Shown piece after piece: positions 1 to 44,802 of a stretch of 44,802 nt of DNA. Within the stretch, counting starts at the first letter, position 1; each line of letters opens with the position of its first letter. The notes under the pieces were generated by a model, which saw nothing but the letters and a program-made list of their open reading frames with translations, was not told the DNA's origin and did no database searches. Origin of the DNA: Thermoproteota archaeon (GTDB lineage Archaea > Korarchaeota > Korarchaeia > Korarchaeales > Korarchaeaceae); NCBI GenBank assembly GCA_027491435.1, contig JAOZFG010000021.1:1-44802 (forward strand), read 5' to 3'. The translations under genes and the position numbers were made by a program.

Positions 1-1689
1 TTTCGATTCGTTCACTTCCTCTTGACCTTCTCCCCCCGGCTGGGTCTCAGTCCTGTTGACCTGGGCCCAGTCGCTGGTCCTGTTCGTATGAGGTTGACCT
101 TCAGGGCTTGTCTGATCGGCTGACTCGTTAGAGTTGCCGGGATTTGTCTGATTTGCAGAGTCGTCCTCCTGACCATCGTCGGGGAGCTTAACTATTAGAG
201 AGGCTACATCAGTGGCTACAACCCCATCTATGTCCTGAGCCTTGGCTGTGAACGTGAGGGCGCCGTTGACTGAGCTCGACTGTCTAGGCACCTCGTAGTT
301 TACGACTCCCCCATCCGGACTTAACTGGAACCTTTCACCGGTCTCCTTCACTATGAGCTCCACCTGGAGGCCCTCAGCGTCGTCAGAGGCCGTTACTGTC
401 ACGGTCACAACATCCCCCGGGCTCGCTTCCGAAGCGCTCAGCGAGACGTTGACCTCTGGCTCTAGGTTTTCAACGGTTACTGGCCAAGAAACGTTGGTCC
501 ACCCGTCGACGTCCCCAGCGCTGACCTCTAACGTGTAATTGGAGGCTAGTATATCCCTAGGAACGGCTATCTCCTGATTCCCTTCGGATAAGCTTAACTT
601 GAGAGGTCCGAAGCTGAGCTCTCCCCTAACATCATCTCCGTCTTCCTCGCTTATCGATACGGTTATGAGGTCCCCCCTATGGACCTTTGGTGGGACGTCC
701 CCCTCTACCCTAGGCGGGGATCCCAGCACCGTCACCTTGAAGGACTTGGAGAAGTTCCCGTCAGAATCCCTGACGAAGGCCTCTAAGCTGTACTCTCCGG
801 CTTTAACGTGGGGAACCTCCACTTGGTAGCTGCCCGTCCCGCTTACCTCTATCGTGTTGTTAAAGGCCCTGATGAAGCCCGTGACCTCATCCCCGTCGAC
901 CTCCTCCACGATAACTGGTATTTGAGACCCCTTCCTGAAGCTACCTCCAGACAGCCTTACCGTAGGCGGATCGCCCAGCACCCTTAAGCTCCTACGGGAG
1001 TACTTGGTATCGCTTATCCCGCCGTACTCCTTAGTGACTTTGACTGATACCTCATACACGCCTTTTCTGACGTTTGGAACGGTTATTTTGTGGGAGAAGG
1101 TCCCCTTTCTAGTCCTAGGTATCGTATAATAGGACCCAAATACCTTTGCCCTTACTGAAAGAGTTCCATAGCCGTCGTCAACCTCGTCTAAGCCTGTAAC
1201 CGTCAGGGTGAATTGTTTACCCCTCCTAACCTTGGAGGGGCTCAGGTAGACGTTAAACCTAGGCACCCCAACGGAGTAAGTTGAGCCCAGAGACTCGGTG
1301 GCCGTTAGAGTCTCAGTACAGATCTCCTCTTTCATTTCCTCATCGTAAAAGCAGTAGGAGTACTTTACCACGGCCCTAGCAGATCCCGTACCCAGTGAAG
1401 AGGCGAGCAGGTTGGCTGATACGCTGCCTCCGTTCACGTTAACTGAGCTCAGGGAGAGCGAGCCGCTAACTGATACGGTGGCAGATGAGACCTCGCACCT
1501 AGTCACCTGACCTACCACTTCCTTCGAGTAGGTGTAGGCCACAGTCACCCTGTTTCCGTAGCTAACAGCCCTCGGGAGGCCTTGACTTACGCTTATATCT
1601 ATTTCGCACCTGGGCCTGTCTCCCACCACGTTCAGGTTGATGGAAGAGAGCAGCAACATAAAGGCCAGCAAGATTGAGGCCTTGTTCAT
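1..1689 (-). CDS. Secreted surface protein with Ig-like repeats (3' end outside window)
   Basis: The minus-strand frame is open from an ATG at 1689 to the window edge, giving at least 563 residues; the C-terminus is missing. It starts with a signal peptide (MNKASILLAFMLLLSSINL) and then runs through successive beta-sandwich-like modules of about 80 residues. These share phrases such as PPKVHRGDLITVSISEEDGD and GDVVTVTVTASDDAEG, typical of CARDB/Ig-like extracellular repeats. The last visible part is a Pro/Asn/Ser/Gln-rich acidic linker with several N-x-S/T sequons, the sort of stalk that precedes a membrane anchor. Cysteines occur only in the N-terminal module. The role is probably cell-surface structure or adhesion; I do not recognise a specific family. 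Confidence 0.8.
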   Translation of the reverse strand, partial: MNKASILLAFMLLLSSINLNVVGDRPRCEIDISVSQGLPRAVSYGNRVTVAYTYSKEVVGQVTRCEVSSATVSVSGSLSLSSVNVNGGSVSANLLASSLGTGSARAVVKYSYCFYDEEMKEEICTETLTATESLGSTYSVGVPRFNVYLSPSKVRRGKQFTLTVTGLDEVDDGYGTLSVRAKVFGSYYTIPRTRKGTFSHKITVPNVRKGVYEVSVKVTKEYGGISDTKYSRRSLRVLGDPPTVRLSGGSFRKGSQIPVIVEEVDGDEVTGFIRAFNNTIEVSGTGSYQVEVPHVKAGEYSLEAFVRDSDGNFSKSFKVTVLGSPPRVEGDVPPKVHRGDLITVSISEEDGDDVRGELSFGPLKLSLSEGNQEIAVPRDILASNYTLEVSAGDVDGWTNVSWPVTVENLEPEVNVSLSASEASPGDVVTVTVTASDDAEGLQVELIVKETGERFQLSPDGGVVNYEVPRQSSSVNGALTFTAKAQDIDGVVATDVASLIVKLPDDGQEDDSANQTNPGNSNESADQTSPEGQPHTNRTSDWAQVNRTETQPGGEGQEEVNESK

Positions 1690-1690
1690 G

Positions 1691-1707
1691 GAGACCCCGT
1701 TAGGGGG
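1691..1707 (-). promoter_or_regulatory. Hairpin just upstream of the surface-protein start codon
   Basis: A 6-bp perfect inverted repeat (GACCCC / GGGGTC, 5-nt loop) ends one base before position 1690 and sits directly before the ATG at 1689. The 3' arm is G-rich and occupies the place where a ribosome binding site would be. A weak TATA-like CTTTTACG near 1720 would put the transcript start inside the repeat, so it could be a DNA operator or an RNA hairpin. The function is inferred only. Confidence 0.3.
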
Positions 1708-1756
1708 TCATCTCACGTAAAAGCCACTCAACTGGTTCAACTCTAAGGTGTAACTT

Positions 1757-2173
1757 TCACCAGACTGCCAACACTATCATGCTTAAAGTGCCCTCCACCC
1801 CATCCCTCTCCCTTATTGTTTCTATCGCCTTGTTGAGGCTGGAGGGGTCGACGCTCACCACCTCAGCTACTATATCGTAGTCCCCGGTCACCTCGTAAGC
1901 CTTGACCACTTCGGGGATCTTGGATATGTACTCAGCCACTTTGGGTATCTGATAGCCTGACCTCACCTTTATGAGGACTATCGCCTTGAGGCCCGTCTCG
2001 CCCAGCTCTACAGTGAACTTCTTTATAACACCTTCCCTGATTAGCTTGTTAACTCTTTTTCTGATGGTAGCCTCACTTACCTTAAGTTCTTTAGCTATAT
2101 CCGTGAATGGCGTCCTAGCATTTTCAAGCAATCTCCTGAGGATGTGCCTGTCCAGCTCGTCCATAGTCATCAT
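1757..2173 (-). CDS. Lrp/AsnC family transcriptional regulator
   Basis: A 138-residue protein with the full Lrp/AsnC layout. The N-terminal winged helix (about residues 5-52) contains the helix-turn-helix with SEATIRKRVNKLIREGVIK. The C-terminal RAM/ACT-like effector domain (about 65-135) contains VLIKVRSG and VTGDYDIVAEV. Members act as dimers or octamers that bind amino acids and control metabolism genes. The ATG at 2173 lies about 25 nt from a TATA-like box (ACTATTTAACTT, minus strand, near 2197), fitting a leaderless mRNA; ATGs at 2170 and 2164 are alternatives. It shares its promoter region with the divergent gene at 2223. The ligand is unknown. Confidence 0.9.
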   Translation of the reverse strand: MMTMDELDRHILRRLLENARTPFTDIAKELKVSEATIRKRVNKLIREGVIKKFTVELGETGLKAIVLIKVRSGYQIPKVAEYISKIPEVVKAYEVTGDYDIVAEVVSVDPSSLNKAIETIRERDGVEGTLSMIVLAVW

Positions 2174-2222
2174 GTATTCGTACCTTAGTTAAGTTAAATA
2201 GTTATGGCTGTTCGATAATTAG
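2174..2222. promoter_or_regulatory. Shared divergent promoter (Lrp gene / OB-fold gene)
   Basis: One AT-rich core (AAGTTAAATAGTT, 2191-2203) is about 25-27 nt from both the ATG at 2173 (minus) and the GTG at 2223 (plus). A single near-symmetric TATA element could serve both directions and give leaderless transcripts. The Lrp product would be placed to autoregulate here; this is inferred. Confidence 0.5.
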
Positions 2223-3491
2223 GTGAAAAAGTTGGTGGATATTAGGGACGTGTTAGAAGGTAGGGTTCCCGAGGGGGAGGAGGTCTCCCTGACCGGCGAG
2301 GTGGTGGACCTCCTCCCACTAATAGCCATCGGTGACATAAGGTATGGGAGGCTCAGGATATCTGACGGGAAGGACTCGATAGTCCTCATGATACAGCAGG
2401 GGTCTGGCTACTACCTTCCAGGCGACGTGCTCGAGGTCAGGGGGAAGGTGAGGCCGTGCCCCTTCATGCTATCTTTGAAGTGCGTGGAGACGGACCCTGA
2501 CATGATAAGGGTGAAGAGCTGGAAGTACGTCTCCCCGGAGGACAGGGGTAGCGTAGAGAGGCTGGGTCCCTTCTACCTGAAGTACCTGCTCTTCTTCACC
2601 AGCACTGATGAGAGAGTAGTAGACGTGCTGCTCAAGACCGGCCTGGAGCCTCTGAGGGTTCTCTCGCTGGCCAGGGAGATGGCGGCTAGGGGCGAGGACA
2701 TGAGGGGCCTTGTAGACGCCATTACGGCTATGGTGGCTTACTCCTACTTCTTAAAGGACTTGGAGGCAGCCAACACCGCCAACATAATCACGAAGCTCCT
2801 TCTGGGCGACGGAACTCTCCCTGATAAGTTCAAAGAGGCAATAGATCCTTTGGACAAGATGATATCCATAATGGTCAGTGCTGAGGGGCTTAGGGTCGTA
2901 GTTGAGCCCTCCCCCTCCATGGTAGGGCTAGTCAAGCTTTACCCGACGGCCTCGCCAGAGGAGCTTGATGACGTCTCCTTCCTGAGGCCTCTGACGGAGA
3001 GACTCATTCACCTCCTGAAGGAGGGGTCCAGCAGGCTGATAATAATTGAGATCATGCAGAAGGAGCTCATACCCATGGTCAGGAAAATGGGAGAGCTGAT
3101 TCCCGGTCTGGGCGAGGCTCCTCTCTACTACCTGGCAGTTCCCTCCCTGGAAAGCTCAGAGTCCTTTGGAGAGGCGGTTAGCAAGCTCATAAAGCTAGGA
3201 GAGGAGATGGAAAGCAAATCTGTAGTTTACTTGGAGTTCCCAGAGATACTGGTGCCGAGCGACGCCTTCATTTCCACAGCCAACGTGCCTGACGAGTGGA
3301 AGATGATGATGCACATAATGAGGAAAGACGTGATCGATTCCCTGAAGAAGGCCCTGGAGAAGGGATCAGTAGTGCTTGTGGTAACCATGTCCGCCACTTA
3401 CATATCCGAGGACCTGTTGGAGAGAGCCGACAAGGTTTACAGGGTGACCGCCTCAGGCGTAGTGGACGTCACCGAATCCGTTAAGCAGTAA
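2223..3491 (+). CDS. OB-fold protein with a possible degenerate AAA-type domain
   Basis: A 422-residue protein starting at GTG 2223. Residues about 15-90 look like an OB-fold (GEEVSLTGEVVDLL, then YLPGDVLEVRGKV), a nucleic-acid-binding fold. The C-terminal half has spacing reminiscent of an AAA ATPase core: a hydrophobic strand ending in acids (VVYLEFPEILVPSDAF, Walker-B-like), then VVLVVTMSATYISEDLLE, which resembles the sensor-1 region, and a following RADKVYRV. There is no Walker A GxxGxGK[ST] motif, so it probably does not hydrolyse ATP. It sits alone opposite the Lrp gene and overlaps the 3' end of the Nudix gene by 39 nt. The OB assignment is moderate; the AAA relationship is speculative. 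Confidence 0.7.
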   Translation: MKKLVDIRDVLEGRVPEGEEVSLTGEVVDLLPLIAIGDIRYGRLRISDGKDSIVLMIQQGSGYYLPGDVLEVRGKVRPCPFMLSLKCVETDPDMIRVKSWKYVSPEDRGSVERLGPFYLKYLLFFTSTDERVVDVLLKTGLEPLRVLSLAREMAARGEDMRGLVDAITAMVAYSYFLKDLEAANTANIITKLLLGDGTLPDKFKEAIDPLDKMISIMVSAEGLRVVVEPSPSMVGLVKLYPTASPEELDDVSFLRPLTERLIHLLKEGSSRLIIIEIMQKELIPMVRKMGELIPGLGEAPLYYLAVPSLESSESFGEAVSKLIKLGEEMESKSVVYLEFPEILVPSDAFISTANVPDEWKMMMHIMRKDVIDSLKKALEKGSVVLVVTMSATYISEDLLERADKVYRVTASGVVDVTESVKQ

Positions 3492-3935
3492 GGACAGGAT
3501 CCTGTAGGTGAGACCCCACACCACCAGCCCGCCCATCACGAACGCTGGAGTGACGATTCGCCTGCCTGGTATGTAGGCTATCGTCCTCCTGGGGTTGAGC
3601 TCCACCCACCTAGCTTCTTCTACCTCTTTACCATCTGTTTTCGGCATCACCTCCTCACTCAACCTGAATAGGAAAGGCTTAACCCTCACCTTAGTTAGCA
3701 GGGTGCTCATGAACGGGAGTTCCCCCATCAGGTCCTCCTCAGAAAGTTGGATGCCCACCTCCTCTTGGGCTTCCCTGAGAGCAGCCTCTAGGCAGCTCTC
3801 CCCCTTCTTAGCCCTGCCTCCGGGGAATCCGACCTGCCAGAAGAACCTGTCCCCCTTTCTGGGCCTTCTCCTGATGAGGAGAACCCTCGCGCCCGACAGA
3901 ATGACGGCTACGGAGGCCTCACACATCCCAACCAT
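3453..3935 (-). CDS. Nudix hydrolase, CoA pyrophosphatase-like
   Basis: A 160-residue Nudix enzyme. The Nudix box GX5EX7REUXEEXGU is complete at residues 40-62 (G40, E46, R54-E55, E58-E59, G61), so the Mg-binding catalytic residues are present. The preceding FFWQVGFPGG and the C-terminal VVWGLTYRIL resemble the NudL/CoA-diphosphatase branch (COG0494, YeaB type), which splits CoA or its derivatives into phosphopantetheine and 3',5'-ADP. The exact substrate cannot be read from sequence. Start ATG 3935, with a second ATG at 3926. It is convergent with, and overlaps, the preceding gene, and divergent from uppS. Confidence 0.88.
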   Translation of the reverse strand: MVGMCEASVAVILSGARVLLIRRRPRKGDRFFWQVGFPGGRAKKGESCLEAALREAQEEVGIQLSEEDLMGELPFMSTLLTKVRVKPFLFRLSEEVMPKTDGKEVEEARWVELNPRRTIAYIPGRRIVTPAFVMGGLVVWGLTYRILSLLLNGFGDVHYA

Positions 3936-3974
3936 TTTAAAAACTGATCAAAGAAAAGGATTACTGAGGGCCTT

Positions 3975-4760
3975 ATGCTGGACCTCCTCTACAAGATCCT
4001 GAGCAAGATCCAGATGCCCGTGTACACCAAGTACTTGGAGGGCTCCGTGAAGAAGGGGAAGATGCCCAGGCATATAGGGATCATACTGGACGGCAACAGG
4101 AGGTTTGCCAGGAAGATGGGCCTGAACTACTACGATGGATATAGGTTGGGGGCTAAAAAGGTTGAGGAGATACTTAACTGGCTGGACGATCTTGGAATAG
4201 AGCACATAACCCTTTACGTCTTCTCAACGGAGAACTTCGACAGGCCTAAGGAGCAGATAGAGGCCATAATGAGCGTCATAGAGGAACAGCTTAGAAGCCT
4301 GCTTAACGACTTAGACAGGTTGAGGAGATCCGGAATTAGATTTAGGGCCATAGGAAGGCTTGAAATGTTGCCGGAGAGGGTTAGAAAGTTGATAAGAGAG
4401 TTAGAGGAGAAGACTAGAGATTTTGGCGGCCGAACCCTCAATATAGCCGTCGCTTACGGCGGAAGAAGGGAGATAGTGGATTCCGTCAGGAAGATAGCCG
4501 AGAAGGTGCTTAGAGGTGAGCTGAGACCCGAAGAGATAGATGAAGAGGTTATAAGGGAGCACTTGTACGCCCCTGATCTGCCAGACCCCGACCTCATAAT
4601 AAGGACCTCTGGGGAGGAGAGGTTGAGTAACTTCCTGCTCTGGCAATCCGCCTACTCCGAGCTCTACTTCTGCGAGGCTTATTTGCCGGAGTTCAGAAAG
4701 GTCGACCTGTTGAGGGCGATAAGGAACTACCAGAGGAGGGAGAGGAGGTACGGGAGGTAA
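3975..4760 (+). CDS. uppS: Cis-prenyltransferase (undecaprenyl/polyprenyl diphosphate synthase family)
   Basis: A 261-residue member of the cis-prenyltransferase family, which condenses isopentenyl diphosphate units onto an allylic diphosphate to make the polyprenyl lipid carrier used in archaeal N-glycosylation. The diphosphate-binding motif HIGIILDGNRRFA is at residues 33-45 with the catalytic Asp at D39. The later RTSGEERLSNFLLWQ signature and the SELYF motif near residues 213-235 are intact. Start ATG 3975 is preceded by GAGGG at 5 nt, and a TATA-like TTTTAAAAAC near 3940. The stop TAA overlaps the ATG of the next gene by one base, so the three genes 3975-6215 look like one operon. A lipid carrier fits the envelope-glycoprotein-rich setting. 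Confidence 0.92.
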   Translation: MLDLLYKILSKIQMPVYTKYLEGSVKKGKMPRHIGIILDGNRRFARKMGLNYYDGYRLGAKKVEEILNWLDDLGIEHITLYVFSTENFDRPKEQIEAIMSVIEEQLRSLLNDLDRLRRSGIRFRAIGRLEMLPERVRKLIRELEEKTRDFGGRTLNIAVAYGGRREIVDSVRKIAEKVLRGELRPEEIDEEVIREHLYAPDLPDPDLIIRTSGEERLSNFLLWQSAYSELYFCEAYLPEFRKVDLLRAIRNYQRRERRYGR

Positions 4761-5647
4761 TGGAGACGAAGGTTGAGGTTATGGACATTTACGTTAACTT
4801 GGAAGACCTCATAGAGGAGTACGGATTGGACGTTGAATTTCAGCCCGTTAAGTCTGATGTCGGATCCCTTTACAGGTTAAAAAATTATGGAGTGTTTGTT
4901 TACGAAGATGTGGACTTAGTAGAGCTTCAGAAGAGGCCATACATAGTTGGAAGGGAGTTCAGAAGGCACATCGTCCCCTTCAAGGAGAGGCTCGAGAAGG
5001 TGGTGAACAAGCTGTTCCCGCCGAGTTTCGGGAGGAGAAGTCTGATCCCAGTCGGGAGGGCCCCTAATTACCTTAGGGTCCAGCTGAGCCCTTCAGAAGG
5101 CAGGATCGCCCCCGTATTCTACGGGAAGTTCGTGGGCCCTAAAGAGGTAGGGGAAGTGGAGGGCTGGTTGAGGAACTTTCTAGATGAGGTCTCCGTCTTC
5201 ATGATCTACGGCTTCGTCTCGGTCCAGGCTTTAGAGGGTTTGAGGTCACTTTCCGAGTCCTTAGGACCTGACATGATAGTCCTGTCGCTCTCGGCCCTGC
5301 CTAGCTCCGACAGCGAGGGAAGGCAAGTCATTTACGGGCCGGACATAGGGAAGCTCAGGGAGGAGACCTTCAAGCCCCTGGGCGGGGCCTTACCCAAGGA
5401 AGTTCTGGTGAACCTCCTGGACTCCTACGCCCCGGGCACGAGCGTATACGTAGACGAGGCTAGGTACTCTAGCGAGTGCTCTGAGCTGGGGGATTACTAC
5501 AGGTCCCTGGTGGAGGACCTTCAGCTCCTTTTAGAGAGTCCGGTCCTGGACTCTTGGCAGTATGAGGTGACCTACAGGCTCATGAAGGAGGTGTTCGAGG
5601 AGGTCGACCTGTGTGGACTGTCAGGAGAGGATTTTAACGGCATCTAA
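4760..5647 (+). CDS. Hypothetical protein, uppS operon
   Basis: A 295-residue soluble protein without signal peptide or membrane segments; I do not recognise the family. It is acidic and rich in Leu, Glu and Ser, and has a central alpha/beta-looking stretch (VSVFMIYGFVSVQALEGL, then MIVLSLSALPSSDSEG) and a helical C-terminus with two cysteines near the end. The ATG overlaps the uppS stop (TAATG), and GGGAGGT just before it may serve as ribosome binding site; an in-frame ATG at 4781 is an alternative. The gene overlaps the next one by 35 nt, so translation is probably coupled. Function unknown. Confidence 0.75.
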   Translation: METKVEVMDIYVNLEDLIEEYGLDVEFQPVKSDVGSLYRLKNYGVFVYEDVDLVELQKRPYIVGREFRRHIVPFKERLEKVVNKLFPPSFGRRSLIPVGRAPNYLRVQLSPSEGRIAPVFYGKFVGPKEVGEVEGWLRNFLDEVSVFMIYGFVSVQALEGLRSLSESLGPDMIVLSLSALPSSDSEGRQVIYGPDIGKLREETFKPLGGALPKEVLVNLLDSYAPGTSVYVDEARYSSECSELGDYYRSLVEDLQLLLESPVLDSWQYEVTYRLMKEVFEEVDLCGLSGEDFNGI

Positions 5648-6215
5648 CGAGCTCTTAGAAGCCTTGTCTTACGGATGTGAGGGGTTCTCCAGGTCTGTGG
5701 CCGGGATAGTGGAGTGCAGAACACCGACTAGAGGGGTCCTCCCCACCTACGTCATGTACCAGTTGGGAGACCTACTGGGAAGGCGATTGAGGGACCCGGC
5801 AGGCTCGATAAAGGGCATCCTTAGGTGTTGGGTCAAGGGGGGCAGGGAGGTTAGGTTCATACTTTCGGTGGCCCTGGGCAGGGTGGCCATGGCCTACCCC
5901 CGAGAAGTCGAGGTCTACCTGGCTGAAGTCCTTCACCTGGACGACGGCTCCTTATCTAAGTGGGTAGTGCCCATCCTAATGATCTGGGACAAGGGATCCT
6001 TCTTCAGGTTGCTCCACAGGAACGAGGCCGCTAAATGGCCCCTCATAGAATCCCTAGTTTGGTACACCAAGTATTCTCCGGAGGACGCAGACTATGCCCT
6101 TTACGCCTTGAGCACGCTGTCAATCGAGGGGGATCCCAGGTACAGGAAGGTCGTCGAGTCCATAAACAGGGTTAGGTCTGTCAACCAGAGGGTTGAACGG
6201 ACCAGGGCCACCTAG
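5613..6215 (+). CDS. Hypothetical helical-repeat-like protein
   Basis: A 200-residue protein starting at GTG 5613, inside the end of the preceding gene (35-nt overlap), so it is likely translated by coupling. The sequence is almost wholly helical-looking and amphipathic (VRFILSVALGRVAMAYPREV, WVVPILMIWDKGSFFRLL), suggestive of HEAT/ARM-like repeats, but no repeat consensus is clear. It has no signal peptide. Three cysteines lie in the first 80 residues. It closes the uppS operon and overlaps the convergent gene at 6181 by 35 nt. Function unknown. Confidence 0.65.
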   Translation: MDCQERILTASNELLEALSYGCEGFSRSVAGIVECRTPTRGVLPTYVMYQLGDLLGRRLRDPAGSIKGILRCWVKGGREVRFILSVALGRVAMAYPREVEVYLAEVLHLDDGSLSKWVVPILMIWDKGSFFRLLHRNEAAKWPLIESLVWYTKYSPEDADYALYALSTLSIEGDPRYRKVVESINRVRSVNQRVERTRAT

Positions 6216-6867
6216 CTGGCTTAACCATCACGTGCTCCTCACCTAAGTCCATCTTCTCAAGCCACATGTCCATGGTTATGTTCATATCGGGGCTCGAGGA
6301 TCTAGTCTGAGCCTTCACCAGGGCTCCGGTCTCGACGTCGTACATCAAGTATAGAGAGGCCTTTCCAGACTGAGCGTAGTTCTCAACCTCGTACCTGTAC
6401 TTGTAGACCGTGTAAATGTTACCTCCAGACGACACAGAGTCCAGCCCATCGTAAGTGAGCTCAATGGGCGCTCCCCTACCGCCGAACGGCAGGACTATGT
6501 TCCTGGTGCCCAGCACCTCGACCGGCAAAGCTATGTAAGGAAAGAAGACTTGGGCGCAATCTTTAGTGACCTGCCCCCGCTCAACGAAGCAGACCTGGTA
6601 GTAGGGCCAAGTAAAGTTCCTTATCACGAACTCCCTGACTGAATCCGTGTAGACCTTCTTGGTACCGTTAGGATAGTAGCCAACCGCACGGAAGTGCTGA
6701 GCCAAGGTCGAGTTCTCCCCGACCTTGAAGGTGAGCTCGCTCAGCTTCTGATAAACCTCGTTGAAGCTCTTGTCAACCTTTGAGGTTAACACGACCACGT
6801 TTAGATATAGAACGCCTACCATGAGCGCCGCTGCTAAGGCTATGATGCCTACCACGTACCCTTTCAT
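6181..6867 (-). CDS. Membrane-anchored extracellular protein, unknown
   Basis: A 228-residue protein with one N-terminal hydrophobic segment (GYVVGIIALAAALMVGVLYL, residues 3-22) and an otherwise extracellular domain with three or more N-x-S/T sequons and two cysteines (residues ~93 and ~104) that could form a disulfide. The lack of a clear signal-peptidase site suggests an uncleaved anchor, with the C-terminal domain outside. The C-terminal part (VYKYRYEVENYAQ, SLYLMYDVETGALVKAQT) looks beta-rich. Start ATG 6867; a TATA-like TTCTTATAG near 6904 is shared with the divergent reductase. No family recognised. Confidence 0.75.
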   Translation of the reverse strand: MKGYVVGIIALAAALMVGVLYLNVVVLTSKVDKSFNEVYQKLSELTFKVGENSTLAQHFRAVGYYPNGTKKVYTDSVREFVIRNFTWPYYQVCFVERGQVTKDCAQVFFPYIALPVEVLGTRNIVLPFGGRGAPIELTYDGLDSVSSGGNIYTVYKYRYEVENYAQSGKASLYLMYDVETGALVKAQTRSSSPDMNITMDMWLEKMDLGEEHVMVKPARWPWSVQPSG

Positions 6868-6923
6868 CCCTTAAACCCAACCTTTAACACAATCTAACTA
6901 TAAGAACTTAACTAGGTGTGCCT

Positions 6924-7715
6924 ATGAGGGAGGAGCTTAACCGTACAGGCGTCCTCGTAGCCAAGCTGGGGCTTGGGACTTACACGCTGGACTCCATCCC
7001 CAGGGAGAGGGCCGTGTCAGTAATAAGGCGTGCTATAGACTTGGGGATGAACTTGATAGACACAGCTGAGATGTACGGCTGGGGAAAAGTAGAGGAGCTA
7101 GTGGGTGAGGCAATTAAGCCTTACGACAGGGAGGATTACTTCCTAGTGAGTAAGGTCTGGGGGACCAACCTGGGCTACGAGGGCGTGATCAAGGCAGCGA
7201 AGGCCAGCGTAAAGAGGCTGGGCACCTACATAGATCTCTACCTTATACACTGGCCTAACCCCAGGTACCCCCTGGAGGAGACCCTGAAGGCCTTCAGAGA
7301 GCTCAAAAGGGAGGGGCTCATCAGGTTCAGCGGGGTCAGCAACTTCTCCTTGGGTCAGCTTAAGGAGGCGATGAGATACGATGAGATAGTTGTCAACCAA
7401 GTAGAGTACCATCTGAACAACAGGGAGCCTGAAAGGGGACTTCTGCAATTCTGTCAGGAGGAGAGGATCACTCTAATGGCTTACAGCCCACTTGACAGGG
7501 GGAGGCTTGCTAGAAATCCGCCCAAGGTCCTCAGGGAGGTGGCTCAAGAGCTGGGAAGAACTCCCGCTCAAGTAGCTCTTAGATGGCTTATCTCAAAGAA
7601 AATGGTCGTAGCAATACCTAAAGCTGGCTCTATAGAACATCTTAAGGAGAATTATGGTGCTTTAAGCTTCAAAATTCCGGATCACCTTATGAAGAGGCTG
7701 GACTCGATGGCTTAA
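6924..7715 (+). CDS. Aldo/keto reductase
   Basis: A TIM-barrel NADPH-dependent aldehyde/ketone reductase of 263 residues. The catalytic tetrad is visible: Asp46 and Tyr51 in LIDTAEMYG, Lys77 in LVSKVW and His109 in YLIHWPNP. The NADP-binding C-terminal part includes AIPKAGSIEHLKEN. The substrate is not predictable. I chose ATG 6924 over the in-frame GTG 6918 because a TATA-like CTATAAG centred near 6901 places the transcript start at about 6925. It is divergent from the anchored protein at 6867 and stands alone. Confidence 0.92.
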   Translation: MREELNRTGVLVAKLGLGTYTLDSIPRERAVSVIRRAIDLGMNLIDTAEMYGWGKVEELVGEAIKPYDREDYFLVSKVWGTNLGYEGVIKAAKASVKRLGTYIDLYLIHWPNPRYPLEETLKAFRELKREGLIRFSGVSNFSLGQLKEAMRYDEIVVNQVEYHLNNREPERGLLQFCQEERITLMAYSPLDRGRLARNPPKVLREVAQELGRTPAQVALRWLISKKMVVAIPKAGSIEHLKENYGALSFKIPDHLMKRLDSMA

Positions 7716-7769
7716 CATCTCATTCAATAACTTTATTAAGAAAGTAAGTTTACTAAATATGGTGGTCAA

Positions 7770-8363
7770 ATGGAGTTACTAAGAGAGGCTGCCATGTGGT
7801 TGGGATGGGTGATCCTCTCACCTGAGGAGGCCTTCGACTCGTACATAGCTGAGAAGAGGTCAGCCATGCTGCCGGTGCTAATCTACACCATAATCTCCTA
7901 CTCCTTGGGATCTCTGATACTGAGGAACATATCCTCTTGGGGGATAATGGCCCCCCTCAGCCCCATACTCGGACCTTTGAGCTACGTGACCGGGGTGACC
8001 ATATTAGGGATCTCTCTAGTGAACTTGGTGGTTTACACCGGGTTCGTTCACCTCATCGCGGGCCTTATGGGACACCATGAGGGGAGATGGGAGTCCTTCA
8101 TAGGTTTAGTGGGCTTCTCATCGCTGCCCCACCTGATACCGTCAACCCTGCTAGCTTCCTACGTGATAACGCCCAACCCCTGGATATTCGTTGTGGGGAT
8201 CACGCTGATGTTAGTCACGTTCATTTGGTCTGTGTACATGGTGATAGTGGCTGCTGCAGTAAACTACGGAATGGACAAGGGACGTGCCTTCTTGGCCTCG
8301 GTGATCTCTGTTGTCCTGGCCTTGCTGCTGCTGTCCGTCATAAGCAGAGTCTGGAGGTGGTGA
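7770..8363 (+). CDS. Yip1-domain membrane protein
   Basis: A 197-residue protein with about five transmembrane segments (residues ~33-50, 60-85, 88-110, 130-165, 170-190). The N-terminal WVILSPEEAFDSY is typical of archaeal and bacterial Yip1-domain proteins, whose molecular role in prokaryotes is not settled. A TATA-like AACTTTATTAAG near 7731 and GGTGGTC just before the ATG mark the start. It leads a tight three-gene operon (next gene 1 nt away) with a membrane-anchored beta-rich protein and an ArsR-type regulator, suggesting an envelope-related regulated unit. Confidence 0.8.
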   Translation: MELLREAAMWLGWVILSPEEAFDSYIAEKRSAMLPVLIYTIISYSLGSLILRNISSWGIMAPLSPILGPLSYVTGVTILGISLVNLVVYTGFVHLIAGLMGHHEGRWESFIGLVGFSSLPHLIPSTLLASYVITPNPWIFVVGITLMLVTFIWSVYMVIVAAAVNYGMDKGRAFLASVISVVLALLLLSVISRVWRW

Positions 8364-8364
8364 G

Positions 8365-9012
8365 ATGAAGGTGGATAGGAGGGAAGCGATAGGTTACGTC
8401 GTAATGGCAATGCTGGTCTTCTCATTGGTGGCCTCAGTGATCCCAGTGGAGCCGAAAACGAAGATAAGGCTGGGGCCAACCTGGTTCCCCTTGGAGAAGG
8501 GAGTCGAGTTCGTGGAAGAGCTGGACCCACAAGATGTAAGCTTTAAGCTACAGGCCGGAGAGCTGAAGGTCATTAACTCCGACGTTGAGAGGCCGTTGGC
8601 CAGAATATCTGGCTTTAAAACGGATGAGGGCGTAGCTGTCGGGGAGGTTCTGCTCGAACTTCCCAAGGGCTGGTCGGGCAGGCTGAACCTCTCTGTCAAG
8701 ATGGGGGAGCTTAAGCTCTCTGGAGCTGAGGTAGGCGAACTGATGGCTTCAATCGTAATGGGCTCCATAGACGGCACCGTCAAGGTGACTAGAGCTTTAA
8801 CTGTGAAGGGGACAGCTAACGAGGTTGACCTGACCATTATAGTACCTGAGAACGTTAAGGTCGTGCTGGAAGTTGACGCCAGGAGGTCAAGTATACTTGT
8901 GGACGGAAAGTCTTACGAGGGAGCCAGCCAACGCCTGACTTCAGGTGAGGGAACAGAATTGCCCCTGAAGGTAAAGGCCGGAAGGGTCAAGCTAGTGGTG
9001 ATAAGGGGGTAG
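8365..9012 (+). CDS. Membrane-anchored beta-rich protein (DUF4097-like), unknown
   Basis: A 215-residue protein with one N-terminal hydrophobic segment (residues 9-25) and an extracellular domain made of short alternating strands (LNLSVKMGELKLSGAEVGEL, GSIDGTVKVTRALTVKG), the repetitive pattern seen in adhesin-like beta-helix domains such as DUF4097. That family link is a resemblance, not a proven match. The ribosome binding site GGTGAG overlaps the upstream gene's stop and lies just before the ATG at 8365. The gene lies between a Yip1 protein and an ArsR-type regulator, with 1-2 nt gaps. In bacteria, DUF4097 proteins often occur near membrane stress regulators. Confidence 0.7.
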   Translation: MKVDRREAIGYVVMAMLVFSLVASVIPVEPKTKIRLGPTWFPLEKGVEFVEELDPQDVSFKLQAGELKVINSDVERPLARISGFKTDEGVAVGEVLLELPKGWSGRLNLSVKMGELKLSGAEVGELMASIVMGSIDGTVKVTRALTVKGTANEVDLTIIVPENVKVVLEVDARRSSILVDGKSYEGASQRLTSGEGTELPLKVKAGRVKLVVIRG

Positions 9013-9014
9013 AG

Positions 9015-9656
9015 GTGTACATAACTAGGGCCAGGATACTTAGAGCTAAGAAGGTGCTAGACGCCCTGACAAGCGAGACTAAACTCAGGATACTTAAGAT
9101 TATAATGGAGAGGCCGTCATCGGCCAGCGACATAGCTAAAGAGCTCGGGTACACCTTGCCGGCCGTGACCTCACACCTGAAGGACCTGGAAGAGGCGGGG
9201 CTCATAAGGCTGGTGGAGAGGAGAAAGGGAAGGGGGAGGCCAGCCAAGCTCTACTCGTTGTCCACCAAGAGGGTGACCATAGACATAGACCTAGAATCCT
9301 TCCTAGAGCTCTCCTCCACCGACAACCTCGAGGAGCTGGCCAAGAGGTACGTGGAGTGGAAACTAGAAAACGGGCTTAACGGTATAAGCTCCAGGGAGAT
9401 AAGCAAGATGTTAAACGTCCCTAGGAGCGTGGCCATTGCGATAGTGGACCTGTTGAACCAGAGGCAAGAGCTGATAACTGAGCCTCTAAAAGATAAGTGC
9501 CTTAGCCTGATAGGCGAGGACTGGATCTCCATCTCAGAACTCTCTGAGAACCTGAAGGTGGACAGGAAGTGGTTGAACATGGCCCTCAAGGAGATGGAGG
9601 AGGAAGGCCTAGTGGAGGTAAGGAGGGGAAAGGTGAGGAAGGTCACAGCTCCATGA
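9015..9656 (+). CDS. ArsR-type winged-helix transcriptional regulator with two HTH regions
   Basis: A 213-residue soluble regulator starting at GTG 9015, 2 nt after the previous stop. Residues ~10-80 form an ArsR-like wHTH (LRILKIIMERPSSASDIAKE, then AVTSHLKDLEEAGLIRLVER, and a basic wing KGRGRPAKLYSL). A second HTH-like region lies at ~150-210 (WISISELSENLKVDRKWLNM, EEEGLVEVRRGKVR), with a third possible one at ~118-145 (SSREISKMLNVPRSVAIAI). No metal-binding cysteines of classical ArsR are present: the only cysteine is single. It probably controls its own operon. It overlaps the convergent DUF711 gene by 14 nt. Confidence 0.85.
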   Translation: MYITRARILRAKKVLDALTSETKLRILKIIMERPSSASDIAKELGYTLPAVTSHLKDLEEAGLIRLVERRKGRGRPAKLYSLSTKRVTIDIDLESFLELSSTDNLEELAKRYVEWKLENGLNGISSREISKMLNVPRSVAIAIVDLLNQRQELITEPLKDKCLSLIGEDWISISELSENLKVDRKWLNMALKEMEEEGLVEVRRGKVRKVTAP

Positions 9657-10656
9657 CGGGAACCTCTCCGAACCTCCCCAACCTAATTTTTTCTCCAGGT
9701 TCCTCATCCACTGGGATTATTCTGATTCCCACCACCTTCCCCTTCACTCTGCCCGATGACAGCACGTCCCCTATCATCTTAGCCAACCTGCTAACGTCCC
9801 CGAAGGGTATCACAACCATGTCCAATCCAGTCACGCAGTAGGAGGACAGGTAAGCTAGGTCCCTGGCCCTCAACTTGTCCTGAAGTGCCATGTCCATCAG
9901 AAGGCTGTCCTCCGCCATGGGGAGCATCACCTCGTTGAACCCCATGGATTTCAGCCCCTCCACGCTTTCCCTTATAATTTCATTCATTTCCAGGATGGCT
10001 GAAGCCGTTCCCGGCTCTAAGAAATCTGTTCTGGCCAACAAACTTATCACCCTGGCGGAGCTCTCTTCCATCCAGGGGCTTAGCGAGTAGTCTATGCCCA
10101 GGAAGGGGGCTTCATCCCCTAGCTCATCTAAGAGCTCCTGTTCCGCCTGCGAGAATAGGAACTTTAAGACGCTCCTAAGAGTCATCTCTGGTTCCTCGGC
10201 CTCGTAGAGTGCCCCATAAAGTTCTGATGGGTAGAGGAGAGATGCCGAAATCCCGAAGCTCCCTCCCCTGGTAGCTGGGAAGTAAGGAGTTTCGTAAGGT
10301 TCACCAGAAGTCAGAGCGAACATCGTGTTCGCCTCAGGTCCAAGCTCCTCTGAGATCCTGTGTAGGAACTCCGCTGCGTACAATAGGTTGGCCCCGTATG
10401 ACCTATCTCCCATGTTAACTGAGGTGAAGTAGCCCTCCTTCAACAGTTCGTAGGCGCGATCAAAGCCTTCTGGATCTAAACCGGCGTGAACAGCTTTAAG
10501 TTCCTCTTTAACGTCCAGGGGCTCGGTCATGACCACTCTTTTTGTGAAGGCGTCCAGCCTCCTGTGGAGCCTGTCCAACAGGTCGGAGTAGGACTCGTAC
10601 TCCTCCTCACTCCTTACGTGCAAAGTTACGGCCCTGAACCTCACTTGCCCACCCAC
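9643..10656 (-). CDS. DUF711 / UPF0210 family protein
   Basis: A 337-residue protein matching the UPF0210/DUF711 family (COG2848) by its characteristic FLGIDYSLSPWMEE motif and the glycine-rich TRGGSFGISASLLYPSEL region. The family is widespread and structurally characterised but has no firmly established function. The start is GTG 10656, about 22 nt from a TATA-like CTTTTAACG near 10677; a second GTG at 10644 is possible. It is shorter than typical bacterial members, which often exceed 400 residues. Convergent with the ArsR operon (14-nt overlap) and divergent from the acetyltransferase-like gene. Confidence 0.85.
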   Translation of the reverse strand: MGGQVRFRAVTLHVRSEEEYESYSDLLDRLHRRLDAFTKRVVMTEPLDVKEELKAVHAGLDPEGFDRAYELLKEGYFTSVNMGDRSYGANLLYAAEFLHRISEELGPEANTMFALTSGEPYETPYFPATRGGSFGISASLLYPSELYGALYEAEEPEMTLRSVLKFLFSQAEQELLDELGDEAPFLGIDYSLSPWMEESSARVISLLARTDFLEPGTASAILEMNEIIRESVEGLKSMGFNEVMLPMAEDSLLMDMALQDKLRARDLAYLSSYCVTGLDMVVIPFGDVSRLAKMIGDVLSSGRVKGKVVGIRIIPVDEEPGEKIRLGRFGEVPVMEL

Positions 10657-10702
10657 CCAATCTGAAGAAATACGTTAAAAGTGAGAGGGTTAGGATAGGG
10701 CG

Positions 10703-11614
10703 ATGTCCGAGGAAGTCGTCGAGTTGATGACCAAGGATGGGAAGGTTATGAAACTGGTCTTCAAGGTGGTAAGCGACGCCGAGGAGCTTTGGAAGTTAGT
10801 GGACGTCCAAGTCTCGGCCTGGGGAATAGGGCCCGATAAGCTGGACGTCGTGCCGGTGCACGTGTTGAAGGCCGCCTCAGACAACTCCGGAATGGTTATA
10901 GGGGTCTACGAGGTGGAAACTGGGGAGGCGGTGGGCTTCGCCTGGGGGTTCCTAGCCAGGGACGAGGAGGGGCTTTACTTCTACTCCCACCAGAGCGGGG
11001 TTGTGGAGAGGTACAAGTACTCAGGAATCGGCTTTAGGATAAAGCAGTTTCAGAGGAAGGTGGCCTTATCCAAGGGGTTAAAAAGGATGAGGTGGACCTT
11101 CGACCCCATGCAGGCCCTGAACACTAGGTTTAACCTGGGCAAGCTGGGGGTGGTCTCCAACGACTACAGGGTTAACTTCTATGGGAGGATGACCGACTCC
11201 CTCAACAGAGGGTTGAGGAGCGACAGGTTGAAGGTATGGTGGTACTTAGACAGCAGGAGAGTTGAGCTGAAGGCTCAGGGTAAGTTGAGATCTCCTTCTT
11301 TCAAGGAAGCTCTGGAGGCTGGGGCAGTACAGGTGCTTGAGGTCGAGGAGGGGATGCACAGGAGGCCCGTTAACGTTAAAGAGGTGGACGGGGACCTGGC
11401 CCTTGTCGAGATACCCTATGACATAAACGCCAGCAAGAGGGACGGGACAGCCCCTATCTGGAGGGAGTTCACGGGAAGGGCCTTCATGAACCTGTTCTCC
11501 TCTGGCTTCTACGACTTCGAGTGCGTCGTCGACAAGGAGAACTGGAGGGTCTTTCACGTCCTTTGGAGGGCGCCCTTGCAGGAGATCTTGGAGGGGGAGA
11601 CCCCCTTCAGCTGA
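10703..11614 (+). CDS. Predicted GNAT-like acetyltransferase, COG3375 type
   Basis: A 303-residue protein resembling COG3375, a set of predicted GNAT-superfamily proteins. Visible are the N-terminal substrate-side segment LVDVQVSAWG, a central VGFAWGFLARDEEGLYFYSH, and the SGIGFRIKQFQRKVALSKGL region at the acetyl-CoA-binding position, followed by WTFDPMQALNTRFNLGKLGV and NFYGRMTDSLNRGLRSDRL, which are strongly family-typical. The substrate is unknown. The gene overlaps the convergent prephenate dehydratase by 8 nt and is divergent from DUF711. Confidence 0.82.
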   Translation: MSEEVVELMTKDGKVMKLVFKVVSDAEELWKLVDVQVSAWGIGPDKLDVVPVHVLKAASDNSGMVIGVYEVETGEAVGFAWGFLARDEEGLYFYSHQSGVVERYKYSGIGFRIKQFQRKVALSKGLKRMRWTFDPMQALNTRFNLGKLGVVSNDYRVNFYGRMTDSLNRGLRSDRLKVWWYLDSRRVELKAQGKLRSPSFKEALEAGAVQVLEVEEGMHRRPVNVKEVDGDLALVEIPYDINASKRDGTAPIWREFTGRAFMNLFSSGFYDFECVVDKENWRVFHVLWRAPLQEILEGETPFS

Positions 11615-12431
11615 CCTTCCTCCACCTCTTGTAGCTCCCAACCAGTTTAACCCAAACCGCCTGTTCCTCGAGCTCTTTTAGTGCCTCTTTAACGTAATCC
11701 TCGTGCATGGATCCCTCGAACTCCACGAAAAACGAGTAGTTCCAAGGCTCCCCCTTTATGGGCCTGGACTCTAGCCAGAGGAGGTTTATGTTCCTCCGGG
11801 CGAAGGCCCCAAGCGCCCTCCACAGGGCTCCAGGCACGTGCCTAGTGGCGAAGAACGCCGACGTCGTGTCAGCGTCTCTAGGCCACGTGGCATCCTTAGC
11901 TATGACGTAAAACCTAGTTATGTTGGGCTTCACGTCCTGTATCCCCCTAAGTAAGACGGATAGGCCGTAGAGCTGGGCAGTCTTCTCTGAGGCTATCGCC
12001 GCGTATGAAGGATCTGCCCTCTCAGCCACCTCCCTGGCGGAGCCAGCAGTGTCATATCTGGGTATCACCTGCCAGTCCCTGGAGGAGAGGAAGCCTTCGC
12101 ACTGAGATATAGCCTCTGGATGGGAGTAAACGTACCTTATGCCCTCTAATGTCGCCCCTTTAGGCGCTAGAAGGGCGTGCTCTACCTTAACCTTCACCTC
12201 ACCAACGGCGTAGACTTCCCTCTCCAGCAGCAGGTTGAGCACCCTCCTTATGCTTCCCGTAGTAGTGTTCTCAACGGGCACGACCCCTCTCTCAACCTCT
12301 TCCGACTCGACTAGATCGAATACCTCGCTGAACGTCCTCAGAAACACCGGCTCATATTCCCCGAAGAAGAGCTGAGCAGCCTCATCGCTGTAGGAGCCTT
12401 TATCTCCCTGAATAGCGACTTTCACTGTCAT
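11607..12431 (-). CDS. pheA: Prephenate dehydratase
   Basis: A monofunctional prephenate dehydratase that converts prephenate to phenylpyruvate in phenylalanine synthesis. The catalytic PDT domain starts at VAIQGDKGSYSDEAA and includes GVVPVENTTTGSI and the NITRF motif with the catalytic Thr. The C-terminal ACT domain carries LLWLESRPIKG, the ESRP motif that binds Phe for feedback inhibition. No chorismate mutase domain is fused. I chose ATG 12431 (274 residues) over the in-frame ATG 12473: homologues begin a few residues before the VAIQG motif, and the TATA-like GATAAAAAGG (minus strand, near 12457) lies about 27 nt before 12431. It overlaps the convergent gene by 8 nt. Confidence 0.92.
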   Translation of the reverse strand: MTVKVAIQGDKGSYSDEAAQLFFGEYEPVFLRTFSEVFDLVESEEVERGVVPVENTTTGSIRRVLNLLLEREVYAVGEVKVKVEHALLAPKGATLEGIRYVYSHPEAISQCEGFLSSRDWQVIPRYDTAGSAREVAERADPSYAAIASEKTAQLYGLSVLLRGIQDVKPNITRFYVIAKDATWPRDADTTSAFFATRHVPGALWRALGAFARRNINLLWLESRPIKGEPWNYSFFVEFEGSMHEDYVKEALKELEEQAVWVKLVGSYKRWRKVS

Positions 12432-12447
12432 TGATGGCTGAGGACAC

Positions 12448-12464
12448 CCCAACCTTTTTATCTT
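12448..12464 (-). promoter_or_regulatory. Promoter of pheA
   Basis: On the minus strand, AAAAGATAAAAAGG forms a BRE/TATA-like element centred about 27 nt before the ATG at 12431. The upstream ATG at 12473 lies before this element, so a transcript from here would not contain it. This supports the shorter, leaderless gene model. Confidence 0.45.
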
Positions 12465-12620
12465 TTCGTGCATCCCCTTTTGAGATGGATGGCGGACGTT
12501 CTCAAGGCTATTATCGCCTTCAAAGTTACTAAGGGACGTTTTGCAACGATACAGAACGTTTTAGGACCGTATTTCAGATAAGGTAATAAGGGAGGAGGAG
12601 CACCTTAACTCGGTGAGCCG

Positions 12621-12788
12621 ATGAGGTTCGTGGCCCTGATGAACCCCCTCCTTTACCTCGGTGGGATGTTGAGCTACCTGATGGGGGTGAACTTGGGCCT
12701 AGCTGTGGCTCACCTTAGTGTGTTCCTCGCCCTGGCCTACTCCTTGAACTACACGGTTAACAGGCTCAAACGAGCCCTTCATCCTTGA
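12621..12788 (+). CDS. Small (55-residue) membrane protein
   Basis: A short frame from ATG 12621 to TGA 12786-12788 encodes 55 residues. Two hydrophobic helices (about residues 3-24 and 26-42) are followed by a basic tail (NRLKRALHP). A good ribosome binding site, GGTGAG, lies 4 nt upstream, and the AAC/AGG/CTC codon style matches the neighbouring genes. Its last 23 nt overlap the 3' end of the convergent gene at 12766. I see no family. A small membrane protein with this start signal is plausible, but homologues would be needed to be sure. Confidence 0.5.
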   Translation: MRFVALMNPLLYLGGMLSYLMGVNLGLAVAHLSVFLALAYSLNYTVNRLKRALHP

Positions 12789-13263
12789 GGTATATCAGCT
12801 GGTAAGCTAGGATTTTCCTCCTCAAGAAGTTCATAAGGCCAACTAACTTGGGTTCCATGACGACCTCGGCTTCTTGATCGACGACCGGGCTTCTGCCCAG
12901 CACTTTAGTGTGCAGCCAGAAGTATATGGTCTCCCAGGGGTTGGGCAGGGACTTCTCCATTGAGACGTCCATCAGGTAGACTAAGGCATCTGAGAGGGTA
13001 GAAAACCCCTTTATTATGCCGTTCAGCCCTTCCCGCGATTTCCTATCGCTGACAACTTTATCCCACAGGATTGAGGCCACGTACCTCCCGCTGCCCTCAT
13101 TTCTAACTATTAGTGGGGCCTCTTCAGTGAATACGCTCGTTATGTAATTCCTGGGGAGCCTCCTGAGTATTGAGAGTCCCCTTTCTATTATGAGGTCCCC
13201 CGGAATCACCGATAACGCGTGGAGATCCTCCTTTACCGCGTATATCCTGTACCTCTTTTGCAT
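12766..13263 (-). CDS. Hypothetical protein
   Basis: A 165-residue soluble protein starting at ATG 13263. A TATA-like CTAATTTTTAATT near 13291 is about 27 nt away, fitting a leaderless transcript. The sequence is basic, with an N-terminal YRIYAVKEDLHALSVIPGDL and a helical C-terminus (LVGLMNFLRRKILAYQLIYL). No motif or family recognised. It lies next to a four-CBS gene on the same strand (33 nt apart) but appears to have its own promoter. Confidence 0.7.
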   Translation of the reverse strand: MQKRYRIYAVKEDLHALSVIPGDLIIERGLSILRRLPRNYITSVFTEEAPLIVRNEGSGRYVASILWDKVVSDRKSREGLNGIIKGFSTLSDALVYLMDVSMEKSLPNPWETIYFWLHTKVLGRSPVVDQEAEVVMEPKLVGLMNFLRRKILAYQLIYLKDEGLV

Positions 13264-13295
13264 CGCCCTTCAGACCTCCGGTGGCCAATTAAAAA

Positions 13296-14072
13296 TTAGG
13301 GGGCCAGCTCATCGTAGAGGCTCATCCTCCATATGGCCTCAACAACGTCTCTAGCCGTTATTATACCAGATATCTCACCCTCCTCAGTTAGTGGAACCCT
13401 CTTTATCCTCTTCTCGACCATCAACTTAGCCACCTCCACCAGGGGGGCGTTTAGCTCCATGATGTGAAGCGGGGACTTGGCCACCTCCCTGACGGGCCTT
13501 GACATGTCAAATCCCTTTACGAGCACGTCCCTGACCATGTCCCTCTCAGTTATTATAGCGTATATCTCCTCACCCTCCTTGACCAGCAGGCTCCCCACCC
13601 TCTTCTTGCTCATGAACCTCACGGCGTCGGCTATTGTAGCGTCTCCGGAAACCGTCTCAACCCTGAGGGTGGCAAACCTCCTGGTGGGAGGAGACTCTGT
13701 AACCGACTGGGAGTAAGCCCTGACTATGTCCGAGGCCGTAACCACACCTACCAAGTTTTCGCCCTCCATGACCACTAGCCTTGACTTGACGGACATCATA
13801 GCCCTAGCCGCCTCGACGTAGCTATCATCAGGCCTAACCACGCCAAACCTGGGCCTCATCACGTCCCTGACCTTGACTTTCAGGGAGAGGCCTCCAGCCA
13901 TGACGTTGGAGACTAGATCCCTCTCGGTCACGAATCCCCTCACGTACCTCCTGTAGACCACCGGGCTCCACACGTTTCTGTCGGCCATTATCGAGAGCAC
14001 TTCGTCCAGTTGGTCTTCCGGATCAACCGTTAGAGGGTTCGAACTCATGAATTCCTTTACCCTCAGAAGCAT
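13296..14072 (-). CDS. Protein with four CBS domains
   Basis: A protein of about 258 residues consisting only of two CBS pairs (Bateman modules): CBS1 at ~7-60 (VKEFMSSNPLTVDPEDQLDE), CBS2 at ~70-120 (RDVMRPRFGVVRPDDSYVEA), CBS3 at ~135-190 (RVETVSGDATIADAVRFM) and CBS4 at ~200-255 (HIMELNAPLVEVAKLMVEKR). CBS pairs bind adenosine nucleotides such as AMP, ATP or SAM and regulate partner proteins. No catalytic domain is attached, so it likely acts as a stand-alone energy sensor. I prefer ATG 14072 over the adjacent GTG 14075; a TATA-like CTTATTTAACG near 14100 is about 28 nt away. Confidence 0.93.
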   Translation of the reverse strand: MLLRVKEFMSSNPLTVDPEDQLDEVLSIMADRNVWSPVVYRRYVRGFVTERDLVSNVMAGGLSLKVKVRDVMRPRFGVVRPDDSYVEAARAMMSVKSRLVVMEGENLVGVVTASDIVRAYSQSVTESPPTRRFATLRVETVSGDATIADAVRFMSKKRVGSLLVKEGEEIYAIITERDMVRDVLVKGFDMSRPVREVAKSPLHIMELNAPLVEVAKLMVEKRIKRVPLTEEGEISGIITARDVVEAIWRMSLYDELAP

Positions 14073-14111
14073 CACCCATTATTCTCGGCATGACACGTTA
14101 AATAAGCTCCG

Positions 14112-14130
14112 CTTTATTTTTTATACATAA
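14112..14130 (+). promoter_or_regulatory. TATA-like promoter upstream of radical SAM gene
   Basis: TTTATTTTTTATACATAAAA is a strong AT-rich TATA-like element. A transcript would begin near 14148, leaving a leader of about 100 nt before the TTG start at 14246. An ATG at 14148 opens only an 8-codon frame. Confidence 0.4.
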
Positions 14131-14245
14131 AAGGCTGGGTCGACGCCATGGACAACAAAATGTTAAAGAAATAAATTTGTTACGAACATCGGATCCCAAG
14201 TGGCCCAACACTTAATTTTCCTCGTCGGGTTCTAGGGGGGAGACC

Positions 14246-15343
14246 TTGGGAAGGTGCCTCGTCTGTGGCAGGTCATCTCCTCTCATAAGCGATTCCCTGG
14301 GGGCTTGCTTAGACTGCATAAGGAGAGGTGATGCCTCGGGCCTCATCAAGACGAGGAGGGCTTCCTGGAGGGAGGCCATGGGCTTGCCCCCAAGCCCGCC
14401 GAACCAAGGACTTCAATGCAACCTCTGTTCCAACCGGTGCAGGATAGAGGATCGAGGCTTCTGTGGGGTTATCAGGAGAAAGCAGAACAGGTTGGAGCCC
14501 GTGACAGGCAGTTGGAGGGTGGCGATAGGCCACTACTACCTGGACCCCCTGCCCACTAACTGCGTAGCCAATAAGGTGTGCCCTGCCTCGACCTGTAGGG
14601 GATTCCCCGAACACACTAAGGTGTGTGGGCCGGAGGTAGGCTACTATAACCTGGCAGTGTTCTACGGGGCCTGTAACCTAGACTGCTTCTTCTGTCAGAA
14701 CGTGGAGCATAAGAGGATGTCTGTCAAGGGAGGGCCCCTCATGACGGTGGAGGAGCTTGTCAAGCAGGCCCTAAGGCCTGAGGTTACGTGCATCTGCTAC
14801 TTTGGCGGCGATCCGGCTCCTTGGGCGCCCCACTCCTTAGCGGTAGCCAGGGAAGTACTTTCCAGGAAAAAGTTAAGGGTCTGCTGGGAGACCAACGGGT
14901 TGGAGAACGCTGGGATCTTCAGCAAGATGATGGAAATCGCTGTGAAAAGCGGAGGCATCGTGAAAGTCGACCTGAAGGCTTGGAACCCCCTGGTCTATGA
15001 GGCCCTGACGGGAGTGAGAGGTCCCGATGAGGCCCTCAGGAACCTGAAGGAGGGAGCCGAGTGGTTCAAGGTTAGGCCAGATCCGCCGCCTCTAGTGGTC
15101 AGCACCCTCCTAGTGCCCGGATACGTGGATTGCGATGAGGTTAGGGCGATAGCTGAGTACCTTTCCTCCCTAGATGAAAGGATTCCTTACGTCCTCCTGG
15201 CCTTCTACCCACACTTCATGGCTAGGGACCTCCCACCAACCCCCAGGAAGGTGGCCTTAGATTGTCTAAGGGAGGTCAAGCCCCTCCTCAATGAAGTATA
15301 CCTTGAAAACGCCTGGCTCCTGTCAGATTTACCTTATCCTTAA
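14246..15343 (+). CDS. Radical SAM protein, pyruvate-formate-lyase-activase-like (COG1180)
   Basis: A 365-residue radical SAM enzyme. The iron-sulfur/SAM motif CxxxCxxC is CNLDCFFC in AVFYGACNLDCFFCQN (about residues 140-155), and the glycine-rich ICYFGGDPAPW follows. Two cysteine-rich segments precede it: CLVCGRSSPLISDSLGAC at the extreme N-terminus and CNLCSNRCRIEDRGFCGV at ~58-75, the latter typical of the AmmeMemoRadiSam/PflA-like branch. The first looks like an extra zinc-ribbon-like element. The start is TTG 14246, after AGGGGGGAG; no ATG or GTG exists between it and an upstream in-frame stop. No glycyl-radical enzyme is nearby. It overlaps the convergent gene by 56 nt. Confidence 0.88.
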   Translation: MGRCLVCGRSSPLISDSLGACLDCIRRGDASGLIKTRRASWREAMGLPPSPPNQGLQCNLCSNRCRIEDRGFCGVIRRKQNRLEPVTGSWRVAIGHYYLDPLPTNCVANKVCPASTCRGFPEHTKVCGPEVGYYNLAVFYGACNLDCFFCQNVEHKRMSVKGGPLMTVEELVKQALRPEVTCICYFGGDPAPWAPHSLAVAREVLSRKKLRVCWETNGLENAGIFSKMMEIAVKSGGIVKVDLKAWNPLVYEALTGVRGPDEALRNLKEGAEWFKVRPDPPPLVVSTLLVPGYVDCDEVRAIAEYLSSLDERIPYVLLAFYPHFMARDLPPTPRKVALDCLREVKPLLNEVYLENAWLLSDLPYP

Positions 15344-16442
15344 TAGTCAACCCAGCATTTGTCGTAAACTTCTTTTTGGAAAGGCCTGATTCGACCAGAG
15401 CCCTTCCCATCTCCGTGAGCTTCACATACCTCTTGCCTTTAACGTAGCTACTACTGATTAAGCCTATGCTCTCCAAGAAGTCCAGATTCCTCTTTATGGA
15501 TTCGGTGGACATGCCCAGCTCCTTAGCAAGTTCCCTGAGGTAGGCCCCGCCTAACTTTTCCTTATCGGCCACAACCCTGAGTATGTGTAACCTGGTAGGG
15601 TTCATGGCCATAGCCTTTATCTTGACGTCAAAGGTCTTGCCAGGTACGTAGTAGTACTTAGTCCCGGCGAAGACCTCTGACTTTATGAGGCCTGACCTCT
15701 CGAGAACTCCCAGGTGCCACAGCAAAGAGGACTTTGACAGTTCCATCTTCTCCCTGAGCTCCTTAACCGTCAAAGGCTCTCTCTTAAGCTCCTCATATAA
15801 GATCTTCCTTGTTTTGCTCTTCAGCGGGTCCTTAATCTTGACGGCAGAGGCTGCTACGTACAGAGGGGCCGCTACAGCCCCCTCAACTCCCTTCAAGTAC
15901 TTCTCGTAGATCTTATAGCTTATGACTGAAGCTGTAGTGGCCACTAAAGTAGTGATCAGCACTGTAACGGCGGCCTGTCTCCCCTCCAAGTAGTTAGCTA
16001 CCTTAGCCAATATGGCCCTCAAGAAGTCGTCAGGCAGGCCCTTTAGGGGGAGAGCCACTACAAACTTCAGGATTCCGTTAAAGTCCCTGACCATTAAGAG
16101 GGGAGCTCCGTCATTAAATGAGAGAAGGACCGTCCATCTTTCCTGAGATATTATCGCCCTCCTCCCGTTATAGTGGATCACCTTGCCGTCAATGACCGCA
16201 GAAGCGTTGGCCGTTAGCTCGCTATACGACATGGACGGCAGCCTCTCAAACCCCGGAGAGTCCATGAAGTAGATCTCAGCTACCTCTCCCTTCTCACCCA
16301 GTCTAAACTCAAATGAATCGATCCTCATGGGGAACCTAGCGTCCTCCCCACTGTAAACTACGACGACGCTACCAAAACCAAGTATAGTAACTAGGGGAGA
16401 CACGAGAAGTAGCGTAATTAGGGAGGACGCCCTCAAACACAT
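15288..16442 (-). CDS. Membrane-bound winged-helix regulator with extracellular sensor
   Basis: A 384-residue protein with an N-terminal signal or anchor segment (residues ~5-30), an extracellular beta-rich domain (~31-150), a transmembrane helix (~158-178, VTVLITTLVATTASVISYKI) and a cytosolic part with two winged helices. The first (~205-265) contains LTVKELREKMELSKSSLLWH and the second (~280-350) contains YLRELAKELGMSTESIKRNL. This is the architecture of a one-component transmembrane regulator that senses outside and binds DNA inside. ATG 16442 lies about 25 nt after a TATA-like GTTATAATAG (minus strand). It directly follows the surface-protein operon. The 56-nt 3' overlap with the radical SAM gene is unusually long. 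Confidence 0.85.
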   Translation of the reverse strand: MCLRASSLITLLLVSPLVTILGFGSVVVVYSGEDARFPMRIDSFEFRLGEKGEVAEIYFMDSPGFERLPSMSYSELTANASAVIDGKVIHYNGRRAIISQERWTVLLSFNDGAPLLMVRDFNGILKFVVALPLKGLPDDFLRAILAKVANYLEGRQAAVTVLITTLVATTASVISYKIYEKYLKGVEGAVAAPLYVAASAVKIKDPLKSKTRKILYEELKREPLTVKELREKMELSKSSLLWHLGVLERSGLIKSEVFAGTKYYYVPGKTFDVKIKAMAMNPTRLHILRVVADKEKLGGAYLRELAKELGMSTESIKRNLDFLESIGLISSSYVKGKRYVKLTEMGRALVESGLSKKKFTTNAGLTIKDKVNLTGARRFQGILH

Positions 16443-16487
16443 CTACAATCCTTCTCCAGGTCTATTATAACGTTAGTCCTATTTAAA

Positions 16488-16958
16488 CTACCCTACCCCG
16501 GTGATCTTTATGAACCCCTTATCCTCTAGGTGTATCAGCTTCTGAACCACCATGGCCGGGGTAACTCCTAGGAGGCTAGCCACCTCTCCAACTTTAACGT
16601 GGCCCTTCTCAGCGATCATCTCCACTATGGTCTTCTCATCTTCGCTTAGGTTGATAAACTCTCCCACCTTATCGAACCTGATCTCGGCAAATATCTTAAC
16701 ACCAGCATATCCCATAGGCACCTCCTCGCTGTGATACATGGAAAGAGCTGCTATAACTCCGGCAGTTATATCGAGTATTAGCGCTAGGATAAGCTGCGTC
16801 TGAGTTAGGAAGGGCATTAGCAACACTATTATTACCGCCACTAGTATAGTCGTGGCTATGCCCATCTCTATGGCAGATAACAACCTCCTCCTCTTCCTCC
16901 TCCTAGCCAACTCAAGGGCTTGAAGGGCGGCAAACTTAGCTATCCAGTCATCGGCCAT
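16488..16958 (-). CDS. Small membrane protein with cytosolic winged helix
   Basis: A protein of about 156 residues. A basic N-terminus (ARRRKRRRLL, residues ~19-28) precedes two transmembrane helices (~31-52 and ~56-76). The C-terminal cytosolic domain is a MarR/ArsR-like winged helix (LSEDEKTIVEMIAEKGHVKV, then VGEVASLLGVTPAMVVQKLI). I chose the ATG at 16958 over the adjacent ATG 16961 because GGTGA then has a 4-nt spacer. The gene starts within 5 nt of the stop of the 858-residue surface protein, so it belongs to that operon, and the DNA-binding domain may couple surface state to transcription. Confidence 0.8.
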   Translation of the reverse strand: MADDWIAKFAALQALELARRRKRRRLLSAIEMGIATTILVAVIIVLLMPFLTQTQLILALILDITAGVIAALSMYHSEEVPMGYAGVKIFAEIRFDKVGEFINLSEDEKTIVEMIAEKGHVKVGEVASLLGVTPAMVVQKLIHLEDKGFIKITGVG

Positions 16959-16962
16959 CATA

Positions 16963-19539
16963 TCACCTCACAACGTCCACCCCATAAGAGCTGGCAACGA
17001 GCTCCGCCTTCAGGGAGATCGTATAGATTTTGGCCCCAAAGTTCCTGGCGAGTATTATGGATGACATTTTCTCGGCGTCTAGCTCCGACTCAGGGGCTTC
17101 CATGAGTAGGAAGAGCGAGCTCACGTCGTCTAGGGGGACGACGTCCAGCACGCCCTCATTTATCGCTTGAGCTACCACTAAAGAGACAATAGGATCTTCC
17201 ATTGACCTCATTAAGGTCAGGTCGGAGATTACCGCTCTGCCTAGATCCCTGAGGCCGGTAACCCCGACGTTCAACAAAATCCCCCTTAAAGACTCATAAT
17301 CCATAACCACGTACTTCCTGTACCTCCTCCTAAGCAGTACTGGGAATAAGAGCACCATGAGAGGGAGTAGAACCGCCGGAGGAACAGCCACCTTCATTAT
17401 GCTCTCGACCTCTGGGGCTGCTAAGCCTTTATGAAGAAGCAATGTCACTCCAGAAGCCTTGTTGAATTCTGGAAGAGATGCTACATTAGTTATCTGGCCC
17501 GTAAAGTCTTTAGGTACCTTCATTTTGAACTCAACCACCGTAGTTCCTTTTCTGGGCACCACTACGGTCCACTCTAATTTCCCCCCTCTAGAGGACATGC
17601 CAAGGGGTTGTCCTATTGGAGGAAGTATATCTATTAACTTTGTCGTTACTCCTGTAGGCGAAGACACAGTTATAATGAATTTTATAACGCCCTTAGCTAT
17701 TACAAATCCAGATTTGGTCAAGGAAGCCTCTTTTTCCGGGATTTCAACCCTGAAAGTGGCTCTATAGGGCTTCCCGTTGACGTAGGCTATGTTCTCACCT
17801 ACGCCCCCTTCTGGGTACCCTTTTACAACCGCTGAGAAGGTGATAACTGCCTCTTGACCCGGCTCCAATTTCTCAATTACCCAGGTGAGCCCTCCCATGA
17901 AGGTCGCCCCCCTACCGGACTCAGTTCCCCTAACTAGGAGCAGATAGGCTGGTAAAGAGTCCGTTACCCTAACGTCCTTGGCTGAAGCGTTCCCCTCGTT
18001 TCTCACCCTTATCGTGAAGGTGATCGTCTCGCCCACCTTGACTACTGTAGGAGAGGCTGCCTTCGAGGCCACTATTCTAGGCACTCCGGTTACACCTAAT
18101 GTGGGTAAGGCGGTAGTGGAGGTGACGTTTTCCTGAGTAGGTCCGCCAGTTGTCGGGGCTGGGCCCTTAGCTTTCACCACTACTTTTATGGAGTCTGAGG
18201 CCACTTCCCTGCCTTGATAGTAGACCCTGTTAGTTATCACCCCGGGCTCCTCAGCCACTACCCTAGCTTTGAAGGAGATCGTCTTGGTCTCCCCAGGTTT
18301 CACCTCACCGAAGTTCCAGTATTGACCCTCCCTCAATTCCTCAGGTCCGGACAGGTAAGACAGGCCCTCCGGCAAGGGATCCACCACCAGCACTTCGTGG
18401 GCCGTAATGTTCCCCTCGTTAGACACTGACAGGCTTATCGTAACCACGTCTCCAGGCTTGACGACTTTGGGGGACATTGACTTTCTGAAAGACAGCTCCT
18501 GAATAAGCTCCTCCCGCTCATGGCAGGTTATGGGAGGTTCAACTACCGGGGCCTCAACTGTTGGTGGGTTGCCTGAAGAGGGGGCTGTGAAGTACTCTTG
18601 ATCGAAGATGACCGTGAAGTTTGCCGTGGCGAAGTACTTGGGTATGCTCTCCGGGCTGTCGCTTACTATGGGAGAGGCCCACACCTCCCCAGGTTCGATA
18701 ACTCGATTTGGGTGGAAGCACCTCACCAGCCTCCCGTTAACTTCATCGTAGAGGCAGACCTCGGTGAGGTTAACCTTAACCCCCCTAGCCGAGTTCTTGA
18801 AGGTGGCGCCGACCTGCCAGCCCCCGTCCCTTGACTTAATGACCCCCACCTGAGCAGAGGTCGTCCCGTGAGCCTTCAACCTGATGGAGGCCCCCTCAGC
18901 CCTGAAGGTTATCCTGGCGGCCGGGAGCAAGCATGCGTTAATTTCAGCGAGACCCTCCACCGTCAAAGTTACTGGAGATGAGAGGACGCTCGCGTTCCAG
19001 GTGAAAACTCCTCCATCGAAGGAGCCCTGGCTAACCACCACGTCGCTCAGCCAGGGAAGCGACTTTGAGAAGGATACTTCCCTCAAGGTTCCGTTTGGTA
19101 TGAGCCTAACGGTAAGCTTGAACCTCGTCCTCTCCCTCCTGACGAAGTTTGTAGGCGTTACAGTCTCCTCCACCCTCAGGGGAGGAGAGTAATTTGAAGG
19201 GTCTAGAGCCTCGTAGTACCAAACTACCTCTTCCCCTGGCATCAGCTGGTTGAGTTTAAGGGGGCTCGGAAGCCAGTCAGAGCTGAAGGGCCTCACCATC
19301 TTGACTTTAAACTTACCCTGATCGTACCAGATCCTAATCGAGGATATAACGTCTGATGTCGGGTTCTTCAAAACTATGAGGCCCCAGACCCGGTCTACCT
19401 GGTAGCTCCCGTCGTACTTGAAGGTCACCTCTAAATACTCGGTGACGCTTAAGAGGGGGGCCGAGGGGGGAGAGGCCAGCAGGGTCGAGCCCCCCAGCAA
19501 ACATAAGAGAGCTACCAGGAAGACCGGCCAGAGCCTCAA
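16963..19539 (-). CDS. Large surface protein with DUF11-like repeats and cytosolic PIN-like tail
   Basis: An 858-residue protein. Signal peptide at residues 1-22. The N-terminal extracellular domain resembles that of the S-layer-like protein encoded upstream. Two clear DUF11/CARDB-like repeats follow at ~350-460 (VVKPGDVVTISLSVSNEGNI, VVDPLPEGLSYLSG) and ~490-600 (VVKVGETITFTIRVRNEGNA, VTDSLPAYLL), then a weaker third. A transmembrane helix (~712-733) ends in RRRYRKY. The ~115-residue cytosolic tail (VVMDYESL, then ELDAEKMSSIILARNFGAKI and ASSYGVDVV) has the spacing of a PIN-like domain, but the late T-x-D is TIS, so it may be inactive. The start is TTG 19539, overlapping the previous stop, with GGTGA 5 nt upstream. 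Confidence 0.85.
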   Translation of the reverse strand: MRLWPVFLVALLCLLGGSTLLASPPSAPLLSVTEYLEVTFKYDGSYQVDRVWGLIVLKNPTSDVISSIRIWYDQGKFKVKMVRPFSSDWLPSPLKLNQLMPGEEVVWYYEALDPSNYSPPLRVEETVTPTNFVRRERTRFKLTVRLIPNGTLREVSFSKSLPWLSDVVVSQGSFDGGVFTWNASVLSSPVTLTVEGLAEINACLLPAARITFRAEGASIRLKAHGTTSAQVGVIKSRDGGWQVGATFKNSARGVKVNLTEVCLYDEVNGRLVRCFHPNRVIEPGEVWASPIVSDSPESIPKYFATANFTVIFDQEYFTAPSSGNPPTVEAPVVEPPITCHEREELIQELSFRKSMSPKVVKPGDVVTISLSVSNEGNITAHEVLVVDPLPEGLSYLSGPEELREGQYWNFGEVKPGETKTISFKARVVAEEPGVITNRVYYQGREVASDSIKVVVKAKGPAPTTGGPTQENVTSTTALPTLGVTGVPRIVASKAASPTVVKVGETITFTIRVRNEGNASAKDVRVTDSLPAYLLLVRGTESGRGATFMGGLTWVIEKLEPGQEAVITFSAVVKGYPEGGVGENIAYVNGKPYRATFRVEIPEKEASLTKSGFVIAKGVIKFIITVSSPTGVTTKLIDILPPIGQPLGMSSRGGKLEWTVVVPRKGTTVVEFKMKVPKDFTGQITNVASLPEFNKASGVTLLLHKGLAAPEVESIMKVAVPPAVLLPLMVLLFPVLLRRRYRKYVVMDYESLRGILLNVGVTGLRDLGRAVISDLTLMRSMEDPIVSLVVAQAINEGVLDVVPLDDVSSLFLLMEAPESELDAEKMSSIILARNFGAKIYTISLKAELVASSYGVDVVR

Positions 19540-20207
19540 GATTTCACCTTTCTAATTACTAGCCCTATCAATATCAAGAGGAATGCCAGCGAGGGCCAGA
19601 AGACCAAGTACCCCTTAACCGGCAGCGTCGGGAGGGGGACTTGGGAGTACTCCAACTCAAGGAAGCCGCTATGAAGGTCCCAAATGACGGTAGACGACAG
19701 GGACTTAGGCTCTGGCTTCACGTAAGTGACGTGATAACCTGGAGGAACGCTGATGACCACTCTCATACCCTGTACTCTTGTGGAGAACTTGGATACTGGC
19801 ATCTTAAACTCGTGGAAGAGGAGTCCCTTAGTGACGGCCCCCCTCACCTCGAAGTGTATCTTCACCTTCACGCTCTTATTGGAGGGGATGGGCCTCCAGA
19901 CCGTGTACCTGATCTTGTCTTTCAGCTTGATGGCCTCCACCTCTTTCCCATCTATCCAAGCTTTAACGTCTAGCACACTTTCTGGGCTCACGGTCAGGTT
20001 GACGTAACCGTACCCTGGCACTACTGGCACCTTGGCGGTGTTCACGATCTCCCCCTGTATAGTCACGAGGGCGTTTCCGTTTTCATCTAGAGAGACCTGT
20101 ATCAATACGTCTCTAAAAACTAGTGGATTATACTCTTGAGCACTTATCTGAAAAAATCCTATAAAAAATAAAGGGATGAGGAGTAATGATAGGTACTTGC
20201 CGCTCAT
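19536..20207 (-). CDS. Membrane-anchored extracellular protein in the surface-layer operon
   Basis: A 223-residue protein with a signal peptide (MSGKYLSLLLIPLFFIGFFQ, residues 1-20), a beta-rich extracellular domain and a C-terminal transmembrane helix (about 200-218) ending in IRKVKS, so it is anchored with almost the whole protein outside. Three or so N-x-S/T sequons are present. The start ATG 20207 directly follows the stop of the S-layer-like gene, and GAGGAGGG lies 6 nt upstream. It overlaps the next gene by 4 nt. Its position between two large surface proteins suggests it is a stalk or assembly partner. No family recognised. Confidence 0.8.
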   Translation of the reverse strand: MSGKYLSLLLIPLFFIGFFQISAQEYNPLVFRDVLIQVSLDENGNALVTIQGEIVNTAKVPVVPGYGYVNLTVSPESVLDVKAWIDGKEVEAIKLKDKIRYTVWRPIPSNKSVKVKIHFEVRGAVTKGLLFHEFKMPVSKFSTRVQGMRVVISVPPGYHVTYVKPEPKSLSSTVIWDLHSGFLELEYSQVPLPTLPVKGYLVFWPSLAFLLILIGLVIRKVKS

Positions 20208-22409
20208 TTATTCCCTCCTCGCTGCTATTGCTATGCTAGCGAAGAGGGCCAACATAGCTATTAAGGAGAACACCCACTCGTTGCTTTCAGCCTTGGCTAT
20301 ACCGAACACGGTGTAGGGTTGGAACACCGATATGGAGTCCATGGTGTTCCTGGGATCCACGCCGACCACGTAGATGTCAGTCATGTTATACTGTCCGGTG
20401 CCTGAGACGCAGTAGTAGACGAACACTGGGTTGTACACGTCCATATCCAAGTTTTCGTAGTATCCCTTGGCCGAAACCAAGACGTAGCCCCCGCTGCCGG
20501 CGGCTATGCTGTCGTGCACCAGAGCCACCAGGAAGGTAGTCTCAGCGGCGCCAGTACCAGCGACTAATTCGTTTCCTTCCGTGTAGGCAGTGCCGTTTAT
20601 CTCTATGGTGGAGGCGTCAACCACCTTGACCGTCCAGTCCCTGGTGCTGCCATCAGCCATGGTCACGGTCACGGTCTTGGTAGTGGCTGTATCGGGGAAC
20701 CACTCAAGAAAGCCCTTCTGGGGAGCGGGTATCGGGTAGGACTTCCAAATGTACATCTTTGTGTACCCAGTTATCCCAGTCACTATCTGAGAGACGTCCG
20801 CGGGCACATCCCCTGGGGCTCCGTTGTCTTCTGCCAGCATGGCGTACGGGTAGAAGTTCATGTAACCCTCGGTGGCAACGTCCAACGGGCCGAAGTTTAT
20901 AGGTAAGAGGTCGTAGAACTCTAGGTAGGGAGTTATCCATTGACCAGCGTTTTCTAGGCTAACGGCCACACAGTAGGCTCCAGCTCCGGCAGTGGCATTA
21001 GCCCTTACCTCCTTCTTAGCTTTAACCAGGTATCCTTTAACGACCCATATCATCTCCTTAAGCCAGTAGCTGGTCTTACCGTCCACCTCCTTTACCGTGC
21101 CGTTGGTGTAGTTATACCACCCATTAGTCTCAGCTGGGTCTTTAGCTATTATAGCTATGAACTTAGCCCATTCCTTGGGAACTCCCGTGTAAGAGAAGCT
21201 CTGTGGAGTCGCCGGGAAGTTGTACCAGCTTCCCGGGTTCACGGTGGCTAGAGGAGTGCCTGAGCTGCTCACCCTAGATCCAGTTATTGCTGGGGAGTTC
21301 GGGTTGTTGTCAGGAGTTGCCCAGACGGTGGCATTCAACACTTCGTACTTGAAGAGGCCGCTTGAAGCGTAGAAGGTGGCGTTTATGTACCAGGTGCTAG
21401 GGTTGGTCGTGTCCTGCTCCTTCTTAACTGCCAGGGATGACTTGGCCGTGGCGTAGAAGAAGGGCACTTGAGCTCCAGTTATGGTGTGCGGAGCTGTGAA
21501 ATAAACGTAAACCCTACCTATCTCCACTTTCGTTGTTGATCCGCCGACCTCATCCAGTTTAGGCGTGCCCTGCACCTGGAAGTTCTCTATCTTAGCTGAT
21601 GAACCGCTGGTCAAGGTTATGTAACCGCCAGGCCAAGTGCCGTCGCTGGTCCAGTACAGGGTCTTGCTGTCACCAGATAGGCCAGTGGCTCCCGTGTCAG
21701 GCGTGCCAGCGCTGGTGAATATTGGGTTGTTGGTCACAGCATCGTCCCAGCCGTCAGTGGTTGAGTTAGCGTCAGGCGGCAGGACCTTCTTTATCTTTAA
21801 GTTAACGTCAAAGGGGAAACCGTTGGTCACAGTCAGGTTTATGTTTATGGTGGAACTGGCCCCGTCAACTATCTTGTAGGGGTCCATCTCCTCGGAAAGG
21901 GTGATGGGCGGGCACAGCGTGTTGGCAGTGGCGTTGTAAGTTATTACTACCCTCTCCCCGCTCTGAAGCTCTGTTATGTGGACCCACCTGGTGGGAGTGG
22001 GAGTCCCCACCCTAGAGTTGTAGTCATCGTAGAGCCACTTGGGTATGGAGCTGGTTGAATGCGTAGTGCCTATGGTAACGGTGGCTGTGGCCGGTTTCTC
22101 CTCTATCTTGATGTAAGAGTCGTCAGCGGATGAGGTGTAAGTGTAAGAAGTAGTGTCCAGGACTATAGGAACCCATATGTCGGACACCCTTTCGCCAGCG
22201 CCGTTGTAAACCGTTATGTTTCCCTCCACGAACCAGCCAAAGCACCTCACGTTGGTGCCGTCGAACTCCACAGCGGCGTTAACGTACTCTGAAACGTAAA
22301 CTGAAACGGGGGCATCAGGCCTAGCTACAACATAAGGCATTACGGAGGTTAGCAGGATCAGAGCCAAGCTCAGAACCGCAAACCTTCTGTAGAGCTTTCG
22401 GCTGAACAT
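20208..22409 (-). CDS. S-layer-like surface glycoprotein
   Basis: A 733-residue secreted protein rich in Thr, Ser, Tyr, Asn and Ala, with a signal peptide (about residues 1-29), many N-x-S/T sequons (for example YNATA, VNATVW-type contexts, GTNV) and a C-terminal hydrophobic helix (VFSLIAMLALFASIAIAA) followed by RRE. That tail resembles archaeal surface proteins held by a C-terminal helix or processed by an archaeosortase, though no PGF-type motif is visible. The composition, size and leading place in the operon suggest a major S-layer component. Start ATG 22409 has GGTGATG 5-6 nt upstream and a TATA-like CTTTAATATGC near 22467. A perfect 12-bp palindrome lies just after the TATA. Confidence 0.82.
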   Translation of the reverse strand: MFSRKLYRRFAVLSLALILLTSVMPYVVARPDAPVSVYVSEYVNAAVEFDGTNVRCFGWFVEGNITVYNGAGERVSDIWVPIVLDTTSYTYTSSADDSYIKIEEKPATATVTIGTTHSTSSIPKWLYDDYNSRVGTPTPTRWVHITELQSGERVVITYNATANTLCPPITLSEEMDPYKIVDGASSTININLTVTNGFPFDVNLKIKKVLPPDANSTTDGWDDAVTNNPIFTSAGTPDTGATGLSGDSKTLYWTSDGTWPGGYITLTSGSSAKIENFQVQGTPKLDEVGGSTTKVEIGRVYVYFTAPHTITGAQVPFFYATAKSSLAVKKEQDTTNPSTWYINATFYASSGLFKYEVLNATVWATPDNNPNSPAITGSRVSSSGTPLATVNPGSWYNFPATPQSFSYTGVPKEWAKFIAIIAKDPAETNGWYNYTNGTVKEVDGKTSYWLKEMIWVVKGYLVKAKKEVRANATAGAGAYCVAVSLENAGQWITPYLEFYDLLPINFGPLDVATEGYMNFYPYAMLAEDNGAPGDVPADVSQIVTGITGYTKMYIWKSYPIPAPQKGFLEWFPDTATTKTVTVTMADGSTRDWTVKVVDASTIEINGTAYTEGNELVAGTGAAETTFLVALVHDSIAAGSGGYVLVSAKGYYENLDMDVYNPVFVYYCVSGTGQYNMTDIYVVGVDPRNTMDSISVFQPYTVFGIAKAESNEWVFSLIAMLALFASIAIAARRE

Positions 22410-22450
22410 TCTAGCATCACCCTTTATTTTTCATTACCTGTATTATCACA

Positions 22451-22462
22451 GCATTGCAATGC
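22451..22462. promoter_or_regulatory. 12-bp palindrome next to the S-layer operon TATA box
   Basis: GCATTGCAATGC is a perfect palindrome immediately downstream (minus strand) of the TATA-like CTTTAATATGC and about 40-50 bp before the ATG at 22409. It would fall between the TATA and the transcript start, where a bound dimeric regulator would block initiation. The element is seen in sequence; its role is inferred. Confidence 0.4.
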
Positions 22463-22552
22463 ATATTAAAGGTTCTAGGTCAGGGCCCAAACGGTTCCTC
22501 TGCAACAGTTTCATCAAGCTGACAGTTCAACGAAAGGTAAAACATAAAATAA

Positions 22553-23695
22553 CTAACCCCTGGACACATACCACTTAAACAGGGAAGGCGATAGGAAGAC
22601 CGTAATGAGGGCGTATACCACTATGGTGGAGTATATCCCTATGTCTATTAAGCCGATCCTGAGCCCGGCTTCGGCGGCCGCTATGACTAAGCTGAGCTTG
22701 GCCCACATTATTATGCCCATGGAAAAGGCCTTTCTCCCGTTAAGCCCCCTCCCTTTGGCGGAAAAGTAGACACCTGCCACCTTGCCTACCAGGCTTATGA
22801 GGATCAACCCTACTATCAGCAAGGCGTTTCCACCGGAGAATATGGCCATTAAGTCAATCTTGCTTCCGGTTATCAGGAAGAACATTGGGATGAAGAGGGC
22901 ATACCCAAATGATGCTAGGTTCTTGAGCAGGTAGTCCACCGACTCTATAAGCTCTGATATAATGATTCCGGCGAAAAAAGCCCCAACCACGCCGTGTATC
23001 CCGACGGACTCAGCCAAGTAGGTGAAGACCACCATTAAAACCATGCTCAGCCTGGTGGAGAAGTGATACCTCTCCTCCATGTCCGAGATCTTATGCACTA
23101 CCCTGGAGTAGAGCTTAACCGCCTTGTAAGAGGGGTAGATTAGGGCCAAGGCCACAGCGGCCATTATCAGGGTGTCCGTATTGGGGCTAGTTTCCTGTAT
23201 GACCATGGCGAGGATGAACATGCTCAACATGTCTGAAACCGCTGTAGCCCCTATGGTGAGTTTGTAGAACGAATCTGATCCAGAATTCAGCTTCATCTCC
23301 GTTATTGTAGGCAAGACTATGCCAACAGAGGTAGTTGAGGATATCACCCCTACAAGCTCAGGGCTAACGTTGAGGGCCAGGCCAAGCAGGTAGCCTAAGG
23401 CGAAGGGAACCAGTGTGGCAGAGGTCCCTATTATTAGGGAGTCTTTACCTCCCTTCCTCAAGAAGTCCATCTCAACCTCTAGGCCAGCCAGAAACAGCAA
23501 ATAGATGAGGCCGAAGTCGAAAAGGAAGCCTATCCAGTCTGAAGTGACGTCAACAACTCCCAGTATGGACTTGCCCAGGAGCATGCCGAGCATTATCTCT
23601 ATGACGACACATGGAATGCCGCTCCTCCTGGCAACCAGGGGAGCTACTATCGATGCGAGGCCTAGAATTGCGAGTGAAGCTATATCTGAGCTCAC
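22553..23695 (-). CDS. Cation/proton antiporter, CPA2 (KefB/NapA-like)
   Basis: A 380-residue polytopic membrane protein with about 11-12 hydrophobic segments and no cytosolic Trk-N domain. Family-typical stretches include VVIEIMLGMLLGKSILG, DFGLIYLLFLAGLEVEMDFL, VSSTTSVGIVLPTITEMKL, TIGATAVSDMLSMFILAMVI (with the conserved Asp of the transport core) and GVVGAFFAGIIISE. Such proteins exchange Na+ or K+ for H+ across the cytoplasmic membrane. The start is GTG 23695; a TATA-like CTTTTTATTAATTAG centred near 23721 lies 26 nt away, so the mRNA is probably leaderless. Divergent from thioredoxin reductase. Confidence 0.88.
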   Translation of the reverse strand: MSSDIASLAILGLASIVAPLVARRSGIPCVVIEIMLGMLLGKSILGVVDVTSDWIGFLFDFGLIYLLFLAGLEVEMDFLRKGGKDSLIIGTSATLVPFALGYLLGLALNVSPELVGVISSTTSVGIVLPTITEMKLNSGSDSFYKLTIGATAVSDMLSMFILAMVIQETSPNTDTLIMAAVALALIYPSYKAVKLYSRVVHKISDMEERYHFSTRLSMVLMVVFTYLAESVGIHGVVGAFFAGIIISELIESVDYLLKNLASFGYALFIPMFFLITGSKIDLMAIFSGGNALLIVGLILISLVGKVAGVYFSAKGRGLNGRKAFSMGIIMWAKLSLVIAAAEAGLRIGLIDIGIYSTIVVYALITVFLSPSLFKWYVSRG

Positions 23696-23791
23696 GGAGC
23701 TACTCAGCTGGCTAATTAATAAAAAGTTTGAGTCGCTAAGGAGGAGGGAACAGTTATTAGCCAGTTTCCCGAGTTTCGAACGGTGGAAACG

Positions 23792-24808
23792 ATGGCATTC
23801 GGGGCCTTCATAGTACCAAAGAAGGAGGAGCTGCCAAGGGACTGGGACATTATAGTGATAGGTGGCGGACCTGGAGGCTTAACAGCTGCAATCTACCTGG
23901 CCAGGTACGGGTTCAGGGTCCTAGTGATAGAAAAGGAGACTCCGGGAGGTAAGGTAAACATAAATCCGATAATAGAGAACTACCCCGGCTTCAAGGAGAT
24001 CACTGGCGAGGAACTGGCCAAGATATTTCACGAGCATGCCGTTCACGCTGGAGCCAAGCTTCTATTTCCGGAAGAGGTGGTCAAGCTAGAGCTTAAGGGG
24101 GACTGGAAGAAGGTGTACACGGCTTCAGGAAAGGAGTTCTCTGCTAGGGCCTTGATAATAGCTACGGGATCTGTGGATAAGACCCTAGGAGTTCCTGGAG
24201 AAATAGAGTTCTACGGAAAGGGGGTCAGTTACTGTGCCGTGTGCGACGGACCCCTCTACAAGGGGAAGAAGGTTGTGGTTGTCGGAGGAGGGGATACAGC
24301 TGCTATATCTACCATCTACCTCTCCAGGATAGTCAGGGAAATAGTGCTGGTTCATAGGAGGGATAAGATGAGGGCCGAGAAGGCCTTAGCCGACAGGGTG
24401 CTGTCCCTGCCTAACGTCACGTTCAAGTGGAGCAGTGTGGTCACAGAGATACTTGGGGACAACAAGGTCAAGGCCGTTAAAGTGAAGAACCTGAAGACCG
24501 GAGAGGAGGAGGTCATAGACACGGATGCTGTCTTCATATTCATAGGGGTGAAGCCCCAGAGCGACCTGGCTAAGGCTGCAGGCGTTGAAGTGGACGACAA
24601 CGGTTTCATAAAAGTTGATTATTGGCAGAGGACTAACTGTTATGGAGTTTACGCCGTAGGGGACGTCACTGGAGAGCCCATGCAGATAGCCAAGGCTGTG
24701 GGTGACGGAGTGAAGGCGGCCACGGACATCAACGACAGGCTGTTCGGTGGGGCTTATGGAGATTACCCAGGTAAGTGGCACGTCGAACCTTGTCCTACTT
24801 CTGACTAA
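23792..24808 (+). CDS. trxB: Thioredoxin reductase
   Basis: A 338-residue FAD- and NAD(P)H-dependent disulfide reductase. FAD motif IVIGGGPGGLTAA (about residues 21-33), redox-active CAVCDGPLY (Cys-x2-Cys), second nucleotide motif VVVVGGGDTAA, HRRDKMRAEK (basic residues that favour NADPH) and the C-terminal FAD motif GVYAVGDVTGEP. It keeps thioredoxin/glutaredoxin-like proteins reduced. I chose ATG 23792 over GTG 23783 because GGTGG (23782-23786) would then be a ribosome binding site 5 nt upstream. The AT-rich box at 23712-23725 is shared with the divergent antiporter. Confidence 0.94.
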   Translation: MAFGAFIVPKKEELPRDWDIIVIGGGPGGLTAAIYLARYGFRVLVIEKETPGGKVNINPIIENYPGFKEITGEELAKIFHEHAVHAGAKLLFPEEVVKLELKGDWKKVYTASGKEFSARALIIATGSVDKTLGVPGEIEFYGKGVSYCAVCDGPLYKGKKVVVVGGGDTAAISTIYLSRIVREIVLVHRRDKMRAEKALADRVLSLPNVTFKWSSVVTEILGDNKVKAVKVKNLKTGEEEVIDTDAVFIFIGVKPQSDLAKAAGVEVDDNGFIKVDYWQRTNCYGVYAVGDVTGEPMQIAKAVGDGVKAATDINDRLFGGAYGDYPGKWHVEPCPTSD

Positions 24809-24862
24809 ATTTTTTACATAATTCTTTATTAAGGGTTCTCTATTCTATTATCAGGTGTTAAT

Positions 24863-25420
24863 ATGACCAAGGTCCTTATAATCGCTGGGGACGCTGTGGA
24901 GGCCCTCGAGCTATTCTACCCCTACTTTAGGTTAAAAGAGGAGGGCTTCGAAGTTGATGTGGCCGCTCCCTCCAAGAAGACCCTGTACACGGTAGTTCAC
25001 GACTTCGAGCCAGGGGTGGAGACTTACACGGAGAAGCCAGGGTACAGGTTCGGGTGGGTGACTAAGTCGTTCAAGGAAGTTAACCCTGAGGAGTATGATG
25101 GCCTGGTGATACCAGGGGGAAGGGCTCCTGAGTACATAAGAACTTACCCGGAGCTGGAAGGTGTAGTTAAGCACTTCTTTGAGGAAGGTAAGCCAGTAGC
25201 TGCCATCTGCCACGGTCCTCTAGTCCTAGCGGCCTACAATTTGGTGAAGGGGAGGAAGATGACCGCCTACATGGTGCTAAAGTCCGACATAGAGAACTCT
25301 GGAGGCACCTACGTTGATGAGGAGGTTGTCGTAGACGGCAACCTGGTTACCAGCAGGGCCTGGCCGGACAACCCCGCCTGGATGAGGGAGTTCATCAGGC
25401 TGTTGAAAGACCGTGACTAA
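24863..25420 (+). CDS. DJ-1/PfpI family protein
   Basis: A 185-residue DJ-1/PfpI/class-I-glutamine-amidotransferase-like protein. The nucleophile elbow AAICHGPL holds Cys116 followed by His117, and YDGLVIPGGRAPEY is the oxyanion-side loop. Family members have been described as intracellular proteases or as glyoxalase/deglycase-type repair enzymes; which applies here cannot be decided. Start ATG 24863 has GGTG 6 nt upstream and a TATA-like TTCTTTATTAAGG near 24826. It follows trxB by 54 nt and overlaps the convergent gene by 4 nt. Confidence 0.92.
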   Translation: MTKVLIIAGDAVEALELFYPYFRLKEEGFEVDVAAPSKKTLYTVVHDFEPGVETYTEKPGYRFGWVTKSFKEVNPEEYDGLVIPGGRAPEYIRTYPELEGVVKHFFEEGKPVAAICHGPLVLAAYNLVKGRKMTAYMVLKSDIENSGGTYVDEEVVVDGNLVTSRAWPDNPAWMREFIRLLKDRD

Positions 25421-26841
25421 ATACTCTCATATTTTTTCTTCAACCTCTCATACATTTCCCTGCTTATCTTTCCCTCCCTGTACATCCTCTCCAATCTCTT
25501 CAGGATTTCAGACCCAAATTCGTCCTCTACAACCTCTTCTGCTATCTCCTCTTTTGTCATCTGGGGAGCAGCCTTCACCTCATCAGTCATTATGGATTCT
25601 TGGGTTGTGAATTCTTGGGCCTCCACCCCCTGTATGGGCACCTCCTCACTCTCAGAAGTAGTCAGGCTCTCCGACTGTGGCTTCTCCTCAGTCCTAATCT
25701 CAGACGGCAGTTCTAAGAGGCTCTTCTCCAACTCTTCCAATGCCTTAAGCTCATCCTTTATAGATCTCTCTATCTTAGTAAGATCTTCTAGGGAATATCC
25801 CTCCTCCTTAAGCTCTTGGAGAACCTTAAGCCTTTCTTTGAGCTCTTCTTTCTTCTCTTTTATTCCCTCAACTCCTTTCTCCTTCAAGAGCTTAGAGAAC
25901 TTAAGGATTAAGGTCAGCCTCTCCTGAAGCTCCTTAAGCCTCCTCCTGTAGTCGGCCAAGTCTACCTTTCCTTTAACGAAGTCAAGTTTGAGCTTCATTA
26001 TTTCCTCCTTAACCATCTCCTCAACATCTATCCTTTTGAATTTTGGGCTCAAAAGCTTGCCCCTCCCTGGGATCTCACCTTTAACCTCCCTCTCGATTTT
26101 TGGCGTTGGCTCCAGATAACTTTTACTGGTATCGTTCGTGATCTTAACATCTCTGGCTGAGGTGAGGTTTGTGGCACGATTTTCCTCAAATTTAGGAATT
26201 GAAAGAGAAGAGTAGTTTTCCTCCTTAAATGACCTCGGCGTCTCTTGAGAGTTTTGTAAGGTCTCCCCTGGCTTCTTCAGCTTAGGTAAGGCGTATCTAG
26301 ATCCCTTTCTAGGCTCAGCTCTTTTATCAACTATTTTTTTCATTTTAGATTTATTTTCGCTATGAATCCAGCCAGCGAGCTCTATCAAGGCATCTAAAGG
26401 CATGGTGACGTCTCCTATAGTTATAAGCTTGGGATCCTCGCTTACCATGGTTACCGCCAAACCCTCCACGTTGTTTGGCAGTTGCTTCTCTATGCCCATC
26501 AGAGATTCCACCCTGAACTCCGAGTAAGTGATGAGGCCCACCTCGTACTTGCCCTTTTGATCAGAGAGGAAGTTTACCAGATCTATTAGCTGATCTGCAC
26601 TCCCAACTTTTCCCACTGCTACTACAAAGTATTCCTTTTTCTTGCCGAAGAGGCCAAACCTGCCCCCTCCTAACTTGGGTATGAACATTATCATGTCATA
26701 AAGTGGAGAGACTTGTTTTGCCTCTATTATGTTTATTTTAGAGACATCCCCCACATCTGAGAACATCTTTGTTATTTTTCCCATGAGCTGAGCCAGCACA
26801 GAGGCCGGCACGCCAGGAGCTTGAGAGAGATCTGATGACAT
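25417..26841 (-). CDS. Unknown protein with coiled coil and SHOCT-like segments
   Basis: A protein of about 474 residues in three parts: an N-terminal globular domain of ~150 residues of unknown type; a polar, probably disordered linker (~160-255); and a long helical, Lys/Glu-rich coiled-coil region (~270-380). Two short segments resemble the SHOCT motif: DFVKGKVDLADYRRRLKEL in the middle and MYREGKISREMYERLKKKY at the very C-terminus. SHOCT segments are thought to mediate oligomerisation or protein contacts. An in-frame GTG at 26862 is possible, but a TATA-like CTTTTTAGG near 26867 places a leaderless start at ATG 26841. No signal peptide. Function unknown. Confidence 0.75.
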   Translation of the reverse strand: MSSDLSQAPGVPASVLAQLMGKITKMFSDVGDVSKINIIEAKQVSPLYDMIMFIPKLGGGRFGLFGKKKEYFVVAVGKVGSADQLIDLVNFLSDQKGKYEVGLITYSEFRVESLMGIEKQLPNNVEGLAVTMVSEDPKLITIGDVTMPLDALIELAGWIHSENKSKMKKIVDKRAEPRKGSRYALPKLKKPGETLQNSQETPRSFKEENYSSLSIPKFEENRATNLTSARDVKITNDTSKSYLEPTPKIEREVKGEIPGRGKLLSPKFKRIDVEEMVKEEIMKLKLDFVKGKVDLADYRRRLKELQERLTLILKFSKLLKEKGVEGIKEKKEELKERLKVLQELKEEGYSLEDLTKIERSIKDELKALEELEKSLLELPSEIRTEEKPQSESLTTSESEEVPIQGVEAQEFTTQESIMTDEVKAAPQMTKEEIAEEVVEDEFGSEILKRLERMYREGKISREMYERLKKKYESI

Positions 26842-26875
26842 CAACTTATTTTCCTTTGGCACCTAAAAAGTGTTT

Positions 26876-27388
26876 TCATCCACTTTCCCTTCTGTTAAGT
26901 ACGGCTCTCAGCCTCACCCTTTGGCTGACACCTGATAAACCTGCCGCTATCACTATCAAGGCTAGGAAGGTGAGGAGGTCAGCCCTGACCACTAACAGGA
27001 AGGAACCAAGGACTACCAAGCCGCCCATCCTGTCCAGCTTTGGGTCTAACCACTTTTTGGATAAGTCGTGCGCCATTAGCCCCACTAGAAACATGGGTAA
27101 TATTGTGCCTAGCACTGAGGAGTAGTAGGAGTTGGGGAAGTCCACGAATATTGGAAGCAATACCATCACAGCTGAAGCGAGCGTGAGGACTGCAGCAATG
27201 TAAGCCTTCCCCCTGCTCCAATCTAGCTTGGTAAAGAGGTAGGATAGGACTACCAGGAGCAGCGAGTAGTAAAGCTTTACCACCAGCATCAAGATGGCGC
27301 CCGCGAAGGTGGAGACTATCTCCATCAAGGGGTAGAAGGCCATCATCCCTATCACGTCAGCAAGTCTGAACAGAGTTTTAGGCTGCAT
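26876..27388 (-). CDS. Integral membrane protein, unknown
   Basis: A 170-residue protein with five or six hydrophobic helices (about residues 20-40, 42-55, 63-85, 88-110, 122-155) and a basic C-terminus (QRVRLRAVLNRRESG). No conserved motif is recognised. Start ATG 27388; a TATA-like CTTATTTTTTTGC near 27412 lies about 25 nt upstream. It lies between the SHOCT-containing gene and an M20 amidohydrolase on the same strand. Confidence 0.72.
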   Translation of the reverse strand: MQPKTLFRLADVIGMMAFYPLMEIVSTFAGAILMLVVKLYYSLLLVVLSYLFTKLDWSRGKAYIAAVLTLASAVMVLLPIFVDFPNSYYSSVLGTILPMFLVGLMAHDLSKKWLDPKLDRMGGLVVLGSFLLVVRADLLTFLALIVIAAGLSGVSQRVRLRAVLNRRESG

Positions 27389-27418
27389 CCCCGCTAGGGC
27401 TAGAGCAAAAAAATAAGG

Positions 27419-28837
27419 TTATTGTTTCCAGAAGTCCACCGGAGGCTTGTGATCTGGGGGTATTAAGGGCCTGTATTTCCTGCCTCTCAACCTCCTCCTG
27501 TGATCCTCCTTCGCCTTAGCCAGTAAATCGGGATCTGTCATCAGGTCCAGGGCCGTTAGGGCCATGACCTTTGCCGCATATATCAGAGACCTGTAACCCA
27601 ACGGAGAACCTGACTGGGCCGTGCTCTGCCATGAGTGGAAGGGCGTGCCCAGCACCCATGCGGCCGTGCTGAACTCAACTGTGGGAGCCTTCCAGCTCAC
27701 ATCTCCGACATCGGTAGAGCCTGGCATGTACTCTCCCTCTCCCCAGGGGTCTGGGACCTCGTCGTCAACGAGTTTGTCCATTAAGCGCTCCCAATCCGGC
27801 CTTCTGGACTTCCTAAGCTGATTCTCCTTGACGTCCCTGGGGATCGTCTTCGCAATCTCCTCAGCGAACTTCCTGGCTTCTTCCGAGAGTGGTGGGATGC
27901 CTAGAGCCCTCATGTTCTCAACTATCCTTTCGGAGATGGGCCTGTTGGGTATCACGTTATATATAGCGTCTACAAGCTCCTCCTTCACCTGAGTGCCGGA
28001 CATTAGAGCTGCTCCCTTGGCTATGTCGAGAACCCTCGCGTATATCCTCTCAAGCTGATCCACTTCTGGAGCTCTAACGTAGTACCAACTCCTGGCGTAA
28101 TCCGGGACCACGTTAGGCTGTTCCCCTCCCCTCTCTATCACATAGTGGATCCTGGCTTCCTGTATTATGTGCTCCCTTAGGTAGTTAACGCCCACGTTCA
28201 TCAGCTCCACCCCGTCCAGCGCGCTCCTCCCCTCCTCTGGTGAGGCAGCTGCGTGGGAAGCAACGCCGTAAAAGTGGAACCTGGCTGACTTAACGGCTAA
28301 AGAGCTCATCAGGGTGACGGCGTTCATGTCGGCTGGGTGGTGAGATAAGACAGCATCGACACCGTCGAAGAGCCCGTCCCTGACCATGAAGACCTTGCCG
28401 CTGAAGTTCTCCTCGGCAGGGGTTCCGTAGAATCGTATAGTTCCCTTCACCCCCTTGAGCTCCATCACCCTCTTAACGGCCATGGCAGCGGCTAGGCCTG
28501 AGGTCCCGTGTATGTTGTGGCCACAACCATGGCCTGGGGCTCCTGGTTTTAAGGGCTCTCTCCATGGGACAGGTTTCTGTGATAGACCAGGAAGGGCATC
28601 AAATTCCCCCATTATCCCTATTACAGGCTTGCCCTTACCCCAACTGGCCACAAAGGCCGTGGGCATGTCAGAGACTCCTCTCTTAACGTGAAATCCAGCC
28701 GCTTCTAGGGTGTCGGCGAGCAACTTCGATGACTTGAACTCCTGGAGGCCTAACTCAGCGTACTCCCATATCTTCATGGATATATCTATAAAGAGGGACC
28801 GATTAGACTCGATATAATCGACTACATCCTCCAGCAT
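27419..28837 (-). CDS. M20 family amidohydrolase, AbgB-like
   Basis: A 472-residue metallo-amidohydrolase/peptidase of the M20 family, closest in feel to AbgB (p-aminobenzoyl-glutamate hydrolase subunit B). Metal and catalytic residues are visible in VIGIMGEFDALPGL (Asp), PGHGCGHNIHGTSG (His), YGTPAEENFSGK (Glu pair) and VDAVLSHHPADMN (His), with a dimerisation insert in the middle and PGSTDVGDVSWKAPTV near the C-terminus. It cleaves an amide bond of an N-acyl amino acid or a peptide-like substrate. A TATA-like AAATTTTATC near 28864 lies 27 nt before ATG 28837. It fits a peptide-using lifestyle together with the nearby transporter. Confidence 0.9.
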   Translation of the reverse strand: MLEDVVDYIESNRSLFIDISMKIWEYAELGLQEFKSSKLLADTLEAAGFHVKRGVSDMPTAFVASWGKGKPVIGIMGEFDALPGLSQKPVPWREPLKPGAPGHGCGHNIHGTSGLAAAMAVKRVMELKGVKGTIRFYGTPAEENFSGKVFMVRDGLFDGVDAVLSHHPADMNAVTLMSSLAVKSARFHFYGVASHAAASPEEGRSALDGVELMNVGVNYLREHIIQEARIHYVIERGGEQPNVVPDYARSWYYVRAPEVDQLERIYARVLDIAKGAALMSGTQVKEELVDAIYNVIPNRPISERIVENMRALGIPPLSEEARKFAEEIAKTIPRDVKENQLRKSRRPDWERLMDKLVDDEVPDPWGEGEYMPGSTDVGDVSWKAPTVEFSTAAWVLGTPFHSWQSTAQSGSPLGYRSLIYAAKVMALTALDLMTDPDLLAKAKEDHRRRLRGRKYRPLIPPDHKPPVDFWKQ

Positions 28838-28867
28838 AGGCCCCCGCTATTAAGCAGGAGATAAAAT

Positions 28868-29461
28868 TTAAGCTAAATCTGTCAGGAGCTCCCTGAGCTC
28901 TTCACTCTCCATGATGAGTTCTTCCATCAATCTGGACTTGCCCATGTGTCCTCTAATATAGGAAAGCTTACCCCTGCCCAGAGATAACTCGTCTAAAGTG
29001 TACTCTAGGCTACTCTGACTGACGACCTTCACCTCATCTATAAGGGCCCATTCTTCTACCCCTAGGAGTAAGTTCAGCCCGCGTATCGCTCCCTCCTTAA
29101 TCCCAAGCTCCCTAACTAAAAGGTCCTCAGCTTCAAGCAAAGATGTGTTAACGGGAAACAATAAGTTGAAACGATAAGACTTTCTAGCTTTTAATAGCCC
29201 TTCTCTTAACTTAGGAACCCTTTCAGCGTACTTATCGTATGAGTCCATTAACTTCTTGAAGACCTCTTTAGGGTCTATGAGCTGATCTAATTTGACGTCT
29301 CCATTACCAGGCCTGGGCTTTGGAATTATCAGAGGAATGAAGTGCTCAAGCCTGTTGGCCCACTTACTGAAGAATACGTCCACGTAAACCCGGACTTCAT
29401 GAGTCTCCCCAGCCGCTTTAACGGTCAACGTGACGGGTTTCACAGGGACTTCTAGAAGCAT
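28868..29461 (-). CDS. Hypothetical protein
   Basis: A 197-residue soluble, charged protein. The N-terminal third is beta-like (VTLTVKAAGETHEVRVYVDV) and the remainder helical (KLMDSYDKYAERVPKLREGL; MEELIMESEELRELLTDLA). No motif or family recognised. The ATG at 29461 lies 27 nt after a TATA-like GCTTTAAGTT (minus strand, near 29488), so a leaderless transcript is expected. The stop is 31 nt before the start of the M20 gene, which has its own TATA-like box. Confidence 0.7.
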   Translation of the reverse strand: MLLEVPVKPVTLTVKAAGETHEVRVYVDVFFSKWANRLEHFIPLIIPKPRPGNGDVKLDQLIDPKEVFKKLMDSYDKYAERVPKLREGLLKARKSYRFNLLFPVNTSLLEAEDLLVRELGIKEGAIRGLNLLLGVEEWALIDEVKVVSQSSLEYTLDELSLGRGKLSYIRGHMGKSRLMEELIMESEELRELLTDLA

Positions 29462-30530
29462 CCAGTATTAGTGACCTGACAACTTAAAGCTTTCAACATA
29501 CAGTTGATAAGACGCAGTCGTTGCAGGCCAGTATTTCTTCTAGCAAGCTGTCTAGTTGATGACGAAGCTACTTTACTCGAATTGACCGCCCCCACTTATA
29601 GAGCTGGTTAACCACCCGAAAAGTTAGATGAAGTCCCTAAATTGCCACGGTAGAAAGCCTACCTCACCCCTTATTTATATTCCGCCGGTCTTAAGCCTTA
29701 CCTGATGAGTTGTAAACGTTATGAGCTGAGAGTACCCTCTATAACTGAGGCTTTAGGCGCTATATTCATCTACCTGCCTGACTTCGCCTTAGTCGAAGTG
29801 AGGTCCATCGACCCTCTTAGGGCTCATCCTAACCAGTGTTGATCTTAATACACGAGGGGACACGTGTTCACCGTTGTGGCCCTGAATCGTAAGCTACCAT
29901 CTATGGGAGTCGACCCGTATTACATTACGTTTATGTGTCCACCAAAAAACCCATCAGGAGAAATCAACACGTGATCATAGCCCTATCAACCCTGATAGGA
30001 CTTTCCCTAACGCTTCAGATCATCTACAGGATTACAGAAAGCTCTGATTTTGCTATACTCTACTTAATGAACCTCATAGGCTCCTGGGGACTTCATACTA
30101 GCCCTGGAATCGCTAGCATATCTCGAAGATTCATGGGTAGAGGATAAGGGGAGCTCGTCTTACTTCTGCGTTAAGGACTGGAGGCCTCCTCGATGGTTGG
30201 ACAAGTTCAGTCCCTTCTTAAGGAGGGTCGCCTTAACTGTACCCCTTTCATCCCCAATTGGAGTCAGGGTATATGTAAAGTGAGGAAGGACCTTTAAGAA
30301 GCCTGGAATTAAACCTAGACCAAAAGATATTCGTGCTCTCTGTATACTCTAGGATTAATTTTGGCCTTTATCTGGTCTCTAACCTATAACAACTCGAATG
30401 AGTGACGACGAATTGCCGTCCCGGTAAACGATCTTCACGAAAACATTTGGATAAAAATTTTACCAGAAATTCGCATCCCATGCTAATCAGATACCTTTTT
30501 ATTTTGTCTTGAAGGGCTCGCGGAGGGACT
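29462..30530. other. 1.07-kb region without a convincing gene
   Basis: I see only short frames here: ATG 29705 to TGA 29842 (45 codons, with a TATA-like TTATTTATATTCC near 29675), GTG 29935 to 30147, and ATG 30193 to 30297 (34 codons). Codon style is less AGG-rich than in the neighbours, which fits decayed sequence. The end of the region holds the promoter of the binding-protein gene: TACCTTTTTATTTTG near 30497, then GGAGGG at 30521-30526. Confidence 0.5.
29935..30147 (+). CDS. Possible small membrane protein (70 residues)
   Basis: A frame from GTG 29935 gives 70 residues with two weakly hydrophobic stretches (VIIALSTLIGLSLTLQIIY and FAILYLMNLIGSWG) and a basic N-terminus. There is no clear ribosome binding site, and codon use differs from the neighbours. 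It may be a chance frame or the relic of a larger gene in a decayed region. Confidence 0.25.
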   Translation: MSTKKPIRRNQHVIIALSTLIGLSLTLQIIYRITESSDFAILYLMNLIGSWGLHTSPGIASISRRFMGRG

Positions 30531-32330
30531 ATGAATAAGTACAAGCCCCTATTCATCCTGTTGGCCCTTCTACTGATCATTCCATACTTGGCAACCCCTC
30601 TTAAGGCATCCCCAGAGGAAAAAGAGCTCAAGTTTGAGTTAATGGTTCTAAGTTGGGACGGTCTGTCCGTTACTGCCGGAGAGGTCATAGCTGAGCAATT
30701 AAAGAAGGTCGGGATAAAAGTGGAGGTCTCAGCTCTAGACGACGCTGTCATGTACCCCAGGATAGATAAGAGAGACTACGACGCTGAGGAGATGGCTTAC
30801 GGAGTCGATCCCATACCAACTTACTTTTACGACCGCTTCCACTCATCTCAGGACTTTGAGGGTGGAAACAACGCCTGGAGCTATCATAACCCAGAGGTGG
30901 ACAAGCTTCTCGATCAGGCCTTCTCCACTGGCGACGTGAACAAGGCAAAGGAGCTGTTCCACAGGGCAGAGGCCTTAATAGCGGAGGACGTGCCCTACAT
31001 ACCCCTCTTCCTGGCTAAGGACGTTCACGCCTTTGCTAAGGGGTGGAAGAACTGGACCGTCATGCCAGCCGGCCCCATCTCGCCCTACAACAAGTTGACG
31101 CCCATCTACATATACAATGAGGATGGGAAGGACACCATGGTTATCAGGTACCCATCGGCCCCCGAGCCGCTGAGCCCCATGGCAGCAGACAACGGAAGGG
31201 CTCTCTACTACTGCTCCCTAGTTTACGACACCCTGATCGCCTACGATCCCCATCTGAAGCCAATACCTTGGCTGGCCAAGAGCTGGGAGATAAGCGATGA
31301 TGGCAAGACCATAACCTTCCACCTGAGGGAGGGGGTGAAGTGGCACGACGGCAAGCCCCTAACCTCCGAGGACGTGGCCTTCACCTTCAACTACATAAAG
31401 GAGAAGAAGGTGACCGGGGGCATATACACGGTCCACCTGATAAGGTTGTTGGATAGCGTTGAGACCCCCGATGAGCACACCGTCGTGGTTCACCTGAAGA
31501 GCCCGTTCCCGTTCGCCTTACACGTGTTCGGATACACCTTCATAGTGCCCAAGCACATATGGGAGAAGATAGATGAGTACGACTGGCCCGCCAGCAAGGC
31601 CCCAGAGTACGCCGTGGGCTCAGGCCCCTTCAAGTTCGTGAAGTACGTTGAGGGCGAATACTTAGAGCTGGCCAGGTTTGATGACTGGTGGGGCAAGAAA
31701 CCAAACATAAAGAGGCTGATAATCAAGATAATCAAGGAGGACGAGTCCACGATACTGCAGATAAAGAAGGGGGAGGTCACCACCTTCAGGTACGGCCTGA
31801 TGTCCCCCGGACTTATAAAGGCGGTTAGGAAGGATCCAGACCTCCAGGTGGTCGAGGCGATAGACCAGTGGGATTACCTGCTCGCCTTCAACAACAAGAG
31901 ATGGCCCTTCACCATAAAGGAGGTCAGGCAGGCCATAGCCTACGCCATCGATAAGAAGGAGATAGTTAAGAAGCTTTTGGACGTGGGGATAATAACTGAC
32001 AACTACGTGTTTGAGCAGTGGTACGGCGACTGGGCCAACCCCAACGTGCCTAAGTACGAGTACAACCCGGAGAAGGCTAAGGAGCTGTTGAGAAAGGCAG
32101 GGTTCGTTGACGTGGACGGCGATGGAATACTTGAGTACGCCCCCGAAAAGGCGAAGCCCACAACGCCAAGCCCAACGAAGACCCAGACAGTTCAGCCAAC
32201 AACCCAGAAGCCGACTCCAACTCCCACGACAACTGAGAAGCCCTCTGGTCCTGACATGACCCTTGTAGCTGGCGTTATCATACTGATCATAATAGTGTTG
32301 GCGGCCCTGTGGTACCTGAAGAAGCGTTAG
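30531..32330 (+). CDS. Dipeptide/oligopeptide ABC transporter substrate-binding protein, circularly permuted
   Basis: A 599-residue SBP_bac_5-type binding protein. Signal peptide at residues 1-26, PT-rich linker at 543-575, and C-terminal transmembrane anchor at ~577-595 ending in KKR, as usual in archaea. The order of the SBP parts is unusual. Residues ~30-195 (AGEVIAEQLKKVGIKVEV, YHNPEVDKLLDQAF, AEDVPYIPLFLAKDVHAFAK) are what is normally the C-terminal part. Residues ~201-540 (YCSLVYDTLIAYDPHLKPIP, DGKTITFHLREGVKWHDGKP, EVRQAIAYAIDKKEIVKKLL, KAKELLRKAGFVDVDGDGIL) are the normal N-terminal and middle parts. It leads a five-gene transporter operon. GGAGGG sits 4 nt before the ATG. Confidence 0.93.
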   Translation: MNKYKPLFILLALLLIIPYLATPLKASPEEKELKFELMVLSWDGLSVTAGEVIAEQLKKVGIKVEVSALDDAVMYPRIDKRDYDAEEMAYGVDPIPTYFYDRFHSSQDFEGGNNAWSYHNPEVDKLLDQAFSTGDVNKAKELFHRAEALIAEDVPYIPLFLAKDVHAFAKGWKNWTVMPAGPISPYNKLTPIYIYNEDGKDTMVIRYPSAPEPLSPMAADNGRALYYCSLVYDTLIAYDPHLKPIPWLAKSWEISDDGKTITFHLREGVKWHDGKPLTSEDVAFTFNYIKEKKVTGGIYTVHLIRLLDSVETPDEHTVVVHLKSPFPFALHVFGYTFIVPKHIWEKIDEYDWPASKAPEYAVGSGPFKFVKYVEGEYLELARFDDWWGKKPNIKRLIIKIIKEDESTILQIKKGEVTTFRYGLMSPGLIKAVRKDPDLQVVEAIDQWDYLLAFNNKRWPFTIKEVRQAIAYAIDKKEIVKKLLDVGIITDNYVFEQWYGDWANPNVPKYEYNPEKAKELLRKAGFVDVDGDGILEYAPEKAKPTTPSPTKTQTVQPTTQKPTPTPTTTEKPSGPDMTLVAGVIILIIIVLAALWYLKKR

Positions 32331-32343
32331 CCTCCCTTCTCCC

Positions 32344-32349
32344 TTTTTT
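32344..32349 (+). terminator. T-run between binding-protein and permease genes
   Basis: CCCTTTTTT follows the stop of the binding-protein gene and precedes the permease ribosome binding site. Oligo-T tracts can terminate archaeal transcription, so partial termination here could yield excess binding protein over permease. The effect is inferred. Confidence 0.3.
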
Positions 32350-32362
32350 AGGAGGTTTCTTT

Positions 32363-33343
32363 ATGGGGTTCAAGGAGTATGTGGCCAGGAGGTTACTCTC
32401 TTCCCTGGTCACCTTCTTCCTGATAATAGTGCTGAACTTCTTTATATTCAGGATAATGCCCGGAGATCCCACCAGGACCATAGCTAGGGATGCCAGGTTA
32501 CTGCCGGAGCAGAGAGAGCTTCTAAAGAAGAGGTTCGGGTTGGACAGGCCCTTGTGGGACCAGTTCATCCTTTACCTGGTAAACCTCTTCAGGGGGGACC
32601 TGGGCCTTTCCTTCCAGTACAGGGGGACTCCGGTAGTGGAGGTCATATTGGGCAGGAGGATGCTGAACACCTTCCTGTTGATGGGAAGTTCCATAGCCGT
32701 CGCCTTGGTTATAGGCATGACTTTAGGCACGATAGCCGCCTGGAAGAGGGGCTCCAAGGCCGACATCGCCGCCATAATATTTTCCCTGGTCACGTACTCC
32801 ATACCCACTTTTTGGATGGGGATGCTCCTGATACTGGTCTTCGGCTATTACCTGGATTGGATCCCCATCAGCGGGACCATAACCACAGGGGTTGAGTATC
32901 AAACCTTCTGGGAGTACGCAGCAGACTACCTTCACCACATGGTCGGCCCCATGGTAACTTTGGTGATCTCCTTCATAGGGTATCACTTCCTCCTGATGAG
33001 GAACTCCCTGCTGGACGTCTTCACCGAGGATTACATGCTGACTGCTATTGCAAAGGGACTCAGCACTAGGACCATACTGTTCAAACACGCTATGAGGAAC
33101 GCCCTGCTCCCCATGATATCCGTCATGGCTTTGGAGGTAGTTTACCTGTTCAGCGGAGCTACGGCCACTGAGACCGTCTTCACCTGGCAGGGGTTAGGCC
33201 TGCTGATATACGAGTCTGTGGTAAAGCAGGACTACCCCGTGCTTCAGGGCATATTCATATTCATGGCCTTAGCCGTGCTCACGGCCAACTTCGTAGCCGA
33301 CGTGGTCTACGCCTTAGTGGACCCCAGGATAAGGTACGGGTAG
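32363..33343 (+). CDS. dppB: Dipeptide/oligopeptide ABC transporter permease (DppB-type)
   Basis: A 326-residue permease with about six membrane helices. The N-terminal FKEYVARRLLSSLVTFFLII and FRIMPGDPT are DppB-typical. The EAA coupling motif is in the region AIAKGLSTRTILFKHAMRNA, which contacts the ATPases. I chose ATG 32363 because AGGAGGT (32350-32356) lies 6 nt upstream; the longer frame from 32309 would overlap the binding-protein gene. With the next gene it forms the heterodimeric channel. Confidence 0.94.
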   Translation: MGFKEYVARRLLSSLVTFFLIIVLNFFIFRIMPGDPTRTIARDARLLPEQRELLKKRFGLDRPLWDQFILYLVNLFRGDLGLSFQYRGTPVVEVILGRRMLNTFLLMGSSIAVALVIGMTLGTIAAWKRGSKADIAAIIFSLVTYSIPTFWMGMLLILVFGYYLDWIPISGTITTGVEYQTFWEYAADYLHHMVGPMVTLVISFIGYHFLLMRNSLLDVFTEDYMLTAIAKGLSTRTILFKHAMRNALLPMISVMALEVVYLFSGATATETVFTWQGLGLLIYESVVKQDYPVLQGIFIFMALAVLTANFVADVVYALVDPRIRYG

Positions 33344-33347
33344 GAGC

Positions 33348-34226
33348 ATGAAGGGGTTAAAGTTAAGGTTAAGAGTACTCAGGAGGAGGGTCTCGAACTT
33401 CTGGAGGATTTACAGGACCAGCAAGTTGGGGTTAGCTGGCCTAGCCATAATACTGGGCTACGTGGCCCTGGCCGTGATGGCCCCCTACATAACCCCCTAC
33501 GACCCCTTTGAGAGCGTCGCCCTGCCCTTCGAGGAGCCATCTCCTCAACACCCGCTGGGCACGGATCACCTGGGAAGGGACCTCTTGAGCGAGCTAATTT
33601 ACGGCACCAGAGTATCCCTCATGATAGGCCTGACGGCCAGCTTCATCTCGGTCATGATAGGCACTACCGTAGGGCTTATAGCCGGCTTCTTCGGGGGCAA
33701 GGTCGACACGGTGCTTATGAGGCTCACGGACACCTTCATACAGATGCCTCAGCTCCCCCTGATGCTCATATTCGTCTCTATACTGGGTAAAGGAATACTG
33801 AACATAGTGCTGGCCATCTCAGTCGTCGCCTGGACGGCGAGCGCAAGGATAGCCAGATCTTTAACCCTCTCACTTAAGGAGAGGCCTTTCGTGGAGGCAG
33901 CCAGGGCTGTAGGAGCAGGAAGCTTCCAGATCCTGTGGAGGCACATAGTGCCCAACGTGTTCCCGGTGATATTCGCATACGCTAACATAGCCGTGGTGGA
34001 CGCCATACTCTCTGAGTCATTCCTTAGCTTCATAGGCTTTGGAGATCCCAGGACACCGAGCTGGGGCATGATCCTCTACTTCGCCAGCAGGTCTGGGGCC
34101 ATGAGCAATGGATTTTGGTGGTTCGTCATACCGCCAGGCCTCATGATAATGACGCTAGCCCTGGGATTTGCGATAACTAACTACAGCCTGGATCAGGTGC
34201 TGAACCCGAGGCTGAGGAGGAGGTAG
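33348..34226 (+). CDS. dppC: Dipeptide/oligopeptide ABC transporter permease (DppC-type)
   Basis: A 292-residue permease with six membrane helices and the DppC-typical N-terminus (KLGLAGLAIILGYVALAVMA, then YDPFESVALPFEEPSPQHPL and GTDHLGRDLLSELIYGTRVS). The EAA coupling loop is EAARAVGAGSFQILWRHIVP. It starts 4 nt after dppB, with TAGGAG overlapping the stop as ribosome binding site, and ends 1 nt before dppD. It pairs with the DppB-type subunit to form the transmembrane pathway for short peptides. Confidence 0.94.
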   Translation: MKGLKLRLRVLRRRVSNFWRIYRTSKLGLAGLAIILGYVALAVMAPYITPYDPFESVALPFEEPSPQHPLGTDHLGRDLLSELIYGTRVSLMIGLTASFISVMIGTTVGLIAGFFGGKVDTVLMRLTDTFIQMPQLPLMLIFVSILGKGILNIVLAISVVAWTASARIARSLTLSLKERPFVEAARAVGAGSFQILWRHIVPNVFPVIFAYANIAVVDAILSESFLSFIGFGDPRTPSWGMILYFASRSGAMSNGFWWFVIPPGLMIMTLALGFAITNYSLDQVLNPRLRRR

Positions 34227-34227
34227 C

Positions 34228-35175
34228 ATGCTCCTTAAAGTTAGAGACCTCAGGGTTTACTATGACACGGTTGCTGGAGTCGTCAAGGCGGTGGACGGGG
34301 TCTCCCTATCCGTGGAGAGGGGCGAGATAGTTGGCCTGGCTGGGGAATCTGGGAGCGGGAAGACGACGATGGCCAGGGCCATAATGAGGCTTCTGCCAAG
34401 CAACGCCAGGATTGTCTCGGGGGAGATAGTTCTGGATGGCGTGGACGTGCTCTCCCTGAGCGAGAGCGAACTTAAGGATTTTAGGTGGAAGAAGGTGTCC
34501 ATGGTCTTCCAGGGGGCGATGAACGCTCTAAACCCAGTCCTGAGGGTTGGGGAACAGATAGCGGAGGTTCTGGTGGAAAAGGCTGGATACGATAAGAGAA
34601 GAGCTTGGAGCAGGGTGGAGGAGCTGTTCAAACTGGTTGGCATAGACCCTTCTAGAACTAGAGATTATCCGCACGAGTTTAGCGGTGGGATGAGACAGAG
34701 GGCAGTAATAGCCATGGCCATAGCCCTCAACCCAGACTTAGTTATAGCCGATGAGCCTGTTACTGCCTTGGACGTGGTGGTACAATCGAAGATACTGGAC
34801 CTTCTTAAGAGGTTAAGGGATGAGCTGGGCATAAGCGTTCTCCTGATAACTCACGACCTCTCAGTCATAGCCGAGGCCTGTGACAGGACGGCGATAATGT
34901 ACGCTGGTAGGATAGTGGAGTACGGCTCCACCGAGGAGGTGTTCGAGGAGCCCCTTCACCCCTACACTAGAGCTTTGATCTCAGCCTTCCCCAGCATTAC
35001 GGGCGAGAGGAGGAGCTTTGAGCCCATAAAGGGTGATCCTCCAAACATGTTGAACCTCCCCCCTGGATGTGCGTTTCACCCCAGGTGTCCTAAAGCCTTC
35101 GATAAGTGCAGTAAGGAGGTACCGGAGCTAAAGGAGGTGAAGGGAAGGCTGGTGGCCTGTCACCTCTGGGGGTGA
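34228..35175 (+). CDS. dppD: Dipeptide/oligopeptide ABC transporter ATPase (DppD-type)
   Basis: A 315-residue ATPase. Walker A GESGSGKTT at residues 39-47, Q-loop Gln95 in MVFQGAMNALNP, ABC signature FSGGMRQR at 151-158, Walker B LVIADEP at 171-177, and H-loop LLITHDLS. The C-terminal oligopeptide-transporter extension has CAFHPRCPKAFDKC and a final Cys, the four-cysteine set that is seen in many DppD/OppD proteins and may bind an iron-sulfur cluster. It starts directly after dppC. All catalytic residues are present. Confidence 0.95.
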   Translation: MLLKVRDLRVYYDTVAGVVKAVDGVSLSVERGEIVGLAGESGSGKTTMARAIMRLLPSNARIVSGEIVLDGVDVLSLSESELKDFRWKKVSMVFQGAMNALNPVLRVGEQIAEVLVEKAGYDKRRAWSRVEELFKLVGIDPSRTRDYPHEFSGGMRQRAVIAMAIALNPDLVIADEPVTALDVVVQSKILDLLKRLRDELGISVLLITHDLSVIAEACDRTAIMYAGRIVEYGSTEEVFEEPLHPYTRALISAFPSITGERRSFEPIKGDPPNMLNLPPGCAFHPRCPKAFDKCSKEVPELKEVKGRLVACHLWG

Positions 35176-35179
35176 TCCA

Positions 35180-36160
35180 ATGCTGGAAGTTAAGGACCTT
35201 AGGGTCTGGTTTCCTGCTAGGACTTCGTTCTGGCAGTCGCTAAAGGGAGTGAGTAGGTACGTTAAGGCTGTGGACGGCGTGTCGTTCACCATCAAGAGAG
35301 GGGAGGTCCTGGCCCTTGTGGGCGAGTCGGGGAGCGGGAAAACCACTACCGGGAAGGCGATACTTAGGCTTATAGAGCCTACCTCAGGGGAAGTATGGTT
35401 TGAAGGGGTTAACGTGCTTTCTCTTAACAAGAAGGAGCTCAAGGAGTTCAGGAGGAAGGCCCAAATAATATTTCAGGACCCCTTCGAATCCCTAGACCCC
35501 AGAATGACCATCTACGACATAGTGGCGGAGCCCCTCAAAGTTAACAAGGTGTATGGGTCGGCCGATGAGGAGTACGACGCCGTGGCCAAGGCTTTGGAGG
35601 ACGTCAGGCTGGTGCCCCCGGAGGACTTCATGACCAGGTTCCCCCATGAGCTCTCTGGCGGGCAAAGGCAGAGGGTCGCCATAGCTAGGGCCCTCATACT
35701 TAGGCCTAAGTTCATAGTGGCCGACGAGCCGGTAAGCATGTTGGACGCCTCGATAAGGACTCAGATACTTGAGCTGATGGAGGACCTCAGGAAGGAGTAC
35801 GGGCTCACCTACCTCTTCATAACCCACGACCTAGCTCAGGCCAGGTACACCAGTGACAGGATAGCAGTCATGTACCTGGGGAGGATAATGGAGATAGGGC
35901 CTACAGAGGAAGTTGTATCCAACCCGCTGCACCCCTACACCAAGGTGCTTATATCACACGTTCCAATACCGGATCCTAAGCTTGCCAAGAGTAGGAAGAA
36001 GATAGACGTGCCTGGAGAGACTCCTAGCCCCATAGACCTCCCACCAGGCTGCAGGTTTTACCCCAGGTGCCCTTTCGCCAGGGAAGTGTGTAAGGAAGAG
36101 CCTCAGTTAATTGAGGTAGAGCCAGGAAGGTGGGTGAGCTGTCACCTAGTGAGGAGTTAA
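35180..36160 (+). CDS. dppF: Dipeptide/oligopeptide ABC transporter ATPase (DppF-type)
   Basis: A 326-residue ATPase, the partner of DppD. Walker A GESGSGKTTTGKA, Q-loop IIFQDPFESLDPRMT, signature SGGQRQRVAIARAL, Walker B FIVADEPVSMLDAS and H-loop FITHDLAQARY are all intact. The C-terminal extension carries CRFYPRCPFAREVC and a final Cys-His, again a four-cysteine set. It starts 4 nt after dppD and is the last gene of the operon. Together the two ATPases energise peptide import. Confidence 0.95.
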   Translation: MLEVKDLRVWFPARTSFWQSLKGVSRYVKAVDGVSFTIKRGEVLALVGESGSGKTTTGKAILRLIEPTSGEVWFEGVNVLSLNKKELKEFRRKAQIIFQDPFESLDPRMTIYDIVAEPLKVNKVYGSADEEYDAVAKALEDVRLVPPEDFMTRFPHELSGGQRQRVAIARALILRPKFIVADEPVSMLDASIRTQILELMEDLRKEYGLTYLFITHDLAQARYTSDRIAVMYLGRIMEIGPTEEVVSNPLHPYTKVLISHVPIPDPKLAKSRKKIDVPGETPSPIDLPPGCRFYPRCPFAREVCKEEPQLIEVEPGRWVSCHLVRS

Positions 36161-36460
36161 CAGAGCCCAGCTACACTCTAAACAAATCTTCTAGGACGCT
36201 GAGCAGAAAGCCTGATCTGGAAGACAGTAGGGGCTAGAGCTCTCTGGAAGGAGGTTAAAGGGAGCAGCCGTGCCAAAACAGATACCACAGGGCTACGAGG
36301 GTGGAACTCCTGTTCTTTGAAATTAAGGGGTCTCCCTAAAGGCTCCTAATGAAGGTTAGGGCAGTTGTTGCAGGAGCGAGCTTAAAAATTAGGAGCCAGT
36401 AGCTGAGGCCTCTGTTAGAAGGTCTGCTTTAAGCGTTTACGTCGTAATACTATGGAAGAC
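36161..36460. other. 300-bp intergenic region after the dpp operon
   Basis: No convincing gene. A GTG preceded by GGAGG opens a 16-codon frame (MPKQIPQGYEGGTPVL) ending near 36323, which may be the start of a lost gene. A TATA-like CTTAAAAATTAGG lies near 36385. No long hairpin or T-run is evident at the operon end. Confidence 0.4.
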
Positions 36461-37438
36461 TCAAGTAGAGGAGCTCCTAGGCAGCTTTGGGCTGACCACC
36501 CGGCCCATGTCCTCTGGTATCTGGTAACCACTAAACCTTAGGGAGAGCGACCTAATCCTAGATAAGAGCTCCTTGAACTCCCTAAAGGAGTCTTCCTCAA
36601 CGAATTCAGCCGCTAGGGCGAAGTCGAACTGTTCCCAGCACACTGGCTTGAACTCGAGGCCATAGCGTTCTGCTGTCTCCCTTAGGGTTAAGGTCAGGTC
36701 GGCCCTCCCTTCAGCCACCTCAAGACAGATCTCATCGTGCCTGTAGAACTCCTCTCCCCTAGGGGAAAAGCCCAATAGCTTCTCAAGGAGGATCCTAGTC
36801 CCTGAACCCCTATTTCTCAGCGCCAGCTTCAGCCTTCCCTTCCTTATAGCCCTTAAGTCCGGCTCAGTCCCCGGCCTGAAGGCCCAGCCCACCTCCCTCC
36901 TAAAGCCCCTAACCAGTAAGACCTCCCCTCCTGGGAAGAGCTTCCTTACCACCGTATTGTACTCGCCGGTGTCCACGTCTAATATGTGAATCCCAGCCAC
37001 GTCCGCTTCTCCTACGGCTAAGTAGAGCAGGGCCGCGGAGGATCCGACCCACCTAACCCTTAAACCATTGGAGGAAGCTTCCAGGAGGGGATCGTGACTG
37101 CTGGCAATCACTATCCCCTCGAAGGACTTCTCCTCAGCCTTCCCCATCAAGTAAGCGTTTAGCAGCTCCTTCCCTAACTCAGTCAGAGTGGCCCCTCCTC
37201 CTCCCTTGCCCCCCTTAACCGACCTTATCACTTTCCCTCCAAGCTCCCTTTCCAGAGAGGCAAGCCTCCTCCACGCCCTTGAGTAAGGGATTCCAAGCTC
37301 CTTGGCTGCCGATAATATTGAACCAGTTTCCTTGACTTTCAAGAGGATTTCACCAGTTAGCTCGTCCATGACCTTCCTCCCATCCAAGTAGACGCTTACC
37401 TCTAGAACTGGCTTTAACCTCAAGCCTTCTCCTGCCAC
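36461..37438 (-). CDS. ModE-type HTH fused to periplasmic-binding-like sensor domain (COG1910-like)
   Basis: A 325-residue regulator. The N-terminal ~105 residues are a ModE/LysR-like winged helix (GSILSAAKELGIPYSRAWRR, then the glycine-rich wing VKGGKGGGGATLTELGKELL). Residues ~110-310 form a PBP-like ligand domain (VIASSHDPLLEA, DVAGIHILDVDTGEY, LALRNRGSGTRILLEKLL), as in COG1910 proteins associated with molybdate/tungstate or related oxyanions. The ligand here is unproven. The start is GTG 37438 with GAGGTG 5-6 nt upstream. It begins 10 nt after the ATPase-nuclease stop, so it is the third gene of that operon; no transporter for an oxyanion is nearby. Confidence 0.85.
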   Translation of the reverse strand: MAGEGLRLKPVLEVSVYLDGRKVMDELTGEILLKVKETGSILSAAKELGIPYSRAWRRLASLERELGGKVIRSVKGGKGGGGATLTELGKELLNAYLMGKAEEKSFEGIVIASSHDPLLEASSNGLRVRWVGSSAALLYLAVGEADVAGIHILDVDTGEYNTVVRKLFPGGEVLLVRGFRREVGWAFRPGTEPDLRAIRKGRLKLALRNRGSGTRILLEKLLGFSPRGEEFYRHDEICLEVAEGRADLTLTLRETAERYGLEFKPVCWEQFDFALAAEFVEEDSFREFKELLSRIRSLSLRFSGYQIPEDMGRVVSPKLPRSSST

Positions 37439-37447
37439 AGTTCCACC

Positions 37448-39265
37448 TCAGTGCAGCAAAAGCTCCCTGGCCTTGACGGGATCCCAGTTCCTCTTCCTGA
37501 CCACTGGCTCCTGCCTTCCCTTGTACCTCTTGGACCCCCTACTTATCAGGTCAGCTGATTCGAGCTTTGTGAGCAACCCTTCAACGTACTGATCTAGCGT
37601 GTCATCGGACATGCTCTTCTTGTTCTTCTTGAGTTGTTGCCTGACCCCCCTCTTGATGACCCTGAGCGACTTCTCCCTCTTGGCCTCTTCCAGGAGCTCT
37701 ATTATGGTCTTAGCTATTATCACCTCCGCAGGCTCCTCTCTTAGAGTTGTGACCTTCTGAATATCTTCCATGGCCTTGGCCCCTACCACCAGCTCGTACA
37801 GAAGCAAGTCCAGGTTCCAGACAGATAGGAACAACCTCTCCATTAGGTCAAATCCCTCAGAGAACTCATCCTTGGTAGAAAGGCCTGCGAGTAGGGCTAG
37901 CCTCGTCGGGTAGGGGACTACTAAGGCTGGATAGGGCCCCTCGTACCCCTTCAACTCCCTCATTATGTCCAGAACCTCCTCCTTTCTGTCAGGCTCCAAA
38001 GCTATGATTCCGAGGAGGCCGCACTTCGCCAACTTCTTCCAATCGGAAAGCACCCTCCCCTTAGCTTGGGAGAACTTCACTTCCACAGGTACCCTGGCGA
38101 CCTCCCTGAAAGTATCGGCTAGCTGCTTGCTTATCAGTATGTGTCCGTCGCTCTCCTTCCTCCCACACTTCAAGTTCTCCGGCCTGTATTCGACGAAGTA
38201 GTGGTCTTCCTCCACCTGTATACCAGTGGCCATTCTCCTCTCCAGCACCCTTTTGACGAAGTTCTCGAAGGCCAGGCCTGCATCCTTCTTGTACCCCTTG
38301 CCGAACCTCTTCTCCATGGCGGCTATCTCCCTCTCAAGGGCTGAGAGGGAGAATTTAGAGAAGAACTCCGCCGCTGGGTCTATAACGTCTATCATGGTAG
38401 TGTTGGCCTCGCTTATCGACCCCTTGGATAGCCTATCGGAGATCATGTAGATAACTTCGGATATGAAGACCAGCTCGTCGTGAGCGAAGTTTCTCCCCTT
38501 AGCTATTGAGATTAGGGAAGCTATCCTCCCGAACCCCTCGGGCAGGTAGCCCCTGTAAGAGCCTGACACGGCCACCCTATCCTTCATAAAAGTGGAGAAC
38601 CTCTCGGTTCTCTTGTCCTTCTGAACCCTCTCCAGGTCCTCGCCAGTCATGTAGAAGATCATGTAGAGGCCCTTGTCCATTTTATCGTGTATGGAAGTGA
38701 GTAGGTCTAACCACTTGTACAAGAGATCCCCCCTCAACTTCTCAAACTCGTCCAAGTGGACGTTAATCACACCGAAGATATCCCGAACCAACAGCAGGGC
38801 GTCAGCCAGGGAGTTTCCCCTCAAATCCTTTGAAGACATCAGATCCAAGAGATCCAACACGGCAACCCTGTCGTCGGACTTATCTACCTGCTGGCTTATG
38901 GCCTCCAGGAGGGACGCTGTAAATGAGTTGGGATCCGGCCTCATGCCGAAGTCGTGCCCTACAACCAAGGCCTTCTCTCCCATGGCCTTGTGAATCAGGT
39001 ATTCCTTGAGCTGAGACTTTCCGCTCCTATAAGAGCCAATAACGAACGTGTACTGAATGCCCTCCTTGGCCAGGGCGAGCTTATCTGTCAGCTGCCTCTC
39101 GGCCTCTAGGACCCAGGGGAACTTGACTATCACCTTCTCAGCCAGCTCCCCTTTCAGGGGCTTGCCCAACCTGAGCAGGTTGACGGCGTCTAACGCCTCT
39201 TCCTGGGTGACTAGATCCCAGAGCCCGTACCTCTTGTAAGCCTCCACGAAGTCGTTCACCTTCAT
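37448..39265 (-). CDS. P-loop ATPase fused to a PD-(D/E)XK nuclease-like domain
   Basis: A 605-residue protein. ATPase core: Walker A GSYRSGKS at residues 77-84 and Walker B VINVHLDEFEKL with Asp172-Glu173, of the STAND/ORC-like AAA type. Nuclease-like core: Glu334 in LAFENFVKRV, Asp373 in ESDGHILIS and Glu395-x-Lys397 in VPVEVKFSQ, the E...D...ExK order of PD-(D/E)XK enzymes. The C-terminal ~100 residues look like a winged helix (DQYVEGLLTKLESADLISRG). It overlaps the upstream wHTH-like gene by 4 nt (ATGA), so translation is coupled. The likely role is nucleic-acid processing, perhaps defence; no known system name fits with certainty. Confidence 0.82.
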   Translation of the reverse strand: MKVNDFVEAYKRYGLWDLVTQEEALDAVNLLRLGKPLKGELAEKVIVKFPWVLEAERQLTDKLALAKEGIQYTFVIGSYRSGKSQLKEYLIHKAMGEKALVVGHDFGMRPDPNSFTASLLEAISQQVDKSDDRVAVLDLLDLMSSKDLRGNSLADALLLVRDIFGVINVHLDEFEKLRGDLLYKWLDLLTSIHDKMDKGLYMIFYMTGEDLERVQKDKRTERFSTFMKDRVAVSGSYRGYLPEGFGRIASLISIAKGRNFAHDELVFISEVIYMISDRLSKGSISEANTTMIDVIDPAAEFFSKFSLSALEREIAAMEKRFGKGYKKDAGLAFENFVKRVLERRMATGIQVEEDHYFVEYRPENLKCGRKESDGHILISKQLADTFREVARVPVEVKFSQAKGRVLSDWKKLAKCGLLGIIALEPDRKEEVLDIMRELKGYEGPYPALVVPYPTRLALLAGLSTKDEFSEGFDLMERLFLSVWNLDLLLYELVVGAKAMEDIQKVTTLREEPAEVIIAKTIIELLEEAKREKSLRVIKRGVRQQLKKNKKSMSDDTLDQYVEGLLTKLESADLISRGSKRYKGRQEPVVRKRNWDPVKARELLLH

Positions 39266-40014
39266 CCTACCACCAGCTTCGACGTTAGGAGGTCATCTTC
39301 GCTCCAGAGCGAGTACAAGGTGGCTACTTCCCTTCCCCTCTGGAAGTCGAAGCTCACCAGGTCGTCGTTACTTTCCAGAACCCTCCTTTCACTTTCTGAA
39401 AGTTTCTCTGAAGGTATTGAAGTTGGAGGATCGTCAATGCCCTTATCCAGCCACAACTTAAAGAGATCAGGCCTTGGAGGATTCACAAGCCCCTTCTTAA
39501 TGGCTGAGAGAAGGCACCTTCTGAAGTAGGAGTCAGAAAACCCCTTGGATATGGCCCATTCCCTCAACTCCTTGACTTTGACCCCTCCGGACGAGAAGAT
39601 GTAAGCTGCTAGGGATAGAGAGCAGTCTGACGAGATGTAGAAGGCCTTCAAAGGTACTAGAGCACCTAAATTCCTTAAAGTGCTCTTCAGAGCCTTCCTG
39701 GCCCTTTCGCTCATGCTCCCGTCAAGCTTAGTCGTGATTCCCTCCCTCTGGTTTAGAGACTCAAGTAGCCTCCTTGCCAGCAGTTCCCTCAACTCCCCCC
39801 TGTCGTTGACCCTCACCTTCTCTAACTCCTCTTCACCCCTCAGCATCCCCGCTAAGATCAGCATGTTCAGCGTTTCTCTGGCCTTCCTCCTGCGCCCATA
39901 CCTCTTTTCTAAAAGTTTTAGGTAAGTTTCCCTGCTTCCACTCGGGGGAAGCTGTAGATAAAGCTCCCAGATCTCGTCGAACCTGAGGGCCCTTATTCCC
40001 GGAACCCTGTCCAT
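39262..40014 (-). CDS. Partner protein of the ATPase-nuclease, winged-helix-like
   Basis: A protein of about 250 residues, basic and helical. It appears to hold two winged-helix-like parts: residues ~15-60 (WELYLQLPPSGSRETYLKLL, then a basic RYGRRRKARETL) and ~130-185 (VKELREWAISKGFSDSYFRR). No catalytic motif is seen. I chose ATG 40014 over TTG 40017 because a TATA-like CCTTTATAGAG centred near 40041 lies 27 nt upstream. It is first in a three-gene operon and its stop overlaps the start of the ATPase-nuclease, so it is probably a DNA-binding or adaptor subunit. No family recognised. Confidence 0.72.
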   Translation of the reverse strand: MDRVPGIRALRFDEIWELYLQLPPSGSRETYLKLLEKRYGRRRKARETLNMLILAGMLRGEEELEKVRVNDRGELRELLARRLLESLNQREGITTKLDGSMSERARKALKSTLRNLGALVPLKAFYISSDCSLSLAAYIFSSGGVKVKELREWAISKGFSDSYFRRCLLSAIKKGLVNPPRPDLFKLWLDKGIDDPPTSIPSEKLSESERRVLESNDDLVSFDFQRGREVATLYSLWSEDDLLTSKLVVG

Positions 40015-40065
40015 CAAGTAGGGTGCTTACCTGAACTCTATAAAGGTTCTCAATTAGTTACCTAG
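40015..40065. promoter_or_regulatory. Symmetric divergent promoter
   Basis: CTCTATAAAGG (40036-40046) is TATA-like on both strands and is centred 26-27 nt from ATG 40014 (minus) and ATG 40066 (plus). A single box can therefore serve leaderless transcripts in both directions. Confidence 0.55.
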
Positions 40066-40701
40066 ATGTGGCCGAAGTTGCTGCTGGTGGACTTGGATCA
40101 GACACTGGTGGACACGTTATACAGGTTCTATCTCACCCTCATCGAGATGCTCCCGGGAGAGATTAGTTGGTTGGGGTTCTTGACCCTCTTCAGAGAGGAT
40201 AGGCTTGATGAGATTGTACCAGAGCCCAGAGGAGTCTTTTGGAGTGAGTTTACCAGGAGGCTGTCTGAGAAGAGGACCTCAATGGACAGGGTTTACCCGG
40301 GAGCTGTTGAAGCGTTGTCAGCTATTAAGGCCAGGAAGGCCGTTGTAACCGGAAGGAACGTGGAGCCCGAGCTCATATGGGACGAGCTGATGGAGTTCGG
40401 AGTAGCTCATCTCTTCGAGAGGGTTTACACGGGTCATGGGGAGGGCTGGATGAAGGATCAGGTGCTTGAAAGGGCCTTGAGGGACTTCGGAGTGAGGGCC
40501 GATGAGGCGGTCATGGTAGGGGACTACTGGGTGGACGTGGCTTCAGCTAAGTCCTTAGGGATTAGGGTAGTGGCCGTCAGGACGGGGCTTGAGCCGGACG
40601 AGAGGCTGCTCATGCACGGGGCCGACCTTATAGTTGACGGGATATGGGACGTGGAGAGGGCTATCCTGCTGCTTAAAAGAGGCTTACAAACCTCCACTTA
40701 A
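40066..40701 (+). CDS. HAD family hydrolase (phosphatase)
   Basis: A 211-residue HAD-superfamily phosphatase of the phosphoglycolate-phosphatase-like type. Motif I is DLDQTLVD with nucleophile Asp9 and acid Asp11. Motif II Thr is in KAVVTGRN, Motif III Lys is in WMKDQVLERA, and motif IV is MVGDYWVDVASAKSLGI with the Mg-binding Asp pair. A helical cap lies at ~18-85. The substrate is unknown. ATG 40066 has a TATA box 26-27 nt upstream (leaderless). It overlaps the convergent radical SAM gene by 29 nt. Confidence 0.9.
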   Translation: MWPKLLLVDLDQTLVDTLYRFYLTLIEMLPGEISWLGFLTLFREDRLDEIVPEPRGVFWSEFTRRLSEKRTSMDRVYPGAVEALSAIKARKAVVTGRNVEPELIWDELMEFGVAHLFERVYTGHGEGWMKDQVLERALRDFGVRADEAVMVGDYWVDVASAKSLGIRVVAVRTGLEPDERLLMHGADLIVDGIWDVERAILLLKRGLQTST

Positions 40702-41725
40702 GCCCCAACCTGTCGGCCTCCTCATAAGCTCTCCTCAGTTCCTCCTTTTTAGGCCTTCTAGCTATCTCCCTGTAGTTGTAGGCCTTGTACTCTGGCCTAT
40801 ATTGCTCCATGATATTCACCAGGCTGTTAGGGACGTTCTCCGCTATCCACCTCAATATTGGGATTGTACAGCATTCCACGTGGTTTGGAAGCACTAGGTG
40901 CCTTATCACCATCTCCCCCAAAGTGTAGGCCATTCTTAAGTTCCTGGTCACCGTCTCCCTGTACCTAGGTATTCCGCTGTACTTCCTGGCGTGCTCATCG
41001 TCCCAGTACTTGAAGTCTGGAAGCCAGAGATCCACTACGCCTAGAAGCAGCCTAGTCGCTGGCTCGCTCATGTACATGTTTGAATTCCAGACCACCGGGA
41101 AGTCCGCTTTAGCGTACTTAAGGGCCTCTATTATGTAGGGCAAATTGGGGGTGGGCTCCCCTCCAACCAGGTTCACGTTTCTGGCCCCCCTGTACCTTAG
41201 GGAGTCCATTATGGAGGCCAACTCCTCTGAGGTCGCCTCCCTCCCAGACTTGGGGTATTGGGAGATATCCCAGTTCTGGCAGAAGACGCACTTGAAGTTG
41301 CACCCGGAGAAGAAGATTGTGCCTGACGGGGTTATGGGCGGTTCCTCCCCCATGTGGATGAAAGCGCTGGACACTCTGGGCCTGGTCACCCTGCAAACCC
41401 CTATTTCACCGTTCAGCCTGTTGATCCCACACTTCCACTCGCATAAGGAGCATCTCCCAGCCAACTTCTTGGCTAGCTGTACCTTCAGGTCTAGTAAGGT
41501 TATTCCTTCCCCTCCTGAACGCTCACATCCGTCTAAGCACTCCCTAAGCATTTGCATGCCTTCCTCATGAGCTTCCCAGGGATCGTCCTTCACCTGAACC
41601 CGGACCATCTGAGCTATCCTGAAGAGCGGCCTCTCCTTGCCCAGGACAACGTCCACGTACCTTCGTAAGGTTTCCCTGACCTCTTGAACTTCAAAGGCCA
41701 TCAGAGCATCTGGCCTCATCCACAT
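40673..41725 (-). CDS. Radical SAM protein, PflX type (COG1313)
   Basis: A radical SAM protein of about 350 residues, homologous to pyruvate-formate-lyase-activating enzymes (COG1313). The cluster motif is CNFKCVFC in FFSGCNFKCVFCQNWDIS, followed by NVNLVGGEPTPNLP. A second cysteine set upstream (CSLCEWKCGINRLNGEIGVC) may hold an auxiliary cluster. The frame extends upstream to 41836, but that Pro-rich stretch lies inside a structured RNA candidate. ATG 41725 has GGTGA 5 nt before it, so I chose it. No glycyl-radical enzyme is nearby; the substrate is unknown. Confidence 0.9.
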   Translation of the reverse strand: MWMRPDALMAFEVQEVRETLRRYVDVVLGKERPLFRIAQMVRVQVKDDPWEAHEEGMQMLRECLDGCERSGGEGITLLDLKVQLAKKLAGRCSLCEWKCGINRLNGEIGVCRVTRPRVSSAFIHMGEEPPITPSGTIFFSGCNFKCVFCQNWDISQYPKSGREATSEELASIMDSLRYRGARNVNLVGGEPTPNLPYIIEALKYAKADFPVVWNSNMYMSEPATRLLLGVVDLWLPDFKYWDDEHARKYSGIPRYRETVTRNLRMAYTLGEMVIRHLVLPNHVECCTIPILRWIAENVPNSLVNIMEQYRPEYKAYNYREIARRPKKEELRRAYEEADRLGLKWRFVSLF

Positions 41726-41760
41726 GTCCTTCACCAAAAAGGAAGGTGGAGGTGCGGTGG

Positions 41761-41893
41761 GGGGACTGCCCGGGTGGAGGGTTAAGAGCGGCGTCCCCTG
41801 TGCGGGGACTCGGGGCCAACAGGGGGCCCCTTTCACAGCAGTAGACGCCTACCCCCGCAGCGGGTTTAGACCCGCCAAGGCCGGGCAGTCCCC
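41761..41893 (-). ncRNA. Structured RNA candidate, 133 nt, unknown class
   Basis: The ends form a perfect 13-bp stem (ggggactgcccgg 41761-41773 with ccgggcagtcccc 41881-41893). Inside are a hairpin gcggg/cccgc with 6-nt loop, a second stem GGCGTC/GACGCC, a GGGGGT/ACCCTC helix and two G/C hairpins, giving a Y-shaped fold. The region is far more GC-rich than the flanks, as structured RNAs are in thermophiles. On the minus strand, TTATATA is centred near 41920, 27 nt before 41893, so transcription should begin exactly at the 5' end of the stem. A CCTTTTTGG run follows the 3' end. I found no tRNA, 5S rRNA or RNase P signature. A mobile-element end is the main alternative. Confidence 0.55.
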
Positions 41894-41913
41894 ATTAATA
41901 GAAGGGGGCTAGG

Positions 41914-41932
41914 GGGTATATAACCCTTTTCG
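41914..41932 (-). promoter_or_regulatory. Promoter of the structured RNA
   Basis: On the minus strand, CGAAAAGGGTTATATACCC contains a purine-rich BRE-like stretch (GAAAAGGG) followed by TTATATA centred at about 41920. The 27-nt distance to the first base of the 13-bp stem is the normal archaeal spacing. Confidence 0.5.
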
Positions 41933-42004
41933 GGCGGATTAAAGCCCGGCAGGGGGCTCAATCGATCTGCAGGTTCGTCGTGAGATCTGTTATTTTTGAT
42001 ATTA

Positions 42005-42011
42005 TTTTATA
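42005..42011 (+). promoter_or_regulatory. TATA box of vapB
   Basis: TTTTATA lies about 28 nt before the ATG at 42037, giving a leaderless or very short-leader transcript. It is distinct from the box that serves the structured RNA in the opposite direction. Confidence 0.5.
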
Positions 42012-42036
42012 GGGGTCTACTTTACGAGTATTACCG

Positions 42037-42267
42037 ATGAGTGTAACCATCTCAGCCAAGGTCAAGAGGGACCTGTGGGAAAAGGCCAAGAGGATGGGGA
42101 TCAACATAAGCGAGGTGATAAGGGAGGCTCTTGAGAGGAAGGTCAGAGAGGAGGAATTGAAGTGGGCTGTGAAGGTGATGGATGAGATCTCCGGCAGGAT
42201 AAGCTTGGATGAAGATTCATACAGGATAATTAGGAGGGAGAGGGACAGAAATGGCAATCGTTCTTGA
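42037..42267 (+). CDS. vapB: VapB-type antitoxin
   Basis: A 76-residue protein with an N-terminal ribbon-helix-helix-like DNA-binding domain (VTISAKVKRDLWEKAKRMG, then NISEVIREALERKV) and a charged, flexible C-terminus that would wrap the toxin. It represses its own operon and neutralises VapC. It overlaps the following vapC frame by 17 nt, the usual arrangement. The gene is intact even though its toxin partner carries a stop codon. Confidence 0.88.
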   Translation: MSVTISAKVKRDLWEKAKRMGINISEVIREALERKVREEELKWAVKVMDEISGRISLDEDSYRIIRRERDRNGNRS

Positions 42268-42664
42268 CGCCAGCGCCGTAGCTAAGCGGTTCGTTAAAGA
42301 GGAAGGGTCTGATGACATGAGGCTGTTAAGGGAGATGATAGTTTCTGAACAACTCGAAGCTCATGCTCCCTAGCTTATCTTGGTGGGGATAGCCAACTTA
42401 TTCAGGTACGCTAGGAACTCCACATCTGATGACGCTCAAAAGGCAATAAGAGCTCTGGAGGTGTTGCTCCACCTTCAGGGTGATGGAGCCTTGCTTCAAA
42501 AGGCTATAAAGCTAGCTTTTAACGAGGGAATCACTGTTTACGACTCATTGTACGTGACGTTAGCTTTAGACTTGAAAGCAAAGCTAATAACCTACGATAA
42601 GGAGCTCCTCTCCAAGTTTAAAGGAGTAGCGTTGAAGGCCGGGGATTTCCTCAGAGATGATTAG
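42251..42664 (+). pseudogene. vapC: VapC-type PIN toxin, interrupted by an in-frame TAG
   Basis: From ATG 42251 the frame encodes a PIN-domain ribonuclease of 137 codons, but codon 41 (42371-42373) is TAG. Before it: MAIVLDASAVAKRFVKEEG with the first catalytic Asp. After it: LILVGIANLFRYARNS, then ITVYDSLYVTLALDLKAKLI and TYDKELLSKF with the later Asp residues. In VapC proteins the segment reads P-x-L-I-L-x-E-x-A-N; here the conserved Glu is Gly (GGG instead of GAG). So both a nonsense change and a catalytic loss are present, while the rest is well kept, suggesting recent decay. Readthrough or a sequencing error cannot be excluded, but would still leave the Gly. Confidence 0.82.
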
Positions 42665-42729
42665 GCTGAGTCGTTTGCCCACCCGTGGAGCTCAATTAGG
42701 GGCCACTCATGTTAGCGGTGAAGTCCGCC

Positions 42730-42736
42730 TTTTTTT
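42730..42736 (+). terminator. Oligo-T terminator after vapBC
   Basis: Seven consecutive T residues 65 nt after the vapC stop, preceded by CCGCC, fit an archaeal oligo-T terminator on the plus strand. The convergent gene ends at 42756. Confidence 0.35.
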
Positions 42737-42755
42737 AAGCCCTTGAAAATTAACG

Positions 42756-43607
42756 TCACTTCGCCACCAACTCTTCAGCCCTAACTTTGCCTTTGGAGGC
42801 CCTACTTAGCTTGGAGCCTTTTAAGCAGAGAAGTAGGGAAGCCGCGAATCCGGGTAACCAGAATAGGCCGTAGGAGGTGAAGGCCTTTAAGAGCAGTTCA
42901 TATAAAGGAATTGACAGGATAGCGGCCATCAGATACACAGATAGGTCCATGGGCCTGTAAACCCTTAGGGTTATAAACGAGAATAAGGATAGTAGAGCTG
43001 TTGTAAGTAGAAAAGGCGTCCAGAAATTGTACCCTATGGTAGTTAGCTGATTTAATGGATCTCCGCTAGTGGTTAAGTAGCCAGCGACCTCCCCTTTACC
43101 AAAGGTCTCCACATCCCCTATGAGCTCAGGTATGGGGCCTGCCACCACCCAATCCCCGTAAACCCCTACGACGGTACAGTTTACCTTTTTTCTTATGCCA
43201 CCGATGGAAACCTCGAATTCCCTTTTAAATGGCAAACTCCCGTTAAACTTATCAAATAGCATCCTATGTACGAGGCACTCCCCTTCCTTCGGGTAAAACC
43301 CCCTTATCAATTTAGGGAAGGCCTCTGGGGGAAACTCATCGTAGTTAAGCGTGTAAAGCAGATGAGAGGATGGAACTAGCTGTATCTCTCCACCAACGGT
43401 GTCCCATATGTAGGTTTGCACTCTCCCTCGGTATATGACAGCCAACCCAGGCCCCCTGTCGCTGATGTAAAACTTTTGTGGAAACGTGAAAGGCCTTACA
43501 GCTACTGTTATCAAAGCTGCGGTGGACGCTATGAAGAGGGCTGCGAGGAAAGCCTGTCCTGCTAGGAATAGATAGCTTCTAACTTCTGACGATGTGGATT
43601 TAGTCAT
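42756..43607 (-). CDS. Membrane protein with extracellular domain, unknown
   Basis: About 283 residues: one N-terminal transmembrane segment (~13-38), an extracellular loop of ~130 residues with N-x-S/T sequons and a pair of cysteines, then four hydrophobic helices in the C-terminal half and a basic tail (KGSKLSRASKGKVRAEEL). The early extracellular part contains FYISDRGPGLAVIYRGRVQ. The layout recalls S26-like signal peptidases but no Ser-Lys dyad is identified. I chose ATG 43607 rather than TTG 43613. It overlaps the stop of the upstream gene by 8 nt, so the two form an operon. Function unknown. Confidence 0.7.
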   Translation of the reverse strand: MTKSTSSEVRSYLFLAGQAFLAALFIASTAALITVAVRPFTFPQKFYISDRGPGLAVIYRGRVQTYIWDTVGGEIQLVPSSHLLYTLNYDEFPPEAFPKLIRGFYPKEGECLVHRMLFDKFNGSLPFKREFEVSIGGIRKKVNCTVVGVYGDWVVAGPIPELIGDVETFGKGEVAGYLTTSGDPLNQLTTIGYNFWTPFLLTTALLSLFSFITLRVYRPMDLSVYLMAAILSIPLYELLLKAFTSYGLFWLPGFAASLLLCLKGSKLSRASKGKVRAEELVAK

Positions 43608-44127
43608 ATCCAAGCCCCACGCAAAAACTCACTGTTAACCAGTCGTGAGAATAGTTAAAAACTCTAATGACAATTCTTCCCTGTAGTTTGTACCAAGTGT
43701 AGCTAAATCTCCACCTACCGCCTGAAGACCATTCGGGGTAAACGTAGACGTGGTCAACTCTACTTGGCACGCCTACTATAAGAGTGGCTAGGCTGTAAGA
43801 TGTATAAGCTATGGATTTACCGGTAATCCCCTCGACATCGTTGTAAGGTGGATAAGGAACTGGATCCACTTGAATTTTTAGTCCGCATCTCCTAGCCCAC
43901 ATAATCGTTAATTCCTTAGAGATCTTGTCGTAGTTAGCTATGGTTTGCGGCTTTTTTATGGGTAACTTAGCGCCCACAGCTATTGTAGGGTGGCTCCCAA
44001 TCACATTAGGCTTTATGCTAGCTCCCGCACTCCCGGCATAAGCTGCTAAAGGTAAAGGCGAGATAGCTATCAAGAGCGCAATTGTAACTGATATTAGCTT
44101 AATGGATAATAAGTATATTAAATTCAC
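43600..44127 (-). CDS. Secreted protein, unknown
   Basis: A 175-residue protein starting at GTG 44127, with an N-terminal hydrophobic signal segment (ISVTIALLIAISPLPLAAYA) and an extracellular domain rich in Tyr, Ser and aromatic residues (VYVYPEWSSGGRWRFSYTWY). Two cysteines are present. A TATA-like AATATTTAAATATC is near 44171, leaving a short leader. It is the first gene of a two-gene operon with the membrane protein at 42756. No family recognised; codon use is a little less AGG-rich than in core genes, so it may be accessory. Confidence 0.65.
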   Translation of the reverse strand: MNLIYLLSIKLISVTIALLIAISPLPLAAYAGSAGASIKPNVIGSHPTIAVGAKLPIKKPQTIANYDKISKELTIMWARRCGLKIQVDPVPYPPYNDVEGITGKSIAYTSYSLATLIVGVPSRVDHVYVYPEWSSGGRWRFSYTWYKLQGRIVIRVFNYSHDWLTVSFCVGLGYD

Positions 44128-44802
44128 AACCGCATCCCTAAGTTTGTACGCAACCTCACGAGAGATATTTAAATATTATTATGTCCACGGATTTCAATAG
44201 TCCCATAGGTGCTGTCAACTTAAGGCCACCCACACGCTTTGTCCATCAGCATGAGCATTTTCAGCCATCAGGCTGATACAGGGGTATTGACTTCCTCTGG
44301 CGTGTGGCTAACTAATAGGGCATGAACCTGTGAGGCCTTCCTAACAGTTAGCAGGCAACGCTTGCTTGGAGGAGTTAATCGAGCCTGTCTTAGTCTCTAT
44401 GGCTAGGTAGCTCCTTCTGCCTCCGCTCATCACGTATTTAGTCTAAATAAGACGCAGCAAGCCTGTACAAGGCCTTCGTCCGTGACGACTGCTAACGTCC
44501 CTCCTCTTAAGGAAGTTTCTAGCATTGCCCAGCTCATCTCGTCGCTGAGCTCAGTCAGATCAGTTATCTCAGGGTTCAGCGCCTCCTAGTTGAACGGCTC
44601 GTAGTGAAGTTCACCACCGTCTCGTCCACAACGCTACCCTTGGTCTTAGCAGCTAAACTGATTCATTCTAGCTCTAAACCTGTGAACTCGCTTCCTTACG
44701 CATCATGGCTCCTCCTGACACCTAGCAAGGCCAAGTTGGCTGACATGCTCAGCTAGGCCCGAAAGTAAGAACAAGGCATAGGCTATACAGCAGGGGTCAG
44801 CT
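44128..44802. other. Terminal 675-bp region, decayed or non-coding
   Basis: No intact gene. An inverted repeat CCACACGC (44230-44237) / GCGTGTGG (44300-44307) encloses a smaller ATCAGC/GCTGAT repeat (44245-44250, 44272-44277) and a CAGCC-ATCA-GGCTG hairpin, as seen near ends of some insertion sequences. On the minus strand a 51-codon open stretch (44433-44585) ending in TGA is bounded upstream by an in-frame TAG, beyond which the reading frame seems to continue for about 14 codons. This fits a broken gene whose identity I cannot name. Confidence 0.4.

Follow-up and report, generated by a model that had tools for sequence, protein, structure and literature searches.

We show that a gene in the window, by which we mean the whole 44,802-nucleotide stretch of DNA that was analysed, encodes a circularly permuted substrate-binding protein of family 5 (SBP_bac_5, cluster C). 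The gene (30531-32330, forward strand) is an open frame of 599 amino acids with two matches to PF00496 in swapped order. We consider it very likely that its product is a working, membrane-tethered extracytoplasmic family-5 protein with a permuted binding domain, that it serves the adjacent OppBCDF-type importer, and that its rotation was separate from that of a large group of proteins sharing its cut; its fold, ligand and part in transport we infer. This reading is based on block order, block completeness, conservation, the operon, the end modules and the finding that its nearest canonical relatives belong to the same archaeal group. The protein is probably one product of a wider, recurrent natural permutation in family 5, scattered over archaea and bacteria and of several origins.

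Block order, ends and predicted fold

The sequence GGAGGG lies a few bases 5' of the ATG, and the protein scores 311.9 bits with Pfam as a whole, against a curated cut-off of 32.4. The canonical C-terminal block now comes first, at residues ~31-195 (30621-31115, forward strand), where PF00496 profile positions 288-364 match residues 33-107 (C20:30627-30851, E 2.7e-8). The canonical N-terminal and middle block follows at residues ~200-536 (31128-32138, forward strand), with profile positions 1-297 matching residues 243-549 (C20:31257-32180, E 2.4e-84). Profiles built for the separate blocks find C2 2-166 first and then N2 1-330, both complete and in one copy each. Alignment to 4pfu pairs residues 47-175 with 4pfu 372-509 and residues 228-537 with 4pfu 35-353, and the solved structure 8efz gives the same permuted alignment. 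The canonical N-to-C order is not found in this protein, which is thus a permuted variant of PF00496 and cluster C and not a canonical member. The initial annotation had read a block swap from the letters of the sequence, and the two segments do map to PF00496 in permuted, not normal, order.

Canonical relatives are continuous through '...GW(V/I)D.D.DG(I/W).E.PDGK...FEI..PSYDP.R...'. In the permuted protein the first half of this stretch is the C-terminal domain end, and the second half comes after the signal peptide. Canonical relatives of the same genus have the unbroken chain '...AKQLLDELGWVDKDNDGIRETPDGKDVAFEIYPPSYDPARVRAAEMI...'; here the domain ends in '...AKELLRKAGFVDVDGDGILEY' and starts, after the signal peptide, with 'KELKFELMVLSWDGLSVTAGEVIAEQL'. 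The end points given in the initial annotation are correct, with the new ends meeting exactly where intact paralogs are continuous. From the block boundaries, the new junction of the original C terminus with the original N terminus lies at residues ~189-200 (31095-31130, forward strand), and a short stretch at residues ~190-200 links the two.

A signal peptide, a PT linker and a membrane anchor had also been proposed, and all three are present in their usual places as judged by hydropathy and sequence. The signal peptide occupies residues ~1-27 (30531-30611, forward strand), with an N-terminal hydropathy peak at residues ~3-27 and an AlphaFold2 helix at 5-20. The PT-rich linker, residues ~537-570 (32139-32240, forward strand), is evident from the sequence and has low AlphaFold2 confidence at 543-574. 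The C-terminal anchor (32241-32327, forward strand) is preceded by PSGPDMT, is hydrophobic at ~571-598, ends in LKKR and aligns with the anchors of canonical paralogs from sister species. Its sequence, 'KPSGPDMTLVAGVIILIIIVLAALWYLKKR', nearly matches the sister-species anchor 'APSGPDMTMIGAIIVLLIIIIAAVWLFLKKK', with an alignment score of 101-103 against a shuffled maximum of 37-48. As anchor, signal peptide and linker are unchanged, we conclude that the binding domain alone was rotated, between constant end modules. Hydropathy and the linked OppBCDF-like genes predict an extracytoplasmic protein with a tether.

The two termini of an ordinary family-5 protein are neighbours and can be linked. 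Because the canonical termini adjoin, and because the new ends lie in the loop that connects a helix (AKELLRKAGF) to a strand (FELMVLSW), the permuted chain should form the usual two-lobed Venus-flytrap fold. An AlphaFold2 model computed from only six sequences (mean pLDDT 73.6, pTM 0.70) has confident strands and helices in both blocks; its confidence is low for the signal peptide, residues 175-190 and the PT linker, and the alignment behind it is shallow. All PDB matches of this model in a sequential Foldseek search are canonical family-5 proteins, with ~345-400 aligned columns and TM-scores of 0.44-0.54 by target. Partial scores are what a sequential aligner would be expected to give for a rotated chain; they are consistent with a two-lobed fold and no proof of it. 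No solved structure with the permuted order was among the PDB matches from sequence search or Foldseek.

Cut sites and origins of the rotation

When the fetched proteins were all classified by block order, 116 proved canonical, 28 had the cut described above (the window-type cut) and 12 had a second one, which falls within the N block at about profile position 188. All 12 second-cut proteins come from Synergistaceae (L052, 3932-5569, and L205-L215) and run in the order N187-330, C, N5-190; a junction-profile match occurs in 28 of 81 Synergistaceae genomes, and 28 of 29 matches span the junction. The window's own genome also encodes a 981-residue permuted protein of the second type (L220; G000:C32, 2078-5023, reverse strand; PF00496 144-355, then 28-155), and G016, G017 and G018 contain L220-like matches that keep this order or at least the first part of it. 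Three archaeal proteins (L221, 1724-4078, reverse; L222, 1780-3843, forward; L223, 2957-5140, reverse) are cut at a third site, towards the end of the C block; in them the motif 'xLxxAAxxETDxxxRxxLYxxxQxxxxxELPLIY' sits before the N block, at the N terminus. This cut is invisible to PF00496, giving a fully collinear match, because the profile covers the middle of the domain and ends before the last C-block motif. One third-cut protein belongs to G033, a Thermococcales-like genome by inferred taxonomy, and the window-type junction was found in 0 of 61 genomes of the order thus assigned to it. Since second and third cut sites exist, permutation has certainly occurred more than once in family 5.

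For phylogenetic analysis the two blocks of each protein were restored to canonical order and then aligned (71 rows). The window-type cut falls into four groups in the resulting tree. The first comprises 19 bacterial and haloarchaeal proteins (support 100/99) and spans several bacterial phyla as well as haloarchaea. The second joins the window protein to L009 (100/100), a pair that L226 joins with full support and that is sister to the Synergistaceae type (97/90). The third consists of L018, L028 and L219 (100/97), and the fourth is L218, paired with canonical L109 (100/99). L218 (913-2463, reverse strand) and L109 (581-2290, forward strand) are the closest permuted and canonical pair found; a permease gene apparently comes next after each of them.

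For the N block of the window protein, the closest canonical proteins are from its own genus (~38-40% identity); for the C block, the closest is L020, a canonical protein of the same family. This difference in the top canonical match (L010 for N, L020 for C) could indicate a fusion rather than a rotation, in which the first block came from one family-5 gene and was joined to the N-terminal part of another. However, both match lists include canonical relatives of the same archaeal family, with L003, from the protein's own genome, among the best for each block; the bit scores of the N and C blocks are correlated over the 116 canonical proteins (Spearman 0.44); and there is a single copy of each block, with ends that match. 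The clearest example is L218, whose two halves share L109 as their best canonical relative, at 50% identity in the N block and 39% in the C block. We regard a fusion as unlikely. The window-type permutation probably arose by rotation within a canonical archaeal gene, separately from the large bacterial and haloarchaeal group. The initial annotation had suggested tandem duplication followed by trimming of the outer parts; this route may apply and is compatible with the end modules having been kept, but screening of loci and open reading frames yielded no intermediate with a tandem duplication.

The identical cut position in all four groups would fit a single ancient permutation, inherited or transferred sideways, and the breadth of the large group implies that transfer is frequent. 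The phylogenetic evidence is against such a common source: the four groups were united in 0 of 200 bootstrap trees, and L218 groups with a canonical protein. AU tests rejected a single clade of all window-type proteins (lnL -205.7, p 1.1e-21), the same clade without L218 (p 0.0056) and a clade of the window pair with the large group (p 0.0064), and marginally rejected the window pair with the G017 type (p 0.036), for groups that were partly picked after the tree was seen and sequences that are divergent. The further cut sites also speak against it, and we consider a single origin quite improbable. More than one origin of the window-type cut is surer than the exact number of origins.

Importer operon, function and relatives

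Directly downstream of the permuted gene, and on the same strand, Pfam identifies an OppB/DppB-like permease (32309-33343, with a true start that may be the ATG near 32363; PF00528 E 7e-38, PF19300), an OppC/DppC-like permease (33348-34226; PF00528 E 4.5e-27, PF12911), an OppD/DppD-like ATPase (34228-35175) and an OppF/DppF-like ATPase (35180-36160), the last two each with PF00005 and PF08352. Just beyond this importer operon lies a gene for a ModE-like regulator (36461-37438, reverse strand), with a LysR-type helix-turn-helix and a periplasmic-binding-protein-like domain (PF00126, PF12727). Upstream and divergent is a gene for an M20-family amidohydrolase or peptidase (27419-28837, reverse strand; PF01546 E 1.4e-11), and near it are two reverse-strand frames without a Pfam match (25417-26862, 481 residues, and 28868-29461, 197 residues).

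The window's genome has canonical family-5 proteins at three other places (C6, C8 and C43); these could serve this importer and would leave the permuted protein as a surface-bound sensor or a decayed copy. We find this very improbable, as the gene is intact, well conserved and placed immediately before oppBCDF, and its same-order relatives usually head importer operons too. As the binding subunit of the adjacent importer, the permuted protein would bind a solute and pass it to the OppBCDF-type importer encoded alongside; the solute is probably a peptide or another small oligomer. Its tether would depart not at the canonical C terminus but at the loop that follows the AKxLLxxAG helix.

The peptide-binding role named in the initial annotation is one candidate among several: members of family 5 bind sugars, nickel and opines as well, and by sequence the permuted protein finds its best PDB match in a mannoside-binding protein. 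M20 genes also occur near permuted-protein operons in G018, Halalkalicoccus, Roseomonas and Ketogulonicigenium; the presence of these nearby genes weakly suggests peptides or acylated amino acids as the substrate. Proteins of the window-type group have another residue in place of the Arg of the canonical 'SYDPxR' (LSWDGLSVTAGE), and thus the ligand may not be a standard peptide. Escherichia coli DppA holds its dipeptide through two charged residues, R383 and D436 (PMC12136057).

The same block order recurs in relatives from independent genomes. G018, of the same family and another genus, encodes a full-length counterpart (51% identity over residues 19-598) with an importer permease next to it, and G017 carries two permuted genes; the junction is absent from the rest of the 29 genomes covered for the phylum. 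In a wider set of 394 relatives, G721, an archaeon of another family, has a protein of the same order that is ~37% identical and also anchored. A scan of genome contigs with the window protein as single query found no relative, whereas an alignment-based genome scan, with block-order profiles, found permuted proteins in Desulfobacterales, a clostridial metagenome-assembled genome, a gammaproteobacterium and Pararhodobacter. In the groups sampled, the junction was present in the Pararhodobacter family (6 of 101 genomes), the Desulfobacterales class (5 of 147) and the clostridial class (1 of 148).

Searching plasmids by tblastn with the window protein returned mostly canonical proteins in two pieces; the permuted Pararhodobacter protein worked much better as a query. 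Complete plasmids of Nitratireductor (pOM-1, 68%), Halalkalicoccus jeotgali (plasmid 2), Haladaptatus and Natrialba magadii (pNMAG02), which span haloarchaea and Alphaproteobacteria, carry full-length, single-piece matches, and permease and ATPase genes come next in each case. The window is one contig from a draft assembly of 43, but an assembly or binning error, with misjoined contigs or a collapsed tandem array producing the permuted order, can be dismissed given this recurrence in G018, G017, G721, bacteria and complete plasmids and the well-supported groups that permuted rows form across many genomes. The proposal that this is a working permuted protein and not an error is strongly supported: independent genomes and complete replicons share the order, and such genes stand first in importer operons.

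Relation to known proteins and significance

Relative to the canonical members of SBP_bac_5 and cluster C (DppA, OppA, AppA, NikA; PF00496), the protein retains both blocks complete, strong similarity, a signal peptide and an OppBCDF-type operon. It differs in its rotated block order, the fusion of the original termini and the position of the new termini after the AKxLLxxAG helix. The canonical anchored paralogs L010, L012 and L015, of the same genus, share its signal peptide and a near-identical PSGPDMT...LKKK anchor; canonical L003, from its own genome, shares the signal peptide and PT linker and has an anchor that matches more weakly. All four are ~38-40% identical to it in the N block, but in them the same end modules flank blocks that follow the normal order.

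A natural permutation is known from another family of binding proteins. TpMglB-2 (Tp0684) of Treponema pallidum, classed as 'Type Ic/Cluster Bc', is naturally circularly permuted and still binds glucose, and tethering has been raised as a possible reason for its permutation (PMC4990184). Like the window protein it is a naturally permuted binding protein of an ABC importer, of a kind usually tethered, but it is a type I/cluster B sugar-binding protein with one cut site and a fourth hinge crossing (PMC4990184). The family-5 permutations, by contrast, affect cluster C, use at least three cut sites and probably have several origins. No homology to the TpMglB-2 type (type I/cluster B) was detected in the window protein, for which Pfam gives PF00496 only and the PDB matches listed are all of family 5. 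Additionally, many bacterial permuted proteins end without an anchor, so tethering cannot account for all permutations.

Few groups of transporter binding proteins are as large as family 5. The initial annotation took the permuted form to be undescribed, and we found no description of natural permutation in family-5, oligopeptide- or DppA-type binding proteins in the open-access literature; the form is not unique, being scattered through archaea and bacteria. NCBIfam holds no model of it, all matches being to canonical models far below cut-off, and NCBI annotates the permuted proteins simply as 'ABC transporter substrate-binding protein'. PF00496 and NCBI annotation thus share a blind spot for permuted family-5 proteins.

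Taken across the family, we think it likely that cluster C has been permuted repeatedly, through independent rotations in several archaeal and bacterial lineages and at no fewer than three cut sites, yielding hidden subfamilies that are annotated as ordinary and in which the tether, moved to a new C-terminal loop, may alter docking to the importer. Such recurrence provides natural replicates for asking why folds permute, whether by neutral drift, given adjacent termini, or by selection on where the tether exits. Pairs of permuted and canonical proteins, such as L218 with L109 and the window protein with its anchored paralogs, make the choice between drift and selection directly testable.
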